A stretch of DNA of 64,000 bases from Rehaibacterium terrae (GTDB lineage Bacteria > Pseudomonadota > Gammaproteobacteria > Xanthomonadales > Xanthomonadaceae). The position numbers were made by a program, and so were the translations under genes. The notes under the pieces are model-generated. The model did no database searches. It saw nothing but the letters and a program-made list of their open reading frames with translations, and was not told the origin of the DNA. Below are positions 1 through 64,000 of the stretch, one piece after another. The DNA is taken from the NCBI RefSeq assembly GCF_014202935.1, contig NZ_JACHHX010000007.1, positions 1 through 64,000 of the forward strand, read 5' to 3'. The stretch's first letter is position 1. The number at the start of each line of letters is the position of its first letter.

Positions 1-34
1 GGAGGGCGCGAGCACCTGGGGTGCCCTTCTCTTT

Positions 35-70
35 GGTCACTTTCTCTTGGGCAAGCAAGAGAAAGTGACC
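35..70. repeat. 15-bp perfect inverted repeat
   Basis: GGTCACTTTCTCTTG (35-49) is perfectly complementary to 56-70, with a 6-base loop. Similar short hairpins are scattered in Xanthomonadales intergenic regions. No gene is seen in positions 1-353, which hold this and two further repeat structures. Confidence 0.8.
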
Positions 71-87
71 CGGCCGCCGGCAGGCGG

Positions 88-242
88 ACGGAACACCCGG
101 CCTGAAAGGCCGGCCAGATCGCGACAAACCCACAGGCGCACGGAACACCCGGCGCAACGCGCCGGCCAGTTCGCGAGAAGCCGCAAGCGCACGAAACACC
201 CAGCGCGCAGCGCCGACACGATCGCGAGAAACCAGCCCACAC
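88..242. repeat. three degenerate 51-52 bp tandem units
   Basis: Units beginning ACGGAACACCC or ACGAAACACCC start at about 88, 140 and 191. Each carries a small GC hairpin (GGCCTGAAAGGCC in the first, GGCGCAACGCGCC in the second) followed by a GATCGCGA or TTCGCGAG segment. The units have diverged and no convincing protein is encoded across them. Confidence 0.7.
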
Positions 243-253
243 GCTGCAGGAGA

Positions 254-305
254 GGCTTCAGTCGCGACCGGATGCCTGCGTGGTTTTCCGGTCGCGGCTG
301 AAGCC
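254..305. repeat. 19-bp inverted repeat (one mismatch) downstream of kynA
   Basis: GGCTTCAGTCGCGACCGGA at 254-272 pairs with 287-305 except for one position. It lies about 50 bases past the kynA stop codon on the minus strand. It could act as a bidirectional stem-loop terminator, though no T-run follows. The GTCGCGACTGAAG-type sequence resembles repeats common in Lysobacter-like genomes. Confidence 0.6.
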
Positions 306-353
306 GCTTGCAGGCAAAGCGGGTCATGCCGCCGATGGAACCGGGCGGCCGGC

Positions 354-1214
354 TCAATCCGGCGTGCCCAGCACCGTGCGCACGTCCAGCAGTTCGGGGA
401 AGAAGGTCAGCTCCAGCGCCTGCTTGAGAAAGCCCACGCCCGAGGAGCCGCCCGAGCCGCGCCGGTAGCCGATCACCCGCTCCACCGTCTTCATGTGGCG
501 GAAACGCCAGAGCTGGAAGCTCTCCTCCACGTCCACCAGTTGCTCGCACAGGGCATAGGCCGACCAGTGCGCGGCGGTGTCCTCGTAGATGCGCTTGAAC
601 ACCGGGATCAGCGCCGGGTTGCGCACGTGCGGCCTGGACCAGTCACGCTCGACGCACTCGGCCGGCACCGCGTGGCCCTTGCGGTGCAGGTGGCGCAGGA
701 ATTCGTCGTAGAGGCTGGGCGCGGCCAGCGCGGCCTCCAGTTCGGCGCGCGCGGCCGGATCGTGGTCGAACACCTTCACCATCTCGGCGTTCTTGTTGCC
801 GAGCATGAATTCCACCAGCCGGTACTGCAGCGACTGGAAGCCCGAGGACGAGCCCAGCGCGCCGCGGAACTCCAGGTACTCGCTGGGCGTGAGCGTCTCC
901 AGCACCGACCACTGCTCGAACAGTTGCCGCTGCACCTGCTTGACCCGCGCCAGGATCTTCTGCACCGGCCCCAGCTCGTCGGCCTGCAGATGGCGCAGGG
1001 CCGCACGCAGCTCGTGGATGATCAGTTTCAGCCACAGCTCCGACACCTGGTGCTGGACGATGAACAGCATCTCGTCGTGATGCGGCGGGTCGCTGACCGG
1101 CTGCTGCGCGCTCAGCAGCACGTCCAGCCGCAGATAGCCGCCGTAGGTCATCTTGTCGCGCAGGTCGGTGGTGATCCCGCGCTCGAGCGGGCGCTGGTTG
1201 CTGTCGTGGGTCAT
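354..1214 (-). CDS. kynA: Tryptophan 2,3-dioxygenase
   Basis: Heme enzyme that opens the indole ring of L-tryptophan with O2 to give N-formylkynurenine, the first step of the kynurenine pathway; cytoplasmic tetramer in known homologues. The 286-residue product has the usual family length. It keeps HHDEMLFI near the N terminus (distal histidine), [14 protein letters not shown] (substrate pocket) and [13 protein letters not shown], whose histidine is the heme ligand, followed by the G-rich [11 protein letters not shown] loop. The ATG at 1214 is chosen because the family starts close to it; a longer reading to 1271 adds 19 atypical residues. No other kynurenine-pathway gene is in the window, so it is probably transcribed alone. 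No strong Shine-Dalgarno is visible. Confidence 0.95.
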
Positions 1215-1396
1215 GGCCGCGGCACCGGAGGCGGAAAAGGCAATGGTATGCCATCGGCCGGGCCAGGCCATGCCGGTGTCATCCGGCTGTCATGCCAGCG
1301 TCGCCGGTGTCCGCTTAGAATCGCCAGGCGTTCTGTGACACCGGTCACACCGATCTCACCCGCCGGCCCGCCGGCATCGCAACTGGGGAAAATCCG

Positions 1397-4300
1397 ATGC
1401 TGTCCATCCCGTCGCGCCTCGGCGCGCTGTCCATGCTGTTGCTGGCCTTCGGCGCCGTGCCCGCCGCCCAGGCCCAGGTCGTCGTCACCGCGCCGGGCAC
1501 CGTCTACCAACAGGATTTCGACGCGCTCGCCGCCAGCGGCACCGGCCACGCCTGGCAAGACAACGCCACCCTGCCCGGCTGGTACAGCAGCCGTGCCACT
1601 TACAACGCCGGCACCGGCAGCTCCAATGCCGGCGCGCTGTACAGCTTCGGCACCGGCCCCGACCGGGCGCTGGGCAGCGTCGCCTCCGGCAGCACCGGCA
1701 CGCTCTACTACGGCGTGCGCCTGGCCAACGCCAGCGGCCGTCCCCTGACCGCGCTGGACATCGCCTATACCGGCGAACAGTGGCGCAACGGCGGCAATAC
1801 CGCCCAGCACTCGCTGGCCTTCCAGTACCGCATCGCACCGGCCGGCGAGATCACCGCGATCAACACGCCGGCGAGCGGCTGGACCAGCGTCTCCGCGCTC
1901 GATTTCACCGGCCCGGTCGCCACCGCCACCGCTGGCGCGCTCGACGGCAACGCCGCCGCCAACCGCGCCGCCGTCGCCGGCCGGCTGGAGGTGCGCGTGC
2001 CCGACGGCCACGAGATCTGGCTGCGCTGGGTCGACATCGACAACGCCGGCGCCGACCACGGCCTGGCCATCGACGACCTGCGCATCGCCTTCGAGGCCGC
2101 CGGCACGCTGCCGGCGTTGAGCGTGGCCGACGCCACGGTCGAGATCGGCGAGGACGGCGTGCCGTCGCCGCTGCTGTTCGTGGTCGAACTCGACACAGCG
2201 GCCGAACAGGACGTGCGCTTCGCCATCGCCACCGCCGACGGCACCGCCCAGGCCGGCGTGCACTACGTCGCCCGCAGCGAGGCCGAAGCGGTCATTCCGG
2301 CCGGCGAGCAGCGTTACGAGTTCGCCGTCGACGTGCTCGGCAACCCCGAACCCGGCACCACCCGCACGCTGACGGTCACGGTGAGCGAACTCGACGGCGC
2401 CGAGGGCGTCGATACGGTCGCCATCGGCCGCATCGTCAACACCACCGTGGCGCTGACCCCGATCGGCGCGATCCAGGGGCCGGGCACGGTGTCACCGCTG
2501 CTGGGTCAGCAGGTGGTCACCGAGGGCATCGTCACCGCCACCCGCCGCAACGGCTTCGTGATCCAGAGCGCGCCGGGCGAGGAGGACGACGATCCGCTCA
2601 GCGCGGAAGGGATCTTCGTCTTCACCGGCAACGACAACGTCCCGGCAGCGGCCCAGGTCGGTCACCGCGTGCGCGTGGCCGGTCGCGTCACCCAGTTCCT
2701 GCGCACTCCGCACGGCCTGCCGCTGACCCAGCTCGGCAGCCCGCTGAGCGTGAGCCTGCGCGCCACCGGCCAGCCGCTGCCGGAGCCGGTCGTACTCGAT
2801 GAAACCGCGCTCTCGCCCGACAACGCGCCCGACTACCTGGCCCGCTACGAGACCATGCGCGTGAGCGTGCCGGCGCTGGAAGTGGTCGGCCCGAGCAACG
2901 CCCAGGGCGTGTTCTTCGGCGTGCTGCCGGGCACCCCGCGCCCGTTCCGCGAGGAAGGCATGGGCGTGCTCGACGTCACCCCGCTGCCGCCCGGCGTGAC
3001 CCCGCCGTGGTTCGACACCAACCCCGAGCGGCTGCGCGTGGAAAGCGCCACCCAGACCGGCGCGACGCCGATCGACGTCGATGTCGGCACCGTCATCACC
3101 GGCCTGACCGGCGTGCTCTACTACGACTCGGGCGACTACACCCTGCTGCCCGATCCCGGTCTCGAACTCGGCTTTGCCGGCGGCGCGGTGCCGCGGCCGG
3201 TCGCGCCGCGTCCGGAAGGCGCCATCAGCATCGCCGGCTTCAACATCGAGAACCTCAACCTCGCCGAGGACAGCCCGGCCAACACGCTGCGCCTGCGCAA
3301 GCTGGCGCTGGCGATCTGCCAGTACCTGCGCACCCCGGACCTGCTCGGCCTGGTCGAGATCCGCGACCTCGCCACCGCGCAGCGCCTGGCGCAGTCGCTC
3401 AACGACGACGAGTTCGGCCATTGCCCGGAGGCACCACAGTACGAAGCCCACCTGATCCCGGCGCCCACCGGCACGCAGAACCTCGGCTTCCTGCTGCGCA
3501 CCGCGCCGGTCGCCAGCGGCCTGCCGCGGGTCGAAGCGCTGGCGGTGGTGCAGGAGGGCGTCGACGCCCGCCTGGTCGCACCCGACGGCAGCGCCACCGC
3601 CGTGCTCAACGACCGCCCGCCGCTGCGGCTGATGGCAGCATTCAACGCCGACAACGGGGCACGCTTCGAGCTGACGGTCATCGCCAACCACCTGCTGTCG
3701 CTGATCGACATCAACAGCCTGGCCAGCCGCAACGACAGCTGGGTCACCGAGGGCAACCGCCGTCGCGGCAAGCGCCTGCAGCAGGCACTGTGGCTGGCCG
3801 ACCTGATCGAGCAGCGCCAGAACGCCGATCCGCAGGAGAAGATCCTGCTACTCGGCGACTTCAACGCCTTCGAGTTCAACGACGGCTACGTCGACGTGAT
3901 GGGCATCGTCACCGGCCAACCGGCCCCGGCCGACCGCGTGCTGTTGCACGCCGACAGCCCGCTGAAGCGCCCGCTGCTCAACCTCACCACCACCACGCCC
4001 GCCGACGAGCGCTACTCCTACGTGTTCGCCGGCAGCGCGCAGACGCTCGACCACGTGCTGGTCAACCAGCCGCTGCAGGACGAAGTGCAGATCTGGCTGG
4101 AGCATCCGCGCATCAACGCCGACTTCGGCGCCGACCATGCCGGCGACGGCACGCTGCCGACCCGCACCTCCGACCACGACCCGGTACTGGCCTACCTGCT
4201 GCCGCCGGCCTTCCTCAGCGCCGACCTGAAGATGACGCTGAGCGGTCCGGCGACGCCGGTGCGTGTCGGCCAGGTCGCCGAGTTCATCGCCCGCGTCAGC

Positions 4301-4636
4301 CATGCCGGCCCGCAGCCGGCACTGCGTCCGACGGTCGAGTTCGTGCTCGACAGCGCCGCCAACGACCCGACCGTCGATGCACCGGCGGGCTGGGACTGCG
4401 ACGCCCCGCTGACAGCCGGCACCGGCCTGCGCATCGTCTGCCGCAACGGCACCCGCCTGGAGGCCGGCGAGGCTGCCGTGTTCACCCTGCGCAGCGGCGT
4501 GCGCCGCGACGCGCCGCGCGCGTTCCTCGGCGTGCGCGCCGAGGCGGCCAGCGCCAGCACCGACCCGGCACCGCACGACAACCGTGCCGAGAGCAGCGTG
4601 CGCATCGTCGGCCTGCCCGGCTTCGCGGCGCGCTGA
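1397..4636 (+). CDS. ExeM/NucH-type secreted endonuclease with Calx-beta domain
   Basis: A 1079-residue exported nuclease. Residues 1-26 form a signal peptide ending AQA. A beta-rich region follows, then a Calx-beta-like domain (about 245-345; VEIGEDG, GTAQAGVHY). Next comes an OB-fold-like module (about 354-590) and an endonuclease/exonuclease/phosphatase catalytic domain (about 610-935) with GFNIEN, LVEIRD, GDFNAF and SDHDP motifs. The last 140 residues resemble a DUF11-type domain. Related ExeM proteins degrade extracellular DNA in biofilms or for phosphate supply. No GlyGly-CTERM or LPXTG-type sorting tail is seen. A TAGAAT -10-like box lies at 1316-1321. A strong hairpin follows the stop codon. 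Confidence 0.9.
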   Translation: MLSIPSRLGALSMLLLAFGAVPAAQAQVVVTAPGTVYQQDFDALAASGTGHAWQDNATLPGWYSSRATYNAGTGSSNAGALYSFGTGPDRALGSVASGSTGTLYYGVRLANASGRPLTALDIAYTGEQWRNGGNTAQHSLAFQYRIAPAGEITAINTPASGWTSVSALDFTGPVATATAGALDGNAAANRAAVAGRLEVRVPDGHEIWLRWVDIDNAGADHGLAIDDLRIAFEAAGTLPALSVADATVEIGEDGVPSPLLFVVELDTAAEQDVRFAIATADGTAQAGVHYVARSEAEAVIPAGEQRYEFAVDVLGNPEPGTTRTLTVTVSELDGAEGVDTVAIGRIVNTTVALTPIGAIQGPGTVSPLLGQQVVTEGIVTATRRNGFVIQSAPGEEDDDPLSAEGIFVFTGNDNVPAAAQVGHRVRVAGRVTQFLRTPHGLPLTQLGSPLSVSLRATGQPLPEPVVLDETALSPDNAPDYLARYETMRVSVPALEVVGPSNAQGVFFGVLPGTPRPFREEGMGVLDVTPLPPGVTPPWFDTNPERLRVESATQTGATPIDVDVGTVITGLTGVLYYDSGDYTLLPDPGLELGFAGGAVPRPVAPRPEGAISIAGFNIENLNLAEDSPANTLRLRKLALAICQYLRTPDLLGLVEIRDLATAQRLAQSLNDDEFGHCPEAPQYEAHLIPAPTGTQNLGFLLRTAPVASGLPRVEALAVVQEGVDARLVAPDGSATAVLNDRPPLRLMAAFNADNGARFELTVIANHLLSLIDINSLASRNDSWVTEGNRRRGKRLQQALWLADLIEQRQNADPQEKILLLGDFNAFEFNDGYVDVMGIVTGQPAPADRVLLHADSPLKRPLLNLTTTTPADERYSYVFAGSAQTLDHVLVNQPLQDEVQIWLEHPRINADFGADHAGDGTLPTRTSDHDPVLAYLLPPAFLSADLKMTLSGPATPVRVGQVAEFIARVSHAGPQPALRPTVEFVLDSAANDPTVDAPAGWDCDAPLTAGTGLRIVCRNGTRLEAGEAAVFTLRSGVRRDAPRAFLGVRAEAASASTDPAPHDNRAESSVRIVGLPGFAAR

Positions 4637-4654
4637 GGATGCGGATGGGGATGA

Positions 4655-4684
4655 CGAAGGGCGCGGCCTCGGCCGCGCCCTTCG
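4655..4684 (+). terminator. Hairpin downstream of the nuclease gene
   Basis: A perfect 14-bp GC-rich stem (CGAAGGGCGCGGCC and its complement) with a 2-base centre begins 18 bases after the nuclease stop. It is followed by TTCGCTTTGCG rather than a clean T-run, so it is a probable but not canonical intrinsic terminator. Confidence 0.7.
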
Positions 4685-4796
4685 CTTTGCGATCCAGAAA
4701 AACCTTTCAGAAACAGTCATCTGCCGCAGTGCGCCTTGCCTCGGTCGGCACCGGGCTGCTATCTAGCGGGTTTCCACTCCCCGCAGGCCCGGCGTG

Positions 4797-5873
4797 ATGA
4801 CCACGGTCGCCAGCTACGACATCCACTACCTGCAATACCTGGCCGAGGACGGCACGCCGGTCCGCAAGGACCTGCCCGATTTCGCCAAGGACACCGACCG
4901 CCTGGTCGCCCTCTACAAGCAGATGCTGCTGGTGCGCACCTTCGACACCAAGGCGGTGGCGCTGCAGCGCACCGGCAAGCTCGGCACCTACGCCAGCTGC
5001 CTCGGCCACGAGGCCGCCCACGTCGGCATCGGCGCGGCGCTGAAGCCCGAGGACGTGTTCGCCCCCTCCTACCGCGAGTACGGCGCGCAGTTCATGCGCG
5101 GGGTGAAGCCGCGCGAAGTGCTGATGTACTGGGGCGGCGACGAGCGCGGCAACGATTTCTCCGGACCGAAGCACGACTACCCCTGGTGCGTGCCGATCGG
5201 CACCCAGTGCCTGCACGCCGCCGGCGCGGCGCTGGCGTTCAAGCTGCGCGGCGAGGCGCGCGTGGCACTGGCCTGTGTCGGTGACGGCGGCAGCTCCAAG
5301 ACCGACACCTATGCCGCGATCAATGCCGCCGGCGCCTACGGCCTGCCGTTCGTGCTGTGCATCGTCAACAACCAGTGGGCGATCTCGGTGCCGCGCCGCG
5401 CGCAGACCGGAGCGAAGACACTGGCGCAGAAGGGTCTGGCCGGCGGTCTGCACTGCCTGCAGGTGGACGGCAACGACCTGATCGCCGTGCTCGATGCAGT
5501 GCGGACCGCGGTCGAGCAGGCGCGGAACGGCGAAGGCGGCAGCGTGCTGGAACTGGTCACCTACCGTCTGTCCGACCACACCACCGCCGACGATGCCCGC
5601 CGCTACCGGCCCGACGACGAGGTCAAGGCCGCCTGGGAGCGCGAGCCGATGAAACGCCTCAAGGCGTACCTCATCGGCAGGAAGGCGTGGGACGAGAAAC
5701 AGGAGGAGGCCTGGAAGGCCGAGTGCGGCGCGCTGGTGGATGCCGAGGTCAACGCCTACCTGGAAACCCCCGTGCAGCCGATCGAGAGCATCTTCGACCA
5801 CCTCTACGCCGACATGCCCGCCGACCTCGCGCGCCAGCGCGAGCAGGCGCTCGCCTGGGAGGCACGCAAGTAA
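4797..5873 (+). CDS. pdhA: 2-oxo-acid (pyruvate-type) dehydrogenase E1 alpha subunit
   Basis: Thiamine-diphosphate subunit that decarboxylates a 2-oxo acid and passes the acyl group to the lipoyl arm of E2. The 358-residue product carries the ThDP/Mg signature GDGGSSKTDTYAAINAAG...IVNN and the E1-alpha motif YREYGAQFMRGV. ATG 4797 is preceded in frame by a GTG at 4794; the ATG is preferred. The next gene starts inside the stop codon (TAATG). Order and length fit the heterotetrameric E1 found for pyruvate or branched-chain dehydrogenases. Substrate cannot be settled from sequence alone; pyruvate is the usual annotation for this lineage. Confidence 0.88.
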   Translation: MTTVASYDIHYLQYLAEDGTPVRKDLPDFAKDTDRLVALYKQMLLVRTFDTKAVALQRTGKLGTYASCLGHEAAHVGIGAALKPEDVFAPSYREYGAQFMRGVKPREVLMYWGGDERGNDFSGPKHDYPWCVPIGTQCLHAAGAALAFKLRGEARVALACVGDGGSSKTDTYAAINAAGAYGLPFVLCIVNNQWAISVPRRAQTGAKTLAQKGLAGGLHCLQVDGNDLIAVLDAVRTAVEQARNGEGGSVLELVTYRLSDHTTADDARRYRPDDEVKAAWEREPMKRLKAYLIGRKAWDEKQEEAWKAECGALVDAEVNAYLETPVQPIESIFDHLYADMPADLARQREQALAWEARK

Positions 5874-6853
5874 TGGCCGCCATCACCCTGATCGAAGCCA
5901 TCACCCAGGCACTGGCCCACGAGATGGCCCACGACGACCGCGTGGTCGTGCTGGGCGAGGACGTCGGCGTCAACGGCGGTGTGTTCCGCGCCACCGCCGG
6001 GCTGCAGCAGCGCTTCGGCGAGGCGCGCGTGCTCGACACACCGCTGGACGAGACCACCATCGCCGGCCTCACCGTCGGCCTGGCCTCGCAGGGCATGCGC
6101 CCGGTCGCCGAGGTGCAGTTCGACGGCTTCGTCTACCCGATGCTCGACCACATCGTCTGCCACGCCGCGCGCTTCCGCACCCGCACCCGCGGCCGGCTGA
6201 CCTGCCCGATGGTGCTGCGCGTGCCCTGGGGCGGCGGCATCCGCGCGCCCGAGCACCACAGCGAGGCCAACGAGGCGATGTTCACCAACGTGCCCGGCCT
6301 GCGGGTGGTGCTGCCCAGCTCGCCGGCGCGCGCCTACGGCCTGCTGCTGGCGGCGATCCGCGACCCCGATCCGGTCATCTACATGGAGCCCAAGCGCATC
6401 TACCGCCAGTACAAGGAGGAGGTGCCCGACGACGGCGAGGCGCTGCCGCTGGACGTGTGCTTCGTGCTGCGCGACGGCAGCGACGTGACGCTGGTGACCT
6501 GGGGCGCACAGGTGAAGGAATGCCTGGAAGCCGCCGACGCGCTGGCCGCCGAAGGCATCCACGCCGAGGTGATCGACGTCGCCACGCTCAAGCCGCTGGA
6601 CTTCGACACCATCGCCGAATCGGTCGCGAAGACCGGCCGCTGCGTGATCGTGCACGAGGCGCCACGCACCGCCGGCTTCGGCGCCGAGATCGCCGCCCGG
6701 CTGAGCGAGGAGTGCATGTACGACCTGCTCGCCCCGGTCGAGCGCGTCACCGGCTACGACACCCCGATCCCGCTGTTCCGGCTGGAGATGAAGTACCTGC
6801 CGAGCGTGGAGAAGATCGTCGCGGCGGCGAAGCAGACGATCGCCGCCGGTTGA
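5873..6853 (+). CDS. pdhB: 2-oxo-acid (pyruvate-type) dehydrogenase E1 beta subunit
   Basis: Partner of the E1 alpha subunit; completes the ThDP sites in an alpha2-beta2 enzyme and contacts E2. The 326 residues show the beta-subunit hallmarks VLGEDVGVNGGVFRAT, DTPLDETTIAGLTVG and EVQFDGFVYP, and a C-terminal transketolase domain with HEAPRTAGFGAEIAARL. The ATG overlaps the alpha-subunit TAA by one base, indicating translational coupling. E2 follows 92 bases downstream across a palindromic repeat, so all three are likely one operon. No E3 (lipoamide dehydrogenase) gene is nearby. Confidence 0.92.
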   Translation: MAAITLIEAITQALAHEMAHDDRVVVLGEDVGVNGGVFRATAGLQQRFGEARVLDTPLDETTIAGLTVGLASQGMRPVAEVQFDGFVYPMLDHIVCHAARFRTRTRGRLTCPMVLRVPWGGGIRAPEHHSEANEAMFTNVPGLRVVLPSSPARAYGLLLAAIRDPDPVIYMEPKRIYRQYKEEVPDDGEALPLDVCFVLRDGSDVTLVTWGAQVKECLEAADALAAEGIHAEVIDVATLKPLDFDTIAESVAKTGRCVIVHEAPRTAGFGAEIAARLSEECMYDLLAPVERVTGYDTPIPLFRLEMKYLPSVEKIVAAAKQTIAAG

Positions 6854-6863
6854 ATTGCAGGGC

Positions 6864-6908
6864 AACCGGTAGCCGGTAACCGGACCGCCCCACCTCCGGC
6901 TACCGGTT
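6864..6908. repeat. Perfect 13-bp inverted repeat in the pdhB-E2 gap
   Basis: AACCGGTAGCCGG (6864-6876) pairs perfectly with 6896-6908, and further CCGGTTA/TAACCGG heptamers sit beside both arms. The structure fills most of the 92-base gap inside the operon. It may attenuate or stabilise transcript between E1 and E2, but this is inference; it could also be an inert extragenic palindrome. Confidence 0.75.
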
Positions 6909-6945
6909 CACGGTTCCCGGTTACCTCCCGATTCTGGAGCACCCC

Positions 6946-8316
6946 ATGGCCGACACAAAGAAATTCCACCTCCCCGACCTCGGCGAAGGCCTGCCCGACG
7001 CCACCATCGTCGAATGGTTCGTCAAGGTCGGCGACACCATCCGGCTGGACGAGCCGCTGGTGTCGATGGAAACCGCCAAGGCCGTGGTCGAGGTGCCGGC
7101 GCCGTGCTCGGGCAAGGTGCTCAGGCTGGCCGGCGGCCCCGGCGACGTGATCGCCACCGGCACGGTGCTGGCCGAGTTCGAGATCGACCCGAGCCTGCCC
7201 CAGCGCGCCGAAGGCCAGGACACCGGCCACCACCACGGCCCGCCCAAGGGCGCCGGCGCGCCGGCGCCGGAGGATGGCGGCAAGGTGGTCGCCTCCGACG
7301 ACGGCGGCGTGATCGAGACGGAGGAATCTTCCGGCGATGCCGGCACCGTGGTCGGCGCGATGGAAGTCGGCGACCGCGTGCATGCCGAGCAGGCCAGCAG
7401 CGTCGGCGGCGTCAAGGCGATGCCGGCGGTGCGCGCGCTGGCGAAGAAGCTCAAGGTCGACCTGACCCGCGTACGGCCAAGCGGCGAAGGTGGCGTGGTG
7501 ACGATGCAGGACGTCAAGCAGGCCGCCGCCGCGGGCACGGCGCGACTCGGCGCCGCGCCGACGCCGGCGCGTGCGGCAACGGCTGCCGGAACCGCGCCGC
7601 CCCCGGGCGTCGCCCAGCGCACCCCGCTGTCGGCCAGCGGCAAGCCGATGCGCACCTCGCCGCCCGGCGCGGCGGCCAGCGGCCAGCCCGAACAGCTCAA
7701 GGGCGTGCGCCGCAACATGGCGCGGGTGATGGCCGACGCCCACAGCAAGGTCGTGCCGACCACGCTCGCCGACGACGCCGACATTCACGCCTGGACGCCC
7801 GGCAACGACATCACCGTGCGGCTGGTGCGCGCCATCGTGCGCGCCTGCAAGGCCGTACCGGCGCTCAACGCCTGGTTCGACGGCGAGTCACTCACCCGCA
7901 CCCTGCACCCGCACGTGGACATCGGCATCGCCGTGGACACCGCCGACGGCCTGTTCGTGCCGGCGCTGCGCAATGCCGACGTGCTCGACGCCGCCGGCAT
8001 CCGCCAGGCCATCGACCGCCTGCGCGCGCAGGTCGAGGACCGCAGCATCCCGGCCTCCGAACTGGGCGGCTACACCATCTCGCTGTCGAACTTCGGCATG
8101 TTCGCCGGCCGCTACGCGACGCCGGTGGTGGTGCCGCCGTGCGTGGCGATCGTCGCCGCCGGCCGCGGCCGCCACCAGTTGGTGCCGGTGATGGGCGGCA
8201 TCGAGACGCACAAGGTGATCCCGCTGTCGCTGACCTTCGACCACCGCGCCTGCACCGGCGGCGAGGCGGCGCGCTTCCTGCGCGCGATGCTGGACGACCT
8301 GGCGCTGCCGCAGTAA
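6946..8316 (+). CDS. 2-oxo-acid dehydrogenase E2 (dihydrolipoamide acyltransferase)
   Basis: Core acyltransferase of the dehydrogenase complex. In 456 residues it has one N-terminal lipoyl domain (about 5-85; the lipoylated lysine is in SMETAKAVVEV), an acidic/Ala-Pro linker, a peripheral subunit-binding domain (about 157-190; MPAVRALAKKL...GVVTMQDV) that docks E1 or E3, and the catalytic domain. The active-site segment reads DHRACTGGEAARFL: the catalytic His is present, but the usual Asp of DHRxxDG is Thr. The enzyme acts with the E1 genes just upstream. A start at ATG 6946 is preceded by TGGAG. Pyruvate versus branched-chain substrate is not resolved. Confidence 0.9.
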   Translation: MADTKKFHLPDLGEGLPDATIVEWFVKVGDTIRLDEPLVSMETAKAVVEVPAPCSGKVLRLAGGPGDVIATGTVLAEFEIDPSLPQRAEGQDTGHHHGPPKGAGAPAPEDGGKVVASDDGGVIETEESSGDAGTVVGAMEVGDRVHAEQASSVGGVKAMPAVRALAKKLKVDLTRVRPSGEGGVVTMQDVKQAAAAGTARLGAAPTPARAATAAGTAPPPGVAQRTPLSASGKPMRTSPPGAAASGQPEQLKGVRRNMARVMADAHSKVVPTTLADDADIHAWTPGNDITVRLVRAIVRACKAVPALNAWFDGESLTRTLHPHVDIGIAVDTADGLFVPALRNADVLDAAGIRQAIDRLRAQVEDRSIPASELGGYTISLSNFGMFAGRYATPVVVPPCVAIVAAGRGRHQLVPVMGGIETHKVIPLSLTFDHRACTGGEAARFLRAMLDDLALPQ

Positions 8317-8556
8317 CGAACGCACCTTCAGCGCCAAGGCACGCACGGAGAAATGCGGAACGACGCCGAGCGGACGGAGAAATCTCGGCGCAGTCGAGGT
8401 CTCGCGCCCGCGCGGTGGCCGCCGGGTGGGGATGCAGGCGCCGACCGGCCACCGCTTCTGCGTGGCGCGTCCGCAACGCCCGGCGTTCCCGGCCGGCGCG
8501 GACCGCCGGGACTGAGCATCGCCCCAGGCCGACGCAAGCGACAACCGCGTTCGATC

Positions 8557-8638
8557 GTCATCCCCGCGCAAGCGGGGATCCCGTGCCTTTCGATGCCATG
8601 CCCGCAAAGTCGTTGATGCCCGCCTTCGCGGGCATGGC
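8557..8638. repeat. Extragenic hairpin repeats after the E2 gene
   Basis: The 325-base gap 8317-8641 has no convincing gene. It contains a copy of the widespread GTCATCCCCGCG...AAGCGGGGATCC repeat (8557-8581) and an 11-bp inverted repeat GCCATGCCCGC / GCGGGCATGGC (8595-8605 and 8628-8638). At 8338-8352 there is also a partial copy of the GCACGCACGGAGAA element found again near 22.4 kb. These sit between two convergent genes and may terminate both. Confidence 0.75.
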
Positions 8639-8641
8639 GGC

Positions 8642-9721
8642 TTATCCGGCGTCACCCTGCGCCGCGACGATGCGGTCGCGGCCCTCGCGCTTGGCGCGGT
8701 ACAGCGCCCGGTCGGCGCGCTCCATCACCGCATCCAGATCATCCGCGCCGATGCTTCCGGCGGCCACGCCGATCGAGACGGTGAAGGCGCAGGGCGCGTC
8801 GATCCGCGCGATCGCCTCGCGCAGGCGCTCGGCCATGCGCCGCGCGCCGTCCAGATCGGCGCCGGGCAGGAAGGCGACGAACTCCTCGCCGCCGTGACGG
8901 CCGGCCACGTCCTGGCCGCGCACGCAGCCGCGGATGGCCTGGCCGAGCCGGCGGATCACCTCGTCGCCGACGGCGTGGCCGTGACTGTCGTTGATGCGCT
9001 TGAAGTGATCGATGTCGATGACGACCACGGCGAAGCGCCCCATCGCATCGAACTCGCCGCGCCTGAAACGCTCGCGCAGATCCTCCAGCGCGCGCCGGTT
9101 GGGCAGGCCGCTCAGGGCATCCTGCCGCGCCTCGCGCAGCAGCTTGACGTTGGCCGACACCAGCTCGCGCTGGAAAGTGCGCAGCTCGTTTTCCAGCGCC
9201 TGGCGCGCGCGCCGGCTCTCGGCCAGTTCCGTACGCAGGCGCTGCAGCTCGGTCGAAGCCAGCGCCTGCCGCGCCAGCGCCGCCAGCAGGTCGAGCTGCC
9301 GGGCATCGAGGCTGCGCGGGGTGTGGTCGAAGACCCACAGGGTGCCGGCGGAAACGCCGCCGTCGGCAAGCGCGACGCCGGCGCACAGGTGCAACGGCGT
9401 GCCCGGCAGGGCGGTGGCGACCAGTGCCGGCAGCTCATGCTGGCGCACCCGCGCGCAGCGTGCCGCGATGCGTGCCGCCTGCCCGGACGAGAGCCCGGCG
9501 CTGCCGGCGATCCGCACGCCCTGCGCCTCGCCCAGCGCGATCACCGCCACCGGCGCGGCGCACAGCGCGGCCGCCAGCCGCGCCAGATCGTCGAAGGCGC
9601 CAGCGAACGGCGCACTGCCCGCACGACAAGGGACGGGCGGCTGCGGCGCGGCGCTCCCCGCGCGGCGGTCGCCCGCCGTGTGCAGCACCCGCATGCCATG
9701 CCTTGCGTTCCCGTCGGCCAC
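8642..9721 (-). CDS. Diguanylate cyclase with N-terminal GAF domain
   Basis: Predicted to make cyclic di-GMP from two GTP. Residues about 35-150 look like a GAF sensor domain (cytoplasmic, no membrane segment), followed by a short coiled coil and a GGDEF domain (about 190-355). The active-site loop is RHGGEEF, an active GGEEF variant. The product-inhibition I-site RGQD lies five residues before it. FAVVVIDIDHFKRINDSHGHAVGD supplies the metal-binding Asp. The GTG at 9721 is preceded by GGGGGAC at good spacing; an in-frame ATG at 9694 is an alternative. The gene is convergent with E2. The GAF ligand is unknown. Confidence 0.9.
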   Translation of the reverse strand: MADGNARHGMRVLHTAGDRRAGSAAPQPPVPCRAGSAPFAGAFDDLARLAAALCAAPVAVIALGEAQGVRIAGSAGLSSGQAARIAARCARVRQHELPALVATALPGTPLHLCAGVALADGGVSAGTLWVFDHTPRSLDARQLDLLAALARQALASTELQRLRTELAESRRARQALENELRTFQRELVSANVKLLREARQDALSGLPNRRALEDLRERFRRGEFDAMGRFAVVVIDIDHFKRINDSHGHAVGDEVIRRLGQAIRGCVRGQDVAGRHGGEEFVAFLPGADLDGARRMAERLREAIARIDAPCAFTVSIGVAAGSIGADDLDAVMERADRALYRAKREGRDRIVAAQGDAG

Positions 9722-9774
9722 GATGTCCCCCGCCGTTCCCGGACACGGAAGTTATCGGCCGCCGGCGGCGGAAC

Positions 9775-10068
9775 TCAAATCGCCCGCAGCCAGCGCGCCC
9801 GCAGCGGCCAGGCCAGACCCAGCACGGCGAGGAAGGCGCCGTAGGCGACCAGGCAGGCCAACACCTGCTTCCAGATCGCGCCGGCCTCGGGGCTGGCGCC
9901 GAGGTAGCCCCAGCGCATGCCGAGGAAGCTCAGCACGGCGGCCGCGAGCAGCACGGCGACATCGAAACCGCGCCGGGCGGCATGGCGCGGCTGGCGCGGG
10001 AACAGCCAGAACAGCGCGCCGAGCACGGCGAACCAGGGCAGGAACAGGATCAGGGCGAGGTAGGGCAC
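9775..10068 (-). CDS. Small inner-membrane protein, function unknown
   Basis: A 97-residue hydrophobic protein with three predicted membrane helices (about 4-23, 33-52, 66-86) separated by Arg-rich loops (RQPRHAARR, RARWLRAI at the end), which suggests cytoplasmic loops by the positive-inside rule. I do not recognise the family. The GTG at 10068 is preferred because the reading frame upstream runs through non-coding repeats. It sits 53 bases upstream of the GAF-GGDEF gene on the same strand and may be cotranscribed, but no functional link is evident. Confidence 0.6.
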   Translation of the reverse strand: MPYLALILFLPWFAVLGALFWLFPRQPRHAARRGFDVAVLLAAAVLSFLGMRWGYLGASPEAGAIWKQVLACLVAYGAFLAVLGLAWPLRARWLRAI

Positions 10069-10120
10069 GTGAGGCGAGAAGCGAGTGAGAAGAGTGAGGA
10101 GTGAGTGAAAGCAGTGTGGG

Positions 10121-10142
10121 GTGAGCGGTGAGCGGTGAGCGG
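10121..10142. repeat. Heptamer tandem repeat (GTGAGCG)3
   Basis: Three exact GTGAGCG units are preceded by looser GAGTGAG-type repeats from about 10083. The tract lies upstream of the small membrane-protein gene. The 7-base period matches the GGGAATC tract near 17.4 kb. Confidence 0.8.
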
Positions 10143-10165
10143 AAGATCTGCACGCAGGCGTCATG

Positions 10166-10232
10166 CCGCGAAAGCGGGAATCCAGCGCCTCCCGGTCGCC
10201 GATAGTGCGCACCGGGTCCCCGCTTTCGCGGG
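10166..10232. repeat. Inverted pair of extragenic repeats
   Basis: CCGCGAAAGCGGG at 10166-10178 and CCCGCTTTCGCGGG at 10219-10232 are oppositely oriented copies of the same element as the GTCATCCCCGC repeat near 8.56 kb. Each can fold alone and the two can pair with each other. They lie immediately after trpS (minus strand) and may end its transcript. Confidence 0.75.
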
Positions 10233-10247
10233 GACGTTGGTTTCTCC

Positions 10248-11591
10248 TCAACCTTCGACGACCGCCAGCGCGACCAGTGCGGCGTGCACGTCGTCCAGAT
10301 GCACGCCGTCGCCGAGCTCGCCGATGGCCGCGCCGTCGACGTGCACCGCCTCGCCCTGCAACGACAGCACCGCGTCGCCGCGCTTGAGCCGCGCGATCAG
10401 CTGGCCGGCCTCCCTGGGCGCGGCGAAGCCCGCGCTCTGCAGCAGCAGCCGCCCCTCGCCGTCGATCAGCTTGAAGTGGAAGCGGCCGTCACGCTCGCGG
10501 TACTGCTTGAACTGCGGCGGCTTCGCCGCTTCGGTCTTGTCCGCCGCAGGCGTCGCGGCGCGCGCGATGTCGCGGAAACTGCGCAGGCCCACCGCCGCGC
10601 GCAGCTCGGCGAGCAGCGGGATGGCGACGGCGCGCGCCTTGGCTGCGCCGGTCTGCAGGATGTCCTCGATGTCGGCCGGGCGCGCCATCAGCGCGTCGTA
10701 CTTCTCGCGCAGCGGCGCGATGTCGCGCTCGATGCGCTCGAACAGGCGCTGCTTGGCCTCGCCCCAGGCCAGACCCGCGCGCAGATCGGCGGCGAAGGCC
10801 GCGCTCTCGTCGGCTTCGGCGAAGGCCTGGAAGAGCGTGAACAGGGCCGTGCCCTCGGGCTCCTTCGGCTCGCCCGGCGCGCGCGAGTCGGTGACGATCC
10901 TCAGGATCGCCTCTTTCAAACGCTTGGCGCCGCCCTCGAACAGCGGGATGGTGTTGTCGTAGCTCTTGGACATCTTGCGGCCGTCGAGGCCGGGCAGCGT
11001 GGCCACCGCCTCGTCGATCACCGCCTCCGGCAGCACGAAGAATTCGCGGCCGTTGCCGAACAGGTGGTTGAAGCGCTGGCCGATGTCGCGCGCCATCTCG
11101 ATGTGCTGCACCTGGTCGCGCCCCACCGGCACCTTGTGGGCGTTGAACATCAGGATGTCGGCGGCCATCAGCACCGGGTAGCAGAACAGGCCCATGGTGA
11201 CGCCGGCATCCGGATCCTGGCCGATCGCCTGGTTGGCGTCGGTGGCCGCCTTGTAGGCATGGGCGCGGTTCATCAGGCCCTTGGCGGTGACGCAGGTCAG
11301 CAGCCAGGTCAGCTCGGTGATCTCGGGAATGTCCGACTGCCGGTAGAACACCACGCGCTCGGGATCCAGGCCGGCCGCCAGCCAGGTGGCGGCGATCTCC
11401 AGCCGCGAACGCGCGATCCGCGCCGGGTCGTCGCATTTGATCAGAGCGTGGTAGTCGGCGAGGAAGAAGAAACTCTCCACGTCGTCGGCGCGGCTGGCGG
11501 CGATCGCCGGGCGGATCGCGCCGACGTAGTTGCCCAGGTGCGGGGTGCCGGTGGTGGTGATGCCGGTGAGGACGCGGGTCTTGGCGCTCAT
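10248..11591 (-). CDS. trpS: Tryptophanyl-tRNA synthetase with C-terminal extension
   Basis: Charges tRNA-Trp. It is a class I synthetase with the HIGH-like motif TPHLGNYVG near the N terminus and the KMSKS loop [10 protein letters not shown] at about residue 200. At 447 residues it is about 110 longer than E. coli TrpS. The extra part, after a Lys/Pro linker, reads [17 protein letters not shown] and resembles a YegP/DUF1508-type beta-alpha module. ATG 11591 matches the family N terminus; another in-frame ATG lies at 11609. Neither has a clear Shine-Dalgarno. The same layout is, from memory, common in Xanthomonadales. Confidence 0.93.
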
Positions 11592-11683
11592 GCGCGACGG
11601 GTATTCCATGGCGGGCCGGGCAGTTTACCGCCGGTCGGGCCGCTGGCGGGATCGGGGGGCGCGCTCCCGGCCCGCGCGGCTGC

Positions 11684-12604
11684 TCACGCCCGCATCAGCG
11701 TCGACTTGCCGAACAGGCTCTCGACCAGGTCGACGGCCAGTTCGGCGGTCTGGTTGTGATGGTCGAAGGCGGGATTGAGTTCGACGATGTCCAGCGAGCC
11801 GAGCCGGCCGGTGTCGGCGATCATCTCCATCACCAGCTGCGCCTCGCGGTAGGTCGGCCCGCCCTTGACCGTGGTGCCGACGCCCGGCGCGATGCTCGGG
11901 TCGAGGAAGTCGACATCGAAGCTGACGTGCAGATGGGTGTCCCCGTCGACGCCGTCCAGCGCCTCCTCCATCGCCCGGCGCATGCCGAACTCGTCGATGT
12001 GGCGCATGTCGTAGATGTCCAGGCCGACGTCGTGCACCAGCTTCTTCTCGCCCGGATCGACCGAGCGGATGCCGATCTGGCGGATCTGCGCGGGATCCAG
12101 CGCCGGCGCCGTGCCGCCCAGATGGGTGAGCTCGCGCGGGCCGTGACCGCACAGGCAGGCCACCGGCATGCCGTGGACGTTGCCTGAAGGCGTGATGGTG
12201 CTGGTGTTGAAGTCGGCATGGGCGTCCAGCCACAGTACCCGCAGCTTGCGGCCGGCCTGGCGGCAATGCGCCGCCACCGCGGTGATCGAGCCCACCGCCA
12301 GGCAGTGGTCGCCGCCGAGCAGGACCGGCAGCCGCCCCTGCGCGAGCTCGGCGCCGACGGCCTCCATCACCGCCCGGTTCCAGGCCACCACCTCGGCCAG
12401 GTGGCGGTAGCCGTCCACCGGCGGCAACCAGGGGTTGTGCGGCCCGCTCAGGTTGCCGCGGTCGACCACCTCCAGGCCGCGGGCGGCCAGGGCCTCGCCC
12501 AGCCGCGCCACGCGCAACGCCTCCGGGCCCATCGAGGCGCCACGATGGCCGGCGCCGATGTCGGTCGGCGCGCCGATCAGGGAAACGGGTGGAAAGCGCT
12601 GCAT
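11684..12604 (-). CDS. rocF: Arginase
   Basis: Manganese enzyme splitting L-arginine into ornithine and urea. The 306-residue protein has all three metal motifs: GGDHCLAVG, DAHADFN and SFDVDFLDPSIAPGVGT, plus the N-terminal LIGAPTDIGAGHRGASMGPEALR typical of arginase. ATG 12604 has GAGGACG upstream. Agmatinase and formiminoglutamase share the fold, but the SNVHGMP-like HGMP segment and the GAPTDIGAG start favour arginase. It is divergent from the diguanylate cyclase gene at 12713. Confidence 0.92.
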   Translation of the reverse strand: MQRFPPVSLIGAPTDIGAGHRGASMGPEALRVARLGEALAARGLEVVDRGNLSGPHNPWLPPVDGYRHLAEVVAWNRAVMEAVGAELAQGRLPVLLGGDHCLAVGSITAVAAHCRQAGRKLRVLWLDAHADFNTSTITPSGNVHGMPVACLCGHGPRELTHLGGTAPALDPAQIRQIGIRSVDPGEKKLVHDVGLDIYDMRHIDEFGMRRAMEEALDGVDGDTHLHVSFDVDFLDPSIAPGVGTTVKGGPTYREAQLVMEMIADTGRLGSLDIVELNPAFDHHNQTAELAVDLVESLFGKSTLMRA

Positions 12605-12699
12605 GGAACGTCCTCGTCGCGACAGGGATCGGCCGAATGATAACGGCCGGCAATCCCGAGCGGCCGCTGGCCATGCCGGCCCGGCACCGCATAGTCGCG

Positions 12700-12705
12700 T
12701 ATAGT
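12700..12705 (+). promoter_or_regulatory. Candidate -10 box just before a GTG start
   Basis: TATAGT at 12700-12705 lies in a direct repeat (ATAGTCGCG twice, 12691-12709). Initiation about 7 bases on would fall at or next to the GTG at 12713, so the transcript may be leaderless. There is no Shine-Dalgarno upstream of that GTG. Confidence 0.45.
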
Positions 12706-12712
12706 CGCGCCC

Positions 12713-14458
<1,746 letters not shown>

Positions 14459-14515
14459 AGCCTCGCACCCATGCGGCGACACGCCGGCCGCGGCAGGGCG
14501 GCCGCCGCTCCCGCA

Positions 14516-14728
14516 TCAATCGCAGCAGCGCCCCTGCCGCTGGACCGGCGGGCACGGCACCGTGCCGTACGAACAGAACACACAGCAGTCGCCCGGCTCG
14601 GGCCGCAGCAGGGCCTGGCAGGCCGGGCAATCGTAGAAGTACTGGCAGGCCGTGGTCGGCATGGTCTCGGTCACGCGGTGACCGCAGGCCGGACAGGTCA
14701 GCGTGCTTTGCAGTTGCAGCTCAATCAT
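14516..14728 (-). CDS. GDCCVxC-domain small cysteine-rich protein
   Basis: A 70-residue protein with nine cysteines: a TCPACGH and a DCPACQ pair, then GDCCVFCSYGTVPCPP and a terminal GRCCD. The GDCCVxC signature names a small family that I recall from mercury-resistance-type operons, where some members are selenoproteins; here the position is Cys. It overlaps the merP stop by 8 bases and is last in the merT-merP operon, so a role in binding or handing on Hg(II) or another soft metal in the cytoplasm is likely but unproven. No signal peptide is present. Confidence 0.8.
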   Translation of the reverse strand: MIELQLQSTLTCPACGHRVTETMPTTACQYFYDCPACQALLRPEPGDCCVFCSYGTVPCPPVQRQGRCCD

Positions 14729-15008
14729 CGCGTTCGCTCACGTGGGCAGGAAAGCCGGCATCGGTCACCGCCTTCACGATGGCGGGCACATCGGCCCGCT
14801 GCGGATCGAAGACGACGGCCACGGTTCCGGCGCGCGGATCGACGACGACCTCCCCCACGCCCTCCAGTCTCGCGAGCGCCTTCTGGATCGTGATGCCGCA
14901 CGCCGGGCAGGTCATGTTCCGCACCGACAGCACGACGCGTTCGGGCGTGGCGGCGGCGGCGAGCGCGAGCCATCCGGCCAGGACGGCAGCCACGACACGT
15001 TTGCGCAT
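14721..15008 (-). CDS. merP: Periplasmic mercury-binding protein MerP
   Basis: Captures Hg(II) in the periplasm and passes it to the inner-membrane transporter MerT. The 95 residues comprise a signal peptide (about 1-20, ending AAA) and one heavy-metal-associated (HMA) domain with the metal site NMTCPAC, replacing the usual GMTCxxC. A good GGAGG lies before ATG 15008. It is 10 bases after merT and overlaps the GDCCVxC gene, so the three form one unit under the mer operator. Confidence 0.9.
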   Translation of the reverse strand: MRKRVVAAVLAGWLALAAAATPERVVLSVRNMTCPACGITIQKALARLEGVGEVVVDPRAGTVAVVFDPQRADVPAIVKAVTDAGFPAHVSERDD

Positions 15009-15018
15009 GTTCCACCTC

Positions 15019-15375
15019 CTACAGCAGCCAACCCACGTAATACGGAAACAGCAACAGCAACGCGACCAGCGCCGCCGCCACCCACAGCCAACGCCGACGT
15101 CGGCGCAGTCGCCGCGGATCGACGCAGTCCACGTCGGCGCTGCAACGCGGCGCGCGTGCGTAAGCCACCCGGAACGCCCAGCCCAGGCACAGCAGCGCGA
15201 CGACGCTCAGCCCGGGGCGAAAAGTCTCGAACGCGGTGAGGCTGGCGACCCATGCGCCACCGATACCCAGCAGCACCAGCACGAGCGGTACGACACAGCA
15301 GACCGAGGCCGCGGCCGCGGCGAGGAGCGCCGCCCCCAGCGCCGGCCACTGTGAACGGGACGAAGTCGGCTTCAT
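15019..15375 (-). CDS. merT: Mercuric transport protein MerT
   Basis: Inner-membrane carrier moving Hg(II) into the cytoplasm. The 118-residue protein has three membrane helices. The vicinal cysteine pair SVCCVVPL sits in the first helix, and a second pair (CSADVDC) in the cytoplasmic loop; both are the MerT hallmarks. It is the first gene after the operator. The start codon has no Shine-Dalgarno, and the predicted -10 lies only about 7 bases upstream, suggesting a leaderless transcript. No merA reductase follows, so imported mercury would need another fate. Confidence 0.9.
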   Translation of the reverse strand: MKPTSSRSQWPALGAALLAAAAASVCCVVPLVLVLLGIGGAWVASLTAFETFRPGLSVVALLCLGWAFRVAYARAPRCSADVDCVDPRRLRRRRRWLWVAAALVALLLLFPYYVGWLL

Positions 15376-15381
15376 GGCGCT

Positions 15382-15413
15382 ATGCTGGACTCCGTACCCG
15401 AGTACGGAGTCAA
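15382..15413. promoter_or_regulatory. mer operator/promoter between merT and merR
   Basis: A perfect 10-bp dyad, GACTCCGTAC (15388-15397) and GTACGGAGTC (15402-15411), with a 4-base centre, is the classical MerR site. On the minus strand TTGACT (15413-15408) is the -35. It is followed after a stretched 19-21 base spacer by a weak -10 (CAGCAT at 15387-15382 for a 20-base spacer). Long spacers are what MerR untwists upon binding Hg(II). The right arm supplies GGAG, seven bases before the merR ATG. Confidence 0.88.
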
Positions 15414-15416
15414 GTC

Positions 15417-15881
15417 ATGGCCGCCAAGCCGTTCAGCATCGGCCGCCTGGCCGCGGCCGCAGGCGTGCATGTCGAGACCGTGCGCTACTACCAGCGCCGT
15501 GGTCTGCTCGACCAACCGGTCCGCCCGCTCGGCGGCATTCGCCGCTATGGTCCGGCGGATCTGGAGCGGCTGCGGTTCATCCGTCGCGCCAAGGCGATGG
15601 GGTTCAGCCTCGACGAGATCGCGGATCTGTCGAAGATCGCCGGGCATCGCGCCTGCGAGCGGACACGGCGCCTGACCGAACACAAGCTGGCACAGGTACG
15701 CGAGCGCCTGGAAGCGCTGCGCCGACTGGAAGCCGAGCTGGTGCGGCTGGTCGCGGCATGCTCCCGTCATGACGGCGACGAATGCCCGACGCTCGGCCTG
15801 CTCGCCGACGCCGTCGGCAAGCCCGCGGGCCGGCACCGTCGCCCGCCACGCCCGATCGACGCCTGCCCGGCCGGCCGGTAG
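15417..15881 (+). CDS. merR: MerR-family mercury-responsive regulator
   Basis: Transcription factor that represses, and with metal activates, the divergent merT promoter. In 154 residues it has the N-terminal winged helix (FSIGRLAAAAGVHVETVRYYQRRGLL, RRYGPADLERLRFI), a long dimerisation helix, and a C-terminal metal loop. Candidate mercury ligands are Cys in HRACERT, AACSRHDGDECP and a late DACP. The spacing A-C-S-R-H-x5-C fits a MerR metal loop. The start is ATG 15417, with GGAG inside the operator. Lead- or cadmium-type specificity is possible, but the merT-merP partners favour mercury. Confidence 0.88.
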   Translation: MAAKPFSIGRLAAAAGVHVETVRYYQRRGLLDQPVRPLGGIRRYGPADLERLRFIRRAKAMGFSLDEIADLSKIAGHRACERTRRLTEHKLAQVRERLEALRRLEAELVRLVAACSRHDGDECPTLGLLADAVGKPAGRHRRPPRPIDACPAGR

Positions 15882-15924
15882 GGAGAGCCCGGCGCACTGG
15901 CCGGGCCCGCGGTCGCGTTCGACC

Positions 15925-16000
15925 TGGTGCCGGCACCCAGACTCGAACTGGGGACCTACCGCTTACAAGGCGGTTGCTCTACCGACTGAGCTATACCGGC
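15925..16000 (-). tRNA. tRNA-Thr (anticodon UGU)
   Basis: The minus strand folds into a complete 76-base cloverleaf. The acceptor stem is GCCGGTA/TGCCGGC, the D arm GCTC...GAGC, the anticodon stem ACCGC/GCGGT with loop CTTGTAA (anticodon TGT), and the T arm CCCAG-TTCGAGT-CTGGG. The 3' CCA is encoded. It lies alone between merR and the SPOR gene. Confidence 0.97.
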
Positions 16001-16040
16001 ATGGCGGGCATTGTAGTGGATGCCGGGGTGGTGGCGCCGC

Positions 16041-16700
16041 TCAGCGGCAGGCGACGTCGCGCGCCTCGCTGCCGGGCCAGGGGCGCAGCAGCTCGCGCAC
16101 GTCGAAGTCTTCCGGCACGGCAGCGTCCAGCCACCACTGCGCGCTTTCCTCGGTGCGCGGCTCCAGCCGTGGCTCGAAACCGAGCGCGCGCACTTCCTCG
16201 CGCCGCCGCTCGGCATTGGCGAGGTCGCGGAACAGGCCGAGCGAGATGGTGTTCTGCTCGTCGCCGGCGGCGACCACGTAGTAGTCGTTCAGGCCGCGCG
16301 CGGCCAGCTGGCGCGCCGTCTCCAACGCCTGCTGCCGGCTCGCCGATGCCGGCAGGAACACGCGGTAGCCGCGCAACTGCGCGCTGCGCGTCTCGCGCAA
16401 CTGCAGATGGCCGGCGACCGGCTGCAGCGCGTTCATCACCCGGCGCAGATCGGCCGGACTCGGGAACGGACCCAGGGTGAGGCAGCGCGGCGTGGCCGAC
16501 AGCGGCTCGGGCGGCGAGTCCGGTTCGGCCTCGATCGCCGGCGCCGACGCCAGCTCGGCCTCGCCGAGCAGCACCAGCGCCGGCACGCCGGGATCGGTGG
16601 GCGCGGGGACGGGCGTCTCGGCCTGCGGGCGCAGCCACCACCAGCCGGCGACGGCGAGGTTCATGGCGAACAGCAGGACGAACAGCAGGCGGACGAGCAT
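16041..16700 (-). CDS. SPOR-domain membrane protein
   Basis: A 219-residue protein with an N-terminal inner-membrane helix (about 2-22; LLFVLLFAMNLAVAGWWW), a Pro/Glu-rich periplasmic linker and a C-terminal domain. The segment PRCLTLGPFPSPADLRRVMNAL...YRVFLPASASRQQALETARQLAARGLNDYYVV...ISLGLFRD is characteristic of SPOR peptidoglycan-binding repeats. SPOR proteins bind glycan strands at the division site. It follows coaX after 9 bases and ends the plsY-birA-coaX cluster. Its specific partner is unknown. Confidence 0.85.
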   Translation of the reverse strand: MLVRLLFVLLFAMNLAVAGWWWLRPQAETPVPAPTDPGVPALVLLGEAELASAPAIEAEPDSPPEPLSATPRCLTLGPFPSPADLRRVMNALQPVAGHLQLRETRSAQLRGYRVFLPASASRQQALETARQLAARGLNDYYVVAAGDEQNTISLGLFRDLANAERRREEVRALGFEPRLEPRTEESAQWWLDAAVPEDFDVRELLRPWPGSEARDVACR

Positions 16701-16709
16701 CCGGGAATT

Positions 16710-17444
16710 CTAGCCGGTCACGGCGGCACGGACGGCCAGCCCTTCCAGCACCAGATCGGGCGCGGCCTCGGCCGGCACGCGCAGCGCGGCCAGCAGCGAG
16801 TCGCCGCCGCCGCCGGCAATCAGCAGCGCCGGCGTCGTGCCCAGGCATTCGCTGGCGCGGGCGTGACTGCGTTCGATCAATCCGAGCGCGGCGCCGACCG
16901 TGCCGCCGGCCAGCGCGTCCTCGGTGCAGCGCGCGAAATCCACCCGCTCGCCGCCCGCCACATCCAGCGCCGGCACGCGCGAGGCCAACATTTCGCGCAT
17001 CAGCGCCGGCGACGGTGCGATCAGGCCGCCAAGGTGCTCGCCATCGGCCAGCAGGTCGACAGTGAGCGCGGTGCCGACGCCGACGATCAGCCACGGCCCG
17101 GGCCCGCGCCGGTGCGCGCCGAGCAGGGCCAGAAAGCGATCCACCCCCAGCCGCGCCGGCTCGGCGTAGGCGATGCGCAGACCGGCGAACTCGCTTTGCG
17201 TGTGCACGCGCTCGCAGGGCACCCCGTGGCGGGCGGCCAGGGCAGCGACGCGGGCGGCCAGGTCCTCGCCGGCGACGCTGGCGAGCAGCGCACGTTCGGC
17301 GCGCGGCAGCTCGGCCAGGCACGCATCGAGTGCGTGCTCGAAGCCGGGCTCGCCATGCGCCAGCGCGCCGTGCTCACGCAGGCCGCCGTCGTCGAAGCGC
17401 GCCCACTTCAGGCGGGTGTTGCCGAGGTCGAAGAGCCAGGTCAC
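16710..17444 (-). CDS. coaX: Type III pantothenate kinase
   Basis: Phosphorylates pantothenate, the first step of coenzyme A synthesis. At 244 residues the length is normal. It carries the N-terminal phosphate-binding DLGNTRLKWARF, the GVDRFLALLGA segment and GVGTALTVDLL, which define CoaX. The GTG at 17444 is chosen because WLFDLGNTR must lie at the N terminus. The bases just upstream are a heptamer repeat with no Shine-Dalgarno, and an in-frame ATG at 17522 would read through that repeat. Neighbour birA is the usual partner; fused birA-coaX proteins are known elsewhere. Confidence 0.93.
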   Translation of the reverse strand: MTWLFDLGNTRLKWARFDDGGLREHGALAHGEPGFEHALDACLAELPRAERALLASVAGEDLAARVAALAARHGVPCERVHTQSEFAGLRIAYAEPARLGVDRFLALLGAHRRGPGPWLIVGVGTALTVDLLADGEHLGGLIAPSPALMREMLASRVPALDVAGGERVDFARCTEDALAGGTVGAALGLIERSHARASECLGTTPALLIAGGGGDSLLAALRVPAEAAPDLVLEGLAVRAAVTG

Positions 17445-17490
17445 GGGAATCGGGAATCGGGAATCGGGAATCGGGAATCGGGAATCGGGA
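17445..17490. repeat. Heptanucleotide tandem repeat (GGGAATC) about 6.6 copies
   Basis: Six exact GGGAATC units plus GGGA abut the coaX GTG start codon on its upstream side. On the coaX strand it reads GATTCCC repeated. It occupies the place of the ribosome-binding site. Copy-number slippage here would alter initiation at an upstream start without affecting the GTG frame. Confidence 0.95.
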
Positions 17491-17549
17491 CGAGCTTCAT
17501 GGAGTGGATGCCGCGCACGCAAGCGCCCGACGCGAATGCCGGCCAGGCG

Positions 17550-18530
17550 CTACTCCGTGGCGCCCGCGCGCAGGCTGACTTCGCCGCTGTGATAGACGCG
17601 CTCGCCACCGTCGCCATGGCGCACGCGCAGGCCACCGTCGGCGGCGATGCCGAGCGCGACCCCCTCGCGGACGGCATCGCCGAGCAGCAGGCGTACTTCA
17701 CGGCCGGCGAAGGCGTCCAGCGCCGCCCAGCGCGGCAGGAACGGCGCCAGCCCGTCGCGGGCGAAATCGTCCAGCGCCGGCCACAGCGACGCCAGCAGCG
17801 CCGCCGCCAGCGCGTTGCGGTCGGGCACGGCCGCCGGCCGCAGCGCCGTCAGATCGGTCCAGGGCTGGTCGATGGCCTGTGCCGCGGCGCGCGGCATGCG
17901 CACATTCAGGCCGAGGCCGATCACCGCCTGGATCGGGCCGCCGACTTCGCCGCCCAGCTCGATCAGGATGCCGCCGAGCTTGCGTCCGTCGGCAAGCAGG
18001 TCGTTCGGCCATTTCAGCGCGACCGCCCCGTATCCGAGCCTGCGCAGCGCCTCGGCCACGGCGATGCCGACCACCAGGCTCAGCCCACCCAGCGCGGCCA
18101 CGCCGCCATCGAAACGGCGATGCAGCGAGAGGTAGAGGTTTGCCGCCAGCGGCGAAGCCCAATGGCGTCCGCGCCGGCCGCGACCGCCACGCTGGCGCTC
18201 GGCGAACAGCGCCAGGCCATCGGGGCAGTCCGCGCCGCGACGGATCAGCTCGGCGTTGGTGGAGTCGATCTCCCACACCACCTCCGGCACCGGCCAACGT
18301 GCCCGCAGCGATGGCGGCAGCAGCGCGGCAATGCGACCGGCGTCGAGCAAGGTCACCGGCGCGGCCAGCGCGTAGCCGCGCCCGGTCCGGGCCTCGATCT
18401 CGACGCCGTCGGCACGCAGGGCCTCGATGCGCTTCCACACCGCCGCGCGGGTGAGGCCCAGCTCCTTCGCCAGCGCCGCGCCCGAGCACGGCCCCTGCGC
18501 GAGTCGCGCGAGCAGATCGCGATCGCTCAC
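17550..18530 (-). CDS. birA: Biotin-protein ligase BirA (bifunctional)
   Basis: Activates biotin with ATP and attaches it to the biotin carrier protein of acetyl-CoA carboxylase. The 326 residues include an N-terminal winged helix (about 1-60; GAALAKELGLTRAAVWKRIEAL), so it may also act as the biotin-operon repressor. The catalytic domain follows, with WEIDSTNAEL, the biotinyl-AMP loop RQRGGRGRRGRHW, KWPNDLL and GGILIEL. The C-terminal SH3-like cap is present. The GTG start overlaps the plsY stop (GTGA). No bio genes are in the window. Confidence 0.93.
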   Translation of the reverse strand: MSDRDLLARLAQGPCSGAALAKELGLTRAAVWKRIEALRADGVEIEARTGRGYALAAPVTLLDAGRIAALLPPSLRARWPVPEVVWEIDSTNAELIRRGADCPDGLALFAERQRGGRGRRGRHWASPLAANLYLSLHRRFDGGVAALGGLSLVVGIAVAEALRRLGYGAVALKWPNDLLADGRKLGGILIELGGEVGGPIQAVIGLGLNVRMPRAAAQAIDQPWTDLTALRPAAVPDRNALAAALLASLWPALDDFARDGLAPFLPRWAALDAFAGREVRLLLGDAVREGVALGIAADGGLRVRHGDGGERVYHSGEVSLRAGATE

Positions 18531-19150
18531 GCCGGGCGTTTCCCGAACAGCCGCGCCAGCACCCGCGCGCGCTCGAAGCGGTGCTCGTTGCCGGCGCGCA
18601 GCCGCGCCAGGTTGGCACGGTGGGTGAAGGCGATGAACGCCGCCACCGCCAGCGCGAAGGCCAGCCGTGTGCCGTCCGCGCCGATGGCGAAGGCGAACGC
18701 GGGCAGTGCGGCCGCCGCCAGGATCGTCGCCAGGCCGACATAGCCGGTGATGGTCAGGCACAGCAGCCACACCGCCAGCAGCGGCAGCACAGCCAGCGGC
18801 CACAGCACCAGCAGGCCACCGACCAGGGTGCCGGCGCCCTTGCCGCCGCGGAACCCGTGGAAGACCGGCCACACATGACCGGCGACCGCGGCGAGCACGG
18901 CCAGATACGCCACGTCGGCATCGCCCGCGAAGCGCCGCGCCAGCCAGGCGGCGAGCACGCCCTTGCCGACGTCGACCAGCACCGTACCCAGCGCGAACCG
19001 CCAGCCCTGCGTGCGCAAGGCATTGGTGCCGCCGGCATTGCCGCTGCCCTGGGTGCGGATGTCGACGCCGCGCAGGCGGCCGAGCAGCAGGCTGCCCGAC
19101 AGCGAGCCGAGCAGGTAGGCGGCGAGGATCAAAACCAGTGCGGTGATCAT
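18527..19150 (-). CDS. plsY: Acyl-phosphate:glycerol-3-phosphate acyltransferase PlsY
   Basis: Transfers an acyl group from acyl-phosphate to the sn-1 position of glycerol-3-phosphate, the entry step to phospholipids. The 207-residue integral membrane protein has about five helices and the family loops GSGNAGGTNALR, GHVWPVFHGFRGGKGAGT and a late FTHRANLARL. Its stop overlaps birA. A FakA-FakB fusion gene lies 75 bases upstream on the same strand; fatty-acid kinase makes the acyl-phosphate substrate of PlsY, so the pairing is meaningful. Confidence 0.95.
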   Translation of the reverse strand: MITALVLILAAYLLGSLSGSLLLGRLRGVDIRTQGSGNAGGTNALRTQGWRFALGTVLVDVGKGVLAAWLARRFAGDADVAYLAVLAAVAGHVWPVFHGFRGGKGAGTLVGGLLVLWPLAVLPLLAVWLLCLTITGYVGLATILAAAALPAFAFAIGADGTRLAFALAVAAFIAFTHRANLARLRAGNEHRFERARVLARLFGKRPA

Positions 19151-19225
19151 CCCGCGATTATGGGGCGCGTGGGCGACGGCGCACCACAGCAGTCACGCCA
19201 CGGCTGCACCGTCGATGCTGCCAGG

Positions 19226-21058
19226 TCAATGCCCCGCCACCGGCTGCACCGACACCACCAGCGCGCCCGGGCCGGCATGGGCGCCGACGGCGGGGCCGGT
19301 CTCGACCAGCCAGCCCTCGGCGCAGTCGAGCCGCGCGCGCAATGCGTCGAGCAGCGCCTGGCCGTCGGCGGCACTGTCGCAGTGGCCGACGATCAGCCGG
19401 CAGCGCGTCCGCGGCAGCCGCCTGGCCAGATAGTCGGCGAAGCGCTCGGGCACGCGATGGCGGCCGAACAGCGCGCCGGCCACGCCGAGCCGGCCGTCCG
19501 GCCTCACCTTGGCCACCGGCGTCATGCCCAGCCCCTCGATCAACGGCTTGGCCCAGCGCGGCACGCGGCCGCCACGCACGCCATGGCTGAGGTCGCGGGC
19601 GATGGCCCAGGTGAGCGTCAACGGACGCAGGCGTTCGAGCTCGGCGACGATCTCGTCGGAGGCGGCGCCCTCCTGCGCCAGCTCGGCGGCGCGGATCGCC
19701 AGCAGCGCCTGGCCGCCGGCGGCGTTGGCACTGTCGAAGACATGGCTGCGCGCGGCATCGACGCGTGCGGCGGCGGTTTCGGCCGACTGCAAGGTGCCCG
19801 AGACCGCGCGCGACAGGCCGACGTAAACCAGCGCCGGGTGGTGCGACAGCAGGAACTCGAACTGGCGACGGAAATCGCCCGGCGGTGGCTGGCTGGTGCG
19901 CGGCAGCACCGACTCGCCGCGCAGTTTCGCGTAGAACTCGCCCGGGCTGAGGCTGACCTTGTCGAGGTAGTCGCGTTCGCCGAAATTGATCCGCAACGGC
20001 ACGACGTGGATGTGCAGGCGCTCGGCCAGCCCGGCCGGCAGATCGGCGGAGCTGTCGGTGACGATCGCCACGCCCTCGCCCTCGGACGCGACGGCGCGCT
20101 GCTGCGCCAGCATGTCGTCGGCCTTGCAGCCTTCGACGCGGCCGAAGCGCGCGCAGACCTCGAACAGCCGCTGCGGGTCGGCCACGTGCGCGTGCAGGCG
20201 CACGCGCGCCGCCGAACCGGCCACCACCACGCAGCTCGCGCCGAGCGCGAGCACCTCGGCACGCAGCCCCTCGCGGTCGATCGGCGCGGCGACCGCATCG
20301 CCCAGCAGCAGGCACTCGCTGCACCAGCGATGGTCGGGGTCCCCGCAGGCCTCGCGATGCGCGCTCTGAGCCTCGAAGTCGGCCGCGATGTCGGCCTCGG
20401 CGTCGGCCGCCGCCACCCGCCGCGAGGCGATGAACTCGGCGATGCCTTCGAGCAGATCGACGAAGCCCTGCGCGCCGGCATCGACCACACCGGCCTTCTG
20501 CAACACGGCCAGCTGCTTCGGCGTGTTCGCCAGCGCCGTGCGGGTCCGCTCCAGTGCGCCACCGAACCACTCGCGCAGATCGTCGTGGGTATGCTCCAGC
20601 GCCTCGGCGAAGGCGTGGATGACACTCAGGATGGTGCCCTCGCGCGGCTCGCTCAGTGCCGCGCGGGCCGAGTGCGCGCCCTTGCGCACCGCCAGGCTGA
20701 GCGTGCGGGTGTCCAGTGCGACCGTGTCGCGGCCGACCGCCTCGGCGACCCCCTGCAGGAACTGCGCGAGGATGGCGCCGGAATTGCCGCGCGCGCCGTC
20801 GATGGCGTCCTCGCCGACCCGCCCGAGCAGCTCGCCCGGCGAGCCGGCAGGCCGGCTGAGCGCGCCGCCGAGCACGTGGCCGAGGGTGAAGGCGAGGTTG
20901 CTGCCGGTGTCGCCATCGGGCACCGGAAAGACGTTGATCCGGTTCAGCGTCTCGCGGTGGGCGATCACCTTGCGCGCGCCGGCGATCAGGGCCCGGCGCA
21001 AGGCCGGGGCGGAAATGCGCCGCGGCAGCGGCCGGGCGGAATCGAGCTGGGCGTTCAT
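19226..21058 (-). CDS. Fused fatty-acid kinase: FakA (DhaL + middle) with C-terminal FakB/DegV
   Basis: Predicted to phosphorylate fatty acids to acyl-phosphate in a single 610-residue chain. The N-terminal DhaL/DAK2 domain (about 20-205) has the Mg-ATP motif NVFPVPDGDTG (Asp48, Asp50). The middle domain keeps RWCSEC (Cys246) and LHAHV (His289, His291), matching the Cys/His/His set reported for Staphylococcus FakA. From about residue 328 a DegV/FakB lipid-binding domain begins (VTDSSADLP, TSQPPPGDF, SGT, GRVPRWAK). Gram-positives encode FakA and FakB separately. ATG 21058 is preferred; a longer reading to 21148 exists. It precedes plsY. Function is inferred from the family, and DegV ligands other than fatty acids are possible. 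Confidence 0.85.
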   Translation of the reverse strand: MNAQLDSARPLPRRISAPALRRALIAGARKVIAHRETLNRINVFPVPDGDTGSNLAFTLGHVLGGALSRPAGSPGELLGRVGEDAIDGARGNSGAILAQFLQGVAEAVGRDTVALDTRTLSLAVRKGAHSARAALSEPREGTILSVIHAFAEALEHTHDDLREWFGGALERTRTALANTPKQLAVLQKAGVVDAGAQGFVDLLEGIAEFIASRRVAAADAEADIAADFEAQSAHREACGDPDHRWCSECLLLGDAVAAPIDREGLRAEVLALGASCVVVAGSAARVRLHAHVADPQRLFEVCARFGRVEGCKADDMLAQQRAVASEGEGVAIVTDSSADLPAGLAERLHIHVVPLRINFGERDYLDKVSLSPGEFYAKLRGESVLPRTSQPPPGDFRRQFEFLLSHHPALVYVGLSRAVSGTLQSAETAAARVDAARSHVFDSANAAGGQALLAIRAAELAQEGAASDEIVAELERLRPLTLTWAIARDLSHGVRGGRVPRWAKPLIEGLGMTPVAKVRPDGRLGVAGALFGRHRVPERFADYLARRLPRTRCRLIVGHCDSAADGQALLDALRARLDCAEGWLVETGPAVGAHAGPGALVVSVQPVAGH

Positions 21059-21255
21059 GCCCGCCGGAGTCTGCACCAGTCGATCCGATCCGCCATGCTG
21101 CAGCGCAGCGTGAGCGGCCCGCGCCATGACGTGCGCCGGCTGCGGCAAACGGTGACGGGGCCGGCACCCCGGCCGGGGAATGCGGCTAGAATGGGCATTG
21201 CCCGACGCCGGCCCTGCCCGACGCCCTGCCGACCGGTGTTCCCGAGGATCGCGCC

Positions 21256-21534
21256 ATGAGACTGCTGCTGCCGTTCGCCCTGCTGCTGTGCTTCCTCCCC
21301 AGCGCCCACGCGCTGGAGAACGCGCGCCTGTCCCCGGACGGCGCCAGCGAGGGCTGCCCGGTCACCCAGGGCGAGGGCCAGAACGCCAATCCGGCGCCGG
21401 CCGCCCGCGAAGACGCCACCGACGCCGCCGCGACCGCGCCGGCGCGTGGCCCGGGCGATCCGATGCAGCCCCCGTCCAAGCCGCAACGCAGCCCGGCCCG
21501 CTGGCAGAGCCTGCTGCCGGGAATGTTCCGCTGA
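21256..21534 (+). CDS. Small secreted protein, function unknown
   Basis: A 92-residue product with a clear signal peptide (about 1-19; LLLPFALLLCFLPSAHA). The mature part is Ala/Pro-rich and low in complexity, with one Cys (EGCPVTQGEGQNANP) and a conserved-looking tail, RSPARWQSLLPGMFR. GAGGATC precedes ATG 21256. From memory, similar short proteins ending in RWxSLLPGMFR occur in other Xanthomonadales. It sits 49 bases before the MtfA gene. No function can be assigned. Confidence 0.72.
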   Translation: MRLLLPFALLLCFLPSAHALENARLSPDGASEGCPVTQGEGQNANPAPAAREDATDAAATAPARGPGDPMQPPSKPQRSPARWQSLLPGMFR

Positions 21535-21583
21535 ACACCCGCCGGCGCTTGCCTCGCCGACGCGACGCCCGCACCCTGCGGGC

Positions 21584-22360
21584 ATGATCTCCCTGCTGCG
21601 ACGCCTGCGCCGCGCCTTCGCGCCCGAGCCCGTCCATCTGGACGACGCCGAGTGGTCGCGCGTGGTCGCGCGCGTGCCCTGGGCGGCCGCGCTCGACCCG
21701 GCGCGGCGCGAGCGCCTGCGCGCGCTGGTCGGCCGCTTCCTGCGCGACAAGGCCATCGTCCCGGCCGGTGACTTCGCCATCGACGCCCACCAGGCCCACG
21801 TGCTGGCGGCGCTGTGCTGCCTGCCGGTGCTCGAATTCGGCTACGGCGGCCTGGCCGGCTGGTCCGAGCTGATCCTCTACCCGGACACCTTCCGTGCCCA
21901 CCGCAGCCATTTCGACGAACACACCGGCGTGCTCACCGAGGGCGAGGAGGAGCTGGCCGGCGAAGCCTGGGACCGTGGCCCGGTGATCCTGTCCTGGGGC
22001 GACATCGAGGCCGACCTGGCCGAGCCGGACGCCGGCTTCAACGTCGCCGCCCACGAGATCGCCCACAAGCTGGACGTGCTCGACGGCGTGATGGACGGCA
22101 CCCCGCCGCTGCCGCGCGACTGGCAGCGCAAGTGGGCGCGCGACTTCCAGGCCGCCTACGACGCGCTGTGCGAGGACCTCGACCACGAGCGCGAACCGGC
22201 CATCGACGCCTACGCCGCCAGCGCGCCGGAAGAGTTCTTCGCGGTCTGCACCGAATACCACTTCTCCGCGCCGCAGGTGCTGGCCGACGCCATGCCGGCC
22301 GTCGCGGCGCACCTGGAGCGCTTCTACGGCCCCTCGCCGTTCCGTTCGCGCGCGGCCTGA
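21584..22360 (+). CDS. mtfA: MtfA-type zinc metallopeptidase (M90)
   Basis: Homologue of E. coli MtfA, an aminopeptidase reported to bind the glucose regulator Mlc. In 258 residues the zinc site is AAHEIAHKLD (HExxH at about 156-160), with the downstream glutamate in YAASAPEEFFAVCTEYHF. GWSELILYPDTF and the SWGDIEADL region are family-conserved. Length is normal. Mlc itself is not seen here, so the physiological target in this lineage is unknown. The gene ends just before a long inverted repeat. Confidence 0.88.
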   Translation: MISLLRRLRRAFAPEPVHLDDAEWSRVVARVPWAAALDPARRERLRALVGRFLRDKAIVPAGDFAIDAHQAHVLAALCCLPVLEFGYGGLAGWSELILYPDTFRAHRSHFDEHTGVLTEGEEELAGEAWDRGPVILSWGDIEADLAEPDAGFNVAAHEIAHKLDVLDGVMDGTPPLPRDWQRKWARDFQAAYDALCEDLDHEREPAIDAYAASAPEEFFAVCTEYHFSAPQVLADAMPAVAAHLERFYGPSPFRSRAA

Positions 22361-22367
22361 GCGCCTG

Positions 22368-22474
22368 GAAAGCACGCACGGAGAACGCGGAGAAAACGCT
22401 GGAGAAAGCGGAGGAAATCCCTGATCGTCTCCGCGCTCCCCCCGTTTTTCTCCGTCGTCTCCGTGCGTGCTTTC
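22368..22474. repeat. 17-bp perfect inverted repeat between convergent genes
   Basis: GAAAGCACGCACGGAGA (22368-22384) pairs perfectly with 22458-22474. The homology continues imperfectly inward through GGAGAAAA and TTTTTCTCC. It lies between mtfA and the histidine kinase gene, which converge, so it could terminate both. A fragment of the same element is at 8338-8352. Confidence 0.85.
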
Positions 22475-22504
22475 GCTGTTGAGGCCGACGAAGCCCCGCG
22501 CGCC

Positions 22505-23902
22505 CTACAACCCGGGCGGGAAGTACAGCCGGAAGCGCGCGCCGCCGAGCTCCTCCGAACGGGTCACACTCAATTCGCCGCGGTAGGCGCGGACGATGTC
22601 CTGCACGATGGCCAGGCCGATACCGTGACCCTGCACCCGCTCGTCGCCGCGCACACCGCGCTGCAGCAGGCGCTCGACCTGGTCCGGCGGAATGCCCGGG
22701 CCGTCGTCCTCGACCACCAGCTCCAGCCCGGCGCGGCGATGCGCCGGATCGGGGTGGCTGGCGACCGTCAGCACCACCCGGTGCGAGGCCCACTTGAAGG
22801 CGTTCTCCAGCAGGTTGCCGAGCAGTTCCATCAGGTCGCCCTCCTCGCCGTGGAAGCGGGCGGCGGCGTCGATCTCGAATTCGCACAGCACACCCTTTGC
22901 CGCGTAGATCTTCTCCAGGCTGCGCACGATCTCCTCGGCGCGACCGGCGATCTCCAGCGGCGCGGCGAACAGCTGGTGGCCGGTGGTCGCGGCGCGCGAG
23001 AGCTGGTAGGAGACGATGTCGTTCATCCGCTGCACCTGGAGCCTCACCTCCTCGCGCAGCTCGGCCTCGCCGGCGCCGTTCTCCAGCCGTGAGCGCAGCA
23101 CCGCCAGCGGCGTCTTCAGGCTGTGGGCGAGATCGGACAGGGTGTTGCGGTAGCGGTCCAGGTGCTCGCGCTCGCTGCGCACCAGAGCATTGATCGAGCC
23201 GGTCAGCGGCTCCAGTTCGCGGGGGTGGCGGCCGGACAGGCGCTCGGCCTCGCCGCGCTGCACCCGGCCCAGCTCGCGCTCGACCCGGCGCAACGGCAGC
23301 AGGCTCCATTGCAACACCAGCACCTGCACCAGCAGCAGCAGCAGCGCCGCACCACCCAGGTAGCGCCACAGCGCCTGCCGGAACACGGCGATCTGCTCGC
23401 CGACCACGCGCGCGTCCTCGAAGACGAAGAAGGTGAAGGCGTGCTCGCCCTGCTCCCAGAAGATGCCGAGCGCATAGCGGTACACCGGCTGTCCGCCGGC
23501 GCCGCCGTTCTCGCCCTCGCTCTGGCTGGCCAGCGGGCCCTCGAAACGCTCGACGCCGGGGTCGAGCGCGAGATCGAGCGGCAGCGTCTGGCCGAGCGCC
23601 GACGGCGCCTGCCATTCGATGGTGTCGCCGATCACCGCCGCGTACAGGCCGCTGCCGGGGCGGTTGAAGCGCGGGTCGGGCGGCACCTCGGGCGGCAGCA
23701 GGATGCCGCCGCGGGTGATGTCCATGCCGCCGAGGTAGGCCAGGGCGTAGCTGCGCAGCCGGTCCTGCAGACCGCTCTGCGCGGTTTCGGTGAAGGCGCG
23801 GTCGAGTGCGTAGCCGGTCAGGCCGAGAAAGGCGATCAGGCCCAGACTGGCGGCCAGCAGCTGGCGCGCCTGCAGCGAGATGGCCCGCCAGCGCCAGCGC
23901 AT
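22505..23902 (-). CDS. phoQ: PhoQ-like sensor histidine kinase
   Basis: Membrane sensor of 465 residues. It has a helix at about 14-34, a periplasmic domain (about 35-177), a second helix (about 178-200), HAMP, HisKA with the phosphorylated His in SDLAHSLKTPLAVL (about 259) and an HATPase domain (N box LLENAFKWA, G1 DDGPGIP, G2 GHGIGLAIV). It starts 9 bases after the phoP-like gene on the same strand. The name rests on the partner regulator and on common annotation of this pair in Xanthomonadales. The periplasmic domain carries few acidic clusters, so Mg2+ sensing is not assured. Confidence 0.85.
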   Translation of the reverse strand: MRWRWRAISLQARQLLAASLGLIAFLGLTGYALDRAFTETAQSGLQDRLRSYALAYLGGMDITRGGILLPPEVPPDPRFNRPGSGLYAAVIGDTIEWQAPSALGQTLPLDLALDPGVERFEGPLASQSEGENGGAGGQPVYRYALGIFWEQGEHAFTFFVFEDARVVGEQIAVFRQALWRYLGGAALLLLLVQVLVLQWSLLPLRRVERELGRVQRGEAERLSGRHPRELEPLTGSINALVRSEREHLDRYRNTLSDLAHSLKTPLAVLRSRLENGAGEAELREEVRLQVQRMNDIVSYQLSRAATTGHQLFAAPLEIAGRAEEIVRSLEKIYAAKGVLCEFEIDAAARFHGEEGDLMELLGNLLENAFKWASHRVVLTVASHPDPAHRRAGLELVVEDDGPGIPPDQVERLLQRGVRGDERVQGHGIGLAIVQDIVRAYRGELSVTRSEELGGARFRLYFPPGL

Positions 23903-23911
23903 CCGTGCGCC

Positions 23912-24592
23912 TTATTCGTTGCGCGGGATGGCGAAGCGGTAGCCGCGGCCGCGCACGGTCTCGATCGGCTTGATCTGCCCTTCCGGGTCGAGCTTCTTGC
24001 GCAGGCGGCCGATGAAGACCTCGAGCACGTTGGAGTCGCGGTCGAAATCCTGCTGGTAGATGTGCTCGGTGAGATCGGCCTTGGAGACCAGCTCGCCGGC
24101 GTGCAGCATCAGGTACTCCAGCACCTTGTACTCGTAGCTGGTCAGGTCCACCGGGTCGCCGTTGACGCTGACCGACTGGGCAGCCAGGTCGAGCGTGATC
24201 GGCCCGCATTCCAGGGTCGGCTTGCTCCAGCCGGCGGCCCGGCGCAGCAGGGCGTTCAGCCGTGCCAGCAGTTCCTCGACGTGGAACGGCTTGACCAGAT
24301 AGTCGTCGGCGCCGGCCTTCAGGCCCTCGACCTTGTCCTGCCAGCTGGAGCGGGCGGTGAGGATCAGGATCGGGAACTTGCGCTGCTCGGCGCGCAGGTT
24401 GCGGACCAGTTCCATGCCGGACATCTTCGGCAGGCCAAGGTCGATGATGGCTACGTCGAACGGCACCTCGCGGCCGAGGTACAGGCCCTCTTCGCCGTCC
24501 TGGGCTGCATCCACGGCGTAGCCTTCGCGCTTGAGGCGCGCGGCCAGGGTTTCACGCAGCGGGGCTTCGTCCTCGACCAGCAGGATGCGCAT
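23912..24592 (-). CDS. phoP: PhoP-like OmpR-family response regulator
   Basis: A 226-residue regulator with a receiver domain (phospho-acceptor Asp51 in AIIDLGLPKMSG, conserved TAR and VKPFH) and a C-terminal winged helix (SYEYKVLEYLMLHAGELVSKADL, VFIGRLRKKLDPEG, TVRGRGYRF). AAGGAG precedes ATG 24592. It is placed between a small PepSY-like gene and its kinase, forming a three-gene operon. In other Gram-negatives PhoP controls envelope and lipid A modification genes; a PagL-like deacylase is present at 59.0 kb, but no PhoP box was verified. Confidence 0.88.
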   Translation of the reverse strand: MRILLVEDEAPLRETLAARLKREGYAVDAAQDGEEGLYLGREVPFDVAIIDLGLPKMSGMELVRNLRAEQRKFPILILTARSSWQDKVEGLKAGADDYLVKPFHVEELLARLNALLRRAAGWSKPTLECGPITLDLAAQSVSVNGDPVDLTSYEYKVLEYLMLHAGELVSKADLTEHIYQQDFDRDSNVLEVFIGRLRKKLDPEGQIKPIETVRGRGYRFAIPRNE

Positions 24593-24629
24593 GGGCGTTC
24601 TCCTTGCAGCGGTCCGGCGGGCGGCCGGA

Positions 24630-24932
24630 TCAGTAGTCCATGCCGTCGTCGCGCTCGCGGCGGCGGCGGTCGTCGTCGTCGCGGCCGCGCCGCGCATCGT
24701 CGTGCAGCACGCGCACACGGCCTTCCGGCGTCAGCACCTTCACCCGGTTGACCTCGCCGCCGCGCACGCGTTCGGCCTTCAGCACCTGGCCGCCGGTCTC
24801 GCGCTCGGCGCGGCGCACCGCCTCGGGCAGGCCACGGTCGATCTGCCGCGCCGGCGGGTCCTCGGCGGCCACGACGCCGGCGCCGAGCAGCAGCGCGGCG
24901 GCAAGCAGCATTTGGCGGATGTCCAGTCGCAT
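24630..24932 (-). CDS. Small exported PepSY-like protein
   Basis: A 100-residue product with a signal peptide (about 1-22, ending VVAAE) and one short domain, LPEAVRRAERETGGQVLKAERVRGGEVNRVKVLTPEGRVRV (split here by description only), resembling a PepSY fold. The tail is strikingly charged: HDDARRGRDDDDRRRRERDD. It is first in the phoPQ-like operon. Small PepSY proteins upstream of such systems may modulate the sensor in the periplasm; that is inference. ATG 24932 is preferred over 24953. Confidence 0.78.
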   Translation of the reverse strand: MRLDIRQMLLAAALLLGAGVVAAEDPPARQIDRGLPEAVRRAERETGGQVLKAERVRGGEVNRVKVLTPEGRVRVLHDDARRGRDDDDRRRRERDDGMDY

Positions 24933-25084
24933 GGGCGGGATGTTAACGGCCAAACCGACGGCGGGATAGCCGTCATGCGCCGGAAGTCTGGGGGCCCGGG
25001 GGTGAATCCGGGCTTAAATGAACCGGGCGCGGCTCAGGCGCCAGACAGCTTGGTGCAGCGTGAGGCCGCGCTGCGGGAGCGGCG

Positions 25085-26005
25085 TCAGAAAATCTCGCCC
25101 ACGCAGCAGCGCAGGCTGCCGCCGGCCTTCTCGATCTCGTCCAGCGGCACCGTCGCCAGCGCGAAGCCGGCGACCTCGAACGCGCGCCGGGTGGCCGGCA
25201 CCAGCGCGTCGGCCGCGGCCTCGCTCATCCACACCCGGGTTTCGGACAGCGCGATGCAGTTGCCGGCGAAGCCGGTTTTCTCCTCGCGCGAGAGCGTCAC
25301 CGTGTGCGGATACAGCCTGGCCAGCGCCGCCGGCACGGCCGGGTCGGCGAAGCCGTCCGGCGCGATCGCCAGCGCGCGGCCGGCCAGCGCGCTCATCACC
25401 ACGTTGGCGTGGTACTCGCCCGGCGCCAGCGCGAACATCAGCGTGGCGCGCAGGCCGAAGGCGGCATGCATCGCCGCCGCGCCGGTCTCGTCGCAGCGCT
25501 CGGACAGCCCGCAGAAGCCGATGCCGCGTGCGCGGTCGATCACCAGCGAGCCGGTCAGCTCGCAGATGCCCGGCTGCGCGCGCAGGTCGTGCAGCGCGTA
25601 ACCGAGCACGTCGCGGAAGAAGCCGACGATGTCGGCGCGCTCGGCTTCGCGCCGGCGCACCGCATGCCGCATGTGGCCGAGGATCGCCCGTCCCGCGCCG
25701 CCGACGCGGGCGGTAGCGAAGACGTTGTTGGGGAACACCGCGTCCGGCGTGTCCGCGCGGCCGGCGAAGGCCACCGTCGGCAGCGTCTCCGACAAGGCCC
25801 GCTGCAGCGCGCGGTGCTGGGCCAGCGCGCGCTGCGGGTCGACGCGCCGCGACAGGTCCATGTAGCGGTTGTCTTCGGCCGACTGCGCGGCCAGGGCGAA
25901 GCCTTCCGGCGTCACCAGGAACGCGCCGCGCGCGCAGGCCGGGCCGAGGTCCGCCGGCAGCGCACGGGCGAATGCGACGAACGCCGACGCGTCGCCGGTG
26001 AGCAT
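25085..26005 (-). CDS. CtlX-type amidinohydrolase (citrulline/arginine-related)
   Basis: Member of the pentein guanidine-modifying superfamily, 306 residues. Motifs include TPDAVFPNNVFAT, CGLSERCDETG, the catalytic His segment GEYHANVVMSAL and the C-terminal nucleophile region GGSLRCCVGEIF. This pattern matches the CtlX group (citrulline-utilisation hydrolase or arginine deiminase-related); dimethylargininase is the alternative. It starts 2 bases after dusA, so it is cotranscribed with it, though no functional link is known. Arginase is encoded 13 kb away. Confidence 0.8.
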   Translation of the reverse strand: MLTGDASAFVAFARALPADLGPACARGAFLVTPEGFALAAQSAEDNRYMDLSRRVDPQRALAQHRALQRALSETLPTVAFAGRADTPDAVFPNNVFATARVGGAGRAILGHMRHAVRRREAERADIVGFFRDVLGYALHDLRAQPGICELTGSLVIDRARGIGFCGLSERCDETGAAAMHAAFGLRATLMFALAPGEYHANVVMSALAGRALAIAPDGFADPAVPAALARLYPHTVTLSREEKTGFAGNCIALSETRVWMSEAAADALVPATRRAFEVAGFALATVPLDEIEKAGGSLRCCVGEIF

Positions 26006-26007
26006 GC

Positions 26008-27012
26008 TCAGGCCACCGCCGCGGTGGGGCGCCGGGTGTGCGCGATGGCGCGCTCGACCAGCGCCCAGTCGGCGCCGTCGCGGTGCGCGCCTTCGCTCAA
26101 CACCTGCCGGAACGCGCGCCCGCCCGGCTGGCCGTGGAACAGGCCGAGCAGATGGCGGGTGATGTGCTTGAGCGCGTGGCCGGCGGCGAGGTGCCCGCGC
26201 ACGTAGGCCTCCATCCCCCGCAGCAGCTCGGCGCGCGGGACGAGGTCGGCGGCGTCGCCGAACAGCGCCCGGTCGAGCCGGTGCAGCAGGTAGGGGTCGT
26301 GATAGGCCGCGCGCCCCAGCATCACGCCGTCGACGTGCGCCAAGTGCGCCAGCGCGTCCTCCACCGTGGCGATGCCGCCGTTGATCAGCACGCGCAGCGC
26401 CGGCCGCTCGCGCTTGAGCCGGTACACCCATTCGTAGCGCAGCGGCGGGATCTCGCGGTTCTCCTTTGGGCTCAGCCCCTGCAGCCAGGCCTTGCGCGCG
26501 TGCACCACGAACAATCCGCAGCCGGCCGCCGCCACCTGGTCGACGAAGGCGCGGAAGACGTCGTAGTCCTCCATCTCGTCCACGCCCAGCCGGCACTTCA
26601 CCGTCACCGGGATCGCCACCCGCGCCCGCATCGCCGCCACGCAATCGGCGACCAGCGCCGGCTCCTTCATCAGGCAGGCGCCGAAGCGCCCCGCCTGCAC
26701 GCGGTCGGACGGGCAGCCGACATTGAGGTTGACCTCGTCGTAGCCGAGGCCTTCCGCGATCGCCGCCGCCTCCGCCAACGCCGCCGGCTCGCTGCCGCCC
26801 AGCTGCAGCGCCAGCGGCCGCTCGGCCGGGTCGAAGCCGAGCAGCTTGGCGCGGTCGCCGCGGATCGCCGCCTGCGCGTGCACCATCTCGGTGTACAGCC
26901 GCGCGTTCGGCGACAGCAGCCGGTGGAAATAGCGGCAATGCCGGTCGGTCCACTCCATCATCGGGGCGACGCAGAGGCGGATCCGGTCCAGTGGCGGCAG
27001 GGGCGATGTCAT
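26008..27012 (-). CDS. dusA: tRNA-dihydrouridine synthase A
   Basis: Flavin enzyme reducing uridines 20/20a in the tRNA D-loop. The 334-residue TIM barrel begins CVAPMMEWTDRHCR, has the catalytic Cys100 in NLNVGCPSDRVQ, substrate/FMN loops GVDEMEDYD, INGGIAT and MLGRAAY, and the C-terminal helical domain HITRHLLGLFHGQPGGRAFR that is diagnostic for DusA over DusB/C. It is divergent from the TetR gene 100 bases away. Confidence 0.95.
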   Translation of the reverse strand: MTSPLPPLDRIRLCVAPMMEWTDRHCRYFHRLLSPNARLYTEMVHAQAAIRGDRAKLLGFDPAERPLALQLGGSEPAALAEAAAIAEGLGYDEVNLNVGCPSDRVQAGRFGACLMKEPALVADCVAAMRARVAIPVTVKCRLGVDEMEDYDVFRAFVDQVAAAGCGLFVVHARKAWLQGLSPKENREIPPLRYEWVYRLKRERPALRVLINGGIATVEDALAHLAHVDGVMLGRAAYHDPYLLHRLDRALFGDAADLVPRAELLRGMEAYVRGHLAAGHALKHITRHLLGLFHGQPGGRAFRQVLSEGAHRDGADWALVERAIAHTRRPTAAVA

Positions 27013-27085
27013 CGGCGCATTGTAGCGACGCGGTGGCGACGGCCCGTGAACCGCGCCCGCCGCGTGCGTGTCGGCGCTTGCGCTT

Positions 27086-27108
27086 TATTTAATTGTCTGT
27101 TTAATTAT
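27086..27108 (+). promoter_or_regulatory. AT-rich promoter with TTTAATT direct repeat upstream of tetR
   Basis: In a 70% GC setting this A+T island stands out. TTTAATT occurs at 27088-27094 and 27100-27106, one turn (12 bp) apart, ending just before ATG 27113. It likely holds the promoter and the autoregulatory site of the TetR-family gene. Confidence 0.6.
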
Positions 27109-27112
27109 TTTC

Positions 27113-27784
27113 ATGGACAAACGCTCCCCACCCCGCCGCGGACGCCGCCCCGGCCGCCCGTCCGAGCCGCAGGCCGAGGCGCTGGACGCCCGCGAGCGGC
27201 TGCTCGACGCGGCGCTGGATCGCTTCGTCAAGGAGGGTATCGCCGCCAGCACCCTGCGCGCGATCGCCGATCAGGCCGGGGTCACCCCGGCGCTGCTGCA
27301 CTACTACTTCGGCGACAGGCAGCAACTGGTCGAAGCGGTGATCGAGGACCGGCTGATGCCGGCGCTGGCCGGCCTGCGCGGCGCCATCGGTCAGGCCGGC
27401 GGCGACCTGCGCGCGCTGGTGCGCGGCTTCGTCGCGGCCGCCTTTGCGCTGGCCGAGACGCACCCCTGGCTGCCCCCGCTGTGGGTGCGCGAGGTGTTGA
27501 GCGAAGGCGGCGCGCTGCGCGGCCTGCTGCGCGAGCGCATCGCGCCGATGGTGCCGCTGGCGCTGGCGCAACGCTTCGCCGAGGCCCAGCGGCATGGCCG
27601 CCTCAACGCCGAGCTCGACCCGCGCCTGCTGGTGGTCTCGCTGGTCGGCCTGACCCTGTTCCCGCTCGCCGCCGCGCCGATCTGGCGCGACATCTTCGAC
27701 GCCGGCGATGTCGGCCGCGAGCAATTGCTGCTGCACACCCTCGCCCTGCTGGAAAACGGGCTGGAGCTCGATCATGACGACTGA
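27113..27784 (+). CDS. TetR-family repressor of the adjacent efflux operon (CecR/YbiH-like)
   Basis: A 223-residue regulator with an Arg/Pro-rich N-terminal arm and the TetR helix-turn-helix (RERLLDAALDRFVKEGIAASTLRAIADQAGVTPALLHYYFGDRQQLV), followed by a ligand-binding helical domain. It overlaps the HlyD gene by 11 bases. The order TetR - HlyD - ABC ATPase - ABC permease parallels E. coli ybiH(cecR)-ybhG-ybhF-ybhS. An AT-rich direct repeat immediately upstream is the probable operator. The inducer is unknown. Confidence 0.88.
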   Translation: MDKRSPPRRGRRPGRPSEPQAEALDARERLLDAALDRFVKEGIAASTLRAIADQAGVTPALLHYYFGDRQQLVEAVIEDRLMPALAGLRGAIGQAGGDLRALVRGFVAAAFALAETHPWLPPLWVREVLSEGGALRGLLRERIAPMVPLALAQRFAEAQRHGRLNAELDPRLLVVSLVGLTLFPLAAAPIWRDIFDAGDVGREQLLLHTLALLENGLELDHDD

Positions 27785-28742
27785 ATCCGCGTCCCGCGCC
27801 CTGCCCCTGCTCGCGGCGCTGCTGCTGGCCGCCTGTGCTGGCGACGACGGCCCCCACCTGCCCGGCCAGCTCGAATACGAGCGCATCGCGGTGCCCGCCG
27901 AACTGTCCGAGCCGGTGCTGCTACTGGCCGTGCGCGAAGGCCAGCCGGTCACGGCCGGCGAGCTGCTGGCCCGGCTCGACCCGCGCCGCGCCGACGCCCG
28001 CCTGGCGCGCGCCGAAGCCGAGCTGCGCCAGCACGAGGCGCGGCTGTCGGAACTGATCCACGGCGCCCGCCCGGAAACGCTCGACGCCGCCCGCGCCGCG
28101 CTGGCGCGCGCCCAGGCCGCCGCCGATGACGCTCAGCGCGAACAGCGCCGTCTCGCCGAACTGCGCCGGCGCGAACTGATCGCCCAGGCCGAGCTCGACC
28201 GCGCCGACACCGCGCGCCGCCGCGCCGAGGCCGACGCCCGCGCCGCCGACGCGCAACTGCGCGAGCTCACCCGCGGCACCCGCGAGGAGCAATTGCACCA
28301 GGCCGAGGCCGCGGTCGCCGCCGCCCGCGCCGCCGTGGACGAGGCCCGCATCGCCCGCGAGCGGCTCGACCTGCGCGCACCGCGCGACGGCCGTGTCGAC
28401 GCGCTGCCGTTCAAACCCGGCGACCAGCCGCCACCGGGCGCCGCCGTCGCCACCCTGCTCACCGGCGAAGCTTACGCGCGCGTGTTCGTGCCGGCCGCGC
28501 AGCGCGCGCGGATGGCGGAAGGCCAACGCTTCCGCGTGACGGTCGAGGGCATCGACACGCCGTTCGCCGGCACGCTGCGCAGCATCGCCGCCGAGCCCGC
28601 GTTCACGCCCTACTTCGCGCTCGCCGGCGACGACGCCAGCCGGCTGGTCTACCGCGCCGAGATCGTCCTGGATGAAACCGCGCGCACGCTGCCCGCCGGC
28701 CTGCCGCTCACCGCCACGCCCGTGACCGGCGATGCGCGCTGA
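27774..28742 (+). CDS. HlyD-family periplasmic adaptor lipoprotein (YbhG-like)
   Basis: A 322-residue membrane-fusion protein linking the ABC pump to an outer-membrane channel. The lipobox is LLAAC with Cys21. A split lipoyl/barrel-sandwich domain (EPVLLLAVREGQPVTAGELLARL; DLRAPRDGRVDALPFKPGDQ) brackets a long Ala/Arg/Glu-rich coiled coil (about 75-190), typical for YbhG. It overlaps both neighbours by 11 bases, showing tight translational coupling. Unlike E. coli YbhG it appears to be a lipoprotein. Confidence 0.88.
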   Translation: MTTESASRALPLLAALLLAACAGDDGPHLPGQLEYERIAVPAELSEPVLLLAVREGQPVTAGELLARLDPRRADARLARAEAELRQHEARLSELIHGARPETLDAARAALARAQAAADDAQREQRRLAELRRRELIAQAELDRADTARRRAEADARAADAQLRELTRGTREEQLHQAEAAVAAARAAVDEARIARERLDLRAPRDGRVDALPFKPGDQPPPGAAVATLLTGEAYARVFVPAAQRARMAEGQRFRVTVEGIDTPFAGTLRSIAAEPAFTPYFALAGDDASRLVYRAEIVLDETARTLPAGLPLTATPVTGDAR

Positions 28743-29670
28743 GCCCGCCATCCGCGCCCGCGGGCTGACCCGCCGCTTCGGCGACCTGGTCGCGGTCGAC
28801 CGGCTCGACCTCGACGTGCCGCGCGGGCAGGTGTACGGCTTTCTCGGCCCCAACGGCTCGGGCAAGTCCACCAGCCTGCGCATGCTGTGCGGGCTGCTGC
28901 GGCCGAGCGCGGGCGAGATCGAAGTGCTGGGCCTGCGCGTGCCCGAGCAGGCCGAGGCGCTCAAGCGCCGGATCGGCTACATGACGCAGAAGTTCTCGCT
29001 GTACGAAGACCTCACCGTGCAGGAGAACCTGGAGTTCCTGGCCGCCGTGCACGGCATCCCGCGCCGCCGCGCGAAGGCGCGCATCGACGAGATGATCGAG
29101 CGCTACCGCTTCACCACCATGCGCCGACAGCTCGCCGGCACCATGTCGGGCGGCCAGAAGCAACGCCTGGCGCTGGCCGGCAGCGTGCTGCACGAACCCG
29201 AGCTGCTGCTGCTCGACGAGCCGACCAGCGCGGTCGACCCGCAGTCGCGGCGCGATTTCTGGGCCAGCCTGTTCGAGCTGGCCGACGCCGGCGCCACCCT
29301 GCTGGTGTCCACGCACTACATGGACGAGGCCGAGCGCTGCCATCGCCTGGCCATCCTCGACCGCGGCCGGCTGGTCGCCGACGGCACGCCGCACGACCTG
29401 TGCGCCGGCCTGCCCGGCGCGGTGCTGCGCATCGACGGCGACGATCTGCGCAGCGTGGAGTCTTTCCTGCTACGACGAGACGACGTGCTCGGCGTCGCCC
29501 AGATCGGCGTGCACCTGCGCGTGCTGGTGACCGCCGGCGAGCCCGGCCCGCTGGCGCGTGCGCTGCACGCTGCCGGCTTCCGCGTGCAGGTGCAGCCCGC
29601 CGCGCCGAATCTCGAGGACGTGTTCGTCGCCGCCACCCGCGGCCGGCGCACGGAGGCGCGCGCGGCATGA
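28732..29670 (+). CDS. ABC transporter ATP-binding protein
   Basis: A 312-residue nucleotide-binding subunit. It shows Walker A GPNGSGKST (39-47), Q-loop MTQKFSLY, signature MSGGQKQR, Walker B LLLLDEPTS and H-loop STHYMDEA. The last 90 residues form a DrrA-like regulatory extension. It corresponds to one half of the tandem ATPase YbhF; a single copy per chain is present here, so two would dimerise. The stop overlaps the permease start (ATGA). Confidence 0.93.
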   Translation: MRAEPAIRARGLTRRFGDLVAVDRLDLDVPRGQVYGFLGPNGSGKSTSLRMLCGLLRPSAGEIEVLGLRVPEQAEALKRRIGYMTQKFSLYEDLTVQENLEFLAAVHGIPRRRAKARIDEMIERYRFTTMRRQLAGTMSGGQKQRLALAGSVLHEPELLLLDEPTSAVDPQSRRDFWASLFELADAGATLLVSTHYMDEAERCHRLAILDRGRLVADGTPHDLCAGLPGAVLRIDGDDLRSVESFLLRRDDVLGVAQIGVHLRVLVTAGEPGPLARALHAAGFRVQVQPAAPNLEDVFVAATRGRRTEARAA

Positions 29671-30758
29671 GCCTCACCCGCCTGCTCGCCATCGTCGTCA
29701 AGGAGTTGCGGCAACTGCGCCGCGACCGCCTGAGCTTCGCCATGATCGTCGGCATCCCGACGCTCCAGCTGCTGCTGTTCGGCTTCGCCATCAACCTGGA
29801 CGTGCGCGGCCTGCCGGCCGGTGTGCTCGACCAGGCCGGCACCGCGCAGTCGCGCGAGCTGGTCGCCGGCATGCAGGCCAGCGGCGTGATCCGCCTGCGC
29901 CACCACGCGCGCTCGCCGCAGGAGATCGACGAGCTGATGCGCCGCGGCGACATCAGCCTGGCGCTGGTGCTGCCGGCCGACCTCGAAGCCCGGCTGGCGC
30001 GCCGCGACCGCCCGGCACTGCAAGTGGTGGTGGACGGCTCCGACCAGGTGATCCAGGCCGCCGCGCGCCAGCTCGCGGCCTACCCGGTGCATGGCGTGGC
30101 CGGCTGGACGAAGCGCGTGGCGCCGGTCGAGGTGGTCAACTTCCACAACCCCGAGCGGCGCGCGCCGGTCAACACCGTGCCTGGCCTGATCGGCGTGATC
30201 CTGACCATGACCATGGTGCTGTTCACCGCCGTCGCGCTGGTGCGCGAACGCGAGCGCGGCAACCTGGAGATGCTGATCGCCACCCCGGTGTCACCGTGGG
30301 AACTGACCGTGGGCAAGGTACTGCCCTTCGTCGGCATCGGGCTGGTGCAGGTGACGCTGGTGCTGCTGCTCGGGCGGCTGGTGTTCGACGTGCCGATCCG
30401 TGGCGGGCTCGGCGACGTCTACCTCGCCGCGCTGGCGTTCATCGTCGCCAGCCTGGCGCTGGGCGTGTTCCTGTCCACACTGGCGCGCAGCCAGTTCCAG
30501 GCCATGCAGTTGGCGTTCTTCACCTTCCTGCCGCAGATCCTGCTGTCGGGCTTCATGTTCCCCTACGCCGGCATGCCGGCGTTCGCGCAGTGGCTGGCCG
30601 AGATCCTGCCGATGACGCATTTCATGCGGCTGATCCGCGGCATCATGCTGCGCGGCGCCGACCTGATCGAACTGTGGCCGGACCTGGCCGCGCTGGGCCT
30701 GTTCGCCGCCGTGTTCCTGACCCTGTCCACCCTGCGTGTGCACAAGCGGCTGGATTGA
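29667..30758 (+). CDS. ABC-2 type permease (YbhS/YbhR-like)
   Basis: A 363-residue membrane subunit. One N-terminal helix (about 24-44) is followed by a large periplasmic domain (about 45-170), then five helices. The family segment NTVPGLIGVILTMTMVLFTAVALVRERERGNLEMLIATPVSPWEL is spread over the second helix and coupling loop, and FFTFLPQILLSGFMFPYAGMP follows near the end. E. coli has two such permeases (YbhS, YbhR); only one is here, so a homodimer is expected. Likely function is export of drugs or other hydrophobic compounds. Confidence 0.9.
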   Translation: MSLTRLLAIVVKELRQLRRDRLSFAMIVGIPTLQLLLFGFAINLDVRGLPAGVLDQAGTAQSRELVAGMQASGVIRLRHHARSPQEIDELMRRGDISLALVLPADLEARLARRDRPALQVVVDGSDQVIQAAARQLAAYPVHGVAGWTKRVAPVEVVNFHNPERRAPVNTVPGLIGVILTMTMVLFTAVALVRERERGNLEMLIATPVSPWELTVGKVLPFVGIGLVQVTLVLLLGRLVFDVPIRGGLGDVYLAALAFIVASLALGVFLSTLARSQFQAMQLAFFTFLPQILLSGFMFPYAGMPAFAQWLAEILPMTHFMRLIRGIMLRGADLIELWPDLAALGLFAAVFLTLSTLRVHKRLD

Positions 30759-30789
30759 GCGCCGCGCCCGGCGACGGCGGCGATGCCGA

Positions 30790-31353
30790 TCAGTCGCGAC
30801 CCTTGCCTTTGCCCTTGCCCTTGTCGCCGGCGTGGGCGGGCGGGCCGCCGTGGCCGCGTTCGGGGCCGGCCGCCTTCGCCGGCGGGCCGCCGCGCCCGTG
30901 CGGCGGCCCGCCCTGCCAGCGGCCGTGCGATTTGCCGACATGGCCCTTGAGTGCATGGAACTCGGGCGAGCCAGGCTTGATGCCCAGGCGCTGGGCGACC
31001 ACGCCCCAGCCGTGACCATGGTCGGTCTCCCAGATCCGGATCACTTCGATGCAGGGACGGCGGGTGTAGTGGGCGATGGCGCAGGCGTAGTAGACGTCGG
31101 CCGGCGCCCAGCGGCGGTCGACGACGTACTCGCGCACCAGGTAGCGCGGAGCGCCGAAACTCACCACCACCTCGTCGACGAAGCCGTCGAGGTCGCCGCG
31201 GGCGAACACGTTCAGGTCGCCCAGTCGCGCGTCCACCCAGGCGTCGCCGCTGCGCGGACTGAAGCCGAAAGCGTAGTGCTCCTGCGCGGCTGCGGCGGCC
31301 GACAGGCCGAGCCACAGCGCCAGCACGGGGATGAACCATCGATGGTTACGCAT
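30790..31353 (-). CDS. Exported protein with Gly/Pro/Lys-rich tail, function unknown
   Basis: A 187-residue secreted protein with a signal peptide (about 1-23, ending AAAAQ). The folded part (about 24-140) has two cysteines (YYACAIAHYTRRPC) and a helix EVIRIWETDHGHGWGVVAQRLG. The tail is low-complexity GGPPHGRGGPPAKAAG followed by repeated KGKG. AGGAG precedes ATG 31353. I recall similar unnamed proteins in other proteobacteria but cannot name a domain. It converges with the efflux operon and is 80 bases from the NlpE-like gene. Confidence 0.78.
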   Translation of the reverse strand: MRNHRWFIPVLALWLGLSAAAAAQEHYAFGFSPRSGDAWVDARLGDLNVFARGDLDGFVDEVVVSFGAPRYLVREYVVDRRWAPADVYYACAIAHYTRRPCIEVIRIWETDHGHGWGVVAQRLGIKPGSPEFHALKGHVGKSHGRWQGGPPHGRGGPPAKAAGPERGHGGPPAHAGDKGKGKGKGRD

Positions 31354-31433
31354 CGCTCCACTCCTGATCGGTGTGCCTGGGGCGCAGTCTGGCGCGGCGC
31401 GCTGAATCGGTTCTGAAACCGCCGTCACGGCAT

Positions 31434-31901
31434 TCAGCGCTCGTTGACGACCGGACGCAGGGTGTAGTCGAGCCGGGAGTCGATCCGTCGGCCGCTGCGG
31501 TCGAGCAGCTCCAGCCCGTCGTCGTCGCGACGCAGGAAGGCGCGGCGACGGGTGGCGTCGTCGGCATCCAGGGTATAGACGACCGCCTGCGGGTCCGCGT
31601 CGAACCCGTGCGACACCGCCCACGCGCCCTGGCTGTGGAAGACCGTGTCGCCGTCGTCCTCGACGCCGAGATAGCTTTCGGTCAGCACGTACTCGCGCCG
31701 CTCGCCCTGCTGGATCAGCAGCAGCTCGGTGTCGATGCCGGCGCAGTCGGCGCAGGGCAGCACGGCCTGCCAGCGACGCTCGTACACCGCTCCGGCGGCG
31801 GCCGGTACGGCGGCGTGCTCATGGGGGCCGGCCTCGCCCTCGTCGCGCCGGCAGGCGCCGAGCAGGATCAGGATCGCGAGTACGGGAAGCAGGCGGCGCA
31901 T
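31434..31901 (-). CDS. NlpE N-terminal-like lipoprotein
   Basis: A 155-residue outer-membrane-type lipoprotein (lipobox LLGAC, Cys17). The mature part contains WQAVLPCADCAGIDTELLLIQ, the hallmark CxxC segment of NlpE, plus YVLTESYLG and a C-terminal beta region. Full NlpE has a second OB domain that is missing here, as in many NlpE-N-only proteins. In E. coli NlpE signals copper or surface stress to CpxAR; no Cpx genes are nearby. Confidence 0.82.
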   Translation of the reverse strand: MRRLLPVLAILILLGACRRDEGEAGPHEHAAVPAAAGAVYERRWQAVLPCADCAGIDTELLLIQQGERREYVLTESYLGVEDDGDTVFHSQGAWAVSHGFDADPQAVVYTLDADDATRRRAFLRRDDDGLELLDRSGRRIDSRLDYTLRPVVNER

Positions 31902-31959
31902 GGCGGCAGGCCGGTCGAGGCGGTGCCGCCATCCTACCCCCGGCGCGGTCGCGGCGGCA

Positions 31960-32363
31960 TCAACTCCGCGGCGCGGGCGGCGCCGGTCGCGCCGCGCGCA
32001 CCACCAGCCAGACGATGCCGACCACCACCAGCAGCGGCAGCAGCACCGGCGCGGCGAACAGCAGCACCAGCCCGGCCACCACCGCGAACACGACGAAGGC
32101 GGCCAGACCGAGCGCGCCGAGCACGGCCGGCAGCACCAGCAACAGCACTGCCAGCCCGATGAACAGGCCAACGGCTCCGGCCAGAAAACCCGCCACGCCG
32201 CCGACCAGACCACCGATCAGGCCGCCGAGTCCGGGCGCCTGCCACGACCATGGCGCGCCGTCCACGAGGTGGCCGAACAGGAACGGTCCGGGCAGCGCCA
32301 GCGCGCCCACCCACCCCAGCACCAGCAGGGCCAGCAGGCCCAACACGATCCATCCCACGAGTT

Positions 32364-32370
<7 letters not shown>
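31960..32370 (-). CDS. Small Gly-rich membrane protein
   Basis: A 136-residue, strongly hydrophobic product with about four membrane helices (5-25, 47-75, 75-95, 98-125) and glycine-zipper-like GLGGLIGGLVGGVAGFLAG. It ends in a short Pro/Ala/Arg tail. The GTG at 32370 is supported by AGGAG ten bases upstream. It overlaps the end of the diguanylate cyclase gene by 7 bases, so the two are coupled. No family is recognised. Confidence 0.7.
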
Positions 32371-33698
<1,328 letters not shown>

Positions 33699-33815
33699 GG
33701 CCGGTTGTCCCGTGGAAGACAACCGGACAGGAGCAAATTCCGTGCCGCGCGCAGCGCCGGATCCACGTCGCCCCGCCGACCGGGAAGTCGGCGGGGACGA
33801 GGCCTGCCCCAGACG

Positions 33816-34193
33816 TCAGTAGCGGTAACGGATCACCACCTCGCCGCGCCCCCGGTAGTAGGGGTCATGACGGTAGTGGTGGCGATGCTTGTAGCGCTTC
33901 GGCGGCGGGCCGTAATGGCGCACGTAGTGGCCTGGCGGCACGAAACGCGGCGGGCCGGGCGGGCCGTAGTAGTAACGATGCTCGACGACCCGGTAATACC
34001 GCGGCGGGCCGTAGCGGTGATACTCGACGTAGAGCGGCTCGCGGCTGTGGCGATGGTAGGCGCGACCGGACGTGAAGATCACGTCGCCCACGTCCACGTA
34101 CACCCGCACACCGCTGGCCTGCGCCGGCGCCGGGGCAGCCAGGCCGATCAGCGCGGCCACGGCCAGCGAAACGATCAGGGCCTTCGCACGCAT
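33816..34193 (-). CDS. Secreted Tyr/His/Pro-rich protein
   Basis: A 125-residue product with a signal peptide (about 1-26, ending PAQA). A short conserved-looking core follows (VRVYVDVGDVIFTSGRAYHR), then a low-complexity region rich in Tyr, His, Pro, Arg (YYYGPPGPP, KRYKHRHHYRH). GGAGGAG precedes ATG 34193. Such tails suggest metal or polyanion binding at the envelope, but nothing specific can be claimed. Confidence 0.75.
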   Translation of the reverse strand: MRAKALIVSLAVAALIGLAAPAPAQASGVRVYVDVGDVIFTSGRAYHRHSREPLYVEYHRYGPPRYYRVVEHRYYYGPPGPPRFVPPGHYVRHYGPPPKRYKHRHHYRHDPYYRGRGEVVIRYRY

Positions 34194-34421
34194 GGCGGTC
34201 TCCTCCAGTGGACTGGCCGCCAGCCTCGCCCGCGCCGGGTGAATCCGCTTTGAACCCAGGCCTGAACGGTGGGCGTCGTTCAGCCCCGGGTCGATTTCGG
34301 CGCGCGCTGCGAACGGCCCGAACCGTGACGAAGCGCCGAAACTTTTTCTTACGGCCACGCTCAGTATGGTGACAGGGCCGTGACCGCCACGGCCCATGCA
34401 AGCGCCACGAAGGAGGCAGGT

Positions 34422-34763
34422 ATGCGCATCGAAGTTCTCAGCCGCACCACCCAGGCCGGCATCGACAACGTCGCCACCGTCGAACGCCGCACCCGGCATC
34501 TGCTGGACCGCCTGGACGACCGCATACAGCGCCTGGAAGTGCAGCTCGTCGACGAGAACGGCCCCAAGGGCGGCGTCGACCGCCGCTGCCGGGTCAGCGC
34601 CAAGCTGGTGGACGGCGAAGTGTTGCACGCCGAGGCGCGCTCCGAACTGATCCCCAACGCGGTGGACCGGGCGATCCGCAAGCTGGTGCGCCGCATCACC
34701 GACCTGCGTGGCCGGGAAATCGACAGCCGTCGCCGCGCCGGCGGCGAGGCGGTCGCCGCCTGA
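34422..34763 (+). CDS. HPF/RaiA-family ribosome-associated protein
   Basis: A 113-residue protein matching the short hibernation-promoting-factor fold: MRIEVLSRTTQAGIDNVATVERRTRHLLDRL region, LVDENGPKGGVDRRC and the helix NAVDRAIRKLVRRI. These factors bind the 30S decoding centre in stationary phase or stress. AAGGAGG precedes ATG 34422. Length is that of short HPF. It lacks the long-HPF dimerisation domain. It is not in the rpoN-hpf-pts context, so it may be a second, specialised paralogue. Confidence 0.8.
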   Translation: MRIEVLSRTTQAGIDNVATVERRTRHLLDRLDDRIQRLEVQLVDENGPKGGVDRRCRVSAKLVDGEVLHAEARSELIPNAVDRAIRKLVRRITDLRGREIDSRRRAGGEAVAA

Positions 34764-34839
34764 CCGTGCGCCGTCATCCGCGATGTGCCGCCGGGCGCCG
34801 CATGGCGCCCGGCGCCGTTTCATCGGCCACGCGAGGCGC

Positions 34840-35556
34840 CTACGCGGCAACGGCGGCGATGCGGGCGACCGCGCCGGGGATCTCCTCGCTGCGCGAGACC
34901 CGCACCACGCGCGAGGCGTGTTCCGGCTGCAGGCCGTTCTCCAGCTCGTGCGCCCAGGTCACGTGGTAGGGCATGTGCACGCCCCAGCCGCCCAGGCGCA
35001 CCACCGGCTCGATGTCCGAGCGCAGCGAGTTGCCGACCATCACGAAGCCTTCCGCGCCGGCCCCGCACTCGCGCAGCACGCGGGCGTAGCACTCGGGGTT
35101 CTTCTCCGAGACGATTTCGATGCGGGTGAAGACATCGGCCAGCCCGGAGCTGGCGATCTTGGCCTCCTGGTGGAACAGGTCACCCTTGGTGATCAGCACC
35201 ACCGGCCAGCGCACCGCCACGGATTCGACCGCGGTGCGGATGCCCGGCAGCAGCTCGACCGGGTGCGCCAGCACCTCCTTGCCGAGCGCGACGATGCGGT
35301 GGATGTCGGCCGCCGAGATGCGCTCGGCGGTCACTTCGATCGCCGTCTCGATCATCGACAGCGTCATGCCCTTGGCACCGTAGCCGAACAGCTTGAGATT
35401 GCGGCGCTCGGCCGAGAGCAGCACGTCGTTGATGTGCGCCTCGTCGAGGTCCACGTAGCGCGACAGCAGCGTGCGGAACGCCTCGCCCGCGGCCTGGTAA
35501 TAGCCCTCGCTGTGCCAGAGGGTGTCGTCGCCGTCGAATCCGACCAGTTGCACCAT
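34840..35556 (-). CDS. HAD-superfamily hydrolase
   Basis: A 238-residue phosphohydrolase with the four HAD motifs: GFDGDDTLW (nucleophile Asp and general acid), LITKGD, a lysine in SEKNPECYARV and VMVGNSLRSDIEP. The cap is of the small helical type after motif I. GAGG lies before ATG 35556. Substrate is not predictable; phosphoglycolate phosphatase-like or nucleotidase-like activity is possible. Confidence 0.88.
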   Translation of the reverse strand: MVQLVGFDGDDTLWHSEGYYQAAGEAFRTLLSRYVDLDEAHINDVLLSAERRNLKLFGYGAKGMTLSMIETAIEVTAERISAADIHRIVALGKEVLAHPVELLPGIRTAVESVAVRWPVVLITKGDLFHQEAKIASSGLADVFTRIEIVSEKNPECYARVLRECGAGAEGFVMVGNSLRSDIEPVVRLGGWGVHMPYHVTWAHELENGLQPEHASRVVRVSRSEEIPGAVARIAAVAA

Positions 35557-35986
35557 CTGCCCTCGATCCTCGTATGCCCGCGGCAATGGTTTACGCACGC
35601 CCAGGCACTTGACGACCACCGCTGTGTGGCCCCGCACGAAGCATACTGCAGGCCTGCTGCACCCCAGGCGCAGATCCGGACCGGGGCCTGACGCCGGGCA
35701 GCGGCTGGTGTGGGCCTGCCTCTGCCGCCGGGCCGGACCACGGTGTCTGCGGGGCGTCGGGTACTGCCTTCGCTGCCAACCCAGGGCTCTGCAAAGATCC
35801 ACGGGCACGGGAAGGATCAGCCAGCCGGCGACCGAAGTCCGGCCCACTGCGAAGCGGTCGAACGAACCCGGACGATGCCGGGTGCGCAACCCGGAAAACA
35901 CCTCGTCCTGTGTGTTTTCCGACAGACTGCTAGACTTTCCGGGGCGCGCCGCATGCCCATGCGGGCCGCTTCTGAGGAGCCCATCC
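35557..35986 (+). promoter_or_regulatory. 430-base intergenic region with hairpin and extended -10
   Basis: No convincing gene is found between the divergent HAD and SDR genes. A 10-bp inverted repeat CGGAAAACAC / GTGTTTTCCG (35892-35901, 35912-35921) is followed by TGCTAGACT (35928-35936), an extended -10 that could drive the SDR gene about 50 bases downstream. The rest is GC-rich without recognised motifs. Confidence 0.45.
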
Positions 35987-36682
35987 ATGCAATTGGAAGG
36001 AAAGATCGTCGCACTCACCGGCGGCTTCGGCGGCCTCGGCCCCACCGTGGTGGATGCGTTGCGCCGGCAGGGCGCGAAAGTCGCCGTGATCGACCGCGCC
36101 GATGCGCCAGCCGCGGATTCCGCGGACGACGGCCGGCTGCTGCTGCCCGGCATCGACATCGCCGACGCCGATGCCGCCCGCGCCGCGTTCGAGCGCATCG
36201 CCGCGCACTTCGGCGGCGTGGATGCGCTGGTCAACCTCGCCGGCACCTATCGCTGGGAGCCGCTCGCCGAAGGCAGCCTCGACACCTGGAACCTGCTGCA
36301 CCGCGTGAACCTGCTCACCGCCGTGTCGGCCACCCGGGCCGCGCTGCCGCACCTGCTGGCGCGCGGCGGCGGGCGCATCGTCAACTTCGGCGCGCTGGGC
36401 GCGCTCAAGTCCGGCGCCGGCAACGGCCCCTACGCGGCCTCCAAGGCCGGCGTGCACCGGCTCACCGAGAGCCTGGCCGAGGAGCTCAAGGACCGCGGCA
36501 TCCAGGTCAACGCCATCCTGCCCAGCATCATCGACACGCCGGCCAACCGCGCCGACATGCCCAAGGCCGATTTCTCGCGCTGGGTGAAGCCGGCCGAACT
36601 GGCCGAGGTGGTCGTGTTCCTGCTCTCGCCGGGTGCCTCGGCCATCACCGGGGCGCTGATTCCGGTCGCCGGGCGGGTCTGA
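35987..36682 (+). CDS. Short-chain dehydrogenase/reductase
   Basis: A 231-residue NAD(P)-binding protein. TGGFGGLG (11-18) binds the cofactor, an Asp at the end of beta-2 (VIDRAD) suggests NAD(H) preference, and NLAGTY is the NNAG-like motif. The catalytic YAASK is present, but the Ser usually 13 residues before the Tyr is Ala (FGALGALKSGAGNGPY), so activity may be altered or absent. GAGGAG precedes ATG 35987. The substrate is unknown. Confidence 0.88.
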   Translation: MQLEGKIVALTGGFGGLGPTVVDALRRQGAKVAVIDRADAPAADSADDGRLLLPGIDIADADAARAAFERIAAHFGGVDALVNLAGTYRWEPLAEGSLDTWNLLHRVNLLTAVSATRAALPHLLARGGGRIVNFGALGALKSGAGNGPYAASKAGVHRLTESLAEELKDRGIQVNAILPSIIDTPANRADMPKADFSRWVKPAELAEVVVFLLSPGASAITGALIPVAGRV

Positions 36683-36698
36683 CCGGCCCGCTCACCAA

Positions 36699-37562
36699 TC
36701 ACATGTGGCTGCTGTCCCCGGTCCGCTGCGCGCCGGGGATATCGGCATCGAGCACGCCCTCGGCCATCAGAAAGTCGCGCAGCCGGGCGAGAAAGGCGGC
36801 ATCGAAGTACGGGCAGTCGTTGTGGCCGCAGTCCAGCGTCACCAGTTCGGCCCGCGGATGCGCCGCCGCCAGCCGCCGGCCGTGGGCGTAGGGAATGATC
36901 CGGTCGCGGCGGCCGTGGAAGAGCAGCACCGGGCCGTCGAAGCCGCCGATGCGCGCCAGGTTGTCGAAACGGTCGCGGATCAGGAAGGCCGGCGCGCCCA
37001 TCCGGCGCGCGAGGTCGGCCACCGAGGTGAAGCCGGCCAGCAGCACCAGCGCACGCACGGGACGCTCGTCGGCCAGTTGGATGGCCGGTCCACTGCCGAC
37101 CGAGCGGCCGATGGCCACGATGCGGGCGGCATCGACCTCCGGGCGCGCGGCCAGCCAGTCGTGACCCAGCCGCGCCATCTCGTTGAGCGTTTCCCGGGTC
37201 GGCTTGCCATCGGCACCGGCATAGCCGGGGTACTCCAGCAGCAACACGTGCACGCCGAGCGCGGCCACGCCGGCCAGCAAGGGCAGGTTCTGCTCGACCG
37301 TCTCGGCGTTGCCGTGGAAGTACAGCGCCGCCGGCGCGGTCGGCGCCGCGCCATGCGCGGGCAGCAGCACGCCGCGCACCTGGCCGAACGAGGCCGGGAT
37401 GCGCAGGTCCTGCGCCCGCGGCGGCCACCAGGCCGCGCTGTCGTCCCAGCGCATGCCGGCGCCAGGGAACATCAGCTGGCGCTGCTGCAGGAACAACAGC
37501 GCCAGATACAGCGCATAGGCGATGACGGCGACCACCAGGAAATTGAGCAGGCTGCGCAGCAT
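36699..37562 (-). CDS. Membrane-anchored alpha/beta hydrolase (BEM46/FrsA-like)
   Basis: A 287-residue hydrolase with one N-terminal membrane helix (about 5-25). The catalytic domain shows YFHGNAETV (oxyanion region), the nucleophile elbow GRSVGSG, the acid in HGRRDRIIP and the His in DCGHND. This arrangement is typical of serine hydrolases of the BEM46 type, probably exposed to the periplasm. Substrate is unknown. It converges with the SDR gene (16-base gap). Confidence 0.87.
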   Translation of the reverse strand: MLRSLLNFLVVAVIAYALYLALLFLQQRQLMFPGAGMRWDDSAAWWPPRAQDLRIPASFGQVRGVLLPAHGAAPTAPAALYFHGNAETVEQNLPLLAGVAALGVHVLLLEYPGYAGADGKPTRETLNEMARLGHDWLAARPEVDAARIVAIGRSVGSGPAIQLADERPVRALVLLAGFTSVADLARRMGAPAFLIRDRFDNLARIGGFDGPVLLFHGRRDRIIPYAHGRRLAAAHPRAELVTLDCGHNDCPYFDAAFLARLRDFLMAEGVLDADIPGAQRTGDSSHM

Positions 37563-37659
37563 GGACCGGACTCCCGTGCGACTCGCGGCAGGCTCGTGTC
37601 ACCCTGCCGTCCCGATCCGCCGCAGGCAAGCCCGTCCGCTGCCCCGTCCGCCGCCAGGC

Positions 37660-38583
37660 TCACTGCCCGCGCGGCGAGATCGCCGCCGACGACACCCAGC
37701 CGGGGTTGCCGTTCTCGTCCTCGACCTCCCACCAGATGCCTTCCTTGCCGCCGGTCGGATAGACAAGATCACCGGGCTTGAAGCCGCGCACGCTGCCTGA
37801 CGCGTCCGATGGCGTGCGCTTGAGGTCGGTCGCGGCGGTGACCACGTAGGCCTGCACCGGCGCCGTGGCCGCCGCATTGCCGCTCATGCCCTGCATGTAG
37901 CCGACCAGGTCGATGAAGGCGCGGGTGTAGGCGGCGGTGATGACCTTGCCGATCTCGGTGTCGGCGTAACCGCCGCCCACCGCCAGCGCGCCGCCGCGAT
38001 ATCCGCCGCCACCGAAGGAAATATCCGTCTTCTGCGCCATGCCCTCGGCGACGTAGAGCTGCTCGGTGGTGCGCAGGTCGAGCAGGGTGAGCAGCGTGTG
38101 CGCCTCCATCTTCTTGGTGCGCAGCCCGCCCAGTGCGGCACCGAAACGGCCGCCGACGATGCCGCCGATCGCGCCGCCGACGTTGGCGCCGCCGGCATTG
38201 GCGTCGCTGCCGACGATGTCCGGGACGATCACGTAGTCGGCCGCCGATACCTGACCGCGGCCGACATTGGCGCCACGCTGCAGCTCGCCCGAATCGGCCA
38301 GCGCGCGCTCGCCGCTGCGCATCTGCATGCCGCGCCCGCGATCGACCACCCGCAGGCAGTTCGAGCGCTGCGCCATCATCTTGATCAAGGCCTCGGGGCT
38401 GCCGAGCTGGTAGTCGCGCCACCACGGATGGGCCGGCTCGTCGATGGCGACCGTGCCGACCGGCGCGGCGCAGCGCGGCAGCTCGGGCGGAGCGTTCTTG
38501 CTGCTGCCGCGCTGGGCGACGGCATCGAAGGCGAACAGGCCCAAGGCTGGCAGCAACAGCCAGCGGAACACATCGAAACGCAT
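37660..38583 (-). CDS. CsgG/HfaB-like exported protein with C-terminal SH3 domain
   Basis: A 307-residue protein with a signal peptide (about 1-23). The body (about 40-225) has the CsgG-fold pattern: IKMMAQRSNCLRVVDRGRG, DYVIVPDIVGSD, a Gly-rich transmembrane-like stretch, LLTLLDLRTTEQLYVAEG and ITAAYTRAFIDLVGYM. After a linker comes a bacterial SH3-like domain (about 235-305; FKPGDLVYPTG, WWEVEDENGNPGWVSSAAI). No lipobox Cys follows the signal, unlike CsgG. No curli subunit genes are near. An envelope scaffold or LpoB-like role is possible. Confidence 0.78.
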   Translation of the reverse strand: MRFDVFRWLLLPALGLFAFDAVAQRGSSKNAPPELPRCAAPVGTVAIDEPAHPWWRDYQLGSPEALIKMMAQRSNCLRVVDRGRGMQMRSGERALADSGELQRGANVGRGQVSAADYVIVPDIVGSDANAGGANVGGAIGGIVGGRFGAALGGLRTKKMEAHTLLTLLDLRTTEQLYVAEGMAQKTDISFGGGGYRGGALAVGGGYADTEIGKVITAAYTRAFIDLVGYMQGMSGNAAATAPVQAYVVTAATDLKRTPSDASGSVRGFKPGDLVYPTGGKEGIWWEVEDENGNPGWVSSAAISPRGQ

Positions 38584-38674
38584 GGCATGACCTCCCGCCG
38601 GCCGCGACCCGACGCCGCCGGCATGCTGGCGAACTCCCCCGTCGGATACAGACGCAGGAAGCCGGCGCGGGCGG

Positions 38675-39976
38675 TCAGTCCGGCGCCGGGCCGGCGTGCC
38701 CGTGCCAGCCGGCCGGCAGGCTTCTGAGGTGCAGATCGCGCTGCGGATACGGGATGGTGATGCCCTCCCGCTTGAACGCCTTCCAGATTTCCACGTTCAG
38801 CTCGGAGCGGATGTTGTTGACGCCTTCCTGCGGGTCGTCGATCCAAACCCGCAGCTCCAGCTCGATGCCGCTGTCGCCGAAGCCCATCAGCCGTGCCACC
38901 GGCGCCGGCGCGTCCTCCACCCGCGGGTGGCCGCGGCCGACCTCGACCAGCAGGTCCATCGCGCGGATCGGGTCGTCGTCGTAACTGACCTGTACCGGCA
39001 CCTTGAGCCGCACCGCCTTGTCCGAGTAGCTCCAGTTGATCACCTCCGAGGTGATCAGGTTCTCGTTCGGGATCAGCGTCTCCACGCCGTCGCGGCTGCG
39101 CACCACCACGTAACGGGCGTTGAGCTCCTTCACCCAGCCGAAGCTGTCGCCGACCGTGATCACGTCGCCCGGCCGGATCGAGCGGTCCATGATCAGGATG
39201 AAGCCGGAGATGAAGTTGGAGGCGATCCGCTGCAGGCCGAAGCCGATGCCGACACCGAGCGCGCCGGAGAACACCGCCAGCGAGGTCAGGTTGACGCCGA
39301 CGATGTTCAGGCCGACCAGCAGGGCCAGCAGCACCAGGGTGAAGCGCAGCACCTTGGCCACGCCGACGCGCACGCCGATCGACACCTCGCCGGCCGCCAT
39401 CACCCGCCGTTCGAGCAGTCGCGAGAGCAGGCCGGCGGCCAGCAGCAGCAGCGCCACCACGACGACGATGGTGAGCAGGTCGAGCAGCGAGAAGCGCGTT
39501 TCGCCGAAGCTGAGCGCCAAGCCGTCGAGCAGGTCGCGCGCCGGCCCAAGCCAGCCGAGCAGGTACAGCGCCACCACCGCCCAGATCACGCCGCTGACCG
39601 TGTGCTCGAAGGCGTCCAGCAGCGGTCCGGGGTTCATCCCGCGCCGCAGCAGGTAGAGCAGCAGGCGAACCGCCGCCAGCGACGCGGCCAGCACCGCCAG
39701 CATCTGCGGCCCGGCATGCGGCCAGCCGGCCAATGCCAGTGCAGCGGCCGCGAGCAGCGCCAGCAGCACGATCGCGCCCGGTCGCCACAGTCGCTCGGCC
39801 AGGTCGCCGACCCAGCCGCCGGCGGCATGCAGCCGTCCCGGCTTGCGGGTCAGCAGCCAGCCGCCGGCCAACGCCAGCAGCACCGCGCCCCATTGCGCCG
39901 CTCGCCTCGGATCGCGGAAGACCTCGAACGCATCCGCGAGGACTTCACCCACCGCTTGCCACTCCGGAACATCCAT
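38675..39976 (-). CDS. MscS-family mechanosensitive channel
   Basis: A 433-residue inner-membrane protein with about six helices. The last is the pore helix, with the Ala/Gly packing pattern FSGALGVGIGFGLQRIASNFISGFIL, followed by the beta domain (PGDVITVGDSFGWVKELNARYVVVRSRDG, IPNENLITSEVINWSYSD) and the alpha/beta cytoplasmic domain. It protects against hypo-osmotic shock in homologues. ATG 39976 is used. It is longer than E. coli MscS (286) because of extra N-terminal helices. Confidence 0.92.
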   Translation of the reverse strand: MDVPEWQAVGEVLADAFEVFRDPRRAAQWGAVLLALAGGWLLTRKPGRLHAAGGWVGDLAERLWRPGAIVLLALLAAAALALAGWPHAGPQMLAVLAASLAAVRLLLYLLRRGMNPGPLLDAFEHTVSGVIWAVVALYLLGWLGPARDLLDGLALSFGETRFSLLDLLTIVVVVALLLLAAGLLSRLLERRVMAAGEVSIGVRVGVAKVLRFTLVLLALLVGLNIVGVNLTSLAVFSGALGVGIGFGLQRIASNFISGFILIMDRSIRPGDVITVGDSFGWVKELNARYVVVRSRDGVETLIPNENLITSEVINWSYSDKAVRLKVPVQVSYDDDPIRAMDLLVEVGRGHPRVEDAPAPVARLMGFGDSGIELELRVWIDDPQEGVNNIRSELNVEIWKAFKREGITIPYPQRDLHLRSLPAGWHGHAGPAPD

Positions 39977-40282
39977 GTACCGATTCTGGCACGTCGTGCC
40001 GGACATCGCGCGACTACTGGCGCCAGATGGCGATGAGGCGGTGGCACGGCTGGTACCCACGCAGCCCGATATCACAAGCTCGGCAGGCCCGCCTGCGCGG
40101 AGCTGCTGTACTGGCTCTGGCAACGGTTGGCGCTCAGGCCATGGCAGCCCTTTCGCGCCGTGCCGATCGGGCCGGCACAGCGGGCAAGACCCGCGCCGAG
40201 GCCACCCCCTGCCAGCCGGCACGTTCACACCTCGCCGGGCCTGCGGCATCATCGGGCGCTGTCACGCCGCGGAAGCCTGCCC
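39977..40282. other. 306-base intergenic region, no gene seen
   Basis: The region separates the divergent mscS-like and M14 peptidase genes and must hold their promoters. I see no convincing -35/-10 pair, hairpin or coding sequence; open frames here are GC-skew artefacts. Confidence 0.5.
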
Positions 40283-43162
40283 ATGCCACGATCCTGCCTG
40301 CGCCACCTCGGTGGACTGCTGCTCGGCCTCGCCCTCGCCTCGCCGCTCGCCTTCGCTGCCCAGCCCGTGCCGGCCGCGCCGTTGCAGCAGGTATTCGGCG
40401 CGCGCGAGTACGACGCCCGCATCGCCACGCCCGATACGCTGCTCGGCTTTGCCCACGGCAGCCAGGCCGCCACGCCGGAGGAGATCCACGCCGCCCTGCT
40501 CGCCTGGGCCGCGCAGAGCGACCGTCTGCGCGTGCACACCTACGCGCGCAGCCACCAGGGCCGCCCGCTGAGCGTGGCCATCGTGTCCAGCCCGGCCAAT
40601 CTGGCGCGGCTGGACGCGCTGCAGGATGAACTGGACGAACTGGCTGACCCACGCCGCACCAGCGAGGCGCGCGCCCGCGAGATCATCGCCCGCGCGCCGG
40701 CAGTGGCCTACATCGCGCACAGCATCCACGGCAATGAAACCTCCGGCGGCGACGCCGCGCTCGGCCTGGTCTACCACCTGATCGCCGGCAACGACGGGGA
40801 GACGCGCGCGCTGCTCGACAGCACCATCGTCATCGTCGACCCGCTGCTCAATCCCGACGGCCGCGCCCGCGCCGTGGGCGACCTGCGCGGCTTCCGCACC
40901 GCCCAGCCCAGCCACGACGGCCAGCAGCTCGCGCGCGGCACGTCCTGGCCGTTCGGACGCGGCAACCACTACGTGTTCGACCTCAACCGCGACTGGATCT
41001 ACGGCACCCAGCCGGAGACGCGCGGCCGGTTGGCGCTGCTCAAGCGCTGGCATCCGCTGCTGTTCGTCGACGCGCACGAGATGGGTGCACAGGACACCTT
41101 CCTGTTCTCGCCGCCACGCGCGCCGGTCAACCGGCACTTCCCGCCGCGCTTCCGCGAGTACCTGGAGCGCTTCTCGCGCGACCAGGCCGAAGCCTTCGAT
41201 CGCCGCGGCTGGGTTTACTACTCGGGCGAGTGGAACGAGGGCTGGTATCCCGGCTACTCCGACGCCTGGGGCGGCATGCGCGGCGCGGTCAACATCCTCT
41301 ACGAGCAAGCCCGCGTCGCCGACCACGGTGTGCGCCAGGCCAACGGCCAGGTGCTGCACTACAGCGAGGGCGTGGCACGCCAGCTCGGCAGCGCCTGGGC
41401 CAACCTGCAGTCGCTGCGCGCCAACCACCGGCAACTGCTGCAGGCGTTCTGGGACGACCGCAAGCAGGTGACCGGCGGCAGCGGCGAGTACGCGCGCCGG
41501 CTGTACGCGATCCCCGGCGACGCCCATCCCACCCGCCTCGCCACCCTGCTCGACCTGCTCGCGCTGCAGAACATCGAGGTCTACCGCACCACCCGCGAGT
41601 GGCGCCCCGGCGCCGCCACCGACACGCTCGGCCGCCGCACCAGCCCGACCCTGCCGGCCGGCAGCCTGATCGTGCCGAACCGCCAGCCGCTGGCGCGGCT
41701 GGTCGCCAACCTGTTCGAGTTCGACCAGCGCATCGACGAAGGCTCGCTGCGCAAGGAGCGCGAGGAGCTGCTGCGCACCGGCAGCGGCACCATGTACGAC
41801 GTCACCGCCTGGAACCTGCCGATGATGTTCGGCGTGCAGGCCTACACGCTGGAAGGCGGCATGCCGGGCGACGCCGAGCGCGTCGGCGAGCCCGCCGTCG
41901 CCGGCGCGGCGCTGCCGGCGGCGTCCGAGGTCGGCTATCTGATTCCCGGCCACGACGACGGCGCGCTGCGTGCCGCCTCGGCGCTGCTGCAGGCCGGCCT
42001 GCAGCCGCGCGTCGCGCTCAAGCCGCTCGAACTCGACGGCCGCCGCTACCCGCGCGGCAGCGTGGTGGTGACCCGCTACGACCACCGCGACCGCAGCGCG
42101 GAAGACCTGCGCCAGGCGCTCGCCGCCGCCCTGCCGCACCTGCGCGAAGGCATCGTGGCGCTGCGCAGCGGCCAGGGCCCGGGCGACTTCCCCGACCTCG
42201 GCGGCGGCGAATTCGGCCTGCTGCAGGCGCCGCGCGTCGCCATCCTCGGCAAGGGCGCGGTCGGCTCGCAGAACTTCGGCTTCGTCTGGCACTACCTCGA
42301 GCACGGCCTCGGCCTCACCCCGACCCTGCTGGACGAGGCCGCGCTCGCCCGCACCGACCTGCGTCCCTACAACGTCATCGTGCTGCCCGAGCGCAGCGGC
42401 CCGCTCGACAGCGGCGTGCGCGACGCGCTCAAGGGCTGGACCGAGGCCGGCGGCACCCTGGTCGCCATCGGCGCCGCCAGCGCCGCCCTCGCGATGAAGG
42501 ACGGCCCGGTCAAGGCGCGCACCCTCGACACCGCCCTGGAAGACCTCGCCCCCTACCGCGGCTGGCTCGCCCGCGAGTGGCTGGCCACGCAGGCCGGCGA
42601 GCAGGTCGGCGCCCGGCTGTGGAGCCACGCCGCCGTCGCCGGCCAGCCGGCGCCGTGGCCGAGCGACATCGGCAACGACAAGGACGACCTCAAGGCGCGC
42701 GAAGCACGCGAGCAGTGGCGCCGGCTGTTCGCGCCGCGCGGCGCCTTCCTCGCCGCCCGCTGCGCCGACACCAGCTGGCTGACGCTCGGCTGCGACGGCG
42801 TGCTGCCGGTGCTGGTCGACGCCAACGCCCCGCTGATGGCTGGCGATGGCGTGGAAGCGCCGTTCCGCCTCGGCGCCTTCGTGTCCGGCGGCGACAAGCG
42901 CGAATGGACCGCCTTCGGCTGGGCCGGCATCCCGCCCGGCCAGAGTCTGCACCTGCGCATGAGCGGCCTGCTCTGGCCGGAGGCGCAGGAGCGCCTGGCC
43001 AACACCGCCTGGCTGACCCGCGAAGCGCTCGGCCGCGGCCAGGTGATCCTGTTCGCCACCACCCCGGTCTTCCGCGGCGCCAGCCACGGCATGCAGCGCG
43101 TGCTCGGCAACGCCGTCGTGCTCGGCCCGGGCCTGGGCGCCAGCGCGCCGATCCTGCCCTGA
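40283..43162 (+). CDS. Secreted M14-family zinc carboxypeptidase
   Basis: A 959-residue exported protein with a signal peptide (about 1-26, ending FAA). The peptidase domain (about 50-350) has the zinc motif HSIHGNETSGGD (HxxE), NPDGRARA and the third ligand in LLFVDAHEMG, typical of M14 peptidases with a long unrelated C-terminal half. The C-terminal part (about 620-950) contains a flavodoxin- or glutamine amidotransferase-like beta-alpha region (YNVIVLPERSG, GWTEAGGTLVAIG) as in related large M14 proteins. It probably degrades extracellular peptides. Confidence 0.9.
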   Translation: MPRSCLRHLGGLLLGLALASPLAFAAQPVPAAPLQQVFGAREYDARIATPDTLLGFAHGSQAATPEEIHAALLAWAAQSDRLRVHTYARSHQGRPLSVAIVSSPANLARLDALQDELDELADPRRTSEARAREIIARAPAVAYIAHSIHGNETSGGDAALGLVYHLIAGNDGETRALLDSTIVIVDPLLNPDGRARAVGDLRGFRTAQPSHDGQQLARGTSWPFGRGNHYVFDLNRDWIYGTQPETRGRLALLKRWHPLLFVDAHEMGAQDTFLFSPPRAPVNRHFPPRFREYLERFSRDQAEAFDRRGWVYYSGEWNEGWYPGYSDAWGGMRGAVNILYEQARVADHGVRQANGQVLHYSEGVARQLGSAWANLQSLRANHRQLLQAFWDDRKQVTGGSGEYARRLYAIPGDAHPTRLATLLDLLALQNIEVYRTTREWRPGAATDTLGRRTSPTLPAGSLIVPNRQPLARLVANLFEFDQRIDEGSLRKEREELLRTGSGTMYDVTAWNLPMMFGVQAYTLEGGMPGDAERVGEPAVAGAALPAASEVGYLIPGHDDGALRAASALLQAGLQPRVALKPLELDGRRYPRGSVVVTRYDHRDRSAEDLRQALAAALPHLREGIVALRSGQGPGDFPDLGGGEFGLLQAPRVAILGKGAVGSQNFGFVWHYLEHGLGLTPTLLDEAALARTDLRPYNVIVLPERSGPLDSGVRDALKGWTEAGGTLVAIGAASAALAMKDGPVKARTLDTALEDLAPYRGWLAREWLATQAGEQVGARLWSHAAVAGQPAPWPSDIGNDKDDLKAREAREQWRRLFAPRGAFLAARCADTSWLTLGCDGVLPVLVDANAPLMAGDGVEAPFRLGAFVSGGDKREWTAFGWAGIPPGQSLHLRMSGLLWPEAQERLANTAWLTREALGRGQVILFATTPVFRGASHGMQRVLGNAVVLGPGLGASAPILP

Positions 43163-43183
43163 GCGAACCGCCGCGTCCTGGCC

Positions 43184-43906
43184 TCAGGACGCGGCGTTCA
43201 GCGCCAGCGCCCGGTCGACGAAACCGTCGAGCGCCGCGCGCACCCGCGAGGCATCCTCGCCCCCGGCATCCGGCAGGATGGCGTAGACGAACACCAGCCT
43301 GCCGCCGATGTGGGCCACCGCGCCGGCGAGCTGCAGCGTCATCTGCTGCGTCTGCCCGGCCACCGCGGCCGTGACCGGCATCCGCAGGACGAAGCGCAGC
43401 GACCGCGGATCGTCGCCGTAGGGCTGCGGTTTGCCCAGCTCACCGAAACGGACGCCAACCTCCAGGCCGGTGGCCTCGCTCATCCGCTGACTGGCTTCAT
43501 CCCCGGTGGTGCGCGCCAGCGCGTCCACATCGATCATCCCGAAGCTGCGCGCGAGCTCCGGCCGCACCCGCTGCCAGTCGGCCTCGCTGACACCGAGCGC
43601 CTCGACATGGCGCAGCACCTGCACCTGGAATACCGCCAGCTCCCCAGGCAGCCCGAGCGCCTGGCGCCGGAGATCGCCTTCGGTGATGAACGCCTCGACC
43701 AGCCGGTTTTCGGGCGGCAGGGCCGCCGCCATGGTGGCATGCAGCTCCGGGGCGGCCTCACTGCTGCGCAGGTAGCCCTCACCGACCGCGAACTTCAGCT
43801 CGGCGCCGCCGATCTGCAGTGGCACCACCGTCTCCGCCGCCAGCGAAAACGACCACGCCAGCGCCAGCAGCGCGACGCCCCGCCGCCACATCGTCATCCC
43901 CCTCAT
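43184..43906 (-). CDS. Exported protein of unknown function (third in a secreted trio)
   Basis: A 240-residue product with a signal peptide (about 1-24, ending LAA). The mature domain begins VVPLQIGGAELKFAVGEGYL and ends in a helix DASRVRAALDGFVDRALALNA; it is mixed alpha/beta and has no cysteine pair. AGGGGGG precedes ATG 43906. It is last of three minus-strand genes (44384-45094, 43939-44346, this one) separated by 32-37 bases, all exported. I do not recognise the family; the trio probably works together at the envelope. Confidence 0.8.
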   Translation of the reverse strand: MRGMTMWRRGVALLALAWSFSLAAETVVPLQIGGAELKFAVGEGYLRSSEAAPELHATMAAALPPENRLVEAFITEGDLRRQALGLPGELAVFQVQVLRHVEALGVSEADWQRVRPELARSFGMIDVDALARTTGDEASQRMSEATGLEVGVRFGELGKPQPYGDDPRSLRFVLRMPVTAAVAGQTQQMTLQLAGAVAHIGGRLVFVYAILPDAGGEDASRVRAALDGFVDRALALNAAS

Positions 43907-43938
43907 GTGCGTTCCCCCCTGTCGAAAGATGGCACGTC

Positions 43939-44346
43939 TCAGCGGCAGTGTTCCGCCACATGGCGGTCCAGTCGCCGCAGATCCTCGATCTTCAACTCGC
44001 GCCAGCGCAGGTCGCGCTCGCGCCTGGCGTGGGCCTTGGCCTGCTCGCAACGCGCGCGCCGTGCCTGCGCCTGGCGCTGGGCGCGGGTGGGGCCGGACTC
44101 GCGGATCCACACCGGCGCGGTGTTCGTCGGCAGCGAGGGCGGGGCCTGGCTGGTCCGCGGCGCGGGCGGCTCGGGCTGGACGGCGCGCCGCCAGTGCTCG
44201 CGGCTGTCCGGCGGGCACGGCTCGGACTGGATGCTCACCTGTCCGTCCGCCTTCGCCTCGCATTTGTACAGCCAGCGCGACTCGGCCATCGCCGGAACGG
44301 CGCCCAACATGCCCGCCAGCACCAGCAGCCTCGGAAAATTCCGCAT
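43939..44346 (-). CDS. Exported cysteine-containing protein (DUF4124-like)
   Basis: A 135-residue protein with a signal peptide (about 1-21, ending AMA). RWLYKCEAKADGQVSIQSEPCPPDSREHW recalls DUF4124 beta-hairpin modules that carry a Cys pair. A Pro-rich linker and an Arg/Ala/Glu-rich helix (about 85-130) with Cys follow. GGAGGGG precedes ATG 44346. It is the middle gene of the secreted trio. Confidence 0.78.
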   Translation of the reverse strand: MRNFPRLLVLAGMLGAVPAMAESRWLYKCEAKADGQVSIQSEPCPPDSREHWRRAVQPEPPAPRTSQAPPSLPTNTAPVWIRESGPTRAQRQAQARRARCEQAKAHARRERDLRWRELKIEDLRRLDRHVAEHCR

Positions 44347-44383
44347 GTCGCCCCTCCCTGGGATCGCCGCCGCAGTGCGTCCG

Positions 44384-45094
44384 TCAACCGCCGACTTCGA
44401 TCCGTACGCCTTCCACCGGCGTCCGCAGCTGCGCCGCGACGCGCTCGGCGCGTGGCGGCTCGTCGTTGCGGTGCTGGCAGGGGTTGCTCGGCCGACTGCC
44501 CTCCACATGCACCCGGAAGCAGACCGGCACGGTCACCGTGGTGGCGACGCCGTGGCCGGCCACGCGCTCGGGCTCGAAGCGCCAGTGCCGCATCGACTCC
44601 GTGGCGGCAGCGACCAGGGTTCTGAGGCGACGCGGATGCTCGCGCGCCGGCTGCACGGCGAGCACATGGCCCTCGGCGTCGATCTCGACACGCAGTTCGA
44701 CCTCGCCCTCGATGCGCTGCATGAGCGCGCTGGTCGGATAACGTGGCGGCACGGTTTTGGCGTAGCCCGGCCCGACCTCCGCCGAGAGCAGGTCCAGCGC
44801 CAGCCGCCCGGCCTCGACCTGGGTCGCGCGCAGGCGCAGGTGCAGCCAGCTCTCGGTTGGCTGCGGCTCGCCATCGACGGCGCCGGGAATGAAGCTCCAG
44901 CCGGCGATGCTGCGCCGCAAGGCCGCGTCCAGGGCCTGGTGCAGCTCGTGTTTGGGGGCGAGCGCCCGCACCTGCCCGTCGGCGTCGAGCCAGAGCCGGT
45001 AACTGACCTGCAGCTCGGTCCGTTCGGCGGCGTGGGCCGTCGTCGCCAGCGCCAGGATGACCAGCGCGCACCACCCGCGAATGCCCTGCGTCAT
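44384..45094 (-). CDS. Exported TonB C-terminal-domain protein
   Basis: A 236-residue product with a signal peptide (about 1-23, ending AHAA). The second half contains PPRYPTSALMQRIEGEVELRV and VDAEGHV-like EIDAEGHVLAVQP, then SMRHWRFEPERV, the TonB C-terminal domain signature. It lacks the cytoplasmic/transmembrane anchor and Pro-rich span of true TonB, so it is a free periplasmic TonB-C protein. GGAGGAAG precedes ATG 45094. It is the first gene of the secreted trio. Confidence 0.83.
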   Translation of the reverse strand: MTQGIRGWCALVILALATTAHAAERTELQVSYRLWLDADGQVRALAPKHELHQALDAALRRSIAGWSFIPGAVDGEPQPTESWLHLRLRATQVEAGRLALDLLSAEVGPGYAKTVPPRYPTSALMQRIEGEVELRVEIDAEGHVLAVQPAREHPRRLRTLVAAATESMRHWRFEPERVAGHGVATTVTVPVCFRVHVEGSRPSNPCQHRNDEPPRAERVAAQLRTPVEGVRIEVGG

Positions 45095-45451
45095 GACTTC
45101 CTCCGTGAAGACCGGTGCCCGCCACCATGCCGCAGTCCCGCTCTCGCGACAAGTACCACCGGCAATCCGGCATGCCGCTGCTCGTCGTGATCGTCGTCCG
45201 CCGTGACACCCCCTTGGGGCTAGGCCGGCCGCGCCTGCCGGCGGCGGCGGCTGCAGGCCGTCGCGCTCGGCCTGCGCAGCGCCTCCGCGATCCAGCCGAT
45301 CCAGTACGCGCGCCGCCACGGCCATGCGCGACGACGCGGTGCCTGGGATGCTGCACATCGGCCTCGGCCCGCTCGCGCACCACAGCCTGCGGCGCCCGCT
45401 GCTGGAGGTGATCGGGCAGACGCGGCCTGCAGCGGCAAGCCCCGCACCGGC
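45095..45451. other. 357-base region without a supported gene
   Basis: Between the TonB-C gene and the GNAT gene no frame gives a convincing protein. A plus-strand stretch from 45324 (MRDDAVPGMLHIGLGPLAHH) reads somewhat protein-like but lacks a Shine-Dalgarno and runs into the GNAT gene, so it may be a decayed remnant or chance. Confidence 0.4.
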
Positions 45452-45970
45452 TCAACGCGGCGTGGCGAGCAAGCCCAGCGAACGCGCCGCGGCGCGCTCC
45501 AGCCGGTACACGTAGCAATCGTCCAGCCCGAACTGCCGCCGCGCCACGCGTACGAAGCCGAAGCGCTCGTAGAAGCGGTGCGAGCGGGTGTTGGTCACCA
45601 GCGGATCGACCAGCACCGCCGTCACCTCCGGCGCGGCGAAACAGCGTGCCAGTGCCTGTCGCATCATCTGCGTGCCGTAGCCCCGGCCGAGCGCGTCCGG
45701 CTCGCCGATCCAGATGTCGATCGCGCGCAGGTCGTCCTCCACCTCACCCCAGTAATGGCTGTCCTCGCGCGCCGGATCGATGATCTGCACGAAGCCGACC
45801 GGCCGGCCATCGGCCTCGGCGATCAACTGCTCGCGCCAGTCGGGCTCGCGCGCCAACTCGGTCTCCCAGCCCCAGTCGTCGTTCGGGTCGGCGGCCAGTA
45901 CCTGCGGCTGCTCGTCCCAGCGGCGCAGCAGGTCGAGATCGTCGGGCGTGGCGGGGCGCAGCCGGATCAT
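45452..45970 (-). CDS. GNAT-family N-acetyltransferase
   Basis: A 172-residue acetyltransferase: IRLRPATPDDLDLLRRWDEQP at the start, the acyl-CoA loop ALGRGYGTQMMRQAL (motif A, R/QxxGxG/A) and NTRSHRFYERFGFVRV (motif B). The spread resembles AAC(6')-type aminoglycoside acetyltransferases and RimJ/L-like enzymes. GAGGAG precedes ATG 45970. A resistance role cannot be inferred from this level of similarity. Confidence 0.88.
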   Translation of the reverse strand: MIRLRPATPDDLDLLRRWDEQPQVLAADPNDDWGWETELAREPDWREQLIAEADGRPVGFVQIIDPAREDSHYWGEVEDDLRAIDIWIGEPDALGRGYGTQMMRQALARCFAAPEVTAVLVDPLVTNTRSHRFYERFGFVRVARRQFGLDDCYVYRLERAAARSLGLLATPR

Positions 45971-46100
45971 CGCGGTCTCCTCGTCGGGTCGGGTCTTGCA
46001 GGGTAGACACCGCTGCCACAACGGCAGTCGAACGCGGCGGCGCCCGGCACGACGCAGCCGCCATCCGCCGGCCCGACCGGCCGCTCGCCCCTCCACCGGG

Positions 46101-46466
46101 TCAGTCGCGTCCGGCGATCTCGACCACCGGCATGAAACCGCCGTAGATCAGCCGCTTGCCGTCGAACGGCATCGGATTGGCCTCCGGTGAAAGACGCGGA
46201 TCCTCCATCACCTTCGCCATGCCGGCATCGCGGGTGGCCTTGTCCGGCCACTCGATCCAGGAGAACACCACCGTCTCGTCGTCCTTGGCCTGCACCGCGC
46301 GGAAAAAGTCGGTGACCTTGCCGGTCGGCACGTCGTCGCCCCAGCACTCCATCACCCGCGTCGCCCCGTACTCCAGAAACACCGCATCGCAGGCGCGCGC
46401 ATGCTCGATGAACTTCTGCCGGTTGGCGGTCGGCACCGCCAGCACGAAACCATCCACATAAGGCAT
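46101..46466 (-). CDS. DUF1428 family protein
   Basis: A 121-residue small cytoplasmic protein matching DUF1428 (PYVDGFVLAVPTANRQKFIEHA, WGDDVPTGKVTDFFRAVQAK, VFSWIEWPDKATRDAGMAKVM, IYGGFMPVVE), a dimeric alpha/beta-barrel fold without established function. Length is normal and the start is well defined. Confidence 0.92.
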   Translation of the reverse strand: MPYVDGFVLAVPTANRQKFIEHARACDAVFLEYGATRVMECWGDDVPTGKVTDFFRAVQAKDDETVVFSWIEWPDKATRDAGMAKVMEDPRLSPEANPMPFDGKRLIYGGFMPVVEIAGRD

Positions 46467-46641
46467 GACCCGTCTCCTCTCGTCGCTCGTCCACGGAATC
46501 GCCCGGGCAGGCTACTCCAGCCCATGGCATCCCTGATACGACGAACGGACAGCCCGGATTTCGACACCCCACGCCCTTGCCGCGAAGCCGGCACACGGGC
46601 GCCTCCGCCCGGCACGAACGAACAGGCCCGGAGCCGGGCGG

Positions 46642-47424
46642 TCAAGCCTGCGCGGCCAGCAACTTGCCGGCGAACTCGGCGAACAGGTTGCGGATGCTCG
46701 TTGCCGGCGACAGCGCGCGGTGTCGATCGCTGCCGGCCGGGCTCAGCTCCAGCGCGGCCGCCGAGTACAACTGTCGCTCCACCAGCCGCTCGCACAGGAT
46801 CTGGTAGCGATGTGCATACGATGCCTCGCGGAATTCATCGAACACCGGGTAATGCGGCTCCTCGCAGCGCACCGGTGTCAGCGAGGCCTCGCATTCCTCG
46901 AGCAGCATCAGCCAGGCCAGGAACGGCGGCCTGGGATCGACCATCAGGCTGGGATTGAGCAGGGCCGGCACACCCTCCGTGACCCGAGTGCGGCTGCGTC
47001 GCGGCCCATCGCCGTAAGCGCCGTGGTGATGCGCCACCCACAGGTCGGCGGCCGAGCCGATGACTTCCTCGCTGCGGTTGTTGAAGTTGTTGCCGAACGA
47101 GCCGACCTGCGACTTGAACTCGAACACGCCGAGCAGGCGGCGTTCGTGGATCACCAGCACATCCCAGTTCTTGGTCGCGCGGAAGAAGCCCGGCAACACC
47201 ACCCGCGACTTGCGCACATGCACGGCCGAATCGGGCAAGCCGCAATGTGCGGCCACGCGATGCACCAGGCCGACGAAGCCGTCCATGTTCTTGCCGCCGA
47301 CCACGGCGTCCCGCGTGCCGCCCTGCGTCTTGCCGGTGCGGGCGTTGCCGCGCGATAACCAGAAATCGCGCACCGCCCGCGCCACGCAGGCATCGAAATC
47401 CTCAGGCAGCAGCCGTGCGTGCAT
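46642..47424 (-). CDS. PaeR7I/XhoI-type type II restriction endonuclease
   Basis: A 260-residue nuclease closely following the PaeR7I pattern: [63 protein letters not shown] and [25 protein letters not shown]. PaeR7I and XhoI cut CTCGAG. The catalytic PD-ExK core is the Asp of NWDVLV plus EFK. The start overlaps the end of the methyltransferase gene by 23 bases. At least one CTCGAG lies inside this gene (46897-46902), so methylation must protect it. Confidence 0.9.
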
Positions 47425-49189
47425 CGCTCTGGCGTCCCTTCCGTTTTCTGACCGTGACCTGTGCCTCGTGGGCGATACGCCGCACCAGCTCGCCCTCGGT
47501 CGCGCTCAGTCCGTACAGGCGGAATACCGGTGCATCGACGGCATCGCCATCCCGCGCCGTCGCGGCGGCGACCAACTCGGCGCGCAGCGCGTCCGGCACG
47601 TCGCGCCAGCGCGGCAACCGGATTCGGCGCAGATACTGCGCCTGGAAGCGCAGGAAGCCGCCCGCCATGCGCGTGCAGTAGGTGGCCACGAACATCACCG
47701 CCACCGACGAACGCAGCACCGCCTGCAGCGCGCGCAGATCCCAGTCGTCCGAGACCACGTAGTAAAGGTTGTGGTGCGGATAGCAGCGCCCCTCGTCGTA
47801 AACGACGGTGGCCTCGCCCTTGATGTCGGGAATCAGCAGCTTGGGCCGCGCCACCAGCGCCGGATAGATGCGGTCGATGGTGCGGTACCAGCCGCCCGGA
47901 TTCTTGCCCGCCACATGCCGGCCGGCGACCGCCTCCCGATGGGCCTGCAGGTAGGCGGCAAAGTCCGGGTAGTCGTCCAGCGCGGCCAGCCGGCCGTCGG
48001 CCTCGAACGGATTGACCACCCCCCGGCCGCCCCAGCACAGCTCGCCTTCGATCAGGTCGCGCGCCATCGCCAGCGGCAGCTTGCGCGCCGGCTCCACCGG
48101 CAGCGTGTCGTAGTCGCCGATGAACACGCGATCGCAGCCGGTCGCCACGCCGATGCCGACACGGCAGCCGGCCTGCTCCAGCGTCGGCCACTCGGCCTCC
48201 AGCCGCCGCAGCAACTTCAACCGCGGCACATCGTCGAGCAGCCAGGGCGCATCGCCCTCGCCGTGCAAGGCGATCTCCTCCACCCGTGGCGATGCCGCCG
48301 TCGGCGCGCGCAGCGCCCGCACCAGCGCCGGCAGTTCGTCGTAATGCGCCACCGCGCCGGTGCCGACCCGCGTCGGCGGCGCGACTTCGCCGCCCTGCGG
48401 ACGGCGGATCACCGTGATCGCCGGATACGCGATCACTTCGGCATGAAAGGCATCCACGCCCTCCATGTCGATGTAGTGCAGCAGATGGAAGCCCCCGGCG
48501 ATCATCGCCCGCAGCGGGCCGCCGTACTTGTTCTTCACCCAGCGATTGGCGCAGATGAAGCCCAGCACCCCGCCCGGTGTCAGCAGATCCAGCGCGCGCT
48601 CGTAGAAGGGCACGTACAGGTCGGCGCGGTCGTAGAGCGTGCGGTAGCGGCGCCGGTACTCGTCGAGCAGAGCCCCCGGAATCCGCTCCTGCCGCACATA
48701 CGGCGGATTGCCGACCACAACGTCGAAGCCGCCCGGCAACGCGCAGAGCAGAAAGTCGTCGCAGACCAGCCATTCCGCCGTCAGCGCCTGCGCGTCCCGC
48801 GCGCTCACGCCCGCGCGCTGTAACCGCGCCTCGACCCGCCCCGCCGTGCGCACCAGGCTGTCACGATGCAGCTCCACCGCCCGGATCGCCCCGGCCAACT
48901 CCACGCACGCCCGCGCCGGCGACCCGCCCGCGCGGAAATAAGCCTCAAGCAGCCGATCCAGCGCCGGCAACAGAAAATCGCCCTCGCCGAACGCCGGCTC
49001 TAGCAGCCGCAGCCGATGCAGCGGCCGGTCGGCCGTGTAACCGGAAAGATCGAGAATCGCCGCCGCCACTTCCGGCCGCGTGAACACCGCACCGCGCCCG
49101 GCCTCGTCCACCGCCGCCAGCGCATCCAGCGCCGCCGACACCTCCGGCGCACGCGCATCGGGGCCGAGGCTGTCGAAGAGAAGGTCCAT
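47402..49189 (-). CDS. N6-adenine DNA methyltransferase (PaeR7I-type)
   Basis: A 595-residue modification enzyme partner of the PaeR7I-like nuclease. Motif I is [16 protein letters not shown] and motif IV is [17 protein letters not shown] (NPPY, adenine methylation). Helper motifs [28 protein letters not shown] follow, and a large C-terminal target-recognition region completes it. PaeR7I methylates the A in CTCGAG. It is upstream of the nuclease in the same operon; no separate controller protein is seen. Flanking genes are housekeeping, and no mobile-element ends were found. Confidence 0.9.
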
Positions 49190-49239
49190 GACGCAGATGA
49201 CCGCAGAAGTCGTCCGTCAGGCCGGTACGCCAGCTTGGC

Positions 49240-50004
49240 TCACCCGCACTTGCTGTAACCGCAATTCAGGCAGGTGGCGCAGCCATCCATGATCACCACC
49301 GCCTTGGTGCTGCACTTGTGGCACATGGTGGCGCTGGGCGGGAAGGTGGCGCCTTCGCCGGTGACGGCGACCGACTCGTTGGCGCCGGGGGCGGGGCTCA
49401 GGTCAGTGTTTTTTTTTGACTGGGCCTCGTAGGCGCGGCGCTTTTCGGCGATCAGCGCCTTCTGGTGCTCATCGAGTTCGGGGTCGCGGATCAGGCCGAT
49501 CATCTTCAGGTGGTCTTCGACCACCGCGCCGATCTCGGCGACGATGCTGGGCATGTAGACGCCGCCGGCCTTGAAGTAGCCGCCACGCGGGTCGAACACG
49601 GCCTTTAGCTCTTCGACCAGGAAGGTGACGTCGCCGCCCTTGCGGAACACGGCGGACATGATGCGGGTGATGGCGACCACCCACTGGAAGTGGTCCATGT
49701 TCTTCGAGTTGATGAAGATCTCGAAGGGACGGCGCAGCTCGTGTTCGGTGCCGGGGTTGAGCACGATGTCGTTGATGGTGACGTACAGGGCGTGCTCGAA
49801 CAGCGGCGACTTGATCTTGTAGGTGGAACCGATCAGCACGTCGGGGCGCTCGATCTGCTCGTGCATCTGGATGATGTTGCCGCGCTCGCCGGCGGCCGGC
49901 GCCTCGGCGACGGGAGCGGGCGCGGGAGCGGCGGTGTCCTTGGCCTTGTCTTCCGGCTTGATGACGCTGTAGCCCGTGATTTTCTTGCTGATCTTGACGG
50001 CCAT
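49240..50004 (-). CDS. nrdJb: B12-dependent ribonucleotide reductase, small piece (NrdJb)
   Basis: A 254-residue protein corresponding to the C-terminal part of the class II ribonucleotide reductase. A TSCPD-like domain (about 60-170; GSTYKIKSPLFEHALYVTIND, DVTFLVEELKAVF) is followed by a Lys/Gln linker and a zinc-ribbon tail, MCHKCSTKAVVIMDGCATCLNCGYSKCG, whose cysteines probably re-reduce the active site. Coding-strand A9 (49417-49409) occurs in the linker. It lies 3' of nrdJa but separated by a histone-like gene and hairpins. Confidence 0.88.
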   Translation of the reverse strand: MAVKISKKITGYSVIKPEDKAKDTAAPAPAPVAEAPAAGERGNIIQMHEQIERPDVLIGSTYKIKSPLFEHALYVTINDIVLNPGTEHELRRPFEIFINSKNMDHFQWVVAITRIMSAVFRKGGDVTFLVEELKAVFDPRGGYFKAGGVYMPSIVAEIGAVVEDHLKMIGLIRDPELDEHQKALIAEKRRAYEAQSKKNTDLSPAPGANESVAVTGEGATFPPSATMCHKCSTKAVVIMDGCATCLNCGYSKCG

Positions 50005-50076
50005 GGGTGCGACTCCTGCGTTGCGGTGAGGCGCTCGGGCGCCTTGTGAGGTGTGCGGGTGGCGGGGTGACCGCCC

Positions 50077-50140
50077 CGCCCTGCCCCGCGAAGGGGCAGG
50101 GCGCGGTTGTTCGAGTGCCCTCCCGATGTTCCGGGAGGGC
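50077..50140 (-). terminator. Two strong hairpins between the histone-like gene and nrdJb
   Basis: An 11-bp perfect stem with a GCGAA loop (50077-50087/50093-50103) and a 9-bp stem GCCCTCCCG/CGGGAGGGC (50117-50125/50132-50140) lie in the 226-base gap. No T-run follows, so they may terminate or attenuate the histone-like transcript, or protect its 3' end. Confidence 0.65.
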
Positions 50141-50230
50141 GGGTGCGCGCGCGTTGCGGTCTGCGCGGCGCTCGGGGCAGAAGGTGCCTTGGCGACGGCC
50201 TGCCCGGGCCGCCTGGGCGCGTGCGGTTGC

Positions 50231-50854
50231 TTACTTCTTCGCGCCCTTCTTCGCGGTCTTCTTCGCGGTCTTCTTCACAGCGGCTTTCCTGCCGCCCGCC
50301 CTGGCGGCGGCGGTCTTCTTCACCGCGGCGGTTTTCCTCTTCGCGGCGACGGCGGTCTTCTTGACGGACTTGGCGGCCTTCTTGGTCGTCTTGGCCACCT
50401 TGCCGGTGGTCTTCTTCACCGCCTTCTTCGCGGCACCGGCCTTTTTGGCGACGGCCTTCCTGGTGGTCACGGCCTTCCTGGCGGCCGCCTTCCGGGTCGT
50501 GCCGGCTTTCTTCGCGACTGCCGTCCTGGCGGCACCGGTCTTCTTCGCGACTGCCTTCTTGGCGGCAGCGACCTTCTTTTTGGCGGTGCCGACGACCTTC
50601 TTGACGGTCTTCTTGGCCTCGCCTTCGGCCTTCTTCACAGCGGCTTTGGCCTTCTTGACCGTGGCGACGGCTTTTTTCTTGACCGCGCCGACGGTCTTGA
50701 CCACGGCCTGCTGCGCCTGCGCGGCGGTGGCGGCGGCACCGGCGGCCAGTTCTTCGGCCTTGTGCTTGACGGTACTGCCGAGGTTCTGGGCAGCCTCCAC
50801 CGCGTTCTCGGCGGCGCTGGCCAGGGTGGAAGTCACTCCGTTGCCATTGCTCAT
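50231..50854 (-). CDS. Histone H1-like / AlgP-like Lys-Ala-rich protein
   Basis: A 207-residue protein. The first 60 residues are a mixed helix (MSNGNGVTSTLASAAENAVEAAQNLG). The rest is almost wholly Lys, Ala, Thr, Val in degenerate KKAVAKK, TRKAA and KKTAKK units, similar to the tail of histone H1 and to AlgP-type proteins. It probably coats DNA or RNA by charge. GAGGAGGGG precedes ATG 50854; a TAATTT -10-like box lies at 50948-50943 (minus). It is inserted between the two ribonucleotide reductase pieces. Slipped-strand length variation of the repeats is plausible. Confidence 0.85.
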   Translation of the reverse strand: MSNGNGVTSTLASAAENAVEAAQNLGSTVKHKAEELAAGAAATAAQAQQAVVKTVGAVKKKAVATVKKAKAAVKKAEGEAKKTVKKVVGTAKKKVAAAKKAVAKKTGAARTAVAKKAGTTRKAAARKAVTTRKAVAKKAGAAKKAVKKTTGKVAKTTKKAAKSVKKTAVAAKRKTAAVKKTAAARAGGRKAAVKKTAKKTAKKGAKK

Positions 50855-51003
50855 AGGCCCCTCCTCGTCACGGGCGATCGGTTGAGCGGAAACGAAACGT
50901 CTCTTCGACGGCCGGCCCGTCGGACGACGGACCGGCAGGTAGAAATTAGCGCGGCGCGCGGCGGCTTGCACCGTGCCCGCGGCGCCGCGCGGGCGGGCGG
51001 CCC

Positions 51004-54000
51004 TCAGAACTTGCCGTAATAGCCTTCCTTGAGGGCGTCGAACAGGTTGGCGGCGGTGTGGATCTCGCCGTCGTATTCGATCTGCTCGTTGCCCTTCACT
51101 TCCACCACCGAGCCGTCTTCCAGTTCGAAGCGGTAGGTGGTGTTCTCCAGGTCGGCTTCCTTCACCAGCACCCCCTGGAAGGCGGCCGGGTTGAAGCGGA
51201 AGGTGGTGCAGCCCTTCAGCCCCTGCTTGTGGGCGTAGCGGTAGATGTCCTTGAAATCTTCGTAGGGGAAGTCGGTGGGGACGTTGGCGGTTTTGGAGAT
51301 GGACGAGTCCACCCACTTCTGCGCGGCGGCCTGGATGTCGACGTGCTCCTTCGGCGTGATGTCGTCGGCGGCGATGAAGTAGTCGGGCAGCTTCGCCTCC
51401 GGGTCGTCGGAGAACGGCATGGCCTTGGGATTGACCAAGGTGCGGTAGGCGAGCAGCTCGTAGGAGTAGACCTCGACCTTCTCTTTGGTCTTCTTGCCCT
51501 CGCGGATCACGTTGCGGCTGTAGTGGTGGGCGAAGCTCGGCTCGATGCCGTTGGAGGCGTTGTTGGCGAGCGAGAGCGAAATGGTGCCGGTGGGGGCGAT
51601 CGAGCTGTGGTGGGTGAAGCGGGCGCCGACCTCGGCCAGCTCGGCGACCAGCTCGGGCGCGACTTCGGCCACGCGCTGCATGTAGCGCGAGTAGCGGGCA
51701 TGCAGCACCTTGCCCTTGATCTTCATGCCGACCTGCCAGCCGTCCTGCAGCATCTCCGGACGCTTGCGCAGCATCTCGGCGGTGACTTCGAACTCCTCCT
51801 CCATGATCGGCGCCGGGCCTTTCTCCCTGGCCAGCGACAGGGCGACTTCCCAGCCGGCCAGCGCCATCTCGCGGGCGACGGCCTCGGTGAACTCGCAGCT
51901 CTCCGGTGAACCGTACTTCATCCGCAGCATGGTCACGGTGGAGCCGAGGCCGAGGAAGCCCATGCCGTGGCGGCGCTTGCGCAGGATCTCGTTGCGCTGC
52001 TGCTCCAGCGGCAGGCCGTTGATCTCGACCACGTTGTCGAGCATGCGGGTGAACACGCGCACGACCTCGCGGTACTCCTCCCAGTCGAAGCGCGCCTTGT
52101 CGGTGAACGGGTCGCGCACGAACTTGGTTAGGTTGACCGAGCCCAGCAGGCAGGCGCCGTAGGGCGGCAGCGGCTGCTCGCCGCAGTTGTGGGCGTGCAG
52201 TCCATTGCCGTCGAAGGTGTTGATGCCCGGGACCTGCACGTCGAAGACATCCTCGACGCCATCGTCGCACACCGCCTCGACCGTCGCGGTGAAGCGCTCG
52301 CGGTTGAGCTGGCGGCGATAGCCGGAGAGCAAGCCCTTGAGGCGCTGGGCCTTGTCCGCGTCGGCGAAACCGACACGCTCGGCGAACACGGCAAGGTTGT
52401 CGCCGCTGATCACCAGCTCATGCTGGGCGCGGTTGGGATAGACCCGCTGGCCGCCTTGTCCGTCGGGCAGCAGCGTCTCGCCAGCCGGACGCCGCTCGAG
52501 GTAGAGGCGGGAGGCGATGCCGAGGCGCAACAGCATGCGCTGCGCGGCCTCCAGCGTCGCCCGGTCGGACTGACTCAGGCGCACGCTCACGCCCTTGTCC
52601 TGACTGCCCTGCACCGAACCATCGGCGTCGAACAGGCCTCGCAGGAAGCCACGGTGGAAGTCGCTGGAGGTCTTTTCCATCGCCGGCGTGATCGCCTTGC
52701 TCCCCGGCTGCATGCCCATCTCGAAGGCGAGGTCGCGCAGCGCGGCGAGCTTGAGGCGGTATTCGCCACGACCCTCGACTTCCATCCAGCCGGCGAAGTC
52801 GGCGCGATGCGGCAGGCGGCGGGCGCAGCGCAGGGTCTCGTCCATCAGTGCCACCGGGGCGCCGCTGTCTGCATTGACCGCGGCGGCCTGCGACCACACC
52901 GACAGCACGGCAGCATCGCGTTTGAGGGTGCCGTCGCCCACCAGCAGGCCGAGCAGGAAGCCTTCCTCGAAGTTGCGCGCGCCGGCCCACTCGGCGCCTT
53001 CGCGGTGGTTGTTGAGCAGAACACGGTCGCCGGCGGCCAGCCGACCGGCCTGGCACCATTCGGTCTCCAGCGACCAGCGGGTCTGGCGTACGACGCGCCG
53101 CACGCGGTGGTCGGCGGTCAGGCGCAAGGCGTAGCCTTCGACGGTCTGCAGGCGGACCACCGGCCTGGTGGCGGTGCGGAAGAAGCCCTCGGCACCGGTG
53201 AGATGGTCCGCACCGTCGACCCGGGCCAGGAACTGGCGTCCGAGCAGATCGCCGACCTGGCGCGGCCCTTCGGCGGTCTGCACCCAGGTGTCGGCGGTGA
53301 CGCAGGGGTTGGTCGCGCGGATGTTCTCGCACCACCAGTTGTTGTTCATCTCGTTGACGCGGTCGATCAGGATGAAGCCCGGCTCGGCGTAGTCGTAGGT
53401 CGAGCTCATGATCATGTCCCACAGGTGCTTGGCGCGGACATGGCCATACACCTTGCAGGCCACCAGGCCGTCGTCGCGGACGATGTAGTTGTCCTTGATC
53501 GGCCAGTCGCGCCAGACGACCTGCTCCGGGTTGCCGAGATCGATGTCGTCCTTCTCCTGCAGGTTGACCGGGAACACCAGCGGCCAGTCGGCGTCGTTCT
53601 CCACCGCCTGCATGAATTCGTCGGTGATCAGCAGCGACAGGTTGAACTGCCGCAGCCGGCCGTCCTCGCGCTTGGCGCGGATGAAGTCCTTCACGTCCGG
53701 GTGCGAGACGTCGAAGGTGCCCATCTGCGCGCCGCGCCGGCCGCCGGCGGAGGACACGGTGAAGCACATCTTGTCGAAGATGTCCATGAAGGACATCGGG
53801 CCGGAGGTGTAGGCGCCGGCGCCGGCGACGAAGGCGCCGCGCGGGCGCAGCGTGCTGAACTCGTAGCCGATGCCGCAGCCGGCCTTGAGGGTGAGGCCGG
53901 CCTCGTGGACCTTCTGCAGGATGCCGTCCATCGAGTCGGCGATGGTGCCCGAGACGGTGCAGTTGATCGTCGAGGTGGCCGGCTTGTGCTCGAGCGCGCC

Positions 54001-54273
54001 GGCGTTGGAGGTGATGCGGCCGGCGGGGATGGCGCCGCGGCGCAGCGCCCACAGGAAGCGCTCGTACCAGTACTTGCGCTTCTCGGCGGTCGGCTCGGCC
54101 TCGGCCAGCGCCCGGGCGACGCGCTGGTAGGTGTCGTCGATCGTGGCGTCGACCGGCTCGCCCTTCTTGGTCTTCAGACGGTACTTCTTGTCCCAGATGT
54201 CCCAGGACGCCGGCTGCATGTCGATGTCCATGGCCGCATCCGTCTTCACCGCCTCGAGGCGAACCGTGCTCAT
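51004..54273 (-). CDS. nrdJa: B12-dependent ribonucleotide reductase, large piece, with intein (NrdJa)
   Basis: Reduces ribonucleotides to deoxyribonucleotides using adenosylcobalamin, with no oxygen requirement. The 1089-residue precursor would give a 716-residue mature enzyme after removal of a 373-residue intein (residues 324-696). Extein hallmarks: AGRITSNAGALEHKPATSTINCTV, LKAGCGIGYEFSTLRPRG region, ATNP-(intein)-CGEQPLPPYGACLLGSVNLTKF and SIAPTGTISLSLANNASNGIEPSF. The C-x-E after the insert (Cys697, Glu699) fits the thiyl-radical cysteine and its glutamate. ATG 54273 has GGAGGAAGGAG. A TTGACA-N17-TAATGT promoter and candidate NrdR box lie about 235-290 bases upstream. The zinc tail is encoded separately (NrdJb). 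Confidence 0.93.
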   Translation of the reverse strand: MSTVRLEAVKTDAAMDIDMQPASWDIWDKKYRLKTKKGEPVDATIDDTYQRVARALAEAEPTAEKRKYWYERFLWALRRGAIPAGRITSNAGALEHKPATSTINCTVSGTIADSMDGILQKVHEAGLTLKAGCGIGYEFSTLRPRGAFVAGAGAYTSGPMSFMDIFDKMCFTVSSAGGRRGAQMGTFDVSHPDVKDFIRAKREDGRLRQFNLSLLITDEFMQAVENDADWPLVFPVNLQEKDDIDLGNPEQVVWRDWPIKDNYIVRDDGLVACKVYGHVRAKHLWDMIMSSTYDYAEPGFILIDRVNEMNNNWWCENIRATNPCVTADTWVQTAEGPRQVGDLLGRQFLARVDGADHLTGAEGFFRTATRPVVRLQTVEGYALRLTADHRVRRVVRQTRWSLETEWCQAGRLAAGDRVLLNNHREGAEWAGARNFEEGFLLGLLVGDGTLKRDAAVLSVWSQAAAVNADSGAPVALMDETLRCARRLPHRADFAGWMEVEGRGEYRLKLAALRDLAFEMGMQPGSKAITPAMEKTSSDFHRGFLRGLFDADGSVQGSQDKGVSVRLSQSDRATLEAAQRMLLRLGIASRLYLERRPAGETLLPDGQGGQRVYPNRAQHELVISGDNLAVFAERVGFADADKAQRLKGLLSGYRRQLNRERFTATVEAVCDDGVEDVFDVQVPGINTFDGNGLHAHNCGEQPLPPYGACLLGSVNLTKFVRDPFTDKARFDWEEYREVVRVFTRMLDNVVEINGLPLEQQRNEILRKRRHGMGFLGLGSTVTMLRMKYGSPESCEFTEAVAREMALAGWEVALSLAREKGPAPIMEEEFEVTAEMLRKRPEMLQDGWQVGMKIKGKVLHARYSRYMQRVAEVAPELVAELAEVGARFTHHSSIAPTGTISLSLANNASNGIEPSFAHHYSRNVIREGKKTKEKVEVYSYELLAYRTLVNPKAMPFSDDPEAKLPDYFIAADDITPKEHVDIQAAAQKWVDSSISKTANVPTDFPYEDFKDIYRYAHKQGLKGCTTFRFNPAAFQGVLVKEADLENTTYRFELEDGSVVEVKGNEQIEYDGEIHTAANLFDALKEGYYGKF
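52186..53304 (-). other. LAGLIDADG intein within NrdJa
   Basis: A protein-splicing element of 373 residues. Block A starts CVTADTWVQTAEGPRQVGDLL; block B is LRLTADHRVRRV (TxxH). Two dodecapeptides, GFLLGLLVGDGTLK and GFLRGLFDADGSVQ, mark a homing endonuclease. The C terminus VFDVQVPGINTFDGNGLHAHN ends His-Asn, followed by Cys as the +1 residue. The junctions are fixed by the uninterrupted family sequence NPCGEQPLPPYG. Splicing motifs and both acidic endonuclease residues look intact, so it is probably active for splicing and perhaps homing. Confidence 0.95.
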
Positions 54274-54483
54274 TGTGCTCCTTCCTCCGCTGGCCGGCGG
54301 GGCCGCGACCCCGCCGGGAGTTGTCGTTCGAATTCCCTGTCCGGGCCTGACGAAAGGGAAAACCACCCCGCCAGGCGCCCGGGGCGCCCGGAAATCGCGT
54401 TCAGCGGCTGAGTTTTCCGGTGCTCATGCGCCCTCGTCCCCTACGCTGGCGCCTTCGCCTCCGACCCCGGCCAAGGCCCAAGC

Positions 54484-54514
54484 CTTGGGGTCGCCCTCGC
54501 TACTCGACCCCAAG
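54484..54514. repeat. 10-bp perfect inverted repeat in the nrdJa leader
   Basis: CTTGGGGTCG (54484-54493) and CGACCCCAAG (54505-54514) flank 11 bases. In the leader RNA of nrdJa it would form a stable hairpin soon after the predicted start site, overlapping the candidate NrdR box. Confidence 0.8.
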
Positions 54515-54523
54515 ATGTTGTGT
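54508..54523 (-). promoter_or_regulatory. Candidate NrdR box
   Basis: On the minus strand ACACAACATCTTGGGG fits the NrdR consensus acaCwAtATaTwGtgt at 12 of 16 positions, including the most conserved C, A, A, T, T and G. It lies directly downstream of the predicted -10, where a bound NrdR-dATP repressor would block transcription. A degenerate partner (ACCCCAAGGCTTGGGC) begins 32 bases further on. NrdR itself is outside the window. Confidence 0.55.
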
Positions 54524-54538
54524 GGGGCCCGAAGACCG

Positions 54539-54567
54539 ACATTACGCCTCGCCCCCAAGGCTGTCAA
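54539..54567 (-). promoter_or_regulatory. Sigma-70 promoter of nrdJa
   Basis: TTGACA (54567-54562) and TAATGT (54544-54539) are separated by exactly 17 bases on the minus strand, one of the best consensus matches in the window. Transcription from about 54532 gives a leader of roughly 260 bases before ATG 54273, holding a hairpin and an 8-codon upstream frame (54427-54401). Confidence 0.75.
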
Positions 54568-54607
54568 CCTGGAAAAACAATCGCCAGTCACTCGATTTTT
54601 TCCTTTT

Positions 54608-54630
54608 GTTTCATGGACATGAAATGAAAC
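54608..54630. repeat. AT-rich nested palindrome TTTCATGGACATGAAA
   Basis: TTTCATG-GA-CATGAAA (54609-54624) is a perfect dyad, and GTTTCAT/ATGAAAC forms an overlapping second one. It lies in the A+T-rich part of the 583-base gap between the divergent nrdJa and degP-like genes. It is a plausible operator; the factor is unknown. Confidence 0.6.
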
Positions 54631-54856
54631 ACCGGCATTCCGGCAGGGCCGGCGGCGGCCCGCGCCGGGCACCCGGAGCACAGGCGCCGGAGATGGCGCG
54701 CCCTCGTCGGGCCGGGGGCTGCGCGGTGGCCGGATCGATGCCGGCTTCACTGGGGATTCAAGCGCATGCCGCCAGCCTGTTGGGAATCGTGCTTGCGTTC
54801 GTGGGGCACGCTCCCCATAACGCAGGCATCCCCCACCCCGCCCGACGAGGAGAGCG

Positions 54857-56224
54857 ATGCGCCCGAACGCGCCCCTGTTCGCCCTGCTGCTGGCTGCCGT
54901 TGCCACGCTTGCGTCCGCCCACACCCAGGCCGCGCTGCCGACGGCCGACCCGCAGGGCCAGCCACTGCCGACGCTGGCGCCGATGCTCGAGCGCGTCACA
55001 CCGGCGGTGGTCAACATCCAGAGCCGGCAGGTGGTGCGGGTGCGCCACCCGCTCGCCGAGGATCCGTTCTTCCGCCGCTTCTTCGGCCTCCCGGACCTGC
55101 CGCAGGAGCAGGTGCGGCAGTCGCTCGGCTCGGGCGTGATCGTCGACGCCGAGCAGGGCCTGGTGCTGACCAACAACCACGTGGTCGAGGCCGCCGACGG
55201 CATCGCCGTGACCCTGGCCGACGGCCGCACGCTGGACGGCGAGCTGATCGGCGCCGATCCGGACACCGACGTGGCGGTGGTGCGCATCCCGGCCGAGAAC
55301 CTGCGCGCCCTGCCGCTGGCCGATTCGGGCGCGCTGCGGGTGGGCGATTTCGTGGTGGCGGTGGGCAATCCGTTCGGGCTCGGCCAGACGGTCACCTCCG
55401 GCATCGTCTCGGCGCTCGGCCGCAGCGGCCTGCGCGGCCTCGGCTACCAGAACTTCATCCAGACCGACGCCAGCATCAATCCGGGCAACTCGGGCGGCGC
55501 GCTGGTCAACCTGCGCGGCGAGCTGGTCGGCATCAACACCGCGATCTTCTCGCCGTCCGGCGGCAACATCGGCATCGGCTTCGCGATTCCCGCCAATCTC
55601 GCCCGCGAGGTGATGCGCCAGCTGATCGCCTACGGCGAGGTGCGGCGCGGCACGCTCGGCGTGGAGGCGCAGGACATCACCGCCGAGATCGCCCAGGCGC
55701 TCGGCCTGCCCAGCCGCCGCGGCGCACTGGTCGCCCGCGTGTACCCGCGCAGCCCGGCCGAGGCGGCGGGGCTGCGCGCCGGCGACGTGATCACCGCGCT
55801 CGACGGACAGGCGGTCAACGATCGCCAGGCGCTGTACAACCTGGAAGGTCTGCTGCCGGTCGGCCGTCCGGTGAGCGTGAGCGTGCAGCGCGATGGCCGC
55901 ACGCTGACGCTGCGCGCGACGCTGTCGCCGCGTCCGAAGGAGCTCGACGGCGATGCGCTGGATCCGCGCCTGGCCGGCGCCAGCTTCGTCGATCCGCCCG
56001 AGCGCTTCCGCCAGCAGGGCGTGCGCGGCGTGGTGGTGAGCAAGGTGGCGCCGAACAGCCGGGCGGCACGCTCCGGGCTGCGCCCGGGCGACCGCATCGA
56101 GGCGGTCGGACGGCGCGCGGTGGCCGACCTGGCCGGCTTCGAGGCGGCGCTGTCGGCGCGCCCGCAGCAGCTGGCGCTGACGGTGGTGCGCGGCTACCAG
56201 CGCGGCGTACTGGTGATGCAGTGA
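54857..56224 (+). CDS. DegP/DegQ-family periplasmic serine protease (Do)
   Basis: A 455-residue envelope protease/chaperone. It has a signal peptide (about 1-25), a trypsin-like domain with catalytic His in LTNNHVV, Asp in DTDVAVVRI and Ser in INPGNSGGAL, then two PDZ domains (about 255-345 and 375-450). The arrangement matches DegP/DegQ; the moderate LA-loop and absence of a Cys pair lean to DegQ. GAGGAG precedes ATG 54857. A sigma-E site was not identified. Confidence 0.93.
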   Translation: MRPNAPLFALLLAAVATLASAHTQAALPTADPQGQPLPTLAPMLERVTPAVVNIQSRQVVRVRHPLAEDPFFRRFFGLPDLPQEQVRQSLGSGVIVDAEQGLVLTNNHVVEAADGIAVTLADGRTLDGELIGADPDTDVAVVRIPAENLRALPLADSGALRVGDFVVAVGNPFGLGQTVTSGIVSALGRSGLRGLGYQNFIQTDASINPGNSGGALVNLRGELVGINTAIFSPSGGNIGIGFAIPANLAREVMRQLIAYGEVRRGTLGVEAQDITAEIAQALGLPSRRGALVARVYPRSPAEAAGLRAGDVITALDGQAVNDRQALYNLEGLLPVGRPVSVSVQRDGRTLTLRATLSPRPKELDGDALDPRLAGASFVDPPERFRQQGVRGVVVSKVAPNSRAARSGLRPGDRIEAVGRRAVADLAGFEAALSARPQQLALTVVRGYQRGVLVMQ

Positions 56225-56308
56225 TCCTCACGCCACACTGACGTCGCACCGACGCTCCGTGCACCGCGCGGCACGCAGACTGGTCCGGTCTCCACCACGG
56301 ACCGAACC

Positions 56309-56875
56309 ATGCCGTCCGACCGTTTCGCCCGCCTGATCGGCGGACTCACCCTCGGTGCCCTGCTGGCCGCCTGCGCCGCCGCGCCGGCGCGCGAACCGCT
56401 GCGCAGCCAGGCGCAGGTGGACCTGCCGCGCTTCATGGGCACCTGGTACGTGATCGCCAACATCCCCTACTGGCCCGAACGCGGCAAGGTCGCCACCCGC
56501 GACGAATACACGCTGCGCGCCGACGGCCGGATCGACAACGTCTACGTGTTCCGGAACTCCTTCGCCGGGCCGGAGAAGCGCTGGCATGGTGTCTCGCGCG
56601 TGGTGCCGGGCTCGGGCGGTGCACACTGGCGGGTGCGCTTCATCTGGCCGTTCAGCGCCGACCTGCTGGTGCTGGAAGTGGCGCCGGACTATTCCTGGGC
56701 GCTGCTCGGCCACCCCGCGCGCCGCCACGCCTGGATCTTCTCGCGCACGCCGCACATGGAACAGACCGAGTACGCCCATCTGCGCGAGCGCTTCCGCGCA
56801 TACGGTTACGAGCCCGACGCGTTGCGGCGGATCCCGCAGTTTCCGGACCAGGTCGGACGCGACGGCTTCCAGTGA
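56309..56875 (+). CDS. blc: Outer-membrane lipocalin (Blc-like)
   Basis: A 188-residue lipoprotein (lipobox LLAAC, Cys at 22). The lipocalin fold is marked by the first conserved region FMGTWYVIANIPYWPERGK and later YSWALLGHPARRHAWIFSRTP. Bacterial lipocalins bind lysophospholipids or other lipids at the outer membrane during stress. It is 84 bases after the DegP-type gene and may share its envelope-stress regulation (inference). Confidence 0.92.
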   Translation: MPSDRFARLIGGLTLGALLAACAAAPAREPLRSQAQVDLPRFMGTWYVIANIPYWPERGKVATRDEYTLRADGRIDNVYVFRNSFAGPEKRWHGVSRVVPGSGGAHWRVRFIWPFSADLLVLEVAPDYSWALLGHPARRHAWIFSRTPHMEQTEYAHLRERFRAYGYEPDALRRIPQFPDQVGRDGFQ

Positions 56876-56978
56876 CCTCGCCCGGTGCGCGCACAGGCTC
56901 CGTCCGCCGTCGTGGCGCCGCCCCCGGACGTTCGTGGCGGAGGCGGTCGCGGCAGACGGGCGGACTCGTCACAAGCAC

Positions 56979-57923
56979 TCAGTCGCCGCCGCGGGCCAAC
57001 GCCTCCAGTGCGCGCTCGGTCTGTTCGCGACCGGTCTCGATCAGCTCGCGCGCGCGCCAGAACTCGTAGAACTGGCAGGCGGTGCGCGGCACCCGCACCA
57101 GCACGTCGGGCGGATCCAGCGCCAGCTGCAGGCGGGCGAGCTGCGCCTGCATGGTGTCGAGCGAGCGCGCCATCAGGTCCATCAGGCCGGACTGTACGGC
57201 GCCCTTGGGGCGCAGGTCCTTGAGGCTGTCGAGCAGGCCGGCGAACTTCTCGCCGAAGCCGCGCGCGCCATTCCCGTCCTCCGCCTCCTCGCCGGACGCG
57301 CTCTCCGGCGGATCGACCTCGGGCCGCAGCGGTACCGGCGAGATGCGCGCATTGACGTCCACCGCGACCACGGCGTCGGCATAGGCCATACGGCTGGCGG
57401 CGATGGGCACCGGCGCCAGCAGTCCGCCGTCGACCAGCTCGCGACCGTCCAGCCTCTGCGGAGTGAAGATCATCGGGATGGCGATCGAGGCACGGATGGC
57501 ATCGAACAGCGGGCCGCGGGTGAGCCAGACCTCGCGCTGGGAAAGCAGGTCGGTGGCGACCGCGGTGAACGGGACCGGCAGGTCCTCGATCTGATGCTCG
57601 CCGACCAGCTCGCGCAGCACCCCCATCAGGCGCTCGCCGGTGATCAGCCCGGGGCGGCCGAAACCGAAATCCAGCAGGCGCAGCACGTCGCTGCGCTCCA
57701 GCGTCACCACCCAGTCGCGGTAGTCCCGCAGCCGGCCGGCGGCATGGATGCCGCCGATCACCGCGCCCATCGAGGAGCCGGCGATGGCGACGATGCGGTA
57801 GCCGCGCGCCTCCAGCACCTCGATGGCGCCGATGTGCGCCAGCCCGCGCGCGCCGCCGGCGCCCAGCACCAGGGCGATGCGCTTGCCTTGGCCGCCGGCG
57901 TTGCCCATGGCGTCAGCGCTCAT
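56979..57923 (-). CDS. Patatin-like phospholipase (RssA type)
   Basis: A 314-residue lipid acyl hydrolase. The oxyanion loop is LGAGGARGLAH, the nucleophile elbow GSSMG (Ser51) and the catalytic Asp is in VDGGLLAPVP, giving the Ser-Asp dyad. There is no signal peptide. The ATG at 57923 overlaps the preceding WYL gene by 11 bases; a second ATG at 57908 avoids overlap. The C-terminal 90 residues, including SGLMDLMARSLDTMQAQLARLQL, are helical and specific to this subgroup. Confidence 0.9.
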   Translation of the reverse strand: MSADAMGNAGGQGKRIALVLGAGGARGLAHIGAIEVLEARGYRIVAIAGSSMGAVIGGIHAAGRLRDYRDWVVTLERSDVLRLLDFGFGRPGLITGERLMGVLRELVGEHQIEDLPVPFTAVATDLLSQREVWLTRGPLFDAIRASIAIPMIFTPQRLDGRELVDGGLLAPVPIAASRMAYADAVVAVDVNARISPVPLRPEVDPPESASGEEAEDGNGARGFGEKFAGLLDSLKDLRPKGAVQSGLMDLMARSLDTMQAQLARLQLALDPPDVLVRVPRTACQFYEFWRARELIETGREQTERALEALARGGD

Positions 57924-58881
57924 ACGCGGAAAGGGCCAGCTGCAGAAGCGTGCGCGCCTGCTGGCGCAGCGCGGGCGGTTCGATCACCTCGGCATCGGCG
58001 CCGTAGCGCAGCACGTCCATCAGCAGTTCCTTGGAGTTGCTGTAGGGCAGCTTGAGCTCGTAACGGCCATCGGGCAGGAAGCGGCCCTGCTGCTTGGAAT
58101 GCCAGCGTTCGTCGGCGACCCAGCGCGCCGCCTTGGCGCTGAACACGATCGTCGCCCAGGCCTTGGGCGGGCCGGAGAAGATGCCATAGCTGGAGGCCAG
58201 GTGCCGGTCGAGCTCGGCCTCGGGCAGGTCGACGGCGGCCTCGTCGCGCTGGCGGGCGGCGCCGATGCGGTCGAGGGCGAAGCTGCGCAGGCCCTCGCGC
58301 TCGTGATCGAAAGCGTCGAGGTACCAGTTGTCGCGGTAATGGGTGAGCCGCTGCGGCGAGACGATGCGATGGGTGCGCTCGTTGGTGGAGCGCGCCAGGT
58401 AGTCGAATTCGAGCCGCCTGCGCTCGAGCACCGTGGTGGCGACGGTGCGGAACGCATGCTCGTCCATCCGCCGCACGCCGCTGGCGATCACCCGCACCCG
58501 CTCCACCGGCCAGCGCTTGCCGCCGGCCTGCTGGGCCAGCAGGGCCTCGATGCGGCCCTTGAGCGGCGCCAGCGCGCTGGACAGCACGCCCGGGCCGGTG
58601 CGGTCGAGCAACTGGTGCGCGGCCAGCAGCGCGTGCAGTTCGTCGGAGCTGAGCCACAGGCCGGGCAGCTCGAACTTCTCGCCTTCCTCGGCGTGGTAGC
58701 GGATCGCGCCCTCGCCCTCGCTCTCGATCGGCGCGCCCAGCGCATCGCGCAGGAAGGCGATGTCGCGATACAGCGTGGCGCGCGAACAGCCGGTCTCGTC
58801 CATCAGCCGGCGGATCGGCACCGGGTAGCGCGCCGCCTTCAGGCTGCGGTGGATGACGAGGATGCGCTCGTAACGGTCCAT
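57913..58881 (-). CDS. WYL-domain transcriptional regulator (YafY-like)
   Basis: A 322-residue regulator with an N-terminal helix-turn-helix (RILVIHRSLKAARYPVPIRRLMDETGCSRATLYRDIAFLRD), a WYL ligand domain (LEFDYLARSTNERTHRIVSPQRLTHYRDNWYLDAFD) and a C-terminal WCX-type domain. WYL regulators sense nucleic acid or small ligands and can control stress or defence genes. It is coupled to the patatin gene. Confidence 0.9.
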   Translation of the reverse strand: MDRYERILVIHRSLKAARYPVPIRRLMDETGCSRATLYRDIAFLRDALGAPIESEGEGAIRYHAEEGEKFELPGLWLSSDELHALLAAHQLLDRTGPGVLSSALAPLKGRIEALLAQQAGGKRWPVERVRVIASGVRRMDEHAFRTVATTVLERRRLEFDYLARSTNERTHRIVSPQRLTHYRDNWYLDAFDHEREGLRSFALDRIGAARQRDEAAVDLPEAELDRHLASSYGIFSGPPKAWATIVFSAKAARWVADERWHSKQQGRFLPDGRYELKLPYSNSKELLMDVLRYGADAEVIEPPALRQQARTLLQLALSAYER

Positions 58882-58999
58882 GCCGACTTCCGCTCGAAAG
58901 GTCGTCGCATTCTATCGGGCGCGGGCCGGACGGACAGCGTCGCGCCGCCGCACGGCGCGCCGGCGGCCCGCCCGCCGGCACGACAGGGTCGGCGGCCCG

Positions 59000-59449
59000 T
59001 CAGAACCGGTACTCGGCGAGCAGGAAGTTCTCGCCGCGGTTGCGGCCGCCGGTGTTGGCGTTGGACAGGTGCCGCAGGGAGAGGCCGAAGCGCCGGCTGC
59101 GCCAGCCGATGCCGGTCATGAACTGCCACTTCTCCGACAGCACCTCGGTGTCCGAGTCGGTCCAGGCGATGCCACCGCTGACGAACCAGTGGCCGAAACG
59201 CAGCTGCTTGGAGGCGGACACGAAATTGACGCCCGGCGTGTTGAGCTCGCCGGCATCGTCGCGGCCGTCGATGTGGCCGGCCATGAACTCCCACGGATGC
59301 CTGTGCGCCGTGGTGTAGGCGAGGGTGAACAGGTGGCTGGACTCGCCCTCGATCTCGTCGACGTGACCGAAGCCGAGGCTGACCTCGGCCCCGGCTTTGC
59401 CGGCGGCCAGGGCCAGCGCGCAGGACAGGGCGATGCTGAGCGGACGCAT
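59000..59449 (-). CDS. PagL-like lipid A 3-O-deacylase
   Basis: A 149-residue outer-membrane beta-barrel with a signal peptide (about 1-21). The catalytic cluster is near the C terminus: LRHLSNANTGGRNRGENFLLAEYRF, with His, Ser and the following Glu of PagL, and the chain ends in Phe as barrel proteins do. PagL removes the 3-O-acyl chain of lipid A and in Salmonella is PhoP-dependent. A PhoPQ-like pair is present at 22.5 kb. Confidence 0.85.
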   Translation of the reverse strand: MRPLSIALSCALALAAGKAGAEVSLGFGHVDEIEGESSHLFTLAYTTAHRHPWEFMAGHIDGRDDAGELNTPGVNFVSASKQLRFGHWFVSGGIAWTDSDTEVLSEKWQFMTGIGWRSRRFGLSLRHLSNANTGGRNRGENFLLAEYRF

Positions 59450-59580
59450 GCGGGGCGGGGCTGGAAGGGGGCAAGGGTCGCGAATCCTACTCGTCGGACG
59501 CGGAAGGAAGAATCCGCCGGCCACGCAACAATCCGTCCCGCCGGACTGACAGCCCGGGCCGCGACAGGCAAACTGGCCCG

Positions 59581-62391
59581 ATGCGCGAACCCGAGCTCCA
59601 CCTCTCGCCCTCGCCGGGCGACGAGGTCAAGACCACCACCTGCTACATGTGTGCCTGCCGCTGCGGCCTGAAGGTCTGGCTCAAGGACGGCAAGATCCGC
59701 TACCTGCAGGGCAATCCCGCGCACCCGGTCAACCGGGGCGTGCTCTGCGCCAAGGGCGCGGCCGGGATCATGCAGCACTACTCGCCGGCGCGGCTTTCGC
59801 GGCCGCTGCTGCGGACGGGGGAACGCGGCAGCGGGCAGTTCCGCGAAATTTCGTGGGACCAGGCGCTGGACCTGCTCACCGGCCGCCTGCGCAGGATCCG
59901 CGGCAAGAACCCGGACAAGCTCGCCTTCTTCACCGGCCGCGACCAGTCGCAGGCGCTCACCGGCTGGTGGGCGCAACAGTTCGGCACGGTCAACTACGCC
60001 GCCCACGGCGGCTTCTGCTCGGTCAACATGGCCGCCGGCGGGCTGTACACGCTGGGCGGCAGCTTCTGGGAATTCGGCGAGCCGGACTGGGAGCACACCC
60101 GCTACCTGATGCTGTGGGGCGTGGCCGAGGACCACGACTCCAACCCGATCAAGCTCGGCCTGGGCAGGCTCAAGGCGCGCGGCGCCAAGATCGTGGCGAT
60201 CAACCCGGTGCGCACCGGCTACGGCGCGATCGCCGACGAGTGGATCGGCATCCGCCCCGGCAGCGACGGCCTGCTCGCCTTCGCGCTGATCCACGAGCTG
60301 CTGCGCTGCGACCGCATCGATCTCGATTACCTGGTGCGCTACACCAACGCGCACTGGCTGGTGCTGCGCAACCCCGGCGGCGCCGACGACGGCCTGTTCG
60401 CGCGCGACGACGAGGGCCACCCGTTGTGCTGGACGCGCGAGGGCGCGCCCGCCCGCGCCGATGCCGTGGACATCGCCCCGACCGTCGTCGGCGAAGTGAC
60501 GCTGCCCGACGGCCGCCGCGCCGTGCCGGCCTTCCACCTGCTCGCCGAGCGTTACCTCGACCCGCGGTATTCGCCCGACGCGGTGGCCGGGCGTTGCGGC
60601 GTGCCGGCGGCGACCATCCGCCGCCTGGCGCGCGAGCTGGCCGAAGCGGCCTTCGAGCACCCGGTGCGCCTGCCGATCCGCTGGACCGACGCCTGGGGCC
60701 GCGAGCACGCCGAGATGGTCGGCCGGCCGGTCAGCTTCCACGCCATGCGCGGCATCAGCGCGCACTCCAACGGCTTCCACACCTGCCGCGCGCTGCACCT
60801 GCTGCAACTGCTGCTGGGCGCGGTGGACACGCCAGGCAGCTTCCGCTACCAGCCGCCGTTCCCGCGCCCGGTGCCGCCGGCCAACCACCCCGGCAAGGCG
60901 CGGAAGGACGACGGCACACTCGACGCCGTCCCCTTGGGCTTCGTGCATGGCCCGGAGGACCTGCTGGTCGATGCCGACGGCGTGCCGCGCCGCATCGACC
61001 ACGCCTATTCGTGGGCCTACCCGCTGGCCGCGCACGGAATGCTGCACACCGTCATCCGCAACGCCTGGGCCGGCGACCCGTACCCGATCGACACGCTGTT
61101 CCTGTTCATGGCCAACATGAGCTGGAACTCGGCGATGAACACCGGCGAGACGATGCAGTGGCTCACCGACAAGGACGCGGACGGCGAATACCGCATCCCC
61201 TTCATCGTCTATGCCGACGCCTACGCCTCGGAAATGGTGGCCTATGCGGACCTGGTGCTGCCGGACACCACCTACCTGGAACGCCACGACTGCATCAGCC
61301 TGCTCGACCGGCCGATCTCCGACGCCGACGGCGCCGCCGACGCGATCCGCCATCCGGTCTTCGCCCCCGACCGCGATGTGCGGCCGTTCCAGTCGGTGCT
61401 GATCGATCTCGGCGCGCGGCTCGGCCTGCCCGGCCTGGTCGATGCCGAAGGGCGGCCGAAATACCGCGACTACGCCGACTACATCGTCCGCCACGAACGC
61501 GCGCCGGGCCTGGGCCTGCTGGCCGGCTGGCGCGGCGAGGCCGGCGTGCTGGAGGGCAAGGGGCCGCCCAATCCCGACCAACTGGCGCGCTACCTCGAGC
61601 ACGGCGGCTTCTGGCGCGGCGAGATCCCCGAACACGCGCGCTACTTCAAGATGGCCAATCGCGGCTATCTCGACTGGGCGTGCAAGATGGGCTTCCTCGC
61701 CGACCCGGCGCCGATCGTGCTGCAGCTTTACTCAGAGACGCTGCAGAAGTTCCGCCTCGCCGCGCAGGGCCATGGTCCGCGGCAGCCGCCGGAAGCGCAG
61801 CGCGAGCGCGTGGCACGCTACTTCGACCCGCTGCCGCTGTGGTACGAACCCTTCGAGCAGGCGCAGCTGGACGCGGACGCCTTCCCGCTGTCGGCAATCA
61901 CCCAGCGGCCGATGTTCATGTACCACGCCTGGGGCTCGCAGAACGCTTGGCTGCGGCAGATCGCCGCGCGCAACTTCCTCTACCTGCACCCGGATACGGC
62001 AGCCAAGCACGGCATCGCCGACGAGGACTGGGTGACGGTGGAATCGCACCACGGCCGCATCGTGGTGCAGGCGAAACTGGCCGCCAACGTGCAGCCGGAC
62101 ACGGTCTGGACCTGGAACGCCATCGGCAAGCGCCGCGGCGCCTGGCGGCTCGACGGGAACGCCCCGGAGGGCACACACGGCTTTCTCCTCAACCACCTGA
62201 TTTCCGACCGGACGCCCGACGGCGGCTACGCCAATGCCGACCCGGTGACCGGCCAGGCGGCCTGGTTCGATCTGCGGGTGCGGATCGCGCCGGCGGCCTC
62301 CGCCGAGGTCGTGCAGCCCCAGTTTCCGCGGCTGTCACTGGGCGAAGCCGGGGCCGAACCGCTACGCTACGGCGCCCAGTGGCGCGATTGA
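59581..62391 (+). CDS. Molybdopterin oxidoreductase, SoeA-like
   Basis: A 936-residue member of the DMSO-reductase superfamily. The N-terminal [4Fe-4S] ligands lie in TTTCYMCACRCG and GVLCAKGAAG. GGFCSVNMAAGG (Cys about 146) is the likely molybdenum ligand. The C-terminal barrel closes it (FLYLHPDTAAKHGIADEDWV, HGRIVVQAKL). There is no Tat signal, so it is cytoplasmic. The start CYMCACRCG...ICAKG pattern is that of SoeA, the sulfite:quinone oxidoreductase catalytic subunit; polysulfide/thiosulfate reductases are relatives. No iron-sulfur (SoeB) or membrane (SoeC) subunit follows; an SLC13-type permease does. Confidence 0.82.
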   Translation: MREPELHLSPSPGDEVKTTTCYMCACRCGLKVWLKDGKIRYLQGNPAHPVNRGVLCAKGAAGIMQHYSPARLSRPLLRTGERGSGQFREISWDQALDLLTGRLRRIRGKNPDKLAFFTGRDQSQALTGWWAQQFGTVNYAAHGGFCSVNMAAGGLYTLGGSFWEFGEPDWEHTRYLMLWGVAEDHDSNPIKLGLGRLKARGAKIVAINPVRTGYGAIADEWIGIRPGSDGLLAFALIHELLRCDRIDLDYLVRYTNAHWLVLRNPGGADDGLFARDDEGHPLCWTREGAPARADAVDIAPTVVGEVTLPDGRRAVPAFHLLAERYLDPRYSPDAVAGRCGVPAATIRRLARELAEAAFEHPVRLPIRWTDAWGREHAEMVGRPVSFHAMRGISAHSNGFHTCRALHLLQLLLGAVDTPGSFRYQPPFPRPVPPANHPGKARKDDGTLDAVPLGFVHGPEDLLVDADGVPRRIDHAYSWAYPLAAHGMLHTVIRNAWAGDPYPIDTLFLFMANMSWNSAMNTGETMQWLTDKDADGEYRIPFIVYADAYASEMVAYADLVLPDTTYLERHDCISLLDRPISDADGAADAIRHPVFAPDRDVRPFQSVLIDLGARLGLPGLVDAEGRPKYRDYADYIVRHERAPGLGLLAGWRGEAGVLEGKGPPNPDQLARYLEHGGFWRGEIPEHARYFKMANRGYLDWACKMGFLADPAPIVLQLYSETLQKFRLAAQGHGPRQPPEAQRERVARYFDPLPLWYEPFEQAQLDADAFPLSAITQRPMFMYHAWGSQNAWLRQIAARNFLYLHPDTAAKHGIADEDWVTVESHHGRIVVQAKLAANVQPDTVWTWNAIGKRRGAWRLDGNAPEGTHGFLLNHLISDRTPDGGYANADPVTGQAAWFDLRVRIAPAASAEVVQPQFPRLSLGEAGAEPLRYGAQWRD

Positions 62392-62407
62392 AAACCGCGG
62401 ACGACCC

Positions 62408-64000
62408 ATGGGCCTCGAAGCCATCCTGACCCTGCTGGTGCTGGCCGGCGCGATCACCCTGTTCGCCACCGAGAAGCTGCCGGTCGACGTGGTCGCCATG
62501 CTGATCCTGGCGACGCTGCTGGTACTCGGCCTGGTGACGCCGGCCGAGGCGCTGGCCGGCTTCAGCAGCCAGGCCACGATCACCGTGGCGGCGATGTTCG
62601 TGCTCAGCGCCGGACTGATGCGCACCGGGGCCTTGCGCGTGGTGACCAGGCTGTTGTCCCGCATCCGCAACAGCTGGCTGTTCACGCTGACGGTGATGCT
62701 CGCGCTCGGCGGCATGTCGGCCTTCGTCAACAACACCGCCGCCCTGGCGGTGTTCCTGCCGGTGGTGCTGACGGTGGCGGCGGCCAACCGCTTCTCCGCC
62801 TCCAAGATCCTGATCCCGATGTCCTACGCCGCACAGATGGGCGGCGTGTGCACGCTGATCGGCACCTCGACCAACCTGTTGGTGCATGCGTTGGCGCAGG
62901 ACCTGGGCGAACCCGGCTTCTCGCTGTTCGAGTTCGCCCCGCTCGGCCTGATCACCATGGCCGCCGGCCTGGTCTACCTGATGATCGTCGGCCCGCTGGT
63001 GCTGCCCGACCGGCGCGGCGCCGAGCTGACCGAGAACTACGAGCTGGGCAAGTACATCACCGAGCTGCGGGTCACCCCCGAGTCGCCGCTGGTCGGCAAG
63101 ACCGTGGCCGAGGCCAAGCTGGGCGAGAAATACGGCGTCTATGTGCTGGAGCTGCTGCGCGGCAAGGAGAAGGTCTGGTCGCCGCGGGCGCAGAAGCTGG
63201 AAGCCGAGGACGTGCTGCTGGTACGTGGCGACTGGAGCCGGCTCAGCACGCTCAAGGAGCGCGCCCGGCTCGAGATCGAGCCCGAGTTCCAGCTGCGCGA
63301 CGAGCAGTTCCAGGGTGAGGACCAGGTCCTGGCCGAGGTGATGATCGCCCCCGGCTCGCGCTTCGTCGGCCACACCCTGGCCGAGCTCGACTTCCAGTGG
63401 CACCACAACGCCACCGTGCTGGCGATCCACCGCCGCGGCCAGGTGTTGCGGGAGCAGCTCAAGGACGTGAAGCTGACCGTCGGCGACATCCTGCTGATGC
63501 TGACGCCAGCCGAGGAGATGCGCGCCCTGCGTGCCAACCCCGGCTTCGTGGTGCTGTCCGAGCGCGAGGACGAGAGCGCCTCGCGGCGCAAGGCCTGGAT
63601 CGCCATCGCAATCATGGTGGCGGTGGTCGGCGTGGCCTTCCTGGAATGGCTGCCGATCGTCGCCTCGGCGATCCTGGGCTGCATCGGCCTGGTGGTGTTC
63701 CGCTGCCTGGAGCCGGACGAGGTGTACGAGGCGATCGACTGGCGGGTGATCATCCTGCTGGCCGGCGTGCTGCCGATGGGCATCGCGCTGCAGAAGACCG
63801 GCGCCGCCGGCTTCGTCGCACAACAGGCGGTGGCCCTGGTCGGCGGCTGGGGGCCGATCGCCGCGCTGGCCGCCATCTACCTGATCACCGCCACCCTCAC
63901 CGAGGCGATGAGCAACAACGCCGCGGCGGTGTTGATGGCGCCGATCGCGGTGGCCGCGGCGCACGCCGTCGGCGCCGACGCCACGCCCTTCCTGGTGGCG
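62408..64000 (+). CDS. SLC13-type anion permease with TrkA-C domains (partial)
   Basis: The frame is open through the window end (531 codons). The N-terminal half has about five helices (LLVLAGAITLFATEKLPVDVV, NNTAALAVFLPVV, GTSTNLLVHA). Two RCK-C/TrkA-C regulatory domains follow (about 215-295 and 300-385), then further helices and MSNNAAAVLMAPIAVA. This is the divalent-anion:Na+ symporter (DASS/SLC13) plan used for sulfate and dicarboxylates. It begins 16 bases after the SoeA-like gene, so sulfate or sulfite transport is a natural but unproven guess. The C terminus is missing because of the window edge. Confidence 0.88.
   Translation, partial: MGLEAILTLLVLAGAITLFATEKLPVDVVAMLILATLLVLGLVTPAEALAGFSSQATITVAAMFVLSAGLMRTGALRVVTRLLSRIRNSWLFTLTVMLALGGMSAFVNNTAALAVFLPVVLTVAAANRFSASKILIPMSYAAQMGGVCTLIGTSTNLLVHALAQDLGEPGFSLFEFAPLGLITMAAGLVYLMIVGPLVLPDRRGAELTENYELGKYITELRVTPESPLVGKTVAEAKLGEKYGVYVLELLRGKEKVWSPRAQKLEAEDVLLVRGDWSRLSTLKERARLEIEPEFQLRDEQFQGEDQVLAEVMIAPGSRFVGHTLAELDFQWHHNATVLAIHRRGQVLREQLKDVKLTVGDILLMLTPAEEMRALRANPGFVVLSEREDESASRRKAWIAIAIMVAVVGVAFLEWLPIVASAILGCIGLVVFRCLEPDEVYEAIDWRVIILLAGVLPMGIALQKTGAAGFVAQQAVALVGGWGPIAALAAIYLITATLTEAMSNNAAAVLMAPIAVAAAHAVGADATPFLVA

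Follow-up and report, generated by a model that had tools for sequence, protein, structure and literature searches.

A FakA-FakB fusion gene upstream of plsY in Rehaibacterium terrae and its probable role as the acyl-phosphate source of PlsY

The window analyzed here, a stretch of 64,000 nt from Rehaibacterium terrae (contig NZ_JACHHX010000007.1, positions 1 to 64,000), contains a gene for a single-chain FakA-FakB fusion, followed on the same strand by plsY, a birA-like gene and coaX (Table 1). The fusion frame has 610 codons plus a stop codon, and an alternative TTG start at 21148 would add 30 residues that are little conserved. Exactly 75 nt (19151-19225) separate the fusion from plsY downstream of it, and the gap and coordinates given in the original prediction are right. 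The plsY product scores 152.9 bits against TIGR00023, above the equivalog cut-off of 137.2, and its stop codon is overlapped by the GTG start of the birA-like gene (GTGA). A SPOR-domain gene lies further along, after the plsY, birA-like and pantothenate kinase genes; in many Lysobacterales coaX comes after plsY and birA. A scan of the locus for promoters and terminators found none, such a scan being uninformative in GC-rich DNA.

Table 1. Genes of the fatty-acid kinase locus and parts of the fusion protein.
Feature	Position	Strand	Basis and remarks
Predicted fused fatty-acid kinase (FakA_N - FakA middle - FakB)	19226..21058	(-)	ATG start, 610 aa; ORF list, Pfam, alignments, AF2, Foldseek
DhaL/Dak2 (FakA_N-like) ATP-binding kinase domain, residues 45-208	20435..20926	(-)	PF02734 9.5e-33, Foldseek, conservation; Asp48/Asp50, GARGNSG loop
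FakA middle domain, residues 244-321	20096..20329	(-)	PF21645 1.5e-10; Cys246, His289, His291
DegV/FakB fatty-acid-binding domain, residues 330-605	19244..20071	(-)	PF02645 6.4e-60, phmmer alignments, Foldseek
Marked residues of the DegV/FakB domain			Arg498 (= FakB1 Arg173), Ser420, TSQP 388-391, His594; Phe531 at the FakB1 Arg205 position
plsY, acyl-phosphate:glycerol-3-phosphate acyltransferase	18527..19150	(-)	TIGR00023 and PF02660 above cut-off
birA-like biotin-protein ligase	17550..18530	(-)	Pfam
coaX, type III pantothenate kinase	16710..17522	(-)	Pfam; real start probably within the listed TTG ORF

Chance or an assembly error is ruled out as the origin of the fusion by 26 of 41 sampled relatives that match it at 43-73% identity, 25 of them along the protein. 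One further assembly detail concerns a relative in which the fusion is frame-broken (G011); we rejected a pseudogene reading, as rpoB too is broken in that assembly.

Pfam finds Dak2, FakA-like_M and DegV in this order, so the DhaL, FakA middle and DegV/FakB domains originally predicted for the chain are all present, and it gives no match to FakA-like_C (PF13684) in the window's fusion even at E = 10. The DegV part is well above the cut-offs of PF02645 (203 bits, cut-off 27) and TIGR00762 (224.5, cut-off 99.7). The fusion falls short of the models for canonical full-length FakA, with 132.7 of 975 bits for NF038248 and 241.2 of 396.1 bits for TIGR03599, whose alignment ends at 302 of 530, and it scores 20 bits against the 138-bit cut-off of the dihydroxyacetone kinase model TIGR02365. 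The FakB1 equivalog NF038249 is also missed (109.1 of 350 bits), and on these profile scores the DegV part is a distant FakB and not a FakB1 orthologue. An AlphaFold2 model of the whole chain (pLDDT 92.9, pTM 0.91) matches S. aureus FakA_N in Foldseek with a TM-score of 0.92-0.93 (0.93 to 8vit) and FakB/DegV structures, several of them with bound fatty acid, with 0.78-0.88, including 0.82-0.83 to palmitate-bound FakB1 (5uto).

We assembled a conservation set of 79 fusions, comprising the window's protein and 78 relatives at 37-69% identity to it. Asp48, Cys246, His289, His291, Ser420 and Arg498 are invariant in all 79, Asp50 occurs in 78 (the remaining one has an X), His594 in 78 and Thr388 in 76; the five DhaL and middle-domain residues among these had been numbered correctly in the original prediction. 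The threonine of the TSQP motif, Ser420 and His594 are presumably carboxylate-site residues of the FakB type. As judged from the alignments, the DhaL domain has the Mg-binding aspartates of canonical FakA, and the middle domain has its Cys-His-His set. In S. aureus, the FakA middle domain mediates dimerization and carries the catalytic residues Cys240, His282 and His284 (PMC9136124), so by analogy the fusion is likely to form a 2:2 dimer. FakB1 Arg173, the counterpart of Arg498, is essential for kinase activity (PMC9136124).

The C-terminal domain required closer comparison, because the corresponding domain of S. aureus FakA (FakA_C) itself has a FakB-related fold; FakA_C serves for FakB docking and is without three elements that form the roof of the fatty-acid tunnel (PMC9136124). 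About 270 residues of the fusion align nearly gap-free by phmmer with B. subtilis DegV, T. thermophilus DegV and S. aureus FakB1 (reference structures 3fys, 2dt8, 6nyu and 5woo), and the alignment covers the FakB1 stretch 27-62, which helps to roof the tunnel and is absent from FakA_C. In profile comparisons by hhalign, the domain matches separate FakBs with E = 1e-62 and shows no significant relation to the FakA_C of separate FakAs (probability about 1%). On the strength of this alignment and these profiles, the C-terminal domain is of the FakB type and not a tunnel-less FakA_C; the fusion fills the FakA_C position with a FakB-type domain, and the original prediction that FakA_C is absent and replaced by FakB stands. 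The Pfam model FakA-like_C matches 24 of the 79 fusions weakly and separate FakBs for the most part more weakly still, as would be expected if FakA_C and FakB share a distant ancestor. A lipid tunnel may be present: the alignments contain the tunnel-forming region, and the fold of the model matches fatty-acid-loaded structures. In the window's own genome (99.97% complete) the fusion is the single DegV gene, and no second DegV protein was found there.

One FakB residue has changed in the fusions. FakB1 Arg205 contacts Glu548 of FakA_C and so docks FakB on FakA_C (PMC9136124). Arg or Lys occupies its position in all but one of 20 FakBs of the separate or reverse-order kind, a small set that includes ten close relatives, whereas in the 79 fusions the residue is mostly Phe or Leu, with Arg in only 3. 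This apparent loss of the docking arginine fits the fused arrangement. Arg205 is also the center of a membrane-binding wedge (PMC9136124), and its replacement may therefore affect contact with the membrane as well; the basic residues neighboring the position are kept in the fusions. An S. aureus FakA without FakA_C (FakA_NL) is still active, with an apparent Km for FakB1 about tenfold higher (0.99 versus 0.09 uM) (PMC9136124).

We then searched for PlsX, the enzyme that usually makes acyl-phosphate. TIGR00182, a model that gives a match in all eight control genomes, E. coli and B. subtilis among them, finds no PlsX in the window's own genome or in any of 25 sampled genera of its family (0/25), while PlsB is present in the own genome and in 24 of the 25 genera. 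Twelve of these genera have both the fusion and PlsY, and the other 13 have neither. Among 34 PlsX-less genomes within the 41 relatives, 20 have both genes, 13 have neither, none has the fusion alone, and one has PlsY alone, this last being a fragmented assembly (94% complete, 210 contigs). Genomes with the fusion and PlsY and without PlsX include those of Arenimonas oryziterrae, Dyella lutea, Pseudoxanthomonas sp., Lysobacter antibioticus, Tahibacter harae and Dokdonella immobilis. According to one paper, Xanthomonadales are the only known bacteria with just PlsB and PlsC (PMC11633183); this agrees with the 13 family members that lack the fusion and PlsY and disagrees with the 12 that have both.

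Mapped on an rpoB tree, the fusion and PlsY are gained or lost together at least 6 times, 4 of them on well-supported branches. Because the genes are usually adjacent, one deletion could remove both, which lowers the weight of joint loss as evidence; in three genomes, however, both are retained although they lie on different contigs. In a wider draw, PlsY is present in 131 of 397 family genomes (24 of 54 genera). The fusion lies upstream of plsY on the same strand in all 30 family plsY loci inspected, which were the best 30 by PlsY score, picked without reference to the fusion, and plsY is directly downstream in 20/20 fusion loci fetched from Neomarinimicrobiota. A tree of the DegV domain places 46 of 49 gammaproteobacterial and Neomarinimicrobiota fusions in one supported clade; the other three, divergent gammaproteobacterial fusions, lie outside it and may be separate events. 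A second tree that includes FakA_C resolves the order of fusions and FakBs less well. We also considered a FakA_C that had regained a tunnel, and rejected it because hhalign and the tree group the domain with FakB, with the reservation that branches are long at depth.

A class-wide draw found the fusion in 16 of 369 gammaproteobacterial genomes (three copies are cut by contig ends), and a draw of 399 Pseudomonadota gave full-length fusions in only two genomes, both from the window's own order. About 80 of 149 genomes of the phylum of the Candidatus Neomarinimicrobiota record have a full-length fusion, and this phylum also has two-gene fakA/fakB versions that adjoin a plsY. In Woeseiaceae and Steroidobacter, the fusion adjoins exeA/gspB-like genes and not plsY. 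PlsX is mostly present in these bacteria, so dependence of PlsY on the fusion would be a trait of the PlsX-less Lysobacterales; outside the window's order group, many fusion genomes also carry PlsX.

The acyl donor of PlsY is acyl-phosphate. By profile search, PlsX appears to be lost from the family, and the fusion is its only recognizable acyl-phosphate source. With PlsX gone and the fusion the only Fak-type enzyme, the most economical reading is that the fusion makes the acyl-phosphate for PlsY, and we consider it very probable that this one-chain fatty-acid kinase supplies PlsY in a salvage route beside PlsB. The original proposal of such a supply is strengthened by the PlsX-less family, the joint gain and loss, and the recurrence of the fak-plsY order in another phylum. 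The chemistry, substrate, delivery and physiological role that we infer are these. The FakB domain would draw a free fatty acid from the membrane, whether it came from outside the cell or was set free by lipid turnover. Together, DhaL and the Cys-His-His middle domain would phosphorylate the carboxylate of this fatty acid with ATP, and the acyl-phosphate would pass to PlsY, encoded next in the operon, for acylation of glycerol-3-phosphate. PlsB would take newly made acyl-ACP, with PlsY as the salvage acyltransferase alongside it, and the covalent tether would stand in for a diffusing FakB that docks on FakA_C. The route would be independent of acyl-CoA, in cells that also have PlsB, and the fusion would set FakA and FakB at a 1:1 stoichiometry.

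Other readings of the locus fare less well. The fusion could be a fatty-acid kinase whose acyl-phosphate has mainly a signaling function, for instance in LPS synthesis, with PlsY as its sink; for E. coli, one proposal is that acyl-phosphate regulates LpxC (PMC13060810). The coupling to PlsY is equally expected from plain lipid synthesis, and we regard a mainly signaling role as improbable. DhaL-type domains also phosphorylate dihydroxyacetone, the substrate of the fusion is not readable from sequence and its plsY neighborhood is not universal, so its substrate could be something other than a long-chain fatty acid, such as another carboxylate or a polar lipid, with adjacency to plsY due to shared regulation or chance; this is quite improbable because PlsX-less genomes have or lack the fusion and PlsY together, keeping both also where they are not neighbors, because the fak-plsY order recurs in another phylum with two-gene versions included, and because the fold closely matches FakBs with bound palmitate or oleate. 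That the DegV domain is a docking or regulatory part like FakA_C, while a separate FakB carries the fatty acid, agrees with the position and FakB fold of canonical FakA_C (PMC9136124) and with the weak FakA-like_C matches, but is very improbable when the genome has no second DegV protein, the domain retains the equivalents of Arg173, Ser95, TSQP and His and aligns almost gap-free with FakB1 including 27-62, and the docking Arg205 is lost.

Going beyond fatty-acid kinase activity and supply of PlsY, we tentatively suggest that PlsY in PlsX-less Lysobacterales is a dedicated salvage acyltransferase wholly dependent on the fusion, and that the tethered FakB, with a hydrophobic residue at the docking-arginine position, acts at the membrane and passes its acyl-phosphate straight to PlsY, with no free-carrier shuttle. 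This fuller scheme is possible rather than probable; if true, these bacteria would carry out new synthesis through PlsB and, in parallel, salvage through Fak-PlsY. Gram-negatives are described as activating fatty acids as acyl-thioesters, with exogenous fatty acids entering by the FadD/PlsB route, and Firmicutes as using FakA/FakB (PMC12594616, PMC11633183). The presence of PlsY and a one-protein kinase without PlsX in a large part of the order points to a second, separable gram-negative salvage route, and bears on a possible bypass of fatty-acid-synthesis inhibitors in these bacteria. Two models conflict on how FakA meets a FakB-bound fatty acid (PMC11617999), and a single-chain kinase with its own FakB is a practical subject for this question. 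Our search of the open literature found no report of a fused FakA-FakB.

The fusion resembles the two-component FakA and FakB of Staphylococcus aureus, Bacillus subtilis and Streptococcus suis in its DhaL domain, its Cys-His-His middle domain, its FakB with the TSQP, Ser, Arg173 and His residues and, by analogy, the use of its product by PlsY. It differs in being one chain without FakA_C and with a hydrophobic residue at the Arg205 position, in having one FakB per kinase where Firmicutes have several, and in occurring in gram-negatives that have PlsB and, in its own family, lack PlsX. With the FakA C-terminal domain (PF13684), the fusion's last domain shares its position after the middle domain and a FakB/EDD-related fold, but it is FakB-type, with the tunnel-forming elements and Arg173. 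The PlsX/PlsY system likewise delivers acyl-phosphate to PlsY, but makes it from acyl-ACP and phosphate, whereas the fusion would use free fatty acid and ATP. FadD or AasS with PlsB, the usual gram-negative route, also activates free fatty acids for phospholipid synthesis, but through an acyl-thioester and PlsB instead of an acyl-phosphate and PlsY. Dihydroxyacetone kinase DhaKLM has the DhaL domain in common with the fusion, which is without DhaK or DhaM.

Both the fusion and its component genes occur in other arrangements in other genomes. In many of the loci L063-L109, from Woeseiaceae, Steroidobacter and their kin, the fusion is adjoined by dinB-, exeA- and gspB-like genes and not by plsY. 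Another neighbor, apparently the same Peptidase M90 (MtfA-like) gene (cluster 11) that lies beside the fusion in R. terrae, adjoins it in several relatives. The window's sole tRNA gene is that for tRNA-Thr.

Three divergent gammaproteobacterial fusions (loci L120, L121 and L122) have a DegV domain that clusters with separate FakBs and also yields matches above the cut-off to FakA-like_C, the third domain of canonical FakA. They are possibly independent fusions or old intermediates.

Separate fak genes can also neighbor plsY. In nine Neomarinimicrobiota loci (L220-L227 and L232), a divergent plsY directly follows a two-gene pair, either fakB-fakA or fakA-fakB, and some of these genomes also contain the fused version. 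Canonical FakA is found in gammaproteobacterium G108, and we did not find PlsX in this genome, which is 88% complete. The reversed-order protein was found in two Neomarinimicrobiota genomes, both of which also have the normal-order fusion, and both orders of joining FakB and FakA appear to have arisen.

Features in the R. terrae window and at loci of other genomes
Feature	Location	Strand	Remarks
Genes for a MerP-like protein with an HMA domain, for MerT and, divergently oriented, for MerR	window 14721-15881		
tRNA-Thr (TGT anticodon)	window 15925-16000	-	
Peptidase M90 (MtfA-like) gene	window 21446-22360	+	beside fusion, opposite strand
Canonical FakA (with FakA_C) adjoining a separate FakB	L228:1714-4260	-	G108, a gammaproteobacterium
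Reversed-order protein (DegV, then Dak2), 787 aa	L229:1390-3750	+	Neomarinimicrobiota genome
Reversed-order protein (DegV, then Dak2), 787 aa	L230:1217-3577	-	Neomarinimicrobiota genome
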